Source: a virus. From it: a stretch of 23,379 bases of DNA. The notes beneath the pieces are model-generated. The model had not been told where the DNA came from. It worked only from the letters and a program-made list of their open reading frames with translations, and made no database searches. Positions 1-23,379 of this stretch are shown here, piece by piece (within the stretch, counting starts at the first letter, position 1; the number at the start of each line of letters is the position of its first letter). The stretch is taken from positions 1 to 23,379 of IMG/VR virus record IMGVR_UViG_3300020710_000036; one strand, 5' to 3'. The position numbers were made by a program, and so were the translations under genes.

Positions 1-1
1 T

Positions 2-280
2 GACGAACTTGGCTATGATATCCGTGACCGTGATTTAGATGATGGTTGTTGGGATGAGTGGGATTACGGCGATCTCGATGATGAAGCAATTGCCGCTATC
101 GATGAAGCTGTTGAAGAAGATGGCAGTGCATATGGTGCGTTAGTTGATGTTCTAGGATGGGATGCGGTTGATAGCACCTTAGTATTCAGTGGTCCGCTAG
201 ACATTGAAAACATGGGCGAATATGTTCCACATGTTTATGAAGAAAACGATGAAGAGGAAGAAGACGATGTACAAGATTGA
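2..280 (+). CDS. Acidic hypothetical protein, 5' end outside window
   Basis: An open frame runs from the window edge to TGA at 278-280, giving 92 residues of a C-terminal part. It is very acidic, ending in a run of Glu/Asp (NDEEEEDDVQD), with further Asp-rich stretches such as RDRDLDDG and several Trp residues. No domain is recognised. The stop overlaps the start of the next gene (ATG at 267), and the acidic GAGGAAGAAG codons double as that gene's ribosome-binding site, which suggests translational coupling. The real start lies upstream of the window. Confidence 0.7.
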   Translation, partial: DELGYDIRDRDLDDGCWDEWDYGDLDDEAIAAIDEAVEEDGSAYGALVDVLGWDAVDSTLVFSGPLDIENMGEYVPHVYEENDEEEEDDVQD

Positions 281-512
281 AATTAGTGACGAAACAGCAG
301 AAAGCATGTTCCGTGATATTCTTGTTGAAGACTATCGCCGTATTCGTAGCGATATCTATGATTTGACTAATCGTGCAGTTGAAAATGGCGAATTGAAATC
401 TTTTGAACAAGAAGACCTTGAAAACAACAAAGAGTATTTTGAAGCCATGAAGGTTATGCTTGGTTATTATCTGCCATTCAGTGATGCAGAAGCAATTATT
501 GGTGAAGCATGA
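267..512 (+). CDS. Small hypothetical phage protein (81 aa)
   Basis: The preferred start is ATG at 267 (MYKIEISDET...), because a purine-rich GAGGAAGAAG lies just upstream; an ATG at 204 in the same frame would give a basic extension entirely inside the preceding gene. The 81-aa product is mostly helical and acidic with no membrane segment. It resembles small conserved hypothetical proteins of T4-like marine phages by general look only, and I assign no function. Its TGA overlaps the next ATG (ATGA at 509-512), so it belongs to a coupled cluster. Confidence 0.65.
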   Translation: MYKIEISDETAESMFRDILVEDYRRIRSDIYDLTNRAVENGELKSFEQEDLENNKEYFEAMKVMLGYYLPFSDAEAIIGEA

Positions 513-769
513 AGATTGTTGAAAAACTTCGTGATATAGCAGAAGAGTGTGAGCGAGGTGAACGTTCACCAGTGAGCGGCATTTCTACTTGGCCAAAGGA
601 AACTACGGTTGAGTGGAAAGCTGCCAACATCATTGAAAGAGCAATGCGAGAACTCACTATTATAAGTGAAATGAATGAAGTAGTGCCAGCCGAAGCAATT
701 CGTTATACTGCTAAAACAATGATTGCACAACTTATGGAGTTGATTGATGACGCAGACTTGGACAGTTGA
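509..769 (+). CDS. Small hypothetical protein (86 aa)
   Basis: An 86-aa protein starting in the ATGA overlap with the previous gene. The N-terminus (MKIVEKLRDIAEECERGER) is amphipathic helix-like; the rest has further helices (AANIIERAMREL, AIRYTAKTMIAQLMELIDDAD). No catalytic motif, signal peptide or membrane segment is visible. Its 3' end overlaps the next gene's start at 747, consistent with one operon of small genes. Function unknown. Confidence 0.6.
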   Translation: MKIVEKLRDIAEECERGERSPVSGISTWPKETTVEWKAANIIERAMRELTIISEMNEVVPAEAIRYTAKTMIAQLMELIDDADLDS

Positions 770-938
770 ATTAGTTGAAGACCCTGAAACCAAAGAACTG
801 CTTCTTACATTTCCAGAAGATGTAATTAAAGAACTGGAATGGGAAGAAGGCACACTGCTATGCTGGTCTATTACAACCGATAATAAACTTATGCTTAAAA
901 AAGCAAGTGACGAAGATGGTGAGGAATATCCACTATGA
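747..938 (+). CDS. AbrB/SpoVT-like small protein (63 aa)
   Basis: The 63-aa protein MTQTWTVELVEDPET... has the pattern of the AbrB/SpoVT/MazE swapped-hairpin fold: a strand (TWTVELVED), then LLLTFPEDVIKELEWEEGTLLCW, which fits the hydrophobic 'P..V...L....G..L' signature of that family. Such proteins bind DNA as dimers and are common both as antitoxins and as small phage proteins. ATG at 747 is preferred over the TTG at 744. No toxin gene is adjacent, so a regulatory or orphan role is likelier than an antitoxin role; this is inference. It ends in the ATGA overlap with the lipoprotein gene at 935. Confidence 0.55.
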   Translation: MTQTWTVELVEDPETKELLLTFPEDVIKELEWEEGTLLCWSITTDNKLMLKKASDEDGEEYPL

Positions 939-1120
939 AATATGCAGCAATTATCGCCACTATGCTATTATGTGGTTGTATGAAGACTGTTGAATATGAA
1001 TTACCACGCAGTCCCCTGCCAGCAGAACGCAAACCACTTACTGTTCCGCATCGTGATTGGATTGAAAGTGGTTGCTACCCAAAGATTGTAAACGGTAAAG
1101 AAACGAAAGTATGTAAATGA
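935..1120 (+). CDS. Small lipoprotein (61 aa)
   Basis: The N-terminus MKYAAIIATMLLCGC is a short lipoprotein signal peptide with a lipobox LCGC (lipidated Cys at residue 15). The mature part is proline-containing (LPRSPLPAERKPLTVP) and ends with two further cysteines (ESGCYPK, KVCK). Size, lipidation and proline content are reminiscent of outer-membrane spanins (Rz1-like), but there is no adjacent Rz-like inner-membrane partner or endolysin, so that identification is weak. It overlaps both neighbours by 4 bases (ATGA at 935 and 1117). Confidence 0.6.
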   Translation: MKYAAIIATMLLCGCMKTVEYELPRSPLPAERKPLTVPHRDWIESGCYPKIVNGKETKVCK

Positions 1121-1944
1121 AGATAGCCGTTCATAGTGATTTTCATATGGAGTTTAGAAAAGAACTCCCACCTATCAAGAACACAGGCAGTGATGTCCTT
1201 GTTCTTGCTGGTGATATTTGTTTAGCCCATCATCTGTATCGCCATCCTCGTGGTATTGTCCGTAATAACGCTGAAAATGGTCACAAGGCTGCACTATATC
1301 GTGAGTTCTTACAGTATTGCAGCGATAATTGGGAAAAAGTTATTATGGTTGCGGGAAATCACGAGTTTTATAGTGGTGATTGGGAAAAAGTTACTGACAT
1401 TATGCGTGAAGAAACGCAGCACTATCCAAATATCTCATTCTGTGATCAGGATCGTGTTGATTTAGGCGATGTAACATTTCTTGGAGCAAGTCTCTGGACT
1501 GATTTTAATAATGGTGATCCTCTTACTATGATGTCAGTAAAGGATTTAATGAGTGATTATCATGCCATTACTGAAAATCCAAAGGAAGGAATATATCATA
1601 AGTTGCGTCCAGTCACCACTTTTGCCAAACATAACAGTGACTTGGATTGGTTGCGCACTCAACTATCTTTGCTAAAAGACCGCAAGGTGGTGGTGGTTAC
1701 ACATCATCAGCCAAGTTTCCGCAGTGTGCATGAAAGGTTCAAAACGCAAACTATTATGAACGGAGCGTTTTGTAGTAACCTTGATGATTTTATTATGGAC
1801 AATCCGCAGATAAAACTGTGGTGTTCAGGTCATGTTCATAATACTTGGGATTATATGATTGGTGAAACCAGACTTATAACCAACCCATTTGGATATCCAA
1901 GTGAGCATACAGGTTGGGATGCTAGTTTAGTGGTAGAAGTTTAA
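1117..1944 (+). CDS. Calcineurin-like metallophosphoesterase
   Basis: A 275-aa protein with the ordered metal-binding motifs of the calcineurin-like phosphoesterase family: DFH at residues 8-10, AGD at 31-33, GNHE at 80-83, VVTHH near 195 and GHVH near 238. These bind a dinuclear metal centre (commonly Mn/Fe) that hydrolyses phosphoesters. No signal peptide is present, so the enzyme is cytoplasmic. The substrate cannot be told from sequence; cyclic nucleotides, nucleic-acid ends and phosphoproteins are all known for the family. It is the last gene of the left plus-strand cluster and overlaps the convergent gene at 1941 by 4 bases. Confidence 0.85.
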   Translation: MKIAVHSDFHMEFRKELPPIKNTGSDVLVLAGDICLAHHLYRHPRGIVRNNAENGHKAALYREFLQYCSDNWEKVIMVAGNHEFYSGDWEKVTDIMREETQHYPNISFCDQDRVDLGDVTFLGASLWTDFNNGDPLTMMSVKDLMSDYHAITENPKEGIYHKLRPVTTFAKHNSDLDWLRTQLSLLKDRKVVVVTHHQPSFRSVHERFKTQTIMNGAFCSNLDDFIMDNPQIKLWCSGHVHNTWDYMIGETRLITNPFGYPSEHTGWDASLVVEV

Positions 1945-2213
1945 TCTTCTACCTCTGCCACATAATATCCGCAACCCTCATGTTTATCAAATGCCATTAG
2001 TGACCCTACTTCGGGATAACGGCGGCAACCATCTGGTCTGGTTTCATAAATTGTGCAAGATAAATTTACTTGGTCAAAGTATTCACACCAAGATTCTGTA
2101 TAATTAACTGCATCAGTATAATTTCTAAATTTGCAGCAATTACCGCCACATGCTTTTGGTGTGCAACTACCTTTAATAACAAGATTATGCCACTTGCTCT
2201 GTATCATGTCCAA
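1941..2213 (-). CDS. YkgJ-like cysteine-cluster protein
   Basis: A 90-aa protein rich in cysteine: C17, C22, C26, C27, followed by C43, C53, C63 and C81. The spacing CTPKACGGNCC and the later 'YETRPDGCRRYP' resemble the YkgJ family (CxxCxxCC zinc/iron-chelating domain), in which clustered cysteines bind a metal or Fe-S cluster. In phages the role is unknown. It lies downstream of the fibre gene on the same strand, overlapping its end by 10 bases, so it is probably expressed late. The start could be the first ATG or the one at residue 3. Confidence 0.7.
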   Translation of the reverse strand: MDMIQSKWHNLVIKGSCTPKACGGNCCKFRNYTDAVNYTESWCEYFDQVNLSCTIYETRPDGCRRYPEVGSLMAFDKHEGCGYYVAEVED

Positions 2214-5200
2214 GCAAAATAATTTATAGTAGTTGCGGCTGGTGTAATGCCAGCACCACTAAAATTATGAAATTGTATGCTTAAAGTATTCAACGAACTT
2301 GCGTATGCTGCGCCAATGATAACACCATAGGATTGGTCTGCTGATGGAATAACAACAACTCTATGACTTGTGGTTAAACCAGTAAGCGTGAATGTTTGTG
2401 TGCTTGTGCTATTTTTTAAAATAGCACCTGGCGTAATTGATAATTGACCTGCAAGAATATTGCTCGCAGCAACAAGGTTATTTGCTTTGGAAGCAGTTCC
2501 ACTTAAATTACCTACAAAGTTGCCACTAGTTGAAGCATTACCAACTGTCAAGTTTCCACTAACTGTGCTGTTGCCAGTAACAGAAAGTGTATTAACAACT
2601 TCTGTGTTTGTAACAGTTAAGTTGCCAGCACGAATATTACCACTATATGTTGTTAAGTATGCAGCAGTTACTGTATTGGCATTAGTTCCAAGACTGCTAA
2701 TAGCACTATTAGCAGCAGCAACATTGTTATTGATAGTGGTAATATTATTAGTATTAGTTGTAATAGCACTATTGGCAGCAGTGATATTTGCCTGATTAGA
2801 AGTAATAGCACTATTTGCTGCTGTAATGTTTGCTTGATTAGAAGTAATAGCACTATTTGCTGCTGTAATGTTTGCTTGATTACTTGTAATTGCGCTATTA
2901 GCAGCCGTCACATTGGCATTAACAGTTGTGATTAGATTTGCTTGTGTTGCCGCATTTGAAGTAAGTGTAGAAATTGCACTATTTGCCGCAACAATGTTTG
3001 CATTAATAGTTGTAATGTTATTTGTATTAGTTGTAATTGCGCTATTAGCAGCAGTTACATTTGCGTTGATTGAACTAATTGCACTATTAGCAGCCACAAC
3101 ATTAGCATTTGTTGAAGCAATTGCGCTATTAGCAGCAGCCACATTAGCATTAAGTGAAGCAAATGCCTGGTTGTTTGCAAGACCGCTCATTAGGCTTGCA
3201 TTACCAAAATGATAGTTTGCTGAAATATTACCAGTAAGCGCAATACCAGTTCCATTAACATAGGTTAGGGAGGTATTGCCATTTATTTGTAACTTGCTTG
3301 TGCCGTCATCAACCGCACCAAGTAACCAACGACCAGCATATATTCTGCCTGCTTCATTGGCTGCAAGTGTGCCACCAGTATGGAATACAACTGCCTTTTG
3401 TGTAGTCTGTGTTCCAATGGTTAGATTACCACCATTTGTATAAACATAACCATCAAGTGGATATTGTAGCGTAAAACCAGGATCAGCATAGCCGCTGCTA
3501 TTGATACCCATATCAATAAAGTTTGTAGATGCACTGCCAACATCCGCAGCAGCAATATAATCGGTGCTTGCTGCACTCAAGTTAGAGATATTCTGCGTAA
3601 CAGTCTGTGCATATGAGTTGGCGTTGCTTGTAAATTGTGCAATTGTGTTAAAGTCGGTAATTGGTTGAATACCAACACTTAATTCGCTAGTTACATATGC
3701 ATTGCCAGCATACATATTTTGCCATACACGATTGGCATTACCAAGTGATTGTGCAAGCGTAGTAAGCGGAATCATATCTATACTGCTAATCCACGCCTTT
3801 TGTGAATCGCTATACAGTATCTCTGCATAGTTTGCATTGGCAACAACAAGACCAGCGCCATCTGCTGCAAAACTTGAAGCCGCATTATTAGCAACAGTAA
3901 TGGTTAGACCACTTGTAGTTTGTGTGGTGCTGCTTGTGCTTGTAGTAGTTCCCTTAACATTCAAGTTACCATAAATTGTAAGATTGCCAGCAATAGCACT
4001 ATTTGCAGTTGCAGCAGTAGTATTGATAGTATAAGCACTAATATTGCCAACTGCCACATTACCAAAATTGTCACGAGAGACAATTGTAGATGGTTGGTTG
4101 CTTGGCGTAGCATCGGATGTTAGGTTAAGAACACGAGTAGCACCACTATAACCTAAACTACCTGTAATGTGACCGCTATTGTTTATCTGACCAATAGCAG
4201 CAGTGGTTTGCACCGAACCATCATTAAATGCAATATTAGCAGTTCCACTTAGCGTAATTTGGTTATTGATAGACATTGGTCCATTTTGTGTGCGAGTGCC
4301 ATAATCGGTAACATTACCATAGCGGAAAGTATCACCAATAACATAAAAAGCACCAGTCTGTGTAGTAGTTCCAGTAAAATTAGTTGTTCCGAAACTTGCA
4401 GCAGCACCAGTGGTGTTAATATTTCCTACAACATAAACATTGCCATTTAGCGTAGATGTTCCATTTGATGTAAAGGCACCAATTAGATTAGTAGTGCCGC
4501 TGGCAATAATATTACCAGTCATTAGCGTGGTGCCTTGATTGATACTGTTGCCTACTACATAAGAGTTACCTTGCGTGGTAATATTGCCTTGAATATTAAG
4601 GTTGGCTTGAAAGAATGAACTTGCAGTAACAGTAATTGGACCAGTGAAACTTGTATTACCAGTATGCACAACATTACCCGTAAAGGCAGTTGTTCCAACA
4701 CTTATACTATTACCAGTTTGTGTGATATTTCCTGTTTGAAGAATATCACCGTAAAAATATGATGGACCAAGATTAACTGCTGTGCCAATAATATTAACAT
4801 TCGTTAAATTAACATTGCCACCATCAAAAGATGCGGTTTGCGTTAGTGTAGTAGTTCCAATCGGTGTAGTCCAGATTGAAATATTACTGCCAGCATTTGA
4901 TGGAGTTTGTGCTTCTGTGGTGGTCATACGAATATGAGCAATGCCACCAACAGGTGCTAACACACCATTATAAGCAGTGCCGCCATAACGAACCATATCT
5001 TCGCCAGCACCTACCGCATACGGCGTATCTACGGTATTATCATATCTGCGACCAGCATATAGAGCATAGTTACCAAAGGCATCATTATATACCTTTGATG
5101 ATAGTGTTCCTTGACCAGTGATATGCAGCATAACACCAGTTGAAGTTGGATTAATGATTGTGCCACTTGCGCTACCAATAATATCAATGCCACTATCGGT

Positions 5201-5563
5201 GCTGTTTTGAACTGGTGTATAAAGATTAAGTGTGCCGTTTTGTAGCGTTTGAATAATAGGTTGATTAGAAGTGTTTGTAACTACGAACTCACCAAGAATA
5301 TTAACAGTTCCCGTGCCAGTAGTATCAATATTGATATTAGCATTGGGAGTAATAGTGGATATAGTAGTATTAGATATAGAAAGATTACCAACATTGGCAC
5401 TGTTTGTAGCAACATAAACTGGAATACCACCGACAGTATGACCATCAGTTAAGCGCAATTCACCTGTGCTTGTGTTATAGAATAATTGGCCAGCCTCGCC
5501 AACAAAGCCAGTAAATCCAACGGTATTAACACGACCTGCCTTAATTTTGGCTAACTGGCTCAT
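2204..5563 (-). CDS. Large repetitive tail-fibre / structural protein (1119 aa)
   Basis: The N-terminus (residues 1-50, with GQLFYNTSTGELRLTDGH) resembles the short N-terminal domain of phage fibre and tropism proteins that docks on the virion. Residues 50-800 are Asn/Thr/Gly/Ser-rich imperfect repeats (for example TGNITQTGN, GTTNFTGTTTQTG), typical of beta-structured fibre shafts. A central ADGAGLVVANANYAEILY segment is followed by a repeat region of about nine copies of ANVxAANSAI, read as a trimeric coiled coil. The C-terminus (SHRVVVIPSADQSYGV...) may be the receptor-binding tip. It heads away from a late-type promoter at 6552 together with three small virion-like genes. Confidence 0.8.
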   Translation of the reverse strand: MSQLAKIKAGRVNTVGFTGFVGEAGQLFYNTSTGELRLTDGHTVGGIPVYVATNSANVGNLSISNTTISTITPNANINIDTTGTGTVNILGEFVVTNTSNQPIIQTLQNGTLNLYTPVQNSTDSGIDIIGSASGTIINPTSTGVMLHITGQGTLSSKVYNDAFGNYALYAGRRYDNTVDTPYAVGAGEDMVRYGGTAYNGVLAPVGGIAHIRMTTTEAQTPSNAGSNISIWTTPIGTTTLTQTASFDGGNVNLTNVNIIGTAVNLGPSYFYGDILQTGNITQTGNSISVGTTAFTGNVVHTGNTSFTGPITVTASSFFQANLNIQGNITTQGNSYVVGNSINQGTTLMTGNIIASGTTNLIGAFTSNGTSTLNGNVYVVGNINTTGAAASFGTTNFTGTTTQTGAFYVIGDTFRYGNVTDYGTRTQNGPMSINNQITLSGTANIAFNDGSVQTTAAIGQINNSGHITGSLGYSGATRVLNLTSDATPSNQPSTIVSRDNFGNVAVGNISAYTINTTAATANSAIAGNLTIYGNLNVKGTTTSTSSTTQTTSGLTITVANNAASSFAADGAGLVVANANYAEILYSDSQKAWISSIDMIPLTTLAQSLGNANRVWQNMYAGNAYVTSELSVGIQPITDFNTIAQFTSNANSYAQTVTQNISNLSAASTDYIAAADVGSASTNFIDMGINSSGYADPGFTLQYPLDGYVYTNGGNLTIGTQTTQKAVVFHTGGTLAANEAGRIYAGRWLLGAVDDGTSKLQINGNTSLTYVNGTGIALTGNISANYHFGNASLMSGLANNQAFASLNANVAAANSAIASTNANVVAANSAISSINANVTAANSAITTNTNNITTINANIVAANSAISTLTSNAATQANLITTVNANVTAANSAITSNQANITAANSAITSNQANITAANSAITSNQANITAANSAITTNTNNITTINNNVAAANSAISSLGTNANTVTAAYLTTYSGNIRAGNLTVTNTEVVNTLSVTGNSTVSGNLTVGNASTSGNFVGNLSGTASKANNLVAASNILAGQLSITPGAILKNSTSTQTFTLTGLTTSHRVVVIPSADQSYGVIIGAAYASSLNTLSIQFHNFSGAGITPAATTINYFAWT
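2690..3165 (-). repeat. Tandem coiled-coil repeats inside the fibre gene
   Basis: About nine degenerate units encode N-A-N-[VI]-x-A-A-N-S-A-I-x-x. Within them two perfect 42-bp copies lie at 2798-2839 and 2840-2881, preceded by a less exact copy at about 2756-2797. The near-identical DNA suggests recent unit duplication, which would change shaft length. Confidence 0.8.
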
Positions 5564-5570
5564 TTAATTT

Positions 5571-5906
5571 TTAACTCTCTATTTCTTCATCGCTCGCAAT
5601 ATGTGCTACGATAGGATGTATGCCAGCATTACGCTTGATAATTGATAGTTCATCTTCTGGTTCGGCATTAGCGCCATCAAAAGCTGAATCAACACCAGCA
5701 ACTTTCTTTAACAGTTCAATCTTTTGCTGTAATGGTGGAACCATGATACCGCCAGTTTCATCACTGGTATGTTCATCTTCTGGAAATGGATTTTCTGGTG
5801 CTTTAACAGCTACAAGCTGAGCATGATTTGGCTGTTGCTGCGAAGATGGCTCGTTAATTTGTGTTAAAACATCTATTAGTTTGCGGATAAGTTCTGCGGC
5901 TTCCAT
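5571..5906 (-). CDS. Conserved-looking structural-block protein (111 aa)
   Basis: A 111-aa acidic protein with an N-terminal helix (MEAAELIRKLIDVLTQIN), a Gln/Pro-rich linker (EPSSQQQPNHAQ), then VPPLQQKIELLKKVAGVD, which looks like a conserved helical core, and a charged tail. I recall similar VPPLQQK-type proteins in marine T4-like phages but cannot name a function; a virion-assembly or scaffolding role is only inferred from its place between the fibre gene (7 bases downstream) and two small virion-like genes. AGGA lies just upstream of the ATG. Confidence 0.6.
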   Translation of the reverse strand: MEAAELIRKLIDVLTQINEPSSQQQPNHAQLVAVKAPENPFPEDEHTSDETGGIMVPPLQQKIELLKKVAGVDSAFDGANAEPEDELSIIKRNAGIHPIVAHIASDEEIES

Positions 5907-5933
5907 AGGTAAATCCTGTTTAATATATTTAGT

Positions 5934-6227
5934 TTAACTACGATAAACCGTATATGGATTTCCTAGACCGCCAGTAAAAACATTGCCACCACTGTATGTA
6001 ATTACATAATTTGCACCACTGGTTGAAACACCAGTAATAATTCCAGTTCCACCAGCAACGGTAATCTTCATACCATTGGTTGGCATACCTGTTTTGAAAT
6101 CGGTTTTCTTTACAGTAGCACTTCGCAAGCTACTGCCATTGGCAACAGCAATAACGCCATTGGTTTGAGCAGTAGTTGTTGAACTGGTGTTATGTGGGCG
6201 CAACAAGCCTTTATGTAAACCAGGCAT
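5934..6227 (-). CDS. Small virion-like protein (97 aa)
   Basis: A 97-aa protein (MPGLHKGLLRPHNTSST...) with Gly/Thr/Ser-rich beta-type sequence: KITVAGGTGIITGVSTSG, NYVITYSGGNVFTGG. There is no signal peptide or membrane segment. The composition matches small capsid-decoration or tail-associated proteins, but no family is recognised. It starts one base into the stop of the preceding minus-strand gene (shared at 6227), so the two are translationally coupled. Confidence 0.6.
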   Translation of the reverse strand: MPGLHKGLLRPHNTSSTTTAQTNGVIAVANGSSLRSATVKKTDFKTGMPTNGMKITVAGGTGIITGVSTSGANYVITYSGGNVFTGGLGNPYTVYRS

Positions 6228-6526
6228 TACTGGCTCTTTAATTCAAGAACGTTGCAAAGACCGCTTGTAGTACTTTGAATTGCAGCTACTTTATCGCCAC
6301 CATTGACAGCGATAAATTCTACACCACCACCTACGATTAGCATACAATTTCCAGTATTGTAAGCAGTAGGATTGGCACCCCAAGCAATATAGGTGTCTGC
6401 ATTTGTTGTAACACGTAGAATACTTGCTACACTACTGAAAGCTGCTGTTGCATTACTGCTGCTACCTGTGGTGATTGTTTGTGCATTTGCTACTGCATAC
6501 GCACCTTTTCTTAAAAGAACTGACAT
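6227..6526 (-). CDS. Small virion-like protein (99 aa)
   Basis: A 99-aa Ala/Thr/Ser-rich protein (MSVLLRKGAYAVANAQTITTGSSS...) predicted to be mainly beta-strand, with the segments YIAWGANPTAYNTGNCMLIVGGG and EFIAVNGGDKVAAI. It looks like a small virion surface or decoration protein, inferred from composition and position only. It is the first gene of the minus-strand structural operon; a GATAAATA late-type promoter lies at 6552-6559 and a GGGGAA ribosome-binding site sits before the ATG. Confidence 0.6.
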   Translation of the reverse strand: MSVLLRKGAYAVANAQTITTGSSSNATAAFSSVASILRVTTNADTYIAWGANPTAYNTGNCMLIVGGGVEFIAVNGGDKVAAIQSTTSGLCNVLELKSQ

Positions 6527-6551
6527 TTATGATTCCCCGAATCTATGCAAA

Positions 6552-6559
6552 TATTTATC
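6552..6559 (-). promoter_or_regulatory. Late-type promoter for structural operon
   Basis: On the minus strand the sequence reads GATAAATA, one base off the T4 late consensus TATAAATA, 26 bases before the ATG at 6526. It abuts the -35 box of the divergent plus-strand promoter at 6560, so the two directions may compete. Confidence 0.55.
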
Positions 6560-6588
6560 TTGACTTACCCTTAGTTGATTGTTATAAT
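6560..6588 (+). promoter_or_regulatory. Sigma70-type promoter for modification genes
   Basis: TTGACT (6560-6565) and TATAAT (6583-6588) are separated by exactly 17 bases. The gene for the Dam-like methylase starts at 6615. This near-consensus host promoter suggests early expression of the DNA-modification block. Confidence 0.8.
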
Positions 6589-6614
6589 TAATCTAAACTA
6601 TTATAGGGAAAATT

Positions 6615-7424
6615 ATGATTATCAGTAAACCATTTTTGAAGTGGGCAGGGAATAAGAACAAACTTGTGCCTATCATTAGTCCACTACTTGGCAAGGGTAA
6701 CCGATTGGTCGAACCTTTTACTGGCAGTGGTGCTGTATTCATGGCTACTGATTTTCCAAAATATCTGCTATGTGATATTAATGCAGACCTTATTGGATTG
6801 TTTAACAACTTAAAATATAATCCTACAGCAGTTATTACTGAGATCACCCATTTGTTTGATGGCACGAACAATAACGAAACCAAGTATTATGAATTGCGCA
6901 CCGAATTTAACTCGCTTCAACCAACTGATATTCGCAAAAGTGCGCTATTTGTATACCTAAATCGTCATGCTTTCAATGGACTATGCCGTTATAATAGTAA
7001 AGGCGGCTTTAATGTGCCATTTGGAAAGTATAAAACAGTATATTTTCCCATTGATGAACTACAAGCATTTGCACAAAAATCGGTTTTGGCAGAGTTTCAT
7101 GTTATGGACTTTAATGCGTGTCTAGATTTAGTAACCGATGGCGATGTTGTATACTGTGACCCACCATATGTGCCACTTACCCCCACTGCAAACTTTACCG
7201 CATATACTGCAGATGGATTTGGTATGGACAAACAACAGCAACTTGCTGATGCTGCAAATCGCTTGACAAGTAAAAATATTTCCGTTATTATTAGTAACCA
7301 CGACACGAGCGTAAGTCGTGCGCTATATGCAAATGCAAGTATTACTACTATTGATGTTCGCAGAAGCATTTCAAGCAATAGTGCCACTCGTGGAATGGCT
7401 AAAGAATTAATTGCAGTTTTCTAA
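6615..7424 (+). CDS. dam: Dam-like N6-adenine DNA methyltransferase
   Basis: A 269-aa protein with the hallmarks of the D12/Dam class: KWAGNK at residues 9-14, the AdoMet-binding motif VEPFTGSGAVF around 32-42, and the catalytic DPPY near 183. Length is close to E. coli Dam (278 aa). It would transfer a methyl group from AdoMet to adenine, probably in GATC, protecting phage DNA from host nucleases or changing expression; the site specificity is inferred from family resemblance. It is the first gene after the promoter at 6560 and is followed 12 bases later by the putative nuclease gene, with which it appears co-transcribed. Confidence 0.88.
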   Translation: MIISKPFLKWAGNKNKLVPIISPLLGKGNRLVEPFTGSGAVFMATDFPKYLLCDINADLIGLFNNLKYNPTAVITEITHLFDGTNNNETKYYELRTEFNSLQPTDIRKSALFVYLNRHAFNGLCRYNSKGGFNVPFGKYKTVYFPIDELQAFAQKSVLAEFHVMDFNACLDLVTDGDVVYCDPPYVPLTPTANFTAYTADGFGMDKQQQLADAANRLTSKNISVIISNHDTSVSRALYANASITTIDVRRSISSNSATRGMAKELIAVF

Positions 7425-7436
7425 CGGAGAAAATAA

Positions 7437-7973
7437 ATGAAAGTTGGTGGAGTAGGTGGCGGTAATACTGTAAGTGGTGCTGCATTTGAAAAACAAACTG
7501 ACCTTAAAAACGTGCTCGAAAACATTGATGGTATTTCAGTAGAAATAACTGACCACAAAAATGTATTTTCAGTAACACGTGGTGGCAAGGTTGTTGGTCA
7601 ACTTATGCAAAAATATGCTCTTTATAAATTTCTAGAAAGTAAAGGCATTGATTACAAGACCATCCTGAGCAAGCGTTTGTTACCAGATGAATGTTATTAT
7701 AGTTTTGAAACCTCAACACTTTATATTGGTGAAAAGAAATATCAAAACGGCAACGGCAGTGTTGATGAGAAATTACAAACTTGTGATTTTAAGAAGCGCC
7801 AATATAAACGACTCGTTGAGTCCATGGATAACGTAAGCGTAGAATATTTTTATGTGCTAAATGATTTCTTTGATGATCCTGCATATCGTGATGTGCTATC
7901 TTATATCAAAGAAGTTGGTTGCCACTACTACTTTAATGAAATACCACTTGACCTTTTAGGATTTAATCAATGA
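7437..7973 (+). CDS. Putative PD-(D/E)XK nuclease between two methylases
   Basis: A 178-aa protein. A possible PD-(D/E)XK core is visible: an acidic residue in YSFETS, then a hydrophobic strand ending in an ExK triad (TLYIGEKK), then a conserved-looking GSVDEKLQTCDFKKRQYKRL. That last segment resembles the central part of some type II restriction endonucleases, with QTC.FK after the active-site strand. A Gly-rich N-terminus (MKVGGVGGGNTVSG) precedes it. The gene starts after a GGAG site 12 bases behind the Dam-like gene and overlaps the next methylase gene by 4 bases (ATGA at 7970). Context between two methylases supports a restriction-like nuclease, but the assignment is an inference. Confidence 0.5.
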   Translation: MKVGGVGGGNTVSGAAFEKQTDLKNVLENIDGISVEITDHKNVFSVTRGGKVVGQLMQKYALYKFLESKGIDYKTILSKRLLPDECYYSFETSTLYIGEKKYQNGNGSVDEKLQTCDFKKRQYKRLVESMDNVSVEYFYVLNDFFDDPAYRDVLSYIKEVGCHYYFNEIPLDLLGFNQ

Positions 7974-9052
7974 CAGTTCAAATTCTCAACGGCGATTGCC
8001 GTGATGTTCTACAAACACTGCCAGAAGGCAGCATCAATATGTGTGTAACTTCGCCACCCTACTATGGGTTGCGAGATTATGGAACTGCTACGTGGACGGG
8101 CGGTGATCCACAGTGCGACCACGTTGAAAAGATTGCCGCACATGGCGGCGAACGTGCTGACCGTGATCAAAGCGGCAATATCTTTAAGTTTCGTGGAACC
8201 TGTGGTAAATGTGGTGCAACAAGCAGCGACAATCAAATTGGCTTAGAAGAAACGCCAGAGGAATATATCGCGCAACTTGTTGAAGTGTTTCGTGAAGTTC
8301 GCAGAACATTGCGTGATGATGGAACACTATGGGTTAATATTGGTGATTCCTATTACAATTATCGCAGTGGTACCGCATTTGTAAAGCAGAGTGTTGCCAA
8401 GACAAATCAAGATTTGCCTACGCATAGCCCAAGTCGTAATAATAAATTAGCAGGATTAAAAAGCAAAGACCTAATTGGTATTCCATGGATGTTGGCATTT
8501 GCACTTCGTGCTGATGGTTGGTACCTGCGACAGGATATTATTTGGCATAAACCAAATCCTATGCCAGAGTCGGTAAAAGATCGGTGCACTAAAGCACATG
8601 AATATATTTTCTTGTTAAGCAAGAGTAAGAACTATTACTTTGATCATGTAGCAATCAAAGAACCTACTGTTAAAAGCGGCGGAGCACCAAGACAGTTTGG
8701 TGCAACAGAACAAGAAGGCACAGGACGTGGTGACATTGGCAATACATTTGTAGATGATGGCACCAGGCAAAAACGCAGTGTATGGACAGTGAATACTAAA
8801 CCATATAAGGAAGCGCATTTTGCAACATTCCCGACAGAATTGATTGAACCTTGCATTTTGGCAGGTTGTCCGAAAGATGGCATGGTTTTAGACCCATTTG
8901 GTGGTAGTGGCACAACAGGTTATATGGCAGATAAGCTAGGGCGCAATGCTACGCTTATTGAACTTAATCCGCAATATATTGAAATTGCTGAAAATCGCAT
9001 TGATCCACCACAAAGTCGTCTTGATCCTAACCTATTTGAGATTGTTTCCTAA
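7970..9052 (+). CDS. TSPPY-class DNA methyltransferase (N4-C or N6-A)
   Basis: A 360-aa protein with the beta-class order of motifs: catalytic TSPPY at residues 27-31 near the N-terminus and the AdoMet motif DPFGGSGTTG near the C-terminus, followed by ELNPQYIEIAENRI. TSPPY is compatible with N4-cytosine or N6-adenine methylation. An insertion between them carries Cys/His residues (CDH..., CGKCG) that may form a small zinc ribbon. It shares a 4-base start/stop overlap with the putative nuclease, so the pair is translationally coupled, as in compact restriction-modification modules. Confidence 0.88.
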   Translation: MTVQILNGDCRDVLQTLPEGSINMCVTSPPYYGLRDYGTATWTGGDPQCDHVEKIAAHGGERADRDQSGNIFKFRGTCGKCGATSSDNQIGLEETPEEYIAQLVEVFREVRRTLRDDGTLWVNIGDSYYNYRSGTAFVKQSVAKTNQDLPTHSPSRNNKLAGLKSKDLIGIPWMLAFALRADGWYLRQDIIWHKPNPMPESVKDRCTKAHEYIFLLSKSKNYYFDHVAIKEPTVKSGGAPRQFGATEQEGTGRGDIGNTFVDDGTRQKRSVWTVNTKPYKEAHFATFPTELIEPCILAGCPKDGMVLDPFGGSGTTGYMADKLGRNATLIELNPQYIEIAENRIDPPQSRLDPNLFEIVS

Positions 9053-9086
9053 ATAGGTTTAATACCAACCACATGGAGCAAAACCA

Positions 9087-9305
9087 ATGACTACTGACGA
9101 AATTGCAAATATTCAAACTATCAGTGATAATCTAAAAGCATCTATTTCTGCTATTACGCTTGAATTGGTAGATAAGCAAAATCAAGTAACAGCACTCAAC
9201 AATGAGATTGCTGCACTTAACAATTTATTAAACAGTTTAGGTGGCAGTGCAAATAATATTGCAGATGCGGTAAGTGCTGCAAAGACTACACTTAACATTC
9301 AGTAA
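9087..9305 (+). CDS. Small coiled-coil protein (72 aa)
   Basis: A 72-aa protein whose residues 8-50 form a regular heptad pattern (ISDNLKASISAITLELVDKQNQ..., LNNEIAALNNLLNSL), strongly suggesting a coiled coil. It ends in an Ala-rich helix. There is no signal peptide or DNA-binding motif. A GGAG site precedes the ATG. It lies between the methylase gene and the PHO box of pstS, so it probably belongs to the upstream transcript. Function unknown. Confidence 0.6.
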   Translation: MTTDEIANIQTISDNLKASISAITLELVDKQNQVTALNNEIAALNNLLNSLGGSANNIADAVSAAKTTLNIQ

Positions 9306-9338
9306 TTGTCATAATACTGTCATAATACTGTGATAAAT
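9306..9338 (+). promoter_or_regulatory. PHO box (PhoB operator) upstream of pstS
   Basis: Three consecutive 11-bp repeats read TTGTCATAATA, CTGTCATAATA and CTGTGATAAAT. The PhoB consensus is CTGTCAT repeated with 11-bp period. There is no TTGACA -35 box, as usual for PhoB-activated promoters. Candidate -10 elements are TAAATT (9334) or CATAAT (9347); I cannot choose between them. The pstS ribosome-binding site GAAGGAG lies at 9354-9360. Confidence 0.85.
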
Positions 9339-9367
9339 TAGGTTGGCATAATAGAAGGAGAAATCAT

Positions 9368-10297
9368 ATGCTAACCAGACTACTCGCAGTTGCAGCGGCA
9401 ACGATTATTGGTACAGCAGCAATGGCTGCTGAAATTACAGGTGCAGGTGCTACTTTCCCATATCCAATATATTCAAAATGGGCAGATGCTTATAAAAATA
9501 GTTCAGGTAATACACTTAACTACCAATCAATTGGCAGTGGTGCTGGCTTGAAGCAGATTGATGCAAAAACAGTTACATTTGGCGCAACTGATATTCCAGT
9601 AAAGCCAGAAGACCTAGAAAAGAAAGGTCAAGTTCAATTTCCAATGGTAGTTGGTGGCATTGTTCCAGTTGTAAATCTTAAAGAAGTTACAAATGGTAAA
9701 CTAACGCTTTCAACTGATATCCTTGCTAAAATCTATATGGAAAAGATTAAGCGTTGGAATGATAAGGAAATTGCAGCTATCAATGCAGGCGTCACGTTAC
9801 CAGACCTACCAATTATTAAGATTCGTCGCAGTGACGGTAGCGGTACTACTTGGAACTTCACACGTTTCCTTGCAGAAGCAAATGGCGATTGGAAGAAGAC
9901 ATTTGGATTTGGTCAAACAGTTGAATGGGCAGGCAGTGCTATTGGTGCTAATGGCAATGCTGGTGTTGCAGCAAACGTTCAACAAACCAATGGTTCAATT
10001 GGTTATGTAGAATATGCATATGCTAAGCAAAATAATCTTACTGTTGCTAATATGATTGGTAGCGATGGCAAATCAATTGCACCAAGCCTAAAAGCATTCC
10101 AGACAACTTGGCCAATGACAGCAACAACTTATATTGTTATGTATAAGGAACCAGTCGATAGTGCTGCCGCAAAGGAAGCAATCAAGTTCTTTGAATATGG
10201 TTATGCTAACGATAAGATGGCAGAAGAACTAGATTACGTACCGCTAACTGCTGCTCAAAAGGCAGAAACAAAAAAAGTTTGGTCAAGCATAAAATAA
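9368..10297 (+). CDS. pstS: Phosphate ABC transporter substrate-binding protein PstS
   Basis: A 309-aa periplasmic phosphate-binding protein. Residues 1-20 are a Sec signal peptide ending AMA|AE. The mature start ITGAGATFPYPIYSKWADAY is typical of PstS, as are GATDIPVK and the phosphate-contacting SDGSGTT. It would bind inorganic phosphate for the host PstCAB transporter, raising phosphate supply during infection; no transporter genes are in the window. Expression is probably under host PhoB through the PHO box immediately upstream. Phage pstS genes with PHO boxes are known in marine cyanophages. Confidence 0.95.
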   Translation: MLTRLLAVAAATIIGTAAMAAEITGAGATFPYPIYSKWADAYKNSSGNTLNYQSIGSGAGLKQIDAKTVTFGATDIPVKPEDLEKKGQVQFPMVVGGIVPVVNLKEVTNGKLTLSTDILAKIYMEKIKRWNDKEIAAINAGVTLPDLPIIKIRRSDGSGTTWNFTRFLAEANGDWKKTFGFGQTVEWAGSAIGANGNAGVAANVQQTNGSIGYVEYAYAKQNNLTVANMIGSDGKSIAPSLKAFQTTWPMTATTYIVMYKEPVDSAAAKEAIKFFEYGYANDKMAEELDYVPLTAAQKAETKKVWSSIK

Positions 10298-10300
10298 TTC

Positions 10301-10330
10301 TTGACATTATTTTTTATTGTGGTATAAATA
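10301..10330 (+). promoter_or_regulatory. Composite sigma70/late promoter
   Basis: TTGACA (10301-10306) and TATAAA (10323-10328) are 16 bases apart; the -10 is also a perfect T4-type late element TATAAATA (10323-10330). It starts just after pstS and drives the terminator-containing leader, and possibly the downstream small gene and tRNA-Trp. Confidence 0.7.
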
Positions 10331-10351
10331 GAATACAAATTGAGAGCAAAC

Positions 10352-10438
10352 ATGACTAACACGCCTAAACACAATGATTATAACATTTGCCGCATGCCAG
10401 AAGGTTTCTGGATGGTGGGGGCGTGTGCCTTGATGTGA
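10352..10438 (+). CDS. Short leader ORF (28 aa), possible leader peptide
   Basis: ATG at 10352 to TGA at 10436-10438 encodes MTNTPKHNDYNICRMPEGFW plus eight more residues. There is no strong ribosome-binding site beyond GAGAGCAAAC. The ORF ends inside the first hairpin of the downstream antiterminator/terminator pair, so a ribosome at its stop codon would cover that hairpin, as in attenuation. It could equally be a chance ORF over a structured RNA. Confidence 0.35.
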   Translation: MTNTPKHNDYNICRMPEGFWMVGACALM

Positions 10439-10468
10439 TATGCACATCATAGTATGCACTTAGCCCCC
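10417..10468 (+). promoter_or_regulatory. Putative antiterminator hairpin
   Basis: GGGGGC (10417-10422) can pair with GCCCCC (10463-10468), GTGC (10425-10428) with GCAC (10456-10459), and TGATGTG (10431-10437) with CACATCA (10443-10449). The CCCCC at 10464-10468 is also the left arm of the terminator, so the two structures exclude one another. Confidence 0.5.
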
Positions 10469-10493
10469 GAAGCGAAAGTTTCGGGGGTTTTTT
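10464..10493 (+). terminator. Rho-independent terminator
   Basis: A 10-bp stem (left arm 10464-10473, right arm 10478-10487, GAAA tetraloop, one G-T pair) is followed directly by six T. It lies between the leader promoter at 10301 and the small gene at 10514. Confidence 0.92.
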
Positions 10494-10513
10494 ATTATTA
10501 AGGAGTAAGGTAC

Positions 10514-10672
10514 ATGAAATGGCCAAAGTTGTTAAGAAAGATGTATGATGCAATTCTATCGCATGATACTAAGAAAGAAAAAGAATTATTTGAGAAAGCC
10601 TTGAAGAAGAATATTAAGGCTAACTTAAAAGATAAAAAGACTACAGTGACTCAGGTTACTGTTCAAGATTAA
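10514..10672 (+). CDS. Small basic hypothetical protein (52 aa)
   Basis: ATG at 10514 follows an AAGGAG site at 10499-10504 and runs to TAA at 10670-10672. The product MKWPKLLRKMYDAILSHDTK... is lysine-rich and helical in the middle (KKEKELFEKALKKNIKANLK), with a Thr/Val tail. No family is recognised. It is downstream of a strong terminator, so its expression from the 10301 promoter would require read-through. It may be co-transcribed with the tRNA-Trp block. Confidence 0.55.
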   Translation: MKWPKLLRKMYDAILSHDTKKEKELFEKALKKNIKANLKDKKTTVTQVTVQD

Positions 10673-10778
10673 ACAAGTTTTCAGGACGGTATCCCCTACG
10701 CATAAGGATACTTCACCGACCAGTACTTGAGCCAAATGGCTGAATAGGTGGTTTCGGCGGTGATAAATGAAACGATGC
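10673..10778 (+). ncRNA. Structured untranslated segment before tRNA-Trp
   Basis: No ORF is seen. Hairpins can be drawn by eye: GTATCC/GGATAC enclosing CCTACGCATAA, AGCC/GGCT with an AAAT loop, and CACCG pairing with CGGTG around it. T4-like phages are known to carry stable non-tRNA RNAs within tRNA clusters; this may be one, or a tRNA precursor leader. Confidence 0.3.
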
Positions 10779-10853
10779 GTTGGTCGGGGAAGATGGTAAT
10801 CCGCAGGTCTCCAAAACCTTGAGAAGTTAGTTCGATTCTAACGACCTTCGCCA
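10779..10853 (+). tRNA. tRNA-Trp(CCA)
   Basis: 75 nt with encoded CCA. Anticodon arm CAGGT-CTCCAAA-ACCTT gives anticodon CCA, T-arm GTTAG-TTCGATT-CTAAC, discriminator G as usual for Trp. The acceptor GTTGGTC/GACCTTC has two T-T mismatches, so the 5' end is less certain or the tRNA is decaying. Confidence 0.7.
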
Positions 10854-10862
10854 ATTTTTCTC

Positions 10863-10890
10863 TTGACAACCTTAAAAAACATGATATATT
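10863..10890 (+). promoter_or_regulatory. Sigma70-type promoter (copy 1 of a duplicated promoter)
   Basis: TTGACA (10863-10868), 16-base spacer, TATATT (10885-10890). The -10 region ATATTAGTAATAT is repeated at the promoter at 11178. The ATG of the next gene is only 6 bases after the -10 box. Confidence 0.75.
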
Positions 10891-10896
10891 AGTAAT

Positions 10897-11133
10897 ATGG
10901 CTAGAGCATCAAAACCGCTTAACAAACCTGTTATTCCAAGCGATACCTGTCCTTATATTGACATGGTAATTGACCTTACTGAAAAGATGGCAAGTGAGCC
11001 TAACTATGATTGGCGCAATGAACAGCAAATACTTGCCAAAGCACTGCTAGAATATGTGCGTGAAAGCAACCAAAAACTGCGAATTTCATCCAAATTCTGG
11101 TACGAACAATACCAAAAAGTGTCAAAAAATTGA
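10897..11133 (+). CDS. Hypothetical protein (78 aa), probably leaderless
   Basis: A 78-aa protein (MARASKPLNKPVIPSDTCPY...) that is mainly helical (IDMVIDLTEKMAS, EQQILAKALLEYVRESNQKL) and basic at the C-terminus. No family is recognised. The promoter -10 box ends 6 bases before the ATG and there is no ribosome-binding site, so the mRNA would be leaderless, unless translation starts at an internal methionine. It precedes the amidotransferase-like gene, which has its own copy of the same promoter. Confidence 0.6.
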   Translation: MARASKPLNKPVIPSDTCPYIDMVIDLTEKMASEPNYDWRNEQQILAKALLEYVRESNQKLRISSKFWYEQYQKVSKN

Positions 11134-11168
11134 GTTTTTGTGTCAAAATATTGGCAAACCTGTCAAAA
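11120..11168 (+). repeat. Three phased TGTCAAAA repeats
   Basis: TGTCAAAA occurs at 11120, 11141 and 11161, with 21- and 20-base spacing (two DNA turns), just upstream of the TTGACA box at 11178. This spacing suggests an operator for a regulator binding one DNA face; no protein is known to bind it. Confidence 0.4.
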
Positions 11169-11177
11169 AAATAACAC

Positions 11178-11205
11178 TTGACAACAATTTTAACTGTGTT
11201 ATATT
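11178..11205 (+). promoter_or_regulatory. Sigma70-type promoter (copy 2)
   Basis: TTGACA (11178-11183), 16-base spacer, TATATT (11200-11205), sharing TTGACAAC and ATATTAGTAATAT with the promoter at 10863. A CAGGAG ribosome-binding site follows before the ATG at 11235. Confidence 0.8.
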
Positions 11206-11234
11206 AGTAATATACCGCAGTTCAGGAGAATTAT

Positions 11235-11867
11235 ATGCGCAAGATAGCCTTATTTTCCCATCATCCAGTGTGCTCCCGTGACTCTACAAACGGCATTATT
11301 GCCGCCCTAAGTGGTGCCTACGATGTTGAGACCTTTCGGGTAGATGATGACTTTGGCGCTATCTTGGGCGAGGCTGATATCGTAGCCTTTCCTGGCGGTA
11401 TCGGTGATAGCCAATCATTTGATTATTTGCTTGGCGACAAGGTAGAGATGATCCAAGACTTTGTTGCCAATGGTGGCAAGTATCTTGGCATCTGTATGGG
11501 TGCGTATTGGGCTGGCAGCCACTACTTCAATCTGCTTGATGGAGTAGATGCTGTTCAGTATATTCGCCGCCCACAGGCTTGTACTGCTCGTCCATACGGC
11601 ACTGTTGTAGAAGTGGATTGGCGTGGTGATAAAGAAGCTATGTATTTCTATGATGGCTGTGCATTGGTTGGCAACAAGCGTAAGTTTGAGACTGTTGCTA
11701 CCTATGCCAATGGCGATGCTATGGCTATTCGTCAAGGCAATGTAGGTATCATCGGCTGTCATCCTGAGAGCCAAGCATACTGGTATGATACATGGCAGTA
11801 TATGCCACAGTTCTATCACGATGGTCATCATCATACGCTGCTACGTGAGTTCGTAGATAAACTATAA
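11235..11867 (+). CDS. BPL_N-like class I glutamine amidotransferase-fold protein
   Basis: A 210-aa protein of the class I glutamine amidotransferase/DJ-1 superfamily, most like the BPL_N family. Visible motifs are FPGG at 52-55, the nucleophile elbow GICMGAYWAG with Cys at 87, and GCHPES with the probable catalytic His near 174. In the family a Cys-His pair forms a thioester intermediate or performs amide chemistry; the substrate here is unknown. There is no signal peptide. It is likely expressed from its own sigma70-type promoter at 11178 with the phased TGTCAAAA repeats upstream. Confidence 0.75.
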   Translation: MRKIALFSHHPVCSRDSTNGIIAALSGAYDVETFRVDDDFGAILGEADIVAFPGGIGDSQSFDYLLGDKVEMIQDFVANGGKYLGICMGAYWAGSHYFNLLDGVDAVQYIRRPQACTARPYGTVVEVDWRGDKEAMYFYDGCALVGNKRKFETVATYANGDAMAIRQGNVGIIGCHPESQAYWYDTWQYMPQFYHDGHHHTLLREFVDKL

Positions 11868-11896
11868 AATAATAGTTACGGGAAGGTCTGCGTTTG

Positions 11897-11904
11897 TATA
11901 AATA
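11897..11904 (+). promoter_or_regulatory. Late promoter of first GIY-YIG gene
   Basis: A perfect TATAAATA lies 14 bases before the ATG at 11919, with GGAG at 11910-11913. Short complementarity (TTTGT with ACAAA) surrounds it, but no strong hairpin like those of the other two GIY-YIG genes. Confidence 0.65.
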
Positions 11905-11918
11905 TAAATGGAGACAAA

Positions 11919-12467
11919 ATGTTTTATTTTATATACAAAACTACAAATAATATAAATGGAAAATATTATATTGGCTGTCACAAAACAGCCAATATAGATG
12001 ATGGATACATGGGTTCTGGAAAGGCATTATTAAAAGCCATAGAAAAATATGGCAAGCATAATTTTACAAAAGAAATATTGATTTATTGCACAACAATTGA
12101 TGACATGTTTGAAAAAGAAAAAGAAATAGTCAATGAAAGTGTAGTAAATGATGAAAATTCATATAATTTAAAAATAGGTGGTTCATCTAATTTTTATTAT
12201 GTTAATAAAAATAAATTAAATCATAAAACAAATCAACATCTGAAACATGCTGAAAAGTTAAAAAACGATCCAGAGTATGCAAAGCAATTTAGCAAAAAAA
12301 TGAGTATTGCTAATAGAAAAAAAGAACATAAAAAAACGGAAAAACAAAAAGAATCTGCAAAAAAAGTTATGACATTATTAAATGAAAAAAGAAAAAATAA
12401 TAGAAATCATACAGTAGAAACAAAAGTTAAAATTGCAGCATCAGTAAAAAAAAAGATGGGACGATAG
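11919..12467 (+). CDS. GIY-YIG homing endonuclease (copy 1, 182 aa)
   Basis: The N-terminus MFYFIYKTTNNINGKYYIGC is a GIY-YIG nuclease domain (IYK ... YYIG), followed by the DDGYMGSGKALLKAIEKYG segment shared by the free-standing phage GIY-YIG family. The C-terminal half is lysine-rich and helical, fitting a DNA-binding tail; NUMOD3-type motifs are weaker than in copies 2 and 3. Such enzymes cut DNA near their own gene so that it is copied into related phages. The stop codon lies inside the tRNA-Cys gene (10-base overlap), so the coding region abuts a tRNA as expected for insertion at a conserved site. AT content is higher than in neighbours. Transcribed from the late promoter at 11897. Confidence 0.9.
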   Translation: MFYFIYKTTNNINGKYYIGCHKTANIDDGYMGSGKALLKAIEKYGKHNFTKEILIYCTTIDDMFEKEKEIVNESVVNDENSYNLKIGGSSNFYYVNKNKLNHKTNQHLKHAEKLKNDPEYAKQFSKKMSIANRKKEHKKTEKQKESAKKVMTLLNEKRKNNRNHTVETKVKIAASVKKKMGR

Positions 12468-12534
12468 CAAAAATGGCTAATGCACTGGACTGCAAATCCT
12501 CAAGGTGTCGGTTCGAATCCGACTCGTCCCTCCA
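12458..12534 (+). tRNA. tRNA-Cys(GCA)
   Basis: 77 nt with CCA. Acceptor GGGACGA/TCGTCCC perfect, discriminator T, loop CTGCAAA gives anticodon GCA, T-arm GTCGG-TTCGAAT-CCGAC. The outer two anticodon-stem pairs are mismatched. Its first 10 bases are also the 3' end of the GIY-YIG gene. Confidence 0.88.
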
Positions 12535-12538
12535 ACAT

Positions 12539-12569
12539 ATGCCCTACAAAAATAATATTTGTAGGGCAT
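12539..12569 (+). promoter_or_regulatory. Perfect inter-tRNA hairpin
   Basis: ATGCCCTACAAA pairs with TTTGTAGGGCAT (12 bp, about 7-nt AT loop) between tRNA-Cys and tRNA-Phe. There is no T-run, so RNA processing is likelier than termination. Confidence 0.6.
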
Positions 12570-12576
12570 CTTAAAT

Positions 12577-12652
12577 GCAAAGTTAGCAAATGTGGTCATT
12601 ACACTGGACTGAAAATCCAGCCAACTTGGTTCGATCCCAAGACTTTGCACCA
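12577..12652 (+). tRNA. tRNA-Phe(GAA)
   Basis: 76 nt with CCA. Acceptor GCAAAGT/ACTTTGC, anticodon arm CTGGA-CTGAAAA-TCCAG perfect (anticodon GAA), T-arm CTTGG-TTCGATC-CCAAG. Confidence 0.93.
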
Positions 12653-12657
12653 TTACT

Positions 12658-12734
12658 GCCCGAATAGTCCAATTGGTAGAGGCGTTCGACTCAAAATCGA
12701 AATGTTGTCAGTTCGAGTCTGACTTTGGGCACCA
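12658..12734 (+). tRNA. tRNA with Leu anticodon (CAA), short variable loop
   Basis: 77 nt with CCA. Acceptor GCCCGAA/TTTGGGC, anticodon arm TTCGA-CTCAAAA-TCGAA (anticodon CAA, Leu), T-arm GTCAG-TTCGAGT-CTGAC. The variable region is only 5 nt, unlike ordinary class II tRNA-Leu; its D-arm resembles that of the Leu(TAG) gene at 19581. Confidence 0.8.
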
Positions 12735-12762
12735 TTTTTATAAAAGGAGTAACCAAGATGCT

Positions 12763-12999
12763 ACGGGACTGTATCTAGAAACAACAGATGGGCGAATCGT
12801 CAATATTACAGTTTATGTAATGGGCGGTCTGCATACTTTAACAAAGACATACACCATATATTATAAAGAGGAATGGGGCGGTTTCCCCGATTTACATAAT
12901 TGGTGGTTCTTCAAAGAAGTAAAAGACGAACCTGATGGTCTATACTATGATAAACGAAGCTACTTTATTGAAATAAAAACAAAAGGCTCCATCTTATAA
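12763..12999 (+). CDS. Hypothetical protein with unresolved start
   Basis: An open frame encodes ...TGLYLETTDGRIVNITVYVMGG..., Trp-rich (EEWGGFPDLHNWWFFKEV), ending at TAA 12997-12999. It has no in-frame ATG: an AAGGAG site (12744-12749) is followed by ATG at 12758 in another frame, which stops after six codons. The start given here (ACG at 12763) is a placeholder. A one-base indel near 12760 in the source or assembly, a rare start, or frameshifting could explain it. The last 15 bases overlap tRNA-Asp. No family is recognised. Confidence 0.4.
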   Translation, partial: TGLYLETTDGRIVNITVYVMGGLHTLTKTYTIYYKEEWGGFPDLHNWWFFKEVKDEPDGLYYDKRSYFIEIKTKGSIL

Positions 13000-13056
13000 T
13001 GGCTATTATCCTTGACTGTCTATCAGGGGATAGGGGTTCGATCCCCCTTGGAGTCG
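12985..13056 (+). tRNA. tRNA-Asp(GTC)
   Basis: 72 nt to the discriminator G; the CCA is not encoded (CAT follows). Acceptor GGCTCCA/TGGAGTC with one G-T pair, anticodon arm CTTGA-CTGTCTA-TCAGG (GTC), T-arm AGGGG-TTCGATC-CCCCT. Its 5' end overlaps the preceding ORF by 15 bases. Confidence 0.85.
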
Positions 13057-13064
13057 CATAAGCG

Positions 13065-13113
13065 CCTCGAATGTATAAATAGTAATGTCAATAAAACTAT
13101 TATACATTCGAGG
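13065..13113 (+). promoter_or_regulatory. Late promoter inside RBS-sequestering hairpin
   Basis: Arms 13065-13083 and 13096-13113 pair over 18 bases with one bulged T. The left arm contains a perfect TATAAATA (13074-13081); the right arm ends in the GAGG of the ribosome-binding site of the GIY-YIG gene at 13119. A transcript begun at the late promoter would start near 13087, in the loop, and could not form the hairpin, whereas read-through RNA would. Confidence 0.85.
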
Positions 13114-13118
13114 GCAGC

Positions 13119-13748
13119 ATGTTTTATACGATTTATAAAATTACTAATATCATAAACAACAAATATTATATTGGTATGCATCAAACTGAAAATATAAATG
13201 ACAATTATATGGGTTCTGGTAAACTTATTAAAATAGCCATACAAAAATATGGAATTGAAAATTTTAAAAAAGAAATATTACATATATTCGATAACGAAAA
13301 AGATATGAAAAATAAAGAAAAAGAACTCGTTGTTTTAGATGAAATGAGTTATAATCTCTGTGATGGCGGGAAAGGTGGATTTGGATATATTAATCGTACA
13401 GGATTAAATAATAATCACAAAGATAAAGAAGCAATATATGAAAAGGTATCAAAGTCTCTATCTGGCAGACAATTACCACATGTATCTTCTCTTCTTAAAG
13501 AAAGACATGAAAATGGATTATTTAAAAAAACATATTTTGGTTCTCGTGGGGAAATTGACAAATTAGCTTTAGAAAAAGCACACTCACCAGAATCTAATGC
13601 AAAACGCATTAAAACATATCGAGAAAAAGAACACCAAAAAGGTGAAAAAAATTCTCAATTTGGTAAACCAAGAAGTGAAGAAACTAAACAAAAAATAAGA
13701 GAATCTCTGGCAAAAACCAGAGAATTAAAAAAATTATCAACAATTTAA
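13119..13748 (+). CDS. GIY-YIG homing endonuclease (copy 2, 209 aa)
   Basis: MFYTIYKITNIINNKYYIGM is the GIY-YIG nuclease core, followed by NDNYMGSGKLIKIAIQKYG and the conserved GGKGGFGYIN. The C-terminal segment GEKNSQFGKPRSEETKQKI is a NUMOD3-type DNA-binding motif. It is clearly paralogous to the copies at 11919 and 15286. The stop at 13748 is one base before a tRNA-like remnant, and tRNA-Asp lies just upstream, so the gene is wedged between tRNAs. Expression should be late, controlled by the promoter-in-hairpin at 13065. Confidence 0.92.
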   Translation: MFYTIYKITNIINNKYYIGMHQTENINDNYMGSGKLIKIAIQKYGIENFKKEILHIFDNEKDMKNKEKELVVLDEMSYNLCDGGKGGFGYINRTGLNNNHKDKEAIYEKVSKSLSGRQLPHVSSLLKERHENGLFKKTYFGSRGEIDKLALEKAHSPESNAKRIKTYREKEHQKGEKNSQFGKPRSEETKQKIRESLAKTRELKKLSTI

Positions 13749-13749
13749 T

Positions 13750-13809
13750 GCGGTGGTTTGCATGGGTGCTTTAACTAACAACCACGAGGTTCGATTCCTC
13801 GCTGCCGCT
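13750..13809 (+). tRNA. tRNA-like remnant, anticodon not assignable
   Basis: 60 nt. Acceptor GCGGTGG/CTGCCGC pairs fully with wobbles and the T-arm CGAGG-TTCGATT-CCTCG is perfect, but only about 28 nt lie between them, too few for normal D and anticodon arms. GTGGTT/AACCAC offers a competing stem. Directly follows the GIY-YIG stop codon; probably truncated. CCA is not encoded. Confidence 0.45.
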
Positions 13810-13817
13810 CAAATTAT

Positions 13818-13893
13818 GCTCCCTTCGTCTAGCGGTCAAGGATAACAGACTTTCAATCTGCAGAGACGGGTTCAACTCCCGTTGGGAGCACCA
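13818..13893 (+). tRNA. tRNA-Glu(TTC)
   Basis: 76 nt with CCA. Acceptor GCTCCCT/TGGGAGC (one T-T mismatch), loop CTTTCAA gives TTC, T-arm ACGGG-TTCAACT-CCCGT. Confidence 0.9.
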
Positions 13894-13899
13894 AATTAG

Positions 13900-13974
13900 T
13901 GGCGCATAACTCAGTGGTAGAGTAATCGCTTGATAAGCGATAAGTCGTTGGTTCAAATCCAACTGTGCCAACCA
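13900..13974 (+). tRNA. tRNA-Ile(GAT)
   Basis: 75 nt with CCA. Acceptor TGGCGCA/TGTGCCA, anticodon arm ATCGC-TTGATAA-GCGAT (GAT), T-arm GTTGG-TTCAAAT-CCAAC. Confidence 0.92.
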
Positions 13975-13979
13975 ATAAT

Positions 13980-14056
13980 GCTGTTGGGTCGGTGGTGGAC
14001 ATCGAACCACTCTCATAAGGTGGACAAAACTGCTTCGAGTGCAGTCAGCAGCACCA
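13980..14056 (+). tRNA. tRNA-Met-type (CAT)
   Basis: 77 nt with CCA. Acceptor GCTGTTG/CAGCAGC, anticodon arm CCACT-CTCATAA-GGTGG (CAT), T-arm ACTGC-TTCGAGT-GCAGT. Could be elongator Met or a lysidine-modified Ile2; sequence alone does not decide. Confidence 0.88.
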
Positions 14057-14060
14057 ACAT

Positions 14061-14134
14061 GCCTCGTTAGTTCAATGGTAGAACATCGGTTTGTGGAACC
14101 GATTACGGTGGTTCAATTCCGCCACGAGGTACCA
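14061..14134 (+). tRNA. tRNA-His(GTG), A73 and no encoded G-1
   Basis: 74 nt with CCA. Acceptor GCCTCGT/ACGAGGT, anticodon arm TCGGT-TTGTGGA-ACCGA (GTG), T-arm GGTGG-TTCAATT-CCGCC. Discriminator is A and the base before position 1 is T, unlike the usual G-1:C73; part of the Alphaproteobacteria share this loss. Confidence 0.9.
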
Positions 14135-14141
14135 ATTACAT

Positions 14142-14219
14142 GGACCGTTAGCTGAGTTGGTTTTAGCGGGAGACTCTTAATCTCCGTCAACGTAGGTTCA
14201 AATCCTACACGGTCTGCCA
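14142..14219 (+). tRNA. tRNA-Lys(CTT)
   Basis: 78 nt with CCA. Acceptor GGACCGT/ACGGTCT, anticodon arm GGAGA-CTCTTAA-TCTCC (CTT), T-arm GTAGG-TTCAAAT-CCTAC, discriminator G. Confidence 0.92.
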
Positions 14220-14241
14220 ACCAATGATATATACAAATAAT

Positions 14242-14315
14242 GCGGATATGATGTAGAGGTAACCTGTCTCCTTGCCAAGGAGAATTCACCAGTTCGATTC
14301 TGGTTATCCGCTCCA
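14242..14315 (+). tRNA. tRNA-Gly(GCC)
   Basis: 74 nt with CCA. Acceptor GCGGATA/TATCCGC perfect, anticodon arm TCTCC-TTGCCAA-GGAGA (GCC), T-arm ACCAG-TTCGATT-CTGGT, discriminator T. Confidence 0.93.
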
Positions 14316-14340
14316 ATACAAACCATCGGAGGGTATCAAA

Positions 14341-14655
14341 ATGAAATACCTAGTGCCTCTACTATTAATTTCAACTGCTACGGTGGCTCAAGAAAACGGT
14401 CCACTTTGTGCAATTGGTGATAAAGTATTTGGATATTTAAATTCTCAATATGGTGAAATACCTTTTGCTGAATTTCTTGATCCTCAAAATCGCCATATGA
14501 TTATGTTGGTCAGTCCTAAAACAAGCACGTGGACAGTTCTATTAGAGCAAAGTGATGGTAAATTCTGTGGTGTTGCTAGCGGTACAAAGTTTGAACCTGC
14601 TGATCAGAAAAAATTTGAAAAATACCAAGAAAAAAAACCTGAAACACCAGGTTAA
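14341..14655 (+). CDS. Small secreted protein (104 aa)
   Basis: The start at ATG 14341 is chosen because it follows a CGGAGGG site and begins a clear signal peptide (MKYLVPLLLISTATVAQ, cleavage after about residue 16); the longer upstream frame runs through tRNA-Gly. The mature protein of about 88 residues has two Cys (PLCAIGD, KFCGVAS) that could form a disulfide, and a Lys/Glu-rich tail ending KKPETPG. It would be exported to the periplasm. No family is recognised; it is isolated between tRNA blocks. Confidence 0.7.
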   Translation: MKYLVPLLLISTATVAQENGPLCAIGDKVFGYLNSQYGEIPFAEFLDPQNRHMIMLVSPKTSTWTVLLEQSDGKFCGVASGTKFEPADQKKFEKYQEKKPETPG

Positions 14656-14663
14656 AAAACTGC

Positions 14664-14691
14664 TTGACAAATAATTTAAATGTGGTAATGT
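14664..14691 (+). promoter_or_regulatory. Sigma70-type promoter before tRNA-Tyr
   Basis: TTGACA (14664-14669), 16-base spacer, TAATGT (14686-14691); tRNA-Tyr starts 10 bases later. Confidence 0.7.
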
Positions 14692-14700
14692 AAAGATATT

Positions 14701-14786
14701 GGGAGTGTGTGCCGAGCAGCGAAGGCAACGGTCTGTAAAACCGTGACATAGAAACAGCGTAGGTGCGAGTCCTACCGCTCCCACCA
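14701..14786 (+). tRNA. tRNA-Tyr(GTA)
   Basis: 86 nt, class II, with CCA. Acceptor GGGAGTG/CGCTCCC, anticodon arm ACGGT-CTGTAAA-ACCGT (GTA), long variable arm, T-arm GTAGG-TGCGAGT-CCTAC. The T-loop starts TGC rather than TTC. Confidence 0.92.
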
Positions 14787-14830
14787 TAATTTATTATAAC
14801 TTTTACTACTAATCGGTATCAAAAAAGTGC

Positions 14831-14858
14831 TTGACAAGCATAAATTATATGATATAGT
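14831..14858 (+). promoter_or_regulatory. Sigma70-type promoter before second tRNA-Met-like gene
   Basis: TTGACA (14831-14836), 16-base spacer, TATAGT (14853-14858); the tRNA-like gene starts at 14869. Confidence 0.72.
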
Positions 14859-14868
14859 AAAAAAATAC

Positions 14869-14945
14869 TGTGGCTGTAGAGAACCAGATATCTCACCATC
14901 CTCATAAGCTGGAGATAGGGTGTGCAATTCATCCCGCCGCAACCA
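14869..14945 (+). tRNA. tRNA-Met-like (CAT), divergent
   Basis: 77 nt with CCA. Acceptor TGTGGCT/CGCCGCA with one mismatch, D-stem GAGA/TCTC but no GG in the D-loop, anticodon loop CTCATAA (CAT) on a stem with one mismatch, T-arm GGGTG-TGCAATT-CATCC with a non-consensus T-loop. The CGCAACCA end recalls initiator tRNA. Confidence 0.65.
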
Positions 14946-15064
14946 AGATTGTAGCAGTATGGCACTGCTTGTGAAGCACCTACGGAGATGGTAGGAGAGC
15001 AGATGAGAAATCATCTAACGCAACAAATGCCAACAGTTTGCCAACAGTGGGGTTGCAAACCTAC
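14946..15064 (+). ncRNA. Structured segment between tRNA-like genes
   Basis: No ORF. Successive hairpins: AGCAG-TATGGCA-CTGCT, CCTAC-GGAGATG-GTAGG, AGATGA-GAAA-TCATCT, and GTTTGC/GCAAAC. Its first part resembles the insert of the tRNA-Thr gene at 19721 (CAACCAAG ... TAGCA ... TGCTTGTG ... GAAG or AAG ... CCTA). Possibly a stable phage RNA or tRNA remnants. Confidence 0.35.
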
Positions 15065-15138
15065 TGGTCGTTCGTCTATAGGAATAGGATACAACTGCGG
15101 AGTCGGTTGAGAGATGGGTTCGATCCCCATACGATGGC
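15065..15138 (+). tRNA. Degenerate tRNA-like gene, anticodon not assignable
   Basis: 74 nt. T-arm ATGGG-TTCGATC-CCCAT is perfect and the D-arm is normal-looking, but the acceptor TGGTCGT/ACGATGG has a G-G mismatch, the anticodon loop GCGGAGTC has 8 nt without T33, and CCA is absent. Confidence 0.45.
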
Positions 15139-15147
15139 AATATATAC

Positions 15148-15220
15148 CTCTGTGGAGTTAGGGTAAGATTAATACCGCACTTGGACTGCGGGGAATCTGG
15201 GGCAGCGCCAGACACGGAGA
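15148..15220 (+). tRNA. tRNA-Pro(TGG), unusual T-loop
   Basis: 73 nt. Acceptor CTCTGTG/CACGGAG, anticodon arm CCGCA-CTTGGAC-TGCGG perfect (TGG), T-stem TCTGG/CCAGA perfect, but the T-loop is GGCAGCG instead of TTCRANY and CCA is not encoded (CAC follows A73). Confidence 0.65.
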
Positions 15221-15226
15221 CACAAG

Positions 15227-15280
15227 TGTCCCAGTTGTATAAATAGTAGTAGAGTAAATCTATTTCTTACAACTGGGACA
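15227..15280 (+). promoter_or_regulatory. Late promoter inside hairpin upstream of GIY-YIG copy 3
   Basis: Perfect 13-bp arms, 15227-15239 and 15268-15280, with TATAAATA at 15238-15245 crossing the left arm into the loop. The right arm contains GGGA, the only ribosome-binding-like sequence before ATG 15286. A late transcript would begin near 15251 in the loop and escape the hairpin. Confidence 0.85.
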
Positions 15281-15285
15281 TACAT

Positions 15286-15984
15286 ATGTTTTATACAATC
15301 TATAAAATTACTAATAAAATAAATGGCAAATATTATATTGGTAAACACCAAACTACCAATCTAAATGATGGGTATATGGGAAGTGGAAAAAATGTAAAAA
15401 GAGCAATTGCCAAATACGGCATTGAAAATTTTACAAAAGAAATATTACACACCTATGATAATGAAGCAGATATGAATGCTGCTGAAAAAAAATTAGTTGT
15501 TATAAGTGAAGAAACCTACAATTTATGCGAAGGCGGAAAAGGTGGGTTTAGTCATATTAACAAAAATAATCTATCTGTAAAAAATTTAAAAAATCCAAAT
15601 GTTAGAAAAGTTGCCACTAAAAATTCCAATAAAAAAAGAATAGAAAATTTTAATAATAATACAGTGTTAAAAAAACAGTGGGAAGATAATATATCTAATA
15701 GTTTAAAATCTTATTATAAAACACATTCTGGAACTTTTACAGGAAAAAGACACCCAAAGGAAATTGAAAATAGAATTGCTGAAAAGTTAAAAATAACAAA
15801 TAAAGGCAGCGGTAATCCAAATTTTGGAAAATGTTGGATTAAAAATGTAAAAACAAAAGAATATGGAATGATATTAAAATCTGATTTAAATTATTGGATT
15901 TCTCTTGGGTGGGAACTTGGACAAATACGAGAAAATGGTATTCCAGTAAAATTGAAAAATAATCAAGACGGTAAGGCACAGTAA
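15286..15984 (+). CDS. GIY-YIG homing endonuclease (copy 3, 232 aa)
   Basis: MFYTIYKITNKINGKYYIGK is the GIY-YIG core; NDGYMGSGKNVKRAIAKYG and CEGGKGGFSHIN match copies 1 and 2. The C-terminal part has NUMOD3-like motifs (FTGKRHPKEIENRI, GSGNPNFGK) and then a segment KEYGMILKSDLNYWISLGWE that fits a DNA-contacting module. The last codons (GKAQ, stop) are encoded by the first copy of the 81-bp repeat at 15970, so the C-terminus was rebuilt or created at that junction. It sits between tRNA-Pro and the repeat, with late expression expected from 15238. Confidence 0.92.
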   Translation: MFYTIYKITNKINGKYYIGKHQTTNLNDGYMGSGKNVKRAIAKYGIENFTKEILHTYDNEADMNAAEKKLVVISEETYNLCEGGKGGFSHINKNNLSVKNLKNPNVRKVATKNSNKKRIENFNNNTVLKKQWEDNISNSLKSYYKTHSGTFTGKRHPKEIENRIAEKLKITNKGSGNPNFGKCWIKNVKTKEYGMILKSDLNYWISLGWELGQIRENGIPVKLKNNQDGKAQ

Positions 15985-16050
15985 ACAATCCGCAATGGCG
16001 ATGGGATGTGTCACGGTGTGGGCGATAGATGGGGGCTGCACACTGACTTT
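15970..16050 (+). repeat. 81-bp direct repeat, copy 1
   Basis: Identical over 81 bases to 16848-16928. It includes the end of the GIY-YIG ORF and can fold into GTCA-(CG)-GTGTG ... CACAC-TGAC near its 3' end. The following bases (16051-16086) weakly resemble the 5' half of tRNA-Lys that follows copy 2. GC content is above the surroundings, which suggests a structured RNA. Confidence 0.92.
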
Positions 16051-16086
16051 GAAATTTTGGATCGGTTACCGTAGTGGCGAACGGAA

Positions 16087-16752
16087 CTAATCTATATCAA
16101 AGTCTAAGGGTGTCTCGTAACAAGTATGTATTTGCAGCACTTCTTTAACATCACGCCCAATTAATTCAACCCAATTATTTGTGCAATGAATTTGATTGCT
16201 ATTAAAAATTACAGCAGAACCTGCACTATATTCAAAAATACCATCGAGAGTAAGATAATTTGCAACATAGTCTCGGATACGTTCATCATAAGTGTGTGAT
16301 ATATTTTCAAGTTCGCTGATATTATTTTTTCGTTGTTTAGTTTTAATTAATTTATATAGATCATTAGATGCTAACCAATTAAAATAAAGTGAAGTTTTTT
16401 CAAATTTTTCTTTAAAAACAATCGTTTTGCTTTGTGGCAAATCATCTAAGGCTATCACCATTGTATATCTATACAAATGTTCATTGCCATTTGGTTCATC
16501 CATATGTAAATTTAAAGGTTTATATTGTAATTGATAACCGCCATAAGGTTCTTCGTATGGTATTGGAAAATTATTTTTTACTAAACGATCAACAATAGCA
16601 AAACATTCATCTTTATTTGACAAATCTATTCTGGAATTTAATAATTCGCTTTGACTTTTAAATAAATCATATTTTTTATTTAAACTTTGATTAAACCAGT
16701 TTCGCAATTCATTAATTTCTGCTTGAGATAAAATTTTGTTAAACAATTTCAT
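16087..16752 (-). CDS. 2OG-Fe(II) oxygenase-like protein (221 aa)
   Basis: A 221-aa protein with a plausible 2-oxoglutarate/Fe(II) dioxygenase facial triad: HMD at 83-85 (H83, D85) and H189 in SNQIHCTNNW, plus R200/K203 after it as 2OG-binding candidates. The double-stranded beta-helix pattern fits (YTMVIALDD, SAVIFNSNQ, EVLQIHT). Phage members of this group may hydroxylate proteins, nucleotides or surface sugars; the substrate is unknown. The gene is opposite to its neighbours, strongly AT-rich, flanked by the 81-bp direct repeats and has its own late promoter ending 6 bases before its ATG, so it looks like an inserted cassette. Confidence 0.75.
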   Translation of the reverse strand: MKLFNKILSQAEINELRNWFNQSLNKKYDLFKSQSELLNSRIDLSNKDECFAIVDRLVKNNFPIPYEEPYGGYQLQYKPLNLHMDEPNGNEHLYRYTMVIALDDLPQSKTIVFKEKFEKTSLYFNWLASNDLYKLIKTKQRKNNISELENISHTYDERIRDYVANYLTLDGIFEYSAGSAVIFNSNQIHCTNNWVELIGRDVKEVLQIHTCYETPLDFDID

Positions 16753-16757
16753 AAAAT

Positions 16758-16765
16758 TATTTATA
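16758..16765 (-). promoter_or_regulatory. Late promoter of oxygenase gene
   Basis: A perfect TATAAATA on the minus strand, only 5 bases from the ATG at 16752 and with no ribosome-binding site between, which predicts a leaderless or nearly leaderless mRNA. Confidence 0.65.
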
Positions 16766-16847
16766 TATTATAAATCTGATATAACAAATATTGCAATTTG
16801 GGTAGGGTGTGTTGGCAAAAAAATGCTACCTATATAAAAACTAAGAT

Positions 16848-16928
16848 GGTAAGGCACAGTAAACAATCCGCAATGGCGATGGGATGTGTCACGGTGTGGG
16901 CGATAGATGGGGGCTGCACACTGACTTT
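16848..16928 (+). repeat. 81-bp direct repeat, copy 2
   Basis: Second identical copy of 15970-16050, 878 bases downstream, ending 10 bases before tRNA-Lys(TTT). Between the oxygenase promoter and this copy (16766-16847) I see no gene. Confidence 0.92.
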
Positions 16929-16938
16929 TTGAATTTTA

Positions 16939-17014
16939 GAACGCTTAACTCAGTTGGTAGAGTACGGGTCTTTTAAACCTGTTGTCGTGGGTTCGAACCC
17001 CACAGCGTTCACCA
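16939..17014 (+). tRNA. tRNA-Lys(TTT)
   Basis: 76 nt with CCA. Acceptor GAACGCT/AGCGTTC perfect, anticodon arm CGGGT-CTTTTAA-ACCTG (TTT), T-arm GTGGG-TTCGAAC-CCCAC. Confidence 0.94.
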
Positions 17015-17021
17015 ATATAAT

Positions 17022-17098
17022 GCCTACGTAGTTCAGTGGAATAGAATAGCGGTCTTCGAAACCGTGGGTCGGGGGTTCAAATCCCTCCGTAGGCTCCA
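17022..17098 (+). tRNA. tRNA-Arg(TCG)
   Basis: 77 nt with CCA. Acceptor GCCTACG/CGTAGGC perfect, anticodon loop CTTCGAA (TCG) on stem GCGGT/ACCGT (G-T outer pair), T-arm with TTCAAAT loop. Confidence 0.93.
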
Positions 17099-17108
17099 AA
17101 AATAATAC

Positions 17109-17137
17109 TTGACAAATTTGTCAAATATAAGTATATT
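17109..17137 (+). promoter_or_regulatory. Sigma70-type promoter with palindromic -35 region
   Basis: TTGACA (17109-17114), 17-base spacer, TATATT (17132-17137). The -35 box is half of a perfect palindrome TTGACAAATTTGTCAA, which could be an operator. tRNA-Asn follows at 17154. Confidence 0.75.
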
Positions 17138-17153
17138 AAGAATATAAGGTTAT

Positions 17154-17229
17154 TGCTTAGTAGCACAGCGGTAGTTGCGTCGGTCTGTTAAACCGAGGGT
17201 CGTAGGTTCGAATCCTACCTAAGCAGCCA
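17154..17229 (+). tRNA. tRNA-Asn(GTT)
   Basis: 76 nt with CCA. Acceptor TGCTTAG/CTAAGCA perfect, anticodon arm TCGGT-CTGTTAA-ACCGA (GTT), T-arm GTAGG-TTCGAAT-CCTAC, discriminator G. Confidence 0.94.
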
Positions 17230-17245
17230 TTAACATACAATGTTA

Positions 17246-17283
17246 TATAAATACATATAGGTTCGAATAAGGAGACCTATATG
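17246..17283 (+). promoter_or_regulatory. Late promoter plus start-codon hairpin of HNH gene
   Basis: TATAAATA (17246-17253) is followed by a 9-bp inverted repeat CATATAGGT (17254-17262) / ACCTATATG (17275-17283) whose right arm contains the start codon and whose loop holds AAGGAG. A late transcript would start near 17259, losing most of the left arm and freeing the start. Confidence 0.75.
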
Positions 17284-17790
17284 AGTAAGCAATCTGAAAA
17301 TGTAATTAACTGGCGTAAAAGAACAAAACAAAAAATTGTTCAATCAATGGGTGGGTGTTGCCAAATTTGTGGATACTTCAAATGCGATGCGGCACTTGAA
17401 TTACACCACATAGACCCAACAAAAAAAGAATTAAGTTTTTCTTCAATTAGAGCAAATCCAAAATCAGCAGAGGCAATTAAGGTTGAATTAATAAAATGTA
17501 TTTTATTATGTTCTAATTGCCATAAAGAAATTCATAATGGTTTAATATCTATTCCAGAAAATTATGTGCAATTCAATGAAGAAATATTTGATGGTTGGAA
17601 AATTGAAAGAAAAGAACGCAAAGAAAAATTTAAGAAAGATAAAGTATGGCGTCAAAAGATGTTCTTAACCAATCAAGAAGTTTTTGAAAAGTTAACAACA
17701 ATCTATAATGGTAATAAATCTGCTATGGCAAGGGATTATGGAGTTACTGAAACTACTATTAGAAAAAGGTTAAAGATGTTAGAACGGTAG
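17281..17790 (+). CDS. HNH homing endonuclease (169 aa)
   Basis: An HNH nuclease: zinc-binding CQICG near residues 27-31, the catalytic LELHHID about 40-46, and CSNCHKEIH near 80, giving the CxxC...HH...CxxCH pattern. The C-terminal 50 residues contain SAMARDYGVTETTIRKRLKM, a helix-turn-helix that would read the DNA target. It lies downstream of tRNA-Asn within the tRNA cluster and has its own late promoter and hairpin, as the GIY-YIG genes do. Its 3' end overlaps the convergent DUF4337-like gene by 12 bases. Confidence 0.92.
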   Translation: MSKQSENVINWRKRTKQKIVQSMGGCCQICGYFKCDAALELHHIDPTKKELSFSSIRANPKSAEAIKVELIKCILLCSNCHKEIHNGLISIPENYVQFNEEIFDGWKIERKERKEKFKKDKVWRQKMFLTNQEVFEKLTTIYNGNKSAMARDYGVTETTIRKRLKMLER

Positions 17791-18402
17791 TGGAAAGAAA
17801 TACCAAATTCCATCTGCCAGAACAATCAAACCGATAATACCAACGGCAATGCTGCTATACCATAGAGCCATACTAACAGCAAGAATAGCAGTGGTTGAGA
17901 AGATAATAGCAATCTGAATAATGGTGCTAGCCATACCAAAGAATGGACTACACTTTTTGGCGCTATCACGGTCTGCTTCTAGCGCACGACCTTTTGCCAT
18001 AATTTCTTTTTTACCATCACCTTTTGGATCACTTTCTAACGCATCAATATATTTTTGATAGTTGTCAGCACGTGATTGCAACGCAGGTTTTAAACTTTTG
18101 TCAGTTTGAGGATCAGCAATTTGAACTTTTAAATCATCAAGGTTAAGTTGATACATATTTTGTTTAATGCTCTTGGCTTGATAAAAACCCCAAGTATCAC
18201 CAAGTTCAATATTATCAGCCATGATTCTACCACTGACTTGCCCACCAAGCCAAGATGTAATTGCTAACAGTGCAGCAAAGATTGTAATTGTTATAGAAGC
18301 AAGCCCTTTAAGAACGGCTTCACCCTCGCTGCGGCTTAATACCTTGCCTTCTTTACTTTTCAAAACCATGTCCATCATTCCTTGAAATTGTTTTATGTCC
18401 AT
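17779..18402 (-). CDS. DUF4337-like membrane protein (207 aa)
   Basis: A 207-aa protein with a hydrophobic segment at about 32-52 (ASITITIFAALLAITSW), a soluble middle containing DTWGFYQAKSIKQNMYQL, and two hydrophobic segments at about 158-180 and 183-203. The 'W.FYQAKSIKQ..Y.L' stretch and the one-plus-two membrane layout match DUF4337, a family of unknown function in bacteria and phages. It should sit in the inner membrane. It is the last gene of a three-gene minus-strand operon whose coding regions overlap, so the three products probably act together. Confidence 0.75.
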   Translation of the reverse strand: MDIKQFQGMMDMVLKSKEGKVLSRSEGEAVLKGLASITITIFAALLAITSWLGGQVSGRIMADNIELGDTWGFYQAKSIKQNMYQLNLDDLKVQIADPQTDKSLKPALQSRADNYQKYIDALESDPKGDGKKEIMAKGRALEADRDSAKKCSPFFGMASTIIQIAIIFSTTAILAVSMALWYSSIAVGIIGLIVLADGIWYFFPLPF

Positions 18403-18494
18403 ATTAATTCTTTACAAATAATTGCAACTGCTAACACTACAATTGAGGCAACCATCGCATACAAATAATAATCAAATAATTTACTGTTACTCAT
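18393..18494 (-). CDS. 33-aa single-span membrane protein
   Basis: A short ORF missed by length cut-offs: ATG at 18494-18492 to TAA at 18395-18393. The product starts MSNSKLFDYYLYAMVASIVV and is one hydrophobic span followed by a charged tail (CKELIWT). Its start overlaps the stop of the upstream gene (ATGA) and its end overlaps the start of the DUF4337-like gene by 10 bases, which supports real translation. It is a good candidate for a small subunit or regulator of the neighbouring membrane proteins. Confidence 0.6.
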   Translation of the reverse strand: MSNSKLFDYYLYAMVASIVVLAVAIICKELIWT

Positions 18495-18991
18495 CGTCCT
18501 ACTAATACCTTTAATAATGGAACCCAACTCTTCATTGAGTAATATGCCATAGGGTCAGCAATACCCCAAATTAACAAACCAAGCCACACAACAAGTGGCA
18601 AGAATACAAATAATATCGCAGCAGCCCAAAAATACTGAACCATTTCATCATGCGCTTCACGACGACGACGCTCTGCCTTTTTAGCAGCATTTGCAGCATC
18701 AATTTTGCTTTGCTTGTATGCTGCTCGTTGTGCTGGCGTCATTCGAGCCATTGCCATTGCTTCTTGTTCTGCTGCAATTTCTTGCATTGCCTGAACACGT
18801 AGAGCATTATTACTACGAGTAATTTGATTATTAATTTCAGTAATTTTGTTTTGATTAATAACACGTTGATTGTTTGCTGCTTTCTGTGCAGGTGCATTTT
18901 TAACAACATCTACAATGCCAAATACAGCATCTGTAACGCCCTTGCCATAGGCTTCACCTAGTTTAGCGGCACTCTTTGGGTCCATTACCAT
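18491..18991 (-). CDS. Coiled-coil membrane-anchored protein (166 aa)
   Basis: Residues 1-45 are Ala/Lys-rich, 45-115 form a long charged helix (ITEINNQITRSNNALRVQAM, QSKIDAANAAKKAERRRREA) likely to be a coiled coil, and residues about 120-143 are a strong membrane span (YFWAAAILFVFLPLVVWLGL) followed by a short tail. AAGGA lies 7 bases before the ATG. It is the first gene of the minus-strand membrane operon behind the GATAAATA late-type promoter at 19036. No family is recognised. Confidence 0.65.
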   Translation of the reverse strand: MVMDPKSAAKLGEAYGKGVTDAVFGIVDVVKNAPAQKAANNQRVINQNKITEINNQITRSNNALRVQAMQEIAAEQEAMAMARMTPAQRAAYKQSKIDAANAAKKAERRRREAHDEMVQYFWAAAILFVFLPLVVWLGLLIWGIADPMAYYSMKSWVPLLKVLVGR

Positions 18992-19027
18992 AGAAATATC
19001 CTTTAAAAGATAACATTATACTTGACA

Positions 19028-19107
19028 TGCATAACTATTTATCTAGTTTTTATTTTACAAGTATGGTAAACTTGCTGCAAGTTTACCAGTTTAGGAACAG
19101 TTATGCA
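19028..19107 (+). promoter_or_regulatory. Nested hairpins around the start of the second HNH gene
   Basis: TGCATAACT (19028-19036) pairs with AGTTATGCA (19099-19107), which contains the ATG at 19103. Inside lies a perfect 10-bp hairpin, GGTAAACTTG-CTG-CAAGTTTACC (19065-19087). RNA entering from upstream would hide the start codon. No plus-strand TATAAATA is seen between the arms. Confidence 0.65.
19036..19043 (-). promoter_or_regulatory. Late-type promoter of membrane operon
   Basis: The minus strand reads GATAAATA, the same variant as at 6552, 45 bases before the ATG at 18991. Confidence 0.5.
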
Positions 19108-19564
19108 CAGAAAAGATATATTAGAAAGAAAAGAAGAAATATTAAATTGGATATCCAATCATGAACCAAAGGTATATATTTGTAAACAATTAAAATGCAA
19201 ACCCGATACGCTTGAAACATATTTAAAAAAAATGAATATCTCATATGTTGGCAATCAAGGCAGCAAAGGAAAAAAAATTGATTGGAAATATGTAGATGCG
19301 TTAACTTATGCTAAAAAAGATAATGTATCAGCGCATAAGTTAAGAATTAAATTATTAAGAGATAAAATAAAAATACATTGTTGTGAAGTATGCAATACAA
19401 GTGAATGGATGGGATGCCCGATACCATTGGAATTAGATCACATTGATGGCAATCATTATAATAATGATTTAACCAATTTAAGAATAATATGCCCAAATTG
19501 TCATGCTCAAACTGATACTCACGCAGGAAAAAATAGAAATAAATTGACAAGGATAACTAACTAG
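19103..19564 (+). CDS. HNH homing endonuclease (153 aa)
   Basis: The N-terminal 60 residues look like a helix-turn-helix (VYICKQLKCKPDTLETYLKK). The nuclease core follows: CCEVCN, then LELDHIDGNHYNNDLTNLRI and CPNCHAQT, a classic HNH with zinc-binding CxxC pairs. It is unlike the HNH protein at 17281 in domain order (DNA-binding region first), so the two probably arrived separately. It lies between the membrane operon and the tRNA-Leu(TAG) block; its last codons overlap the promoter of that block. Confidence 0.92.
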   Translation: MHRKDILERKEEILNWISNHEPKVYICKQLKCKPDTLETYLKKMNISYVGNQGSKGKKIDWKYVDALTYAKKDNVSAHKLRIKLLRDKIKIHCCEVCNTSEWMGCPIPLELDHIDGNHYNNDLTNLRIICPNCHAQTDTHAGKNRNKLTRITN

Positions 19565-19572
19565 TATATTAT
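19544..19572 (+). promoter_or_regulatory. Sigma70-type promoter of last tRNA block
   Basis: TTGACA (19544-19549), 17-base spacer, TATTAT (19567-19572). It begins inside the HNH gene and precedes tRNA-Leu(TAG) at 19581. Confidence 0.7.
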
Positions 19573-19580
19573 AATAAAAT

Positions 19581-19656
19581 GCGTCTGTAGTCCAATGGTA
19601 GAGACACAAGGTTTAGGTTCTTGGTGGTGGGAGTTCGAATCTCTTCAGACGCACCA
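19581..19656 (+). tRNA. tRNA with Leu anticodon (TAG), short variable loop
   Basis: 76 nt with CCA. Acceptor GCGTCTG/CAGACGC perfect, anticodon arm CAAGG-TTTAGGT-TCTTG (TAG), 5-nt variable region, T-arm GGGAG-TTCGAAT-CTCTT. D-arm AGTCCAATGGTAGAG is close to that of the Leu(CAA) gene at 12658. Confidence 0.82.
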
Positions 19657-19665
19657 ATATAATAT

Positions 19666-19826
19666 GCTGCTTTAGCTCAGTTGGTAGAGCAACGCACTAA
19701 TCCGTAGCGGGTAACGCTACCAACCAAGTAGCAATGCTTGGTTGCTTGTGGGTATGAAGAGCCTAAAGCTCCCAATGCCGAGAGGTAATGCGTAGGTCGT
19801 CAGTTCGAATCCGACAAGCAGCACCA
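19666..19826 (+). tRNA. Interrupted tRNA, probably Thr(GGT), 85-nt insert in anticodon loop
   Basis: Acceptor GCTGCTT/AAGCAGC, D-arm GCTCAGTTGGTAGAGC, anticodon stem ACGCA (19692-19696) / TGCGT (19789-19793), T-loop TTCGAAT and CCA are all normal, but 92 nt lie in the anticodon loop. Removing 19699-19783 leaves the loop CTGGTAA, anticodon GGT. The insert folds into GTAGCG/CGCTAC (19704-19720), AACCAAG/CTTGGTT (19722-19743) and GAGC/GCTC (19759-19771). Exact junctions cannot be fixed, and no group I core motifs are seen. Confidence 0.75.
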
Positions 19827-19831
19827 TTATT

Positions 19832-19915
19832 GGAGGTATGCGAGCAAGGTGCTCAAACGGTCTTGAAAACCGTGCCACCGCAAGGTTGATGGTTCGATTC
19901 CTTGTACCTCCGCCA
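19832..19915 (+). tRNA. tRNA-Ser(TGA)
   Basis: 84 nt, class II, with CCA. Acceptor GGAGGTA/TACCTCC perfect, anticodon arm ACGGT-CTTGAAA-ACCGT (TGA), long variable arm, discriminator G. The T-stem has mismatches. Confidence 0.9.
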
Positions 19916-19935
19916 ACATAGAGAAAGTAAAGAAG

Positions 19936-20055
19936 ATGTATAAGAAGTTTAAGCTATTTGAACGAGTGTTTGACTTTGTTTTGAAATTATTTTGGTTTGC
20001 ACTTCTTTGCAAGTGGTTATTTGCCGAAGTAAATATACATGATTACATCAAGTAA
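19936..20055 (+). CDS. 39-aa membrane-type small protein
   Basis: ATG at 19936 to TAA at 20053-20055, directly followed by tRNA-Gly at 20056. The protein has a basic N-terminus (MYKKFKLFERV), an aromatic hydrophobic span (FDFVLKLFWFALLCKWLFA) and a short polar end, fitting a single-span inner-membrane protein. AAAGAAG is a modest ribosome-binding site. Being packed between two tRNAs without spare bases supports a real gene, but no homologue is known to me. Confidence 0.5.
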   Translation: MYKKFKLFERVFDFVLKLFWFALLCKWLFAEVNIHDYIK

Positions 20056-20129
20056 GCGGATTTCGTATAGTGGTAATACCGCAGCCTTCCAAGCTGCAGC
20101 GAGGGGTTCGATTCCCCTAGTCCGCTCCA
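20056..20129 (+). tRNA. tRNA-Gly(TCC)
   Basis: 74 nt with CCA. Acceptor GCGGATT/AGTCCGC, anticodon arm GCAGC-CTTCCAA-GCTGC (TCC), T-arm with TTCGATT loop, discriminator T. Confidence 0.93.
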
Positions 20130-20142
20130 TTTAAGGTTAGAT

Positions 20143-21426
20143 ATGTGTGGATTTGTCTACTTAAATTTTATTCCAAGTGATATATCATTAGTAGATATAA
20201 CGCCACGTGGACCAGATGATAATAACAATATAGTCAATGATCTAGGTTACTTTTATCATGCACGGTTAATAACCCGTGAAAATAATATTAAACAACCGTC
20301 TGCAAATTCTGATGGTATTCTTCTGTATAATGGAACAGAGTATTATATGAACAGCAGTGATACTGTTTATATAAACAATAATCTATGCAATGATATATCA
20401 AAAAACATTGAATTTATACAGTCATTAGATGGAGATTTTGCTATCTGCTATGTTACAGATGAGCATATCTTTTTAGCAAAAGATTGTTTTGGAACAAAAC
20501 CGTTATTTTATGGAATAATGAATAAACAAATCGTTGTTGCTAGTACCGAATCAACAATTATATCTTTTGGATTTAAACCATTTCAAGTTGATCCAAATAC
20601 AATAATGATATTTTCAAGGTCAACTGCCAAATATTTAAATAAATTTACAATTATAAATTGGGATACAACCCAAGGCACTACTACATTAGATGATGTATTT
20701 GAAGCATTTGAAAGCAGTGTTCTATCTCGTTATGAAGAACCAGTTTTACTAAATTTGAGTAGCGGACATGATAGCGGTGCTATCGCAGCATGTTTGAACA
20801 AACATAATAAAAAATATTCTATCATAACACTAAATGGCAACGAAAATGCCGAAATATTAATCCAAAGAACAAAGTTGCACAAAGGCAAAAAGAAAATAAT
20901 AACTTTAGATACCTTTGAAAAAAATAAACCTAGAAAAGATGAATTTCCTTGGAAAAATTTTTTAAATTACAGTCATACGCTCACTGATATTTCATTATGT
21001 GGTGCAGACGAAGCAAAAAAGAATAGTATAAAAGTAATATTAACAGGCACAGGCGGTGATGAATTATACAGCGATTATGGATTTAATGGACATCGAATAA
21101 TGAATCATAGTGTATTTGGTGGATATTTTCCTGAAGATTTTTCAATAATATCGCCACATTATACAAATAAAGTGTATCCTCTTTGGTTAAATATGCCAGC
21201 AGTTGAGTATGTTTATGCTTATCATGGGCTTGATACTAGGCACCCGTTGTTAGATAAAAAACTTTTTCAAAAATGGATTAATACTAGCACACATATAAAA
21301 AATGCTAATTATAAAAATTGGCTAGGTGAATATTTTAAACAATTAAATTATCCATATGATTCAGAATACAAAGTTGGTGCTGGAAATATTCCATTAAAAA
21401 TTCCAAAGCTAACAGAAACTGTGTAA
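20143..21426 (+). CDS. asnB: Asparagine synthetase-like, glutamine-hydrolysing
   Basis: A 427-aa two-domain protein. The N-terminal class II glutamine amidotransferase domain has the catalytic Cys2 (MCGF), RGPD at 22-25, LDGDFAI at 95-101 and KDCFGTKPLFY at 113-123. The synthetase domain has the PP-loop SSGHDSG at 206-212 (variant of SGGxDS), GTGGDEL at 302-308 and RHPLLD near 369. It would make Asn (or a related amide) from Asp, ATP and Gln. It is shorter than E. coli AsnB (554 aa), and the PP-loop differs (H for the usual L/V and S for the first G), so the substrate may differ. It follows tRNA-Gly with a weak AAGG site. Confidence 0.82.
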   Translation: MCGFVYLNFIPSDISLVDITPRGPDDNNNIVNDLGYFYHARLITRENNIKQPSANSDGILLYNGTEYYMNSSDTVYINNNLCNDISKNIEFIQSLDGDFAICYVTDEHIFLAKDCFGTKPLFYGIMNKQIVVASTESTIISFGFKPFQVDPNTIMIFSRSTAKYLNKFTIINWDTTQGTTTLDDVFEAFESSVLSRYEEPVLLNLSSGHDSGAIAACLNKHNKKYSIITLNGNENAEILIQRTKLHKGKKKIITLDTFEKNKPRKDEFPWKNFLNYSHTLTDISLCGADEAKKNSIKVILTGTGGDELYSDYGFNGHRIMNHSVFGGYFPEDFSIISPHYTNKVYPLWLNMPAVEYVYAYHGLDTRHPLLDKKLFQKWINTSTHIKNANYKNWLGEYFKQLNYPYDSEYKVGAGNIPLKIPKLTETV

Positions 21427-21433
21427 ATAATAT

Positions 21434-21592
21434 ATGAATTATTCAATTGCAAAAATGATTGAGTTTGCATTCACTTATATCATAATTAATGAACTAAAAA
21501 ATGAAAATCATACCATGCCTGATGATAAAAGACTAATTATATTAGATTACATGACACAGCGTATTGATGAAATACGCAAAGTTTTCAAATGA
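21434..21592 (+). CDS. Small hypothetical protein (52 aa)
   Basis: ATG at 21434, 7 bases after the asnB-like stop, to TGA at 21590-21592. The product MNYSIAKMIEFAFTYIIINE... looks helical, with an aromatic/aliphatic first half and a charged end (MTQRIDEIRKVFK). Its stop overlaps the next gene's start (ATGA), supporting a coupled operon with asnB and the 97-aa gene. No function is suggested. Confidence 0.55.
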   Translation: MNYSIAKMIEFAFTYIIINELKNENHTMPDDKRLIILDYMTQRIDEIRKVFK

Positions 21593-21882
21593 ATGTATCA
21601 ATAGACGATATAGATATAGATAGCATAACCTCACTAGCACCTAACAAGTATCTTGTTAAAATATACCCAAATATTGGCACTCCTTATATTCCGCCATTTG
21701 GTTTTGAATTTCTTAAAGAAACTATACAAACACCATTACGTAAATGGTGTGATGAAAGTTTTTCCCACAATTATTCATTAAATTATAGATTTAACAGCGG
21801 CAACCCTTATTGGTCGCTGCTTTTTAATAGTAGCGAAGATGTTAATATCTTTATGCTACGTTTTGGTTCAAATAAACCCTAA
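21589..21882 (+). CDS. Hypothetical protein (97 aa)
   Basis: A 97-aa protein (MNVSIDDIDIDSITSLAPNK...) with several aromatic residues and a probable alpha/beta fold: YLVKIYPNIG, FEFLKETIQTPLRKWCDESF, YWSLLFNSSEDVNIFMLRFG. No motif is recognised. It starts in the ATGA overlap with the 52-aa gene and its last 32 bases overlap the end of the convergent sulfotransferase-like gene, an unusually long 3' overlap. Confidence 0.55.
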   Translation: MNVSIDDIDIDSITSLAPNKYLVKIYPNIGTPYIPPFGFEFLKETIQTPLRKWCDESFSHNYSLNYRFNSGNPYWSLLFNSSEDVNIFMLRFGSNKP

Positions 21883-22483
21883 TATCATTTGCTGCATAAT
21901 TTTGAATATTCAATTGTAATGGCGTAGCAATGCCTAATTTTTCACATAAATCAATATTATCATATATCATTGATAATTCATTATTTTTTACAAACTTTTT
22001 CAAGTCCTTATTCTGTTTATCAATGTGATGAGACATATCACGTAGGTTCTTATAATATCCACTATAACTAGGATAAGTTATGTCAAAGTGTCCACAACGG
22101 ACCCACCAGCCCAAACACGCATCGTTGTCACGTTCAACACATATAATTGGACAATCTGGCCAAGTTTTGCGAATGAATTCAAGATGATGGCAAAATACGT
22201 GACTCTTAATGATGCGAACTCCCTCACCATTAAACGGACGATCAAATTCTTCTTCTAGCGTATCTTTACTCATATAAGGAAGTAAATTAAACTTGTAACC
22301 AAACTCCATATGAGGATCAAAATAAGCACCAAGGTGCATAAGTTGATTTGTACCACTTGCATCATGATAATAGGTTCGTGTATCACTATAATCAGTTTGG
22401 TCAATGTCAGGAGAGTAGTAAATGTTCTTTACTACACTGCTCCACTTGCTGCCTGGTGCGCCTGCTACAAAGATATATTTCAT
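21851..22483 (-). CDS. Sulfotransferase-like P-loop protein (210 aa)
   Basis: The N-terminus MKYIFVAGAPGSKWSSVVKN contains GAPGSKWSS (8-16), a P-loop variant like the PAPS-binding 5'-PSB loop of sulfotransferases. Later KSHVFCHHLEFIRKTWPD and IICVERDNDACLGWW fit the second half, where sulfotransferases have a conserved Arg/Ser pair for the 3' phosphate. Closely similar proteins are common in marine T4-like phages, usually unannotated. It is the last gene of a minus-strand operon overlapping the nucleotidyltransferase-like gene by 4 bases. Kinase activity is an alternative. Confidence 0.6.
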   Translation of the reverse strand: MKYIFVAGAPGSKWSSVVKNIYYSPDIDQTDYSDTRTYYHDASGTNQLMHLGAYFDPHMEFGYKFNLLPYMSKDTLEEEFDRPFNGEGVRIIKSHVFCHHLEFIRKTWPDCPIICVERDNDACLGWWVRCGHFDITYPSYSGYYKNLRDMSHHIDKQNKDLKKFVKNNELSMIYDNIDLCEKLGIATPLQLNIQNYAANDIRVYLNQNVA

Positions 22484-22842
22484 AAACCCATTTCTTTACG
22501 AATTTTTGTAGCACTTATAGCATGTGTTTCTTCATCAAACACTTCTTGTTCAATCTTATATCCAACATCACGACCGTATGTTATATTGACAATATTAGGA
22601 ACAAGGTTTACAAGAAAATCATGATTAAATTTATAACCGTTTTCTTCTAATTCTTTAATAATACGTTCTTTTACAAAACCATAATCAAACGGATTGTTAT
22701 CGGTACCCCCAACATCACGCACCATAATCATTACTTGGCCTGTTTTATCGTGTGCACGTTTAAATAGTGCAAAATGCCCATCGTGCCAAGGTTGCCATCG
22801 TCCTAACATTTGCACTGTAGGTGCTTGATTATTCCACGTCAT
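22480..22842 (-). CDS. HxGH nucleotidyltransferase-like protein (120 aa)
   Basis: A small protein of the HxGH/cytidylyltransferase-like superfamily: GRWQPWHDGH at 14-23 carries the HxGH motif that binds ATP/CTP, and ISATKIR at 109-115 matches the C-terminal ISxTxxR motif. These enzymes transfer a nucleotidyl group to phosphate- or sulfate-containing substrates. At 120 aa it is much shorter than ATP sulfurylase or NadM, so the substrate is uncertain. Start and stop overlap the neighbouring genes by 4 bases each (ATGA), so it is coupled to the APS kinase-like and sulfotransferase-like genes. Confidence 0.72.
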   Translation of the reverse strand: MTWNNQAPTVQMLGRWQPWHDGHFALFKRAHDKTGQVMIMVRDVGGTDNNPFDYGFVKERIIKELEENGYKFNHDFLVNLVPNIVNITYGRDVGYKIEQEVFDEETHAISATKIRKEMGL

Positions 22843-23303
22843 TTTCCTAATCCATAAATCATTGCTTTAATCCAACTCGGTTTATATTCTAAATCAAGTT
22901 CTTCAAATATTGCTTTTGCCCAAAATTCTGCATCTTGTGTATCAACTCGCCAACGATATTTTGTTGGGGGAATAAACAATTTGTTAGTATCTGCAAATCG
23001 TCCTTCTTTTATAGTATCTACCCATATAGTGATACAATCACCAAATGCTTCACGTGTTTGTGGCGTTGGGCAAACAAATTCTCCAATAGCAACGTGACCT
23101 GCTGCCACCACTTGATCGCATAGCCAACCCATACGACGAGCCTGTTCTATGCGATCTGCTTCACTAAAACCAAGATGACTGTTGATATTTGCACGAACAG
23201 CATCTGCGTTCCAATGAACTGCACGTAATTTTGGTGCCAAGGCTTTCGCCAAGGTCGTTTTACCCGACCCTGGCAAGCCCATTATTAATATCTTCTTATT
23301 CAT
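22839..23303 (-). CDS. APS kinase-like P-loop kinase (154 aa)
   Basis: The Walker A motif GLPGSGKTT lies at 9-17, followed by HWNADAVRANINSHLGFSEADR, which parallels the APS kinase signature (GDNVR..LN..LGFS..DR). VAIGEFVCPTPQTREAF occupies the place of the FISPxxxxR segment. APS kinase phosphorylates adenylylsulfate to PAPS; some residues differ, so a different small substrate is possible. At 154 aa it is shorter than typical CysC (about 200 aa). Its ATG overlaps the stop of an upstream partial gene and its end overlaps the nucleotidyltransferase-like gene. Confidence 0.7.
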   Translation of the reverse strand: MNKKILIMGLPGSGKTTLAKALAPKLRAVHWNADAVRANINSHLGFSEADRIEQARRMGWLCDQVVAAGHVAIGEFVCPTPQTREAFGDCITIWVDTIKEGRFADTNKLFIPPTKYRWRVDTQDAEFWAKAIFEELDLEYKPSWIKAMIYGLGK

Positions 23304-23379
23304 GCAGAAGCCTTGCTAACTTTTGTAATAGTAAGTGCAAGTGCACCGCTACCAAATACTGCTAGCATAGTTCCTAAAA
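23300..23379 (-). CDS. C-terminal end of a hydrophobic protein (partial)
   Basis: The minus-strand frame open at the window edge ends with TGA at 23302-23300 and reads LGTMLAVFGSGALALTITKV followed by SKASA. This hydrophobic, Gly/Ala-rich end suggests a membrane segment. The stop overlaps the start of the APS kinase-like gene (ATGA), so it belongs to the same operon. The rest of the gene is outside the window. Confidence 0.5.
   Translation of the reverse strand, partial: LGTMLAVFGSGALALTITKVSKASA

Follow-up and report, generated by a model that had tools for sequence, protein, structure and literature searches.

What do two perfect copies of an 81-bp sequence do in a phage tRNA array, on either side of a single gene that runs in the other direction? 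We addressed this question in a 23,379-nt stretch of the IMG/VR virus record IMGVR_UViG_3300020710_000036 (positions 1 to 23,379; referred to here as the window). The 23.4-kb record is probably a fragment of a virus genome. The window region is a tRNA array with 17 tRNAs (detected by ARAGORN) and several interspersed GIY-YIG and HNH endonuclease genes. The layout given in the original prediction (i.e., perfect direct repeats around an AT-rich gene of opposite direction, followed by tRNA-Lys) was reproduced. The copies at 15970-16050 and 16848-16928 are identical at 81/81 positions, lie on the same strand 878 bp apart (start to start), and enclose one minus-strand ORF (16087-16752) in AT-rich DNA; a tRNA-Lys(TTT) begins at 16939. 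Extended into the flanks, the match covers 93 nt at 96% identity, and no dinucleotide shuffle of the window contained a repeat match of this kind. The locus consists of the following features:

15144..15221, + strand: tRNA-Pro-like gene filling the tRNA-Pro slot (98 to 100% identical to the element's left neighbor in records L005, L007, L008, L010, and L012)
15286..15984, + strand: free-standing gene for a GIY-YIG homing endonuclease, an insertion at copy 1's left edge (Pfam and PHROG matches)
15970..16050, + strand: predicted structured RNA element, copy 1 (covariance model R1, 116.9 bits)
16059..16084, + strand: 26-nt 5' fragment of a type-A tRNA-Lys(TTT), ending with the D arm and identical to the intact 84-nt tRNA-Lys of L005, L006, L009, and L013
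16087..16752, - strand: oxygenase-like ORF (221 aa) with conserved H83-x-D85 ... H189; two homologues keep the triad
16848..16928, + strand: predicted structured RNA element, copy 2 (covariance model R1, 116.9 bits)
16939..17014, + strand: intact type-B tRNA-Lys(TTT) (ARAGORN; Rfam, 69.2 bits), of the same type as that after the element in L007, L010, and L022 to L024

The nature of the repeated sequence (i.e., the element) emerged from related phages. Scans of IMG/VR with parts of the element yielded 21 records, composed of L003 and L004, which belong to the window's phage, and 19 others representing about 12 distinct alleles. The element was present as a single copy in 19/19 of these other records, and no oxygenase gene adjoined it; relatives with one copy and no oxygenase, which the original prediction had proposed to look for, were therefore found. 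With covariance model R1, 17 other records each had a single full match, and only the window's phage had two. The element is oriented like the tRNAs and is located about 8 to 10 nt upstream of a tRNA-Lys(TTT), and its left neighbor is a tRNA-Pro(TGG) or Pro-like gene in nearly all of the 19 records. Its identity across most alleles (92 to 100%) is above that of the adjoining tRNAs. L003 and L004, which carry two copies, are 99.98 to 99.99% identical to the window over 9 to 12 kb, and the two-copy records appear to be one stable genotype rather than a locus in flux. A diverged element (R1, 41.8 bits) precedes tRNA-Lys in 111-kb and 338-kb contigs. In the relative L065, tRNA-Pro and tRNA-Lys are 14 nt apart and the element is absent, which indicates that some phages can do without it.

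The 338-kb relative shares 53.6% identity in its large terminase with Pseudomonas phages PA5oct and Paride (Arenbergviridae, Wroclawvirus), which places the element-bearing phages, a freshwater group, among the jumbo phages. The window's phage would itself be a jumbo phage, judging from its shared array and neighboring genes. The likeness to PA5oct does not extend to the element, of which no credible copy was found in PA5oct, Sinorhizobium phage Phosso, or Cronobacter phage GAP32, and cultured phages gave no DNA match to it. Three kinds of candidates were rejected: a weak match in PA5oct that falls in the tail sheath gene, a pattern match in L019 attributable to chance (18 bits, no tRNAs), and 22 core-pattern matches in 257 Gb of bacterial genomes, which is about the chance expectation and of which the covariance model confirmed 0.

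The original prediction had described the element as structured, and this was shown by covariation rather than by folding of single sequences. Alone, the window element had a z score of -0.8, and most alleles folded no better than shuffles (the exception was L063; z, -2.9). The consensus fold consists of two hairpins (i.e., P1, in which GGCACA pairs with UGUGUC and which encloses an inner hairpin, and then P2, in which CGGUGUGGGC pairs with GCUGCACACUG around a G-rich loop). Double-sided changes that keep the pair were observed in the inner hairpin (C-G to G-C), in P2 (G-C to U-A and to A-U; U-A to C-G), and in P1 of L063 (C-G to U-A), and in the diverged member from the 111-kb and 338-kb contigs, P1 is rebuilt as GAUACA/UGUAUC. 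One P1 pair is broken in L018 (C-A). Few independent changes underlie the covariation support, about four of them double sided. In total, 99.6% of the alignment cells were paired, versus 19 to 50% when the partners were slid; the alignment for these counts was fitted to the covariance model, and an independent MAFFT alignment of 11 alleles agreed with it. Given that pairs are kept by double-sided changes in diverged members, the element is, by comparison of alleles, a structured RNA.

This RNA did not fall into a known class. No Rfam family matched either copy at E values up to 5, and at the gathering score there was no Rfam match to the element in L012, L018, L022, and L063. Neither copy was called as a tRNA by ARAGORN or the Rfam tRNA model, and no cloverleaf was found. 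A small ORF inside the element is disrupted in L018 and L063 by an indel of 2 nt and is therefore not conserved. Searches for a plus-strand intrinsic terminator at either copy were negative, and the longest match to an antisense target within the window (10 to 11 nt) was the same as in shuffles. Separately, the tRNA-Pro-like gene at 15144-15221 has TGG at the anticodon position and a noncanonical T loop and is missed by ARAGORN; such a gene occupies the tRNA-Pro slot in many records, including L005, L007, L010, L012, and L063.

If the element is normally single, how did the window come to have two? The tRNAs that follow the copies suggest an answer. Two types of tRNA-Lys(TTT) are relevant, type A (GGATCGG..., 84 nt) and type B (GAACGCTT..., 76 nt), and type A is about 56 to 63% identical to types B/C. 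After copy 1, a type-A tRNA-Lys begins but runs for only 26 nt, and the type-B tRNA-Lys after copy 2 is intact. Homology to all type-A relatives ends at 16084, just 5' of the anticodon arm, and the stop codon of the 221-aa ORF lies immediately after this break, at 16087-16089. Record L013 matches the window at 99.15% over 941 bp, from 15145 to exactly 16084, in a stretch that contains the Pro-like gene, the same GIY-YIG gene, and one element. Beyond the break, L013 continues with an intact type-A tRNA-Lys and then tRNA-Arg. Relative to L013, the last 58 nt of tRNA-Lys A are replaced in the window by about 930 nt comprising the ORF, the second element, and tRNA-Lys B. The right side of the window locus (17017-17817) is 99.1% identical to L023, a type-B allele.

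The broken type-A tRNA and the intact one-element allele of L013 point to an origin of the window locus by insertion, and the comparison supports the view that the oxygenase-like ORF is part of that insertion. A resident type-A tRNA-Lys would have received the oxygenase-like gene, a second element, and a type-B tRNA-Lys and would have been truncated after its D arm, leaving the phage with one intact tRNA-Lys and an additional element. The event may have started with a break in the tRNA-Lys region, possibly made by a homing endonuclease of the array, and repair from the type-B allele of another phage, the putative source of the replacement DNA, would have required two joins, one of them illegitimate and the other homologous. 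Among the IMG/VR records scanned, none had the ORF next to a lone element, as a donor allele would.

The array does encode candidate enzymes for such a break. The GIY-YIG gene at 15286-15984 matches Pfam SegE_GIY-YIG (26.6 bits; cut-off, 25) and a PHROG homing endonuclease (3.5e-37); its last codons and stop fall inside copy 1, and L013 carries a 99.85% identical gene at the corresponding position. In phage T6, the GIY-YIG enzyme SegB duplicates tRNA-locus DNA via breaks and short homologies, producing a tandem repeat unit of tRNA-Tyr plus segB (PMC13096335), and an enzyme of this kind may plausibly have caused the rearrangement in the window. Both systems combine a GIY-YIG gene in a tRNA array with an adjacent duplicated stretch that includes a tRNA region. 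In the window, however, the endonuclease gene is outside the repeated part, the repeat is an RNA element, and a different tRNA follows each copy. We also observed that three related GIY-YIG genes (11919-12467, 13119-13748, and 15286-15984), 61 to 75% identical in DNA across their first 275 nt, occupy different slots of the array and that those of relatives occupy yet other slots.

The gene between the copies had been predicted to encode a 2OG oxygenase. As far as the evidence goes, the conserved HxD...H motif suggests that the 221-aa protein is oxygenase-like: H83, D85, and H189, which match the HxD...H pattern of 2OG-Fe(II) oxygenases, are invariant in the protein and its two homologues (22 to 23% identity). 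Of these homologues, L026:1180-1836 is in L015's contig, at a different slot of the array, and L134:1495-2142 is in a 320-kb phage. Profile searches against Pfam, PHROG, and NCBIfam remained negative at E values as permissive as 1 to 10, and scans for further relatives recovered with each query only its own phage. Structure predictions made from three sequences only (mean pLDDT, 33 and 37) did not provide usable models. PDB profile matches to enterotoxin (E, 0.004) were taken as chance because they came from a two-sequence profile and fell in the wrong region.

Several other features of the window were recorded. Inside the anticodon loop of tRNA-Thr(AGT) (19666-19823) is a strongly folded insertion of 85 nt (19700-19784). 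It is absent from four relatives and, among the fetched loci, occurs only in the window's phage. The tRNA stretch with the insert has a z score of -4.3 and no match to an Rfam intron family; the insert is too short for a usual group I intron and may be an intron or an inactivating insertion. A DUF4337 gene (17779-18402), on the strand opposite to the tRNAs, adjoins the array in close relatives as well and has more than 400 IMG/VR relatives and no match among cultured phages. A PstS-like phosphate-binding gene, a typical phage auxiliary gene, is at 9368-10297. Genes at 21851-23303 resemble those for APS kinase, an ATP-sulfurylase or cytidylyltransferase-like protein, and a sulfotransferase (the last two below the cut-off) and possibly form a sulfation set.

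Overall, we consider it likely that the repeats are two copies of a structured RNA that is normally single in the tRNA array, that an insertion broke tRNA-Lys A, and that the RNA is freed by tRNA processing and acts in trans. The element RNA would be transcribed together with the tRNA array. RNase P, cutting at the 5' end of tRNA-Lys, would free it from the downstream tRNA, and 3' maturation of the upstream tRNA would release its 5' side. The product would be a stable two-hairpin RNA of about 80 to 100 nt that acts in trans. For the element itself, such a cotranscribed, processing-released, and trans-acting RNA gene appears to be the most likely reading of the alleles compared, and a role in cis is its main rival. 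We propose more tentatively that the element founds a new family of trans-acting phage RNAs in jumbo-phage tRNA arrays, that this RNA serves the phage during infection (e.g., by binding an RNA-binding protein of the host or by counteracting a defense directed at tRNAs), and that its conserved sequence also anchors swaps of tRNA genes. The tRNA cluster of bacteriophage T4 encodes stable non-tRNA RNAs, RNA C and RNA D. Likened by description only, these and the element are small non-tRNA RNA genes in a phage tRNA array, on the same strand as the tRNAs; the element differs in its fixed position before tRNA-Lys and in being known from sequence alone. Literature searches returned nothing usable, either on these two T4 RNAs or on RNA families encoded within the tRNA arrays of phages.

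The element might instead be a cis-acting leader that only helps to fold, process, or protect the downstream tRNA-Lys transcript. Its constant distance of 8 to 10 nt from tRNA-Lys(TTT) of any type would suit such a role, as would the arrival of the element and the new tRNA-Lys as one in the window insertion. However, the element is conserved although tRNA-Lys differs fully between alleles (A versus B/C); thus, it shows no fit to one tRNA, and L065 has a tRNA-Lys without the element. We regard the leader as a rather unlikely explanation.

Less likely still is the arrangement originally predicted, in which the 81-bp direct repeats, identical through recent duplication or ongoing conversion, recombine and bound a mobile, cleanly excisable oxygenase cassette. 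The repeats are long enough for phage recombination, the ORF has a homologue in a different array slot in L015's contig, and the copies are perfectly identical while the element versions of type-B alleles elsewhere are 88 to 97% identical to copy 2. This identity modestly favors a recent duplication or homogenization and proves neither, considering that 2/66 independent pairs among 12 alleles are identical in the element, that the window's 81-mer is also present in L006 and L009, and that independent draws would be expected to match roughly 3 to 15% of the time, the value varying with the framing of the question. Against the cassette, the element is single and oxygenase free in all other records and therefore not a cassette end; it is a conserved phage RNA locus, older than the insertion. 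In addition, copy 1 adjoins a broken tRNA-Lys, and there is no recombinase gene between the copies.

The flanks of the element bear on the predicted clean deletion. Left flanks of L005 and L007 are 97% identical and their elements identical, but their tRNA-Lys genes are unrelated (56%); L005 and L006 have left flanks of 60% identity and identical right flanks. The tRNAs on either side have thus been swapped independently, which indicates that recombination acts at or near the element. As read from these alleles, the mosaic flanks show exchange between phages at or near the element, not excision. Loss of one element by recombination between the copies is plausible; the product would combine the endonuclease gene, one element, and a type-B tRNA-Lys, but this allele is absent among the records found, and the known insertion-free allele, L013, has a type-A tRNA-Lys.

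Least probable is that the element serves as DNA and not as RNA, as a conserved recombination anchor or endonuclease target for swapping neighboring tRNA genes: the independently swapped flanks (L005/L007 share the left flank and element; L005/L006 share the right) and the GIY-YIG gene inserted exactly at its left edge are consistent with such a site, but double-sided changes preserve RNA pairs, both hairpins persist in L063 despite an identity of about 60%, the element has a fixed strand and a fixed distance to tRNA-Lys, and anchoring could be a by-product of conservation.

With the preferred reading of two copies of a normally single RNA gene, the locus appears as a tRNA replacement caught in mid-course, in which the old tRNA is broken, a new one is supplied, and a near-identical insertion-free allele is at hand. 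Because tRNAs are usually all that is looked for in phage tRNA arrays, a conserved non-tRNA RNA gene in them is easily missed; a covariance model of the element now exists. If the RNA is made, it would be a new phage RNA whose role is directly testable.

Follow-up and report, generated by a model that had tools for sequence, protein, structure and literature searches.

A putative late-only translation switch at a free-standing HNH endonuclease gene among the tRNAs of a T4-like phage

In this work we have analysed a stretch of phage DNA of 23,379 nt, here called the window, and in particular the leader of a free-standing HNH endonuclease gene within the tRNA cluster of this T4-like phage. The gene is probably subject to a cis-acting switch which would permit its translation only late in infection. 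According to the proposed model, an early RNA reading through the neighbouring tRNA-Asn would carry both arms of a hairpin, burying the AUG and the spacer after the Shine-Dalgarno sequence. The phage late polymerase would instead start the RNA about 6 nt after the late promoter box TATAAATA, inside the left arm of the hairpin, and the late RNA would retain only a 4-bp stub, making ribosome loading on the HNH mRNA possible. Such a late-only switch had been proposed in a preliminary description of the window, and it is well supported by the anatomy of the leader, by predicted folding, by the relatives of the gene and by precedent in phage T4.

Results

The HNH gene and its surroundings

The 169-aa product of the gene scores above the cut-off for Pfam PF13391 (HNH_2) and PF01844 (HNH) and is also matched by PHROG HNH families. 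A comparison of its HNH profile with solved structures gave no match. Its start codon (17281-17283) is backed by the opening MSK or MSR common to the homologues. The gene stands alone, flanked by a tRNA-Asn gene and by a gene in the opposite orientation, and a tRNA lies within 150 nt upstream of the HNH gene in 28 of the 37 relatives examined. Judged from its sequence and setting, this is a free-standing HNH gene of the homing type, with homing itself putative. The 43-kb contig of the same phage encodes contractile-tail proteins (tail sheath and tail tube) and a head-tail adaptor. The features of the region are as follows.

17109..17137, + strand: sigma-70-like promoter, TTGACA-17-TATATT, with 11 of 12 consensus matches; precedes tRNA-Asn
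17154..17229, + strand: tRNA-Asn (gtt), found with ARAGORN; ends 51 nt upstream of the HNH start codon, on the same strand
17231..17245, + strand: palindrome TAACA-TACAA-TGTTA, abutting the late promoter, sole copy in the window; candidate operator or small hairpin
17246..17253, + strand: TATAAATA, T4-type late promoter by its sequence and its placement before ORFs; predicted start at about 17259
17254..17262, + strand: left arm of the hairpin, CATATAGGT, directly 3' of TATAAATA; contains the predicted late start
17263..17274, + strand: hairpin loop, TCGAATAAGGAG, 12 nt by sequence
17269..17274, + strand: Shine-Dalgarno sequence AAGGAG, inside the loop, 6 nt before the AUG
17275..17283, + strand: right arm of the hairpin, ACCTATATG; its last three bases are the HNH AUG
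17281..17790, + strand: HNH endonuclease gene

Could an early RNA reach the HNH gene? The sigma-70-like promoter is its likely source; weaker sites of this kind occur in similar number in shuffled sequence, and the function of the promoter is putative. Since this promoter precedes tRNA-Asn and no terminator-like site was found on the + strand between it and the HNH gene, an early RNA that reads through from the tRNA-Asn unit into the gene is plausible. The -35 element of the putative promoter is spanned by a perfect 16-bp palindrome, TTGACAAATTTGTCAA (17109-17124), which looks like an operator. A second HNH gene (ATG at 19103) has a strong 11-bp hairpin (19064-19088) just 5' of its Shine-Dalgarno sequence and no TATAAATA. 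This hairpin leaves the ribosome site uncovered and resembles the case of seg43 (PMC2988022).

The leader hairpin and its predicted folding

It had been claimed that TATAAATA is directly followed by a 9-bp inverted repeat whose right arm includes the start codon, and the sequence at 17246-17283 confirms this. The two 9-nt arms (17254-17262 and 17275-17283) are 100% complementary and lie 12 nt apart. The 30-nt hairpin has a predicted energy of -10.4 kcal/mol, with a z value of -4.6 against dinucleotide shuffles, none of which (0/200) was equally good. The window has nine perfect repeats with arms of 9 bp or more and a loop of 3-20 nt, compared with a mean of 2.6 in shuffles. The chance rate of such repeats in the shuffled window is about 0.11 per kb, so that a chance repeat falling on a given start codon would be roughly a 1-in-several-hundred event. 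The box TATAAATA was found six times in the window against 3.8 expected, an excess which is not significant; five of the six copies lie at most 62 nt before the start of an ORF, a zone comprising about 3.6% of the window positions.

Late promoters of T4 start transcription about 6 nt after the box. With the corresponding start at 17259, five of the nine bases of the left arm would be lost, so the earlier statement that the late start removes most of this arm is slightly generous, a 4-bp stub being left. Accessibility was computed with the whole tRNA-Asn or its processed 3' end as the long RNA. In the read-through RNA, or in that beginning at the processed tRNA end, the AUG is closed and opening the region from -14 to +3 is predicted to cost 8.1-10.2 kcal/mol, compared with 4.1-5.1 kcal/mol for RNA starting at 17258-17260. 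The predicted probability that the AUG is unpaired rises from about 0.01 in the read-through RNA to about 0.7-0.8 with the start at 17259. The relief is partial, because the stub remains in the late RNA, where it keeps the bases 3' of the Shine-Dalgarno sequence paired. When the left side was replaced by shuffled sequence, an equally large switch arose in about 4.5% of cases. We infer that the change in folding would delay synthesis of the protein to the late phase.

Three GIY-YIG genes of the window are also preceded by TATAAATA and a hairpin:

11886..11915, + strand: leader hairpin of GIY-YIG gene 1, with TATAAATA inside it (11897-11904) and the Shine-Dalgarno sequence in the right arm; ATG at 11919
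13065..13113, + strand: leader hairpin of GIY-YIG gene 2, with 14-bp arms (13065-13078 and 13100-13113) and TATAAATA at 13074-13081; ATG at 13119; its relatives covary strongly
15227..15280, + strand: leader hairpin of GIY-YIG gene 3, with 13-bp arms (15227-15239 and 15268-15280) and TATAAATA at 15238-15245; ATG at 15286; included in the covariation test

A switch-type hairpin is thus found at all four TATAAATA-led endonuclease genes of the window (7.0-17.9 kcal/mol), and the TATAAATA site at 10323 has no such switch. The HNH switch is, by the folding model, softer than those of the three GIY-YIG genes, for which the predicted gains are 7.3, 17.9 and 14.5 kcal/mol. The late HNH RNA is predicted to start inside the left arm; the GIY-YIG late starts lie past the whole left arm.

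A search for the late sigma factor gp55 in the 43-kb contig of this phage, itself a fragment, did not find it. Among the 19 contigs tested, gp55 is present in four, namely those of loci L042, L062, L063 and L143, and none was found in a number of long contigs in which the HNH relatives are not preceded by TATAAATA. The contig of L169 has the TATAAATA hairpin, yet it gave no gp55 hit; these contigs are fragments, and absence from them proves nothing.

Start-site hairpins in the relatives

The same HNH gene and leader are found on five contigs. In the closest relative, L110, whose protein is 62% identical, both arms are kept exactly and the loop is shorter. In L125 (57-59% identical) seven of the nine pairs are retained in register. 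Four of these seven involve GU changes, and the promoter box of L125 can also pair with the start region. The close relatives of this hairpin number only three, and there is no double compensatory change among them. A switch, of 6.6-17 kcal/mol, is also predicted at every other HNH relative that has a TATAAATA-like box. In the more distant HNH genes the arms of the start-site hairpin are arranged differently: in L139 and L143 the promoter box serves as the left arm, and in L141-L169, L185, L384, L394, L411 and L412 the left arm lies upstream of the box. As far as the leader sequences indicate, the HNH relatives have rebuilt the start-site hairpin with at least three pairing geometries.

In the GIY-YIG family, 88.6% of the cells of the stem are paired across 22 relatives, 63 cells are double-changed compared with 17.4 in shuffles, and the covariation score is 0.597; shuffles give 0.207, and slid controls do not exceed 0.173. 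This covariation of the sequences is direct evidence of RNA-level pairing in a neighbouring family which has the same putative promoter logic. An absence of such repeats from the relatives had been named beforehand as evidence against the switch; start-site hairpins are present in both HNH and GIY-YIG relatives, and the comparison did not refute the proposal.

Several other elements were noticed in these leaders. GIY-YIG leaders L026-L064, and those at 13065-13113 and 15227-15280 in the window, often open directly after the preceding gene with a conserved CATAAGCGC/CACAAGTG, and the loop of hairpins of this type contains a conserved GTARTR..CAATAARACTATT, beyond what pairing alone needs. On contigs G003 and G009 (L191-L207) several unrelated-looking GIY-YIG genes have in common a leader which extends for about 60 nt beyond TATAAATA and has a stem of its own, e.g. 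CGTAGGTCGCGGGAGACC...CACCTACTCTAG; it may represent another kind of leader RNA of endonucleases. A manA RNA (RF01745) lies between the tRNA and the HNH hairpin leader in L148 (1108-1315), and abiF RNA (RF03085) matches occur near HNH genes in L133 (2387-2423) and L185 (2415-2451).

A palindrome in the HNH leaders

Directly 5' of the late promoter, the HNH leader contains TAACATACAATGTTA. With tRNAs masked, 12 of 54 HNH-family leaders contain the pattern TAACA-N5-TGTTA, these leaders being in part related by descent; shuffles give 0.29, and none of the 42 GIY-YIG leaders has the pattern. The spacer is 5 nt in every case, the searches having allowed 0-10 and in a subset 0-14. The carriers are the window (17231-17245) and L110, L113, L114, L125, L140, L376, L384, L393, L394, L411 and L420. 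The palindrome lies over or near the late promoter, or immediately 5' of the start codon, and it occurs as well in phages without TATAAATA at that place. As it also forms the tip of the start-site hairpin in L376, L384 and L394, its action may be at the DNA level, the RNA level or both. It is conceivable, and we say so tentatively, that the HNH family has in TAACA-N5-TGTTA a second, family-specific control element, which could be an operator for self-repression, on top of the independently rebuilt hairpins. The analogy with the operator of I-TevI, which represses its own late promoter through an operator lying over the promoter (PMC2988022), suggests that the HNH endonuclease may repress itself via the palindrome. 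When the whole collection was scanned for the palindrome together with TATAAATA, chance matches predominated: no more than 5 of the 118 hits were HNH, at three distinct loci.

A further motif, GTTCGA/TCGAAC, the core of the tRNA T-loop, was observed in 18 of 54 HNH leaders compared with 0.94 expected (tRNAs masked) and in 8 of 42 GIY-YIG leaders compared with 0.56 expected. It often makes up one arm of the start-site hairpin, and its sites include 17261-17268 in the window, L125, L131, L133, L138, L185, L370, L376 and others. A copy of the T-arm of tRNA-Asn was considered as the origin of the hairpin, the two having TAGGTTCGAAT in common; this was rejected, as across loci the leaders match their own tRNA no better than other tRNAs, and the likeness is no more than a curiosity.

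Discussion

Could the inverted repeat be a DNA operator over the late start, bound by the HNH protein or by another regulator? The protein has a helix-turn-helix-like tail, the arms span the predicted late start, and autorepression of I-TevI through an operator over its late promoter has been reported (PMC2988022). Moreover, a different palindrome, that at 17231-17245 beside the promoter, recurs through the family with its spacing unchanged. However, the hairpins of the relatives are unrelated in sequence and geometry while they occupy the same place and always involve the ribosome site, and the arm changes in L125 give GU pairs, which can form in RNA and leave no DNA palindrome. We consider it unlikely that the repeat is an operator.

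It might also be supposed that the promoter is real and the hairpin a chance repeat in AT-rich sequence, with no regulatory role. The near-chance frequency of TATAAATA in the window would agree with this, as would the left-side shuffle, which gave a p of only 0.045 for the HNH gene. Coincidence is nevertheless very improbable, given that the hairpin sits on the start codon and is conserved in L110, and that its layout is repeated at each of the four TATAAATA-led endonucleases of the window and in most relatives. That the hairpin serves mainly the processing or the stability of the RNA where tRNA and mRNA join, and not the timing of translation, we find scarcely credible. The HNH gene does directly follow a tRNA, and TAGGTTCGAAT is common to the loop and to the T-arm of tRNA-Asn, but a cut at the 3' end of the tRNA leaves the complete hairpin on the mRNA, the likeness of leaders in general to their own tRNA does not exceed that to other tRNAs, and the Shine-Dalgarno sequence and the AUG are consistently involved.

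The late-only translation switch, which is the reading we favour, has precedents. In I-TevI, I-TevII, I-TevIII and SegB of T4 and in MobE of Aeh1 the ribosome site lies in a hairpin from which late transcripts escape by means of a late promoter (PMC2988022, PMC3014915), and further T4 genes, among them e, soc and 49, come under the same control (PMC3014915). Truncation of a ribosome-site hairpin by a late promoter is already known, then, for both GIY-YIG and HNH endonucleases, and since these precedents from T4 and Aeh1 cover both families, the HNH switch is not a new mechanism. The view that the unrelated HNH and GIY-YIG families share one logic was correct, yet it had been documented in those two phages.

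The leader of T4 segB, which we read directly, is of almost identical design. Like the HNH gene, segB is located among tRNAs and has a late box, CATAAATA, which adjoins a hairpin containing the Shine-Dalgarno region, with the AUG at its end. It is, however, a free-standing GIY-YIG gene, and its promoter box is the left arm, whereas in the HNH leader the box precedes that arm. Aeh1 mobE and T4 I-TevIII, by their descriptions, are like our gene in being of the HNH type, with the ribosome site in a hairpin and a late promoter nearby (PMC2988022, PMC3014915), but mobE resides in a ribonucleotide reductase locus and I-TevIII in an intron, while the gene studied here follows a tRNA. In T4 I-TevI and I-TevII, as in the HNH gene, the promoter is placed so that the late RNA loses the left arm, and reading the I-TevII leader CCTCGTATAAATATGAATACGAGG directly we found that the box lies between the two arms, an arrangement shared with the GIY-YIG genes of the window. 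These two enzymes are encoded in group I introns and their late start removes the entire left arm, whereas the HNH gene keeps a stub. T4 e, soc and 49 obey the same truncation logic but are lysis, capsid and recombination genes, and they show that this logic is not specific to mobile elements.

Our analysis extends a mechanism known from a few genes of the T4 group to many uncultivated phages and to two families of endonucleases that are unrelated to each other, one of which shows strong covariation. The results suggest that late-only control has repeatedly been imposed on mobile nucleases located in tRNA clusters. The natural variants, in which the whole arm is lost, half of the arm is lost or the promoter serves as an arm, provide material on how much truncation suffices.

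Is the design a speciality of mobile endonucleases? When TATAAATA-led genes of two gp55-bearing contigs were scored, with the endonuclease class judged by eye from motifs, the median switch was 6.6 kcal/mol for 22 endonucleases and 2.1 kcal/mol for 24 other genes (Mann-Whitney p 0.003), and the capsid and sheath genes of these contigs had little or no switch. A scan of all viral contigs for a promoter box paired with TATTTATATG across the Shine-Dalgarno sequence gave at least 120 matches, compared with 31 in the permuted control, and among the matches listed most genes are virion-protein-like; the design is therefore not endonuclease-specific. What stands of the supposed speciality is the stronger switch at endonucleases in the two gp55 contigs, and its exclusiveness does not. 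The notion of convergent acquisition by mobile endonucleases is likewise plausible, but such cases were documented before and are not restricted to these genes. The promoter-hairpin design is, as these leaders indicate, a general late-gene device heavily used by endonucleases, and caution is needed in that it is no hallmark of mobile elements. A virion-like gene family with the TATAAATA-TATTTATATG pairing (L213-L332, e.g. L225, L226 and L229) was observed on many viral contigs.

Follow-up and report, generated by a model that had tools for sequence, protein, structure and literature searches.

The anticodon loop of a phage tRNA-Thr gene was found to hold an insert of 85 nt, which is judged with good confidence to be an RNA-level intron and a member of an undescribed, compact three-hairpin GAGCCUAAAGCU family (~85-89 nt) residing in the anticodon loops of jumbo-phage tRNAs. 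Excision at the RNA level is regarded as highly probable, a view derived from sequence comparison, since the exons are intact, a 7-nt loop results when the insert is removed, and inserts in different tRNA species share the fold.

An interrupted tRNA-Thr gene in a phage tRNA cluster

The window, i.e., the whole stretch of 23,379 nt that was analysed, corresponds to an IMG/VR record of 23.4 kb. Tail-sheath and tail-tube genes are added by G001, a 43-kb contig from the same population that is nearly identical to the window. The closest counterparts of its sheath belong to three phages of 440-490 kb, namely Sinorhizobium phage Phosso, Agrobacterium phage Atu_ph07 and Salicola phage SCTP-2, so that the window is probably a fragment of a giant freshwater jumbo phage, a T4-related myovirus. 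Default ARAGORN identified 17 tRNA genes within the window and gave no call at 19666-19826, where the interrupted gene was added by the Rfam tRNA model RF00005 (53.5 bits, 19666-19823, spanning the insert), a score that falls among those obtained for the uninterrupted tRNAs of the window. With introns allowed, ARAGORN reported tRNA-Thr [19666,19826] with an 85-nt intron and the anticodon AGT. As default tRNA finders miss interrupted genes, phage tRNA inventories are incomplete. Elsewhere in the window, a 105-bp direct repeat (93%; 15965-16068 and 16843-16947) flanks a minus-strand ORF (16087-16752), whereby its second copy extends into the start of a tRNA-Lys gene.

The tRNA-Thr gene is complete apart from the additional 85 nt in its anticodon loop. 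As originally predicted, all of its arms pair once the insert is left out (acceptor 7, D 4, anticodon 5, T 5 base pairs), and U8, A14, G18G19, U33, T54, U55, C56 and A58 are as expected. Two further IMG/VR contigs of the same population carry the insert unchanged, so that an assembly error is unlikely. The exact insert is known from this one phage population in IMG/VR, and a repeat search revealed no second copy in the window or its relatives. The features of the locus and of the cultured phages discussed below are compiled in Table 1.

Table 1. Positions of the interrupted tRNA-Thr gene, its insert and neighbours (window coordinates), and of interrupted tRNAs in cultured phages
Feature	Location	Strand	Basis or remark
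Free-standing HNH endonuclease ORF	19103..19564	+	phrog_14736 E 5e-29, phrog_10822 E 2e-28; PF13392 below cut-off
tRNA-Leu (TAG), 5' neighbour	19581..19656	+	ARAGORN
tRNA-Thr 5' half: acceptor strand, D arm, anticodon 5' strand ACGCA, loop CTA	19666..19699	+	Rfam, ARAGORN
85-nt insert (mini-intron), preferred placement 34/35	19700..19784	+	ARAGORN with introns allowed; syntenic intact tRNA-Thr AGT
Hairpin H1, GTAGCG-GGTAA-CGCTAC	19704..19720	+	TCCGTRGCGGGTAA common to L246 and L249
Hairpin H2, CAACCAAGTA-GCAA-TGCTTGGTTG	19721..19744	+	variable sequence, stem retained in homologues
Domain H3: base CTT/GAG, stem GGTAT/ATGCC, internal loop GAA/CCA, hairpin GAGC-CTAAA-GCTC, tail GAGAG	19745..19784	+
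Invariant GAGCCTAAAGCT, family-diagnostic	19759..19770	+	7/8 IMG/VR contigs with GAGCNTAAAGCT and T-loop spacing are anticodon-loop inserts
tRNA-Thr 3' half: GTAA, anticodon 3' strand TGCGT, variable loop, T arm, acceptor, ACCA	19785..19826	+	Rfam, ARAGORN
tRNA-Ser (TGA), 3' neighbour	19832..19915	+	ARAGORN
Class A tRNA-Asn and tRNA-Lys, Atu_ph07	NC_042013.1 323905-324023 and 68159-68280	(-)	45-48-nt inserts, 35/36
Class A tRNA-Asn, SCTP-2	MF360958.1 298729-298847	+	45-48-nt T-arm minihelix insert, 35/36

Position of the insert within the loop

The original prediction placed the insert at 19699-19783 (33/34), removal of which yields the loop CUGGUAA with the anticodon GGU; removal of 19700-19784 yields CUAGUAA with AGU. 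Both loops comprise 7 nt and both anticodons specify Thr. The homologue in contig L246, a tRNA-Ala, likewise allows either cut with its amino acid unchanged, and since both cuts keep the amino acid in either gene, isotype alone does not discriminate between them. Seven IMG/VR contigs outside the window's population retain the tRNA order Leu(TAG)-Thr-Ser(TGA)-Gly(TCC), and their tRNA-Thr genes, which fall into two sequence types and represent all other relatives recovered with the locus, are uninterrupted with the loop TTAGTAA. When placed at 19700-19784, the window insert has G as its last base, in agreement with the end of the homologue in L246. Because of the relatives' loop and of this shared terminal G, the placement 34/35 with the anticodon AGT is favoured, and the insert would thus probably be removed one base later than first assumed: the reading as a tRNA-Thr with an 85-nt anticodon-loop insert holds, with GGT and its coordinates being the less favoured placement. 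For the family as a whole, the insertion site is most likely located between nucleotides 34 and 35. To our knowledge, a tRNA-Thr with the anticodon AGT is unusual in bacteria and their phages; the relatives L074, L056 and L078-L084 all possess one.

A family of three-hairpin inserts

The insert had been described as consisting of three hairpins, and this fold was corroborated by comparison with shuffled sequences (z -4.1 for 19699-19783, -4.6 for 19700-19784). A first lead to homologues came from a survey of giant phages for interrupted tRNAs, which revealed that the window insert shares 12 identical nt, GAGCCTAAAGCT, with an insert of 35 nt within a tRNA-Asn of the 359-kb contig L134. IMG/VR was then scanned for GAGCNTAAAGCT at a fixed distance from the T-loop, yielding eight contigs: two of the window's population, L134, the new contigs L245, L246, L248 and L249, and one chance match, the other seven all being anticodon-loop inserts. 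The four new contigs carry inserts of ~85-89 nt within anticodon loops of other tRNA species, and three of them exceed 300 kb (L245, 333 kb; L248, 561 kb; L249, 415 kb), whereas the insert of L134 represents a minimal form. The L246 insert matches that of the window across nearly its whole length (TCCGTRGCGGGTAACGCTAYCAAC...GTTGTGGGT...AAGAGCCTAAAGCT). Applied to the genomes of bacteria and archaea (84,980 species), the same scan pattern gave three matches, none of them in a tRNA. An exact-end pattern (ACTAATCC...GAGAGGTAA) occurred in 42 IMG/VR contigs, among which only those of the window's population placed it in a tRNA; BLAST with the insert returned nothing usable and no plasmid match, its five 20-mers in T4-like coding regions being judged chance.

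When delimited by 34/35-type boundaries, the five full-length inserts have a length of ~85-89 nt and three hairpins each (z -4.6, -4.1, -4.5, -3.9 and -3.3). Across the family, the loop of H1 contains UAA, H2 is strong but variable, and H3 is a compound stem whose terminal invariant hairpin GAGC-CUAAA-GCU(C/U) sits on a covarying stem of 4-5 bp. Strands pair more often with their own partner than with that of another member (H2, 38/41 vs 85/160; H1, 23/26 vs 54/100; H3b, 24/24 vs 88/120), whereby these counts, taken from hand-read helices of minimum-energy folds in a small alignment, serve as supporting evidence and not as a formal covariation test. For H3, where the aligner displaced the stem by one column, hand-read pairs take the place of a covariance model. 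The compensatory changes argue for selection acting on the RNA fold. In all members of which both ends are present, removal of the insert results in a canonical 7-nt loop and a plausible anticodon, with the isotypes of L245 and L248 assigned from the restored anticodon only; L248 has one anticodon-stem mismatch and L249 is truncated on its 5' side. The window insert combines the H3 hairpin, the size of 85-89 nt and the anticodon-loop site that define the three-hairpin family. Among the options first considered, a new class of tRNA insert is therefore the one supported, as the same size, position and fold recur in other giant-phage tRNAs. In two contigs, L253 (561 kb) and L254 (415 kb), a possible further type of tRNA insert was observed (TGGAGGG...GG(T)TC(C)T...GTTGAAG/GTGAAG, ~30-35 nt).

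Two further families of short phage tRNA inserts

Two other families were identified, which are referred to as class A and class B. Class A inserts (45-50 nt) reside at 35/36 in tRNA-Asn, tRNA-Lys and tRNA-Arg of Atu_ph07 (two tRNAs), SCTP-2 and IMG/VR phages. They are built from a closing stem and a T-arm-like hairpin (minihelix), usually with AAAAG ahead of the 3' exon, and their two helices show 26 cells with two-sided changes as compared to 8.5 in shuffles. Owing to the minihelix, excision by RNase P and RNase Z was considered, which fits poorly as the 3' boundary lies ~5 nt past the stem. A class A covariance model (R1) gave no match inside 19699-19784 (E<=10, filters off). The records NC_042013.1 and MF360958.1 hold no annotated feature over the interrupted tRNAs. 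For Atu_ph07, 33 tRNAs covering every amino acid but Asn and Thr were reported (PMC6102473); a tRNA-Asn is present yet interrupted, and this sole Asn tRNA found there carries a class A insert. Moreover, at NC_042013.1 335108-335213 (-) a tRNA-like gene with a ~33-nt anticodon-loop hairpin is located 83 bp from an HNH gene, and the UCA "opal suppressor" reported for Atu_ph07 might be a misreading of this gene. One class A-bearing contig (L221) also gave an Rfam permuted tmRNA match of 71 bits at 6035-6290 (-).

Class B inserts (40-64 nt) locate to the anticodon stem at 28/29 or 29/30, many of them with a hairpin and CNGCAA, and leave perfect tRNAs after removal. They were found in at least ~45 IMG/VR loci between L100 and L219 (e.g., L116, L131, L144, L163 and L188) and in Xanthomonas phage XbC2 (OP292654.1 307294-307415); a second subset of loci ends in GGTTACTT-like sequence. 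The class B covariance model (R2) returned nothing significant for the window insert, which occupies the loop and not the stem.

Is the insert removed?

Three readings compete with that of an intron. The insert may never be removed, the tRNA body serving instead as a scaffold that stabilises a small, non-decoding three-hairpin RNA (sponge, decoy or regulator). The very stable fold and the lack of a match to any known splicing element agree with this idea, and folding and end processing would depend on intact arms in either case. A scaffold, however, requires neither U33 and A37 nor an anticodon fitting the tRNA body, yet every two-ended member regains a canonical loop and a plausible anticodon; use of an interrupted tRNA is further suggested by Atu_ph07, for which the authors reported no tRNA-Asn (PMC6102473) and whose only Asn tRNA found holds an insert of another family. 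Retention of the insert is hence considered unlikely.

A mobile hairpin element might also have inactivated the tRNA gene, and DNA mobility at this locus is indeed likely: an HNH-bearing block (19043-19544), directly upstream of tRNA-Leu, is unique to this lineage, the relatives joining exactly across it. Inactivation had been among the options raised at the outset, with an uninterrupted gene in homologues beside a clearly decayed one here as the expected sign. Uninterrupted syntenic genes do exist, but no arm of the window gene has decayed, several tRNA species have this type of insert at an identical site, and its compensatory changes point to a fold under selection, rendering a pseudogene quite improbable.

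Least plausible, to the point of being very improbable, is a group I intron reduced to the extreme, which might be completed in trans: group I introns classically reside in tRNA anticodon loops (in cyanobacterial tRNA-Leu at 34/35), the insert has a terminal G at the preferred placement and U precedes the 5' site in L245, L246 and L248 (A34 in the window), but inserts of 85-89 nt, with a minimal form of 35 nt, offer no place for P3, P7 and the G-binding site, and no Rfam group I match was obtained up to E=10. These results agree with the expectation that the insert is too small for a typical group I intron and lacks its core motifs, and the proposal of an extremely reduced intron found no support, as cmscan (E<=10) of the window locus and L245 revealed no Rfam intron family and no P3-P8 core. 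Group II introns and the known small ribozymes likewise gave no Rfam match; the insert starts with AUCC or AAUCC and not with GUGYG. Its minimum-energy and centroid folds contain no bulge-helix-bulge spanning both splice sites. The idea of a nested tRNA was dismissed, since two weak overlapping matches (25.3 and 16.6 bits) result from real exon fragments and chance acceptor pairing.

Proposed excision, ligation and spread

For the insert as an intron, the following course may be envisaged. The insert-bearing precursor (161 nt) would be transcribed together with the tRNA cluster, whereby the three hairpins would stack on the anticodon stem. Next, the insert would be cut out, and the tRNA halves, which the acceptor, D and T arms would keep in contact, would be joined to yield a 76-nt tRNA-Thr(AGU). 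The cut could possibly be made by an endonuclease that recognises H3 and stems from the host or the phage; cutting by the insert RNA itself is considered slightly less likely. In the window and L245, Rfam revealed no ribozyme or endonuclease motif of known type accounting for the cut. Resealing of the anticodon loop by a phage Rnl1/Rnl2-type ligase is plausible, if somewhat short of an even chance. The textbook substrate of a T4-Rnl1-type ligase is a cut anticodon loop, and such a ligase (PF09511) was identified in all three carriers above 300 kb as well as in Phosso, Atu_ph07, SCTP-2 and most large class A carriers searched. As it also occurs in jumbo phages with no detected insert (Phosso, RaK2), its presence is compatible with this role and not diagnostic of it. 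The interrupted tRNA-Lys of Atu_ph07 has an RNA-ligase-like gene (gp086, phrog_24030) at a distance of ~1 kb.

With regard to spread, similarity between the window and its relatives is lost across the Leu, Thr and Ser genes, downstream of the lineage-specific HNH block, and returns at 19909, a sequence pattern that resembles co-conversion next to a homing endonuclease. Interrupted tRNAs have HNH genes as neighbours in the window, L246, L245 and Atu_ph07 (tRNA-Lys), and the proteins of the window HNH gene and Atu_ph07 gp090 match the same PHROGs (phrog_10822 and phrog_14736). That neighbouring HNH endonucleases helped the insert to spread is a tentative suggestion, as HNH genes are common in phage tRNA clusters.

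There is about an even chance that the three-hairpin inserts constitute a new minimal splicing element, being either the smallest intron known to splice or cleave itself or a substrate for an unrecognised protein-based phage or bacterial pathway. The latter would combine a dedicated endonuclease with a T4-type anticodon-loop ligase and hence represent tRNA-intron machinery outside archaea and eukaryotes. As far as is known, bacteria have self-splicing tRNA introns only. A second job is suggested for the T4-type RNA ligases of giant phages. The question of removal becomes directly testable with families whose splice points are defined and whose folds are conserved, class A having cultured examples (Atu_ph07, SCTP-2).

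Comparison with known systems

With the bacterial anticodon-loop group I introns the window insert shares its site and, if placed at 34/35, the terminal G, its 5' exon then ending in A; these introns are usually 200 nt or longer and contain a P3-P8 core, which the insert lacks. Archaeal and eukaryal bulge-helix-bulge introns are likewise small tRNA inserts, taken out by cutting and ligation; their canonical site, however, is 37/38, whereas the window insert shows no evident bulge-helix-bulge and belongs to a bacterial virus. Class A inserts reside in jumbo-phage anticodon loops as well, usually end in AG past the closing stem and show strong covariation, but differ by the site 35/36, the T-arm-like hairpin and the lack of GAGCCUAAAGCU. 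Class B inserts also leave a perfect phage tRNA upon removal, yet interrupt the anticodon stem with a single hairpin and CNGCAA.

The first phage tRNA introns were reported by Devoto et al. 2019 for Lak megaphages and were called "enigmatic", one of them being tRNA-like (PMC6784885). Subsequent reports followed (PMC8346664, PMC13037316), including a 2026 survey of tRNA introns in 262 alternative-code jumbo phage genomes (PMC13037316). According to the accessible parts of these papers, the Lak introns too are short interruptions of phage tRNAs, conserved between phages, one of them residing in a tRNA-Thr and being absent from some phages (PMC6784885). As a short phage-tRNA insert outside the known classes, the window insert resembles them; the available text of PMC6784885 and PMC13037316 states neither a class nor a mechanism. 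The three-hairpin GAGCCUAAAGCU family does not appear in the accessible text of the Lak papers, from which it is set apart by description and not by intron sequences. Phage tRNA introns as such are thus already known, and among open-licence papers, with Lak compared by description, what appears to be new is the three-hairpin family, along with its boundaries and the range of phages that carry it.
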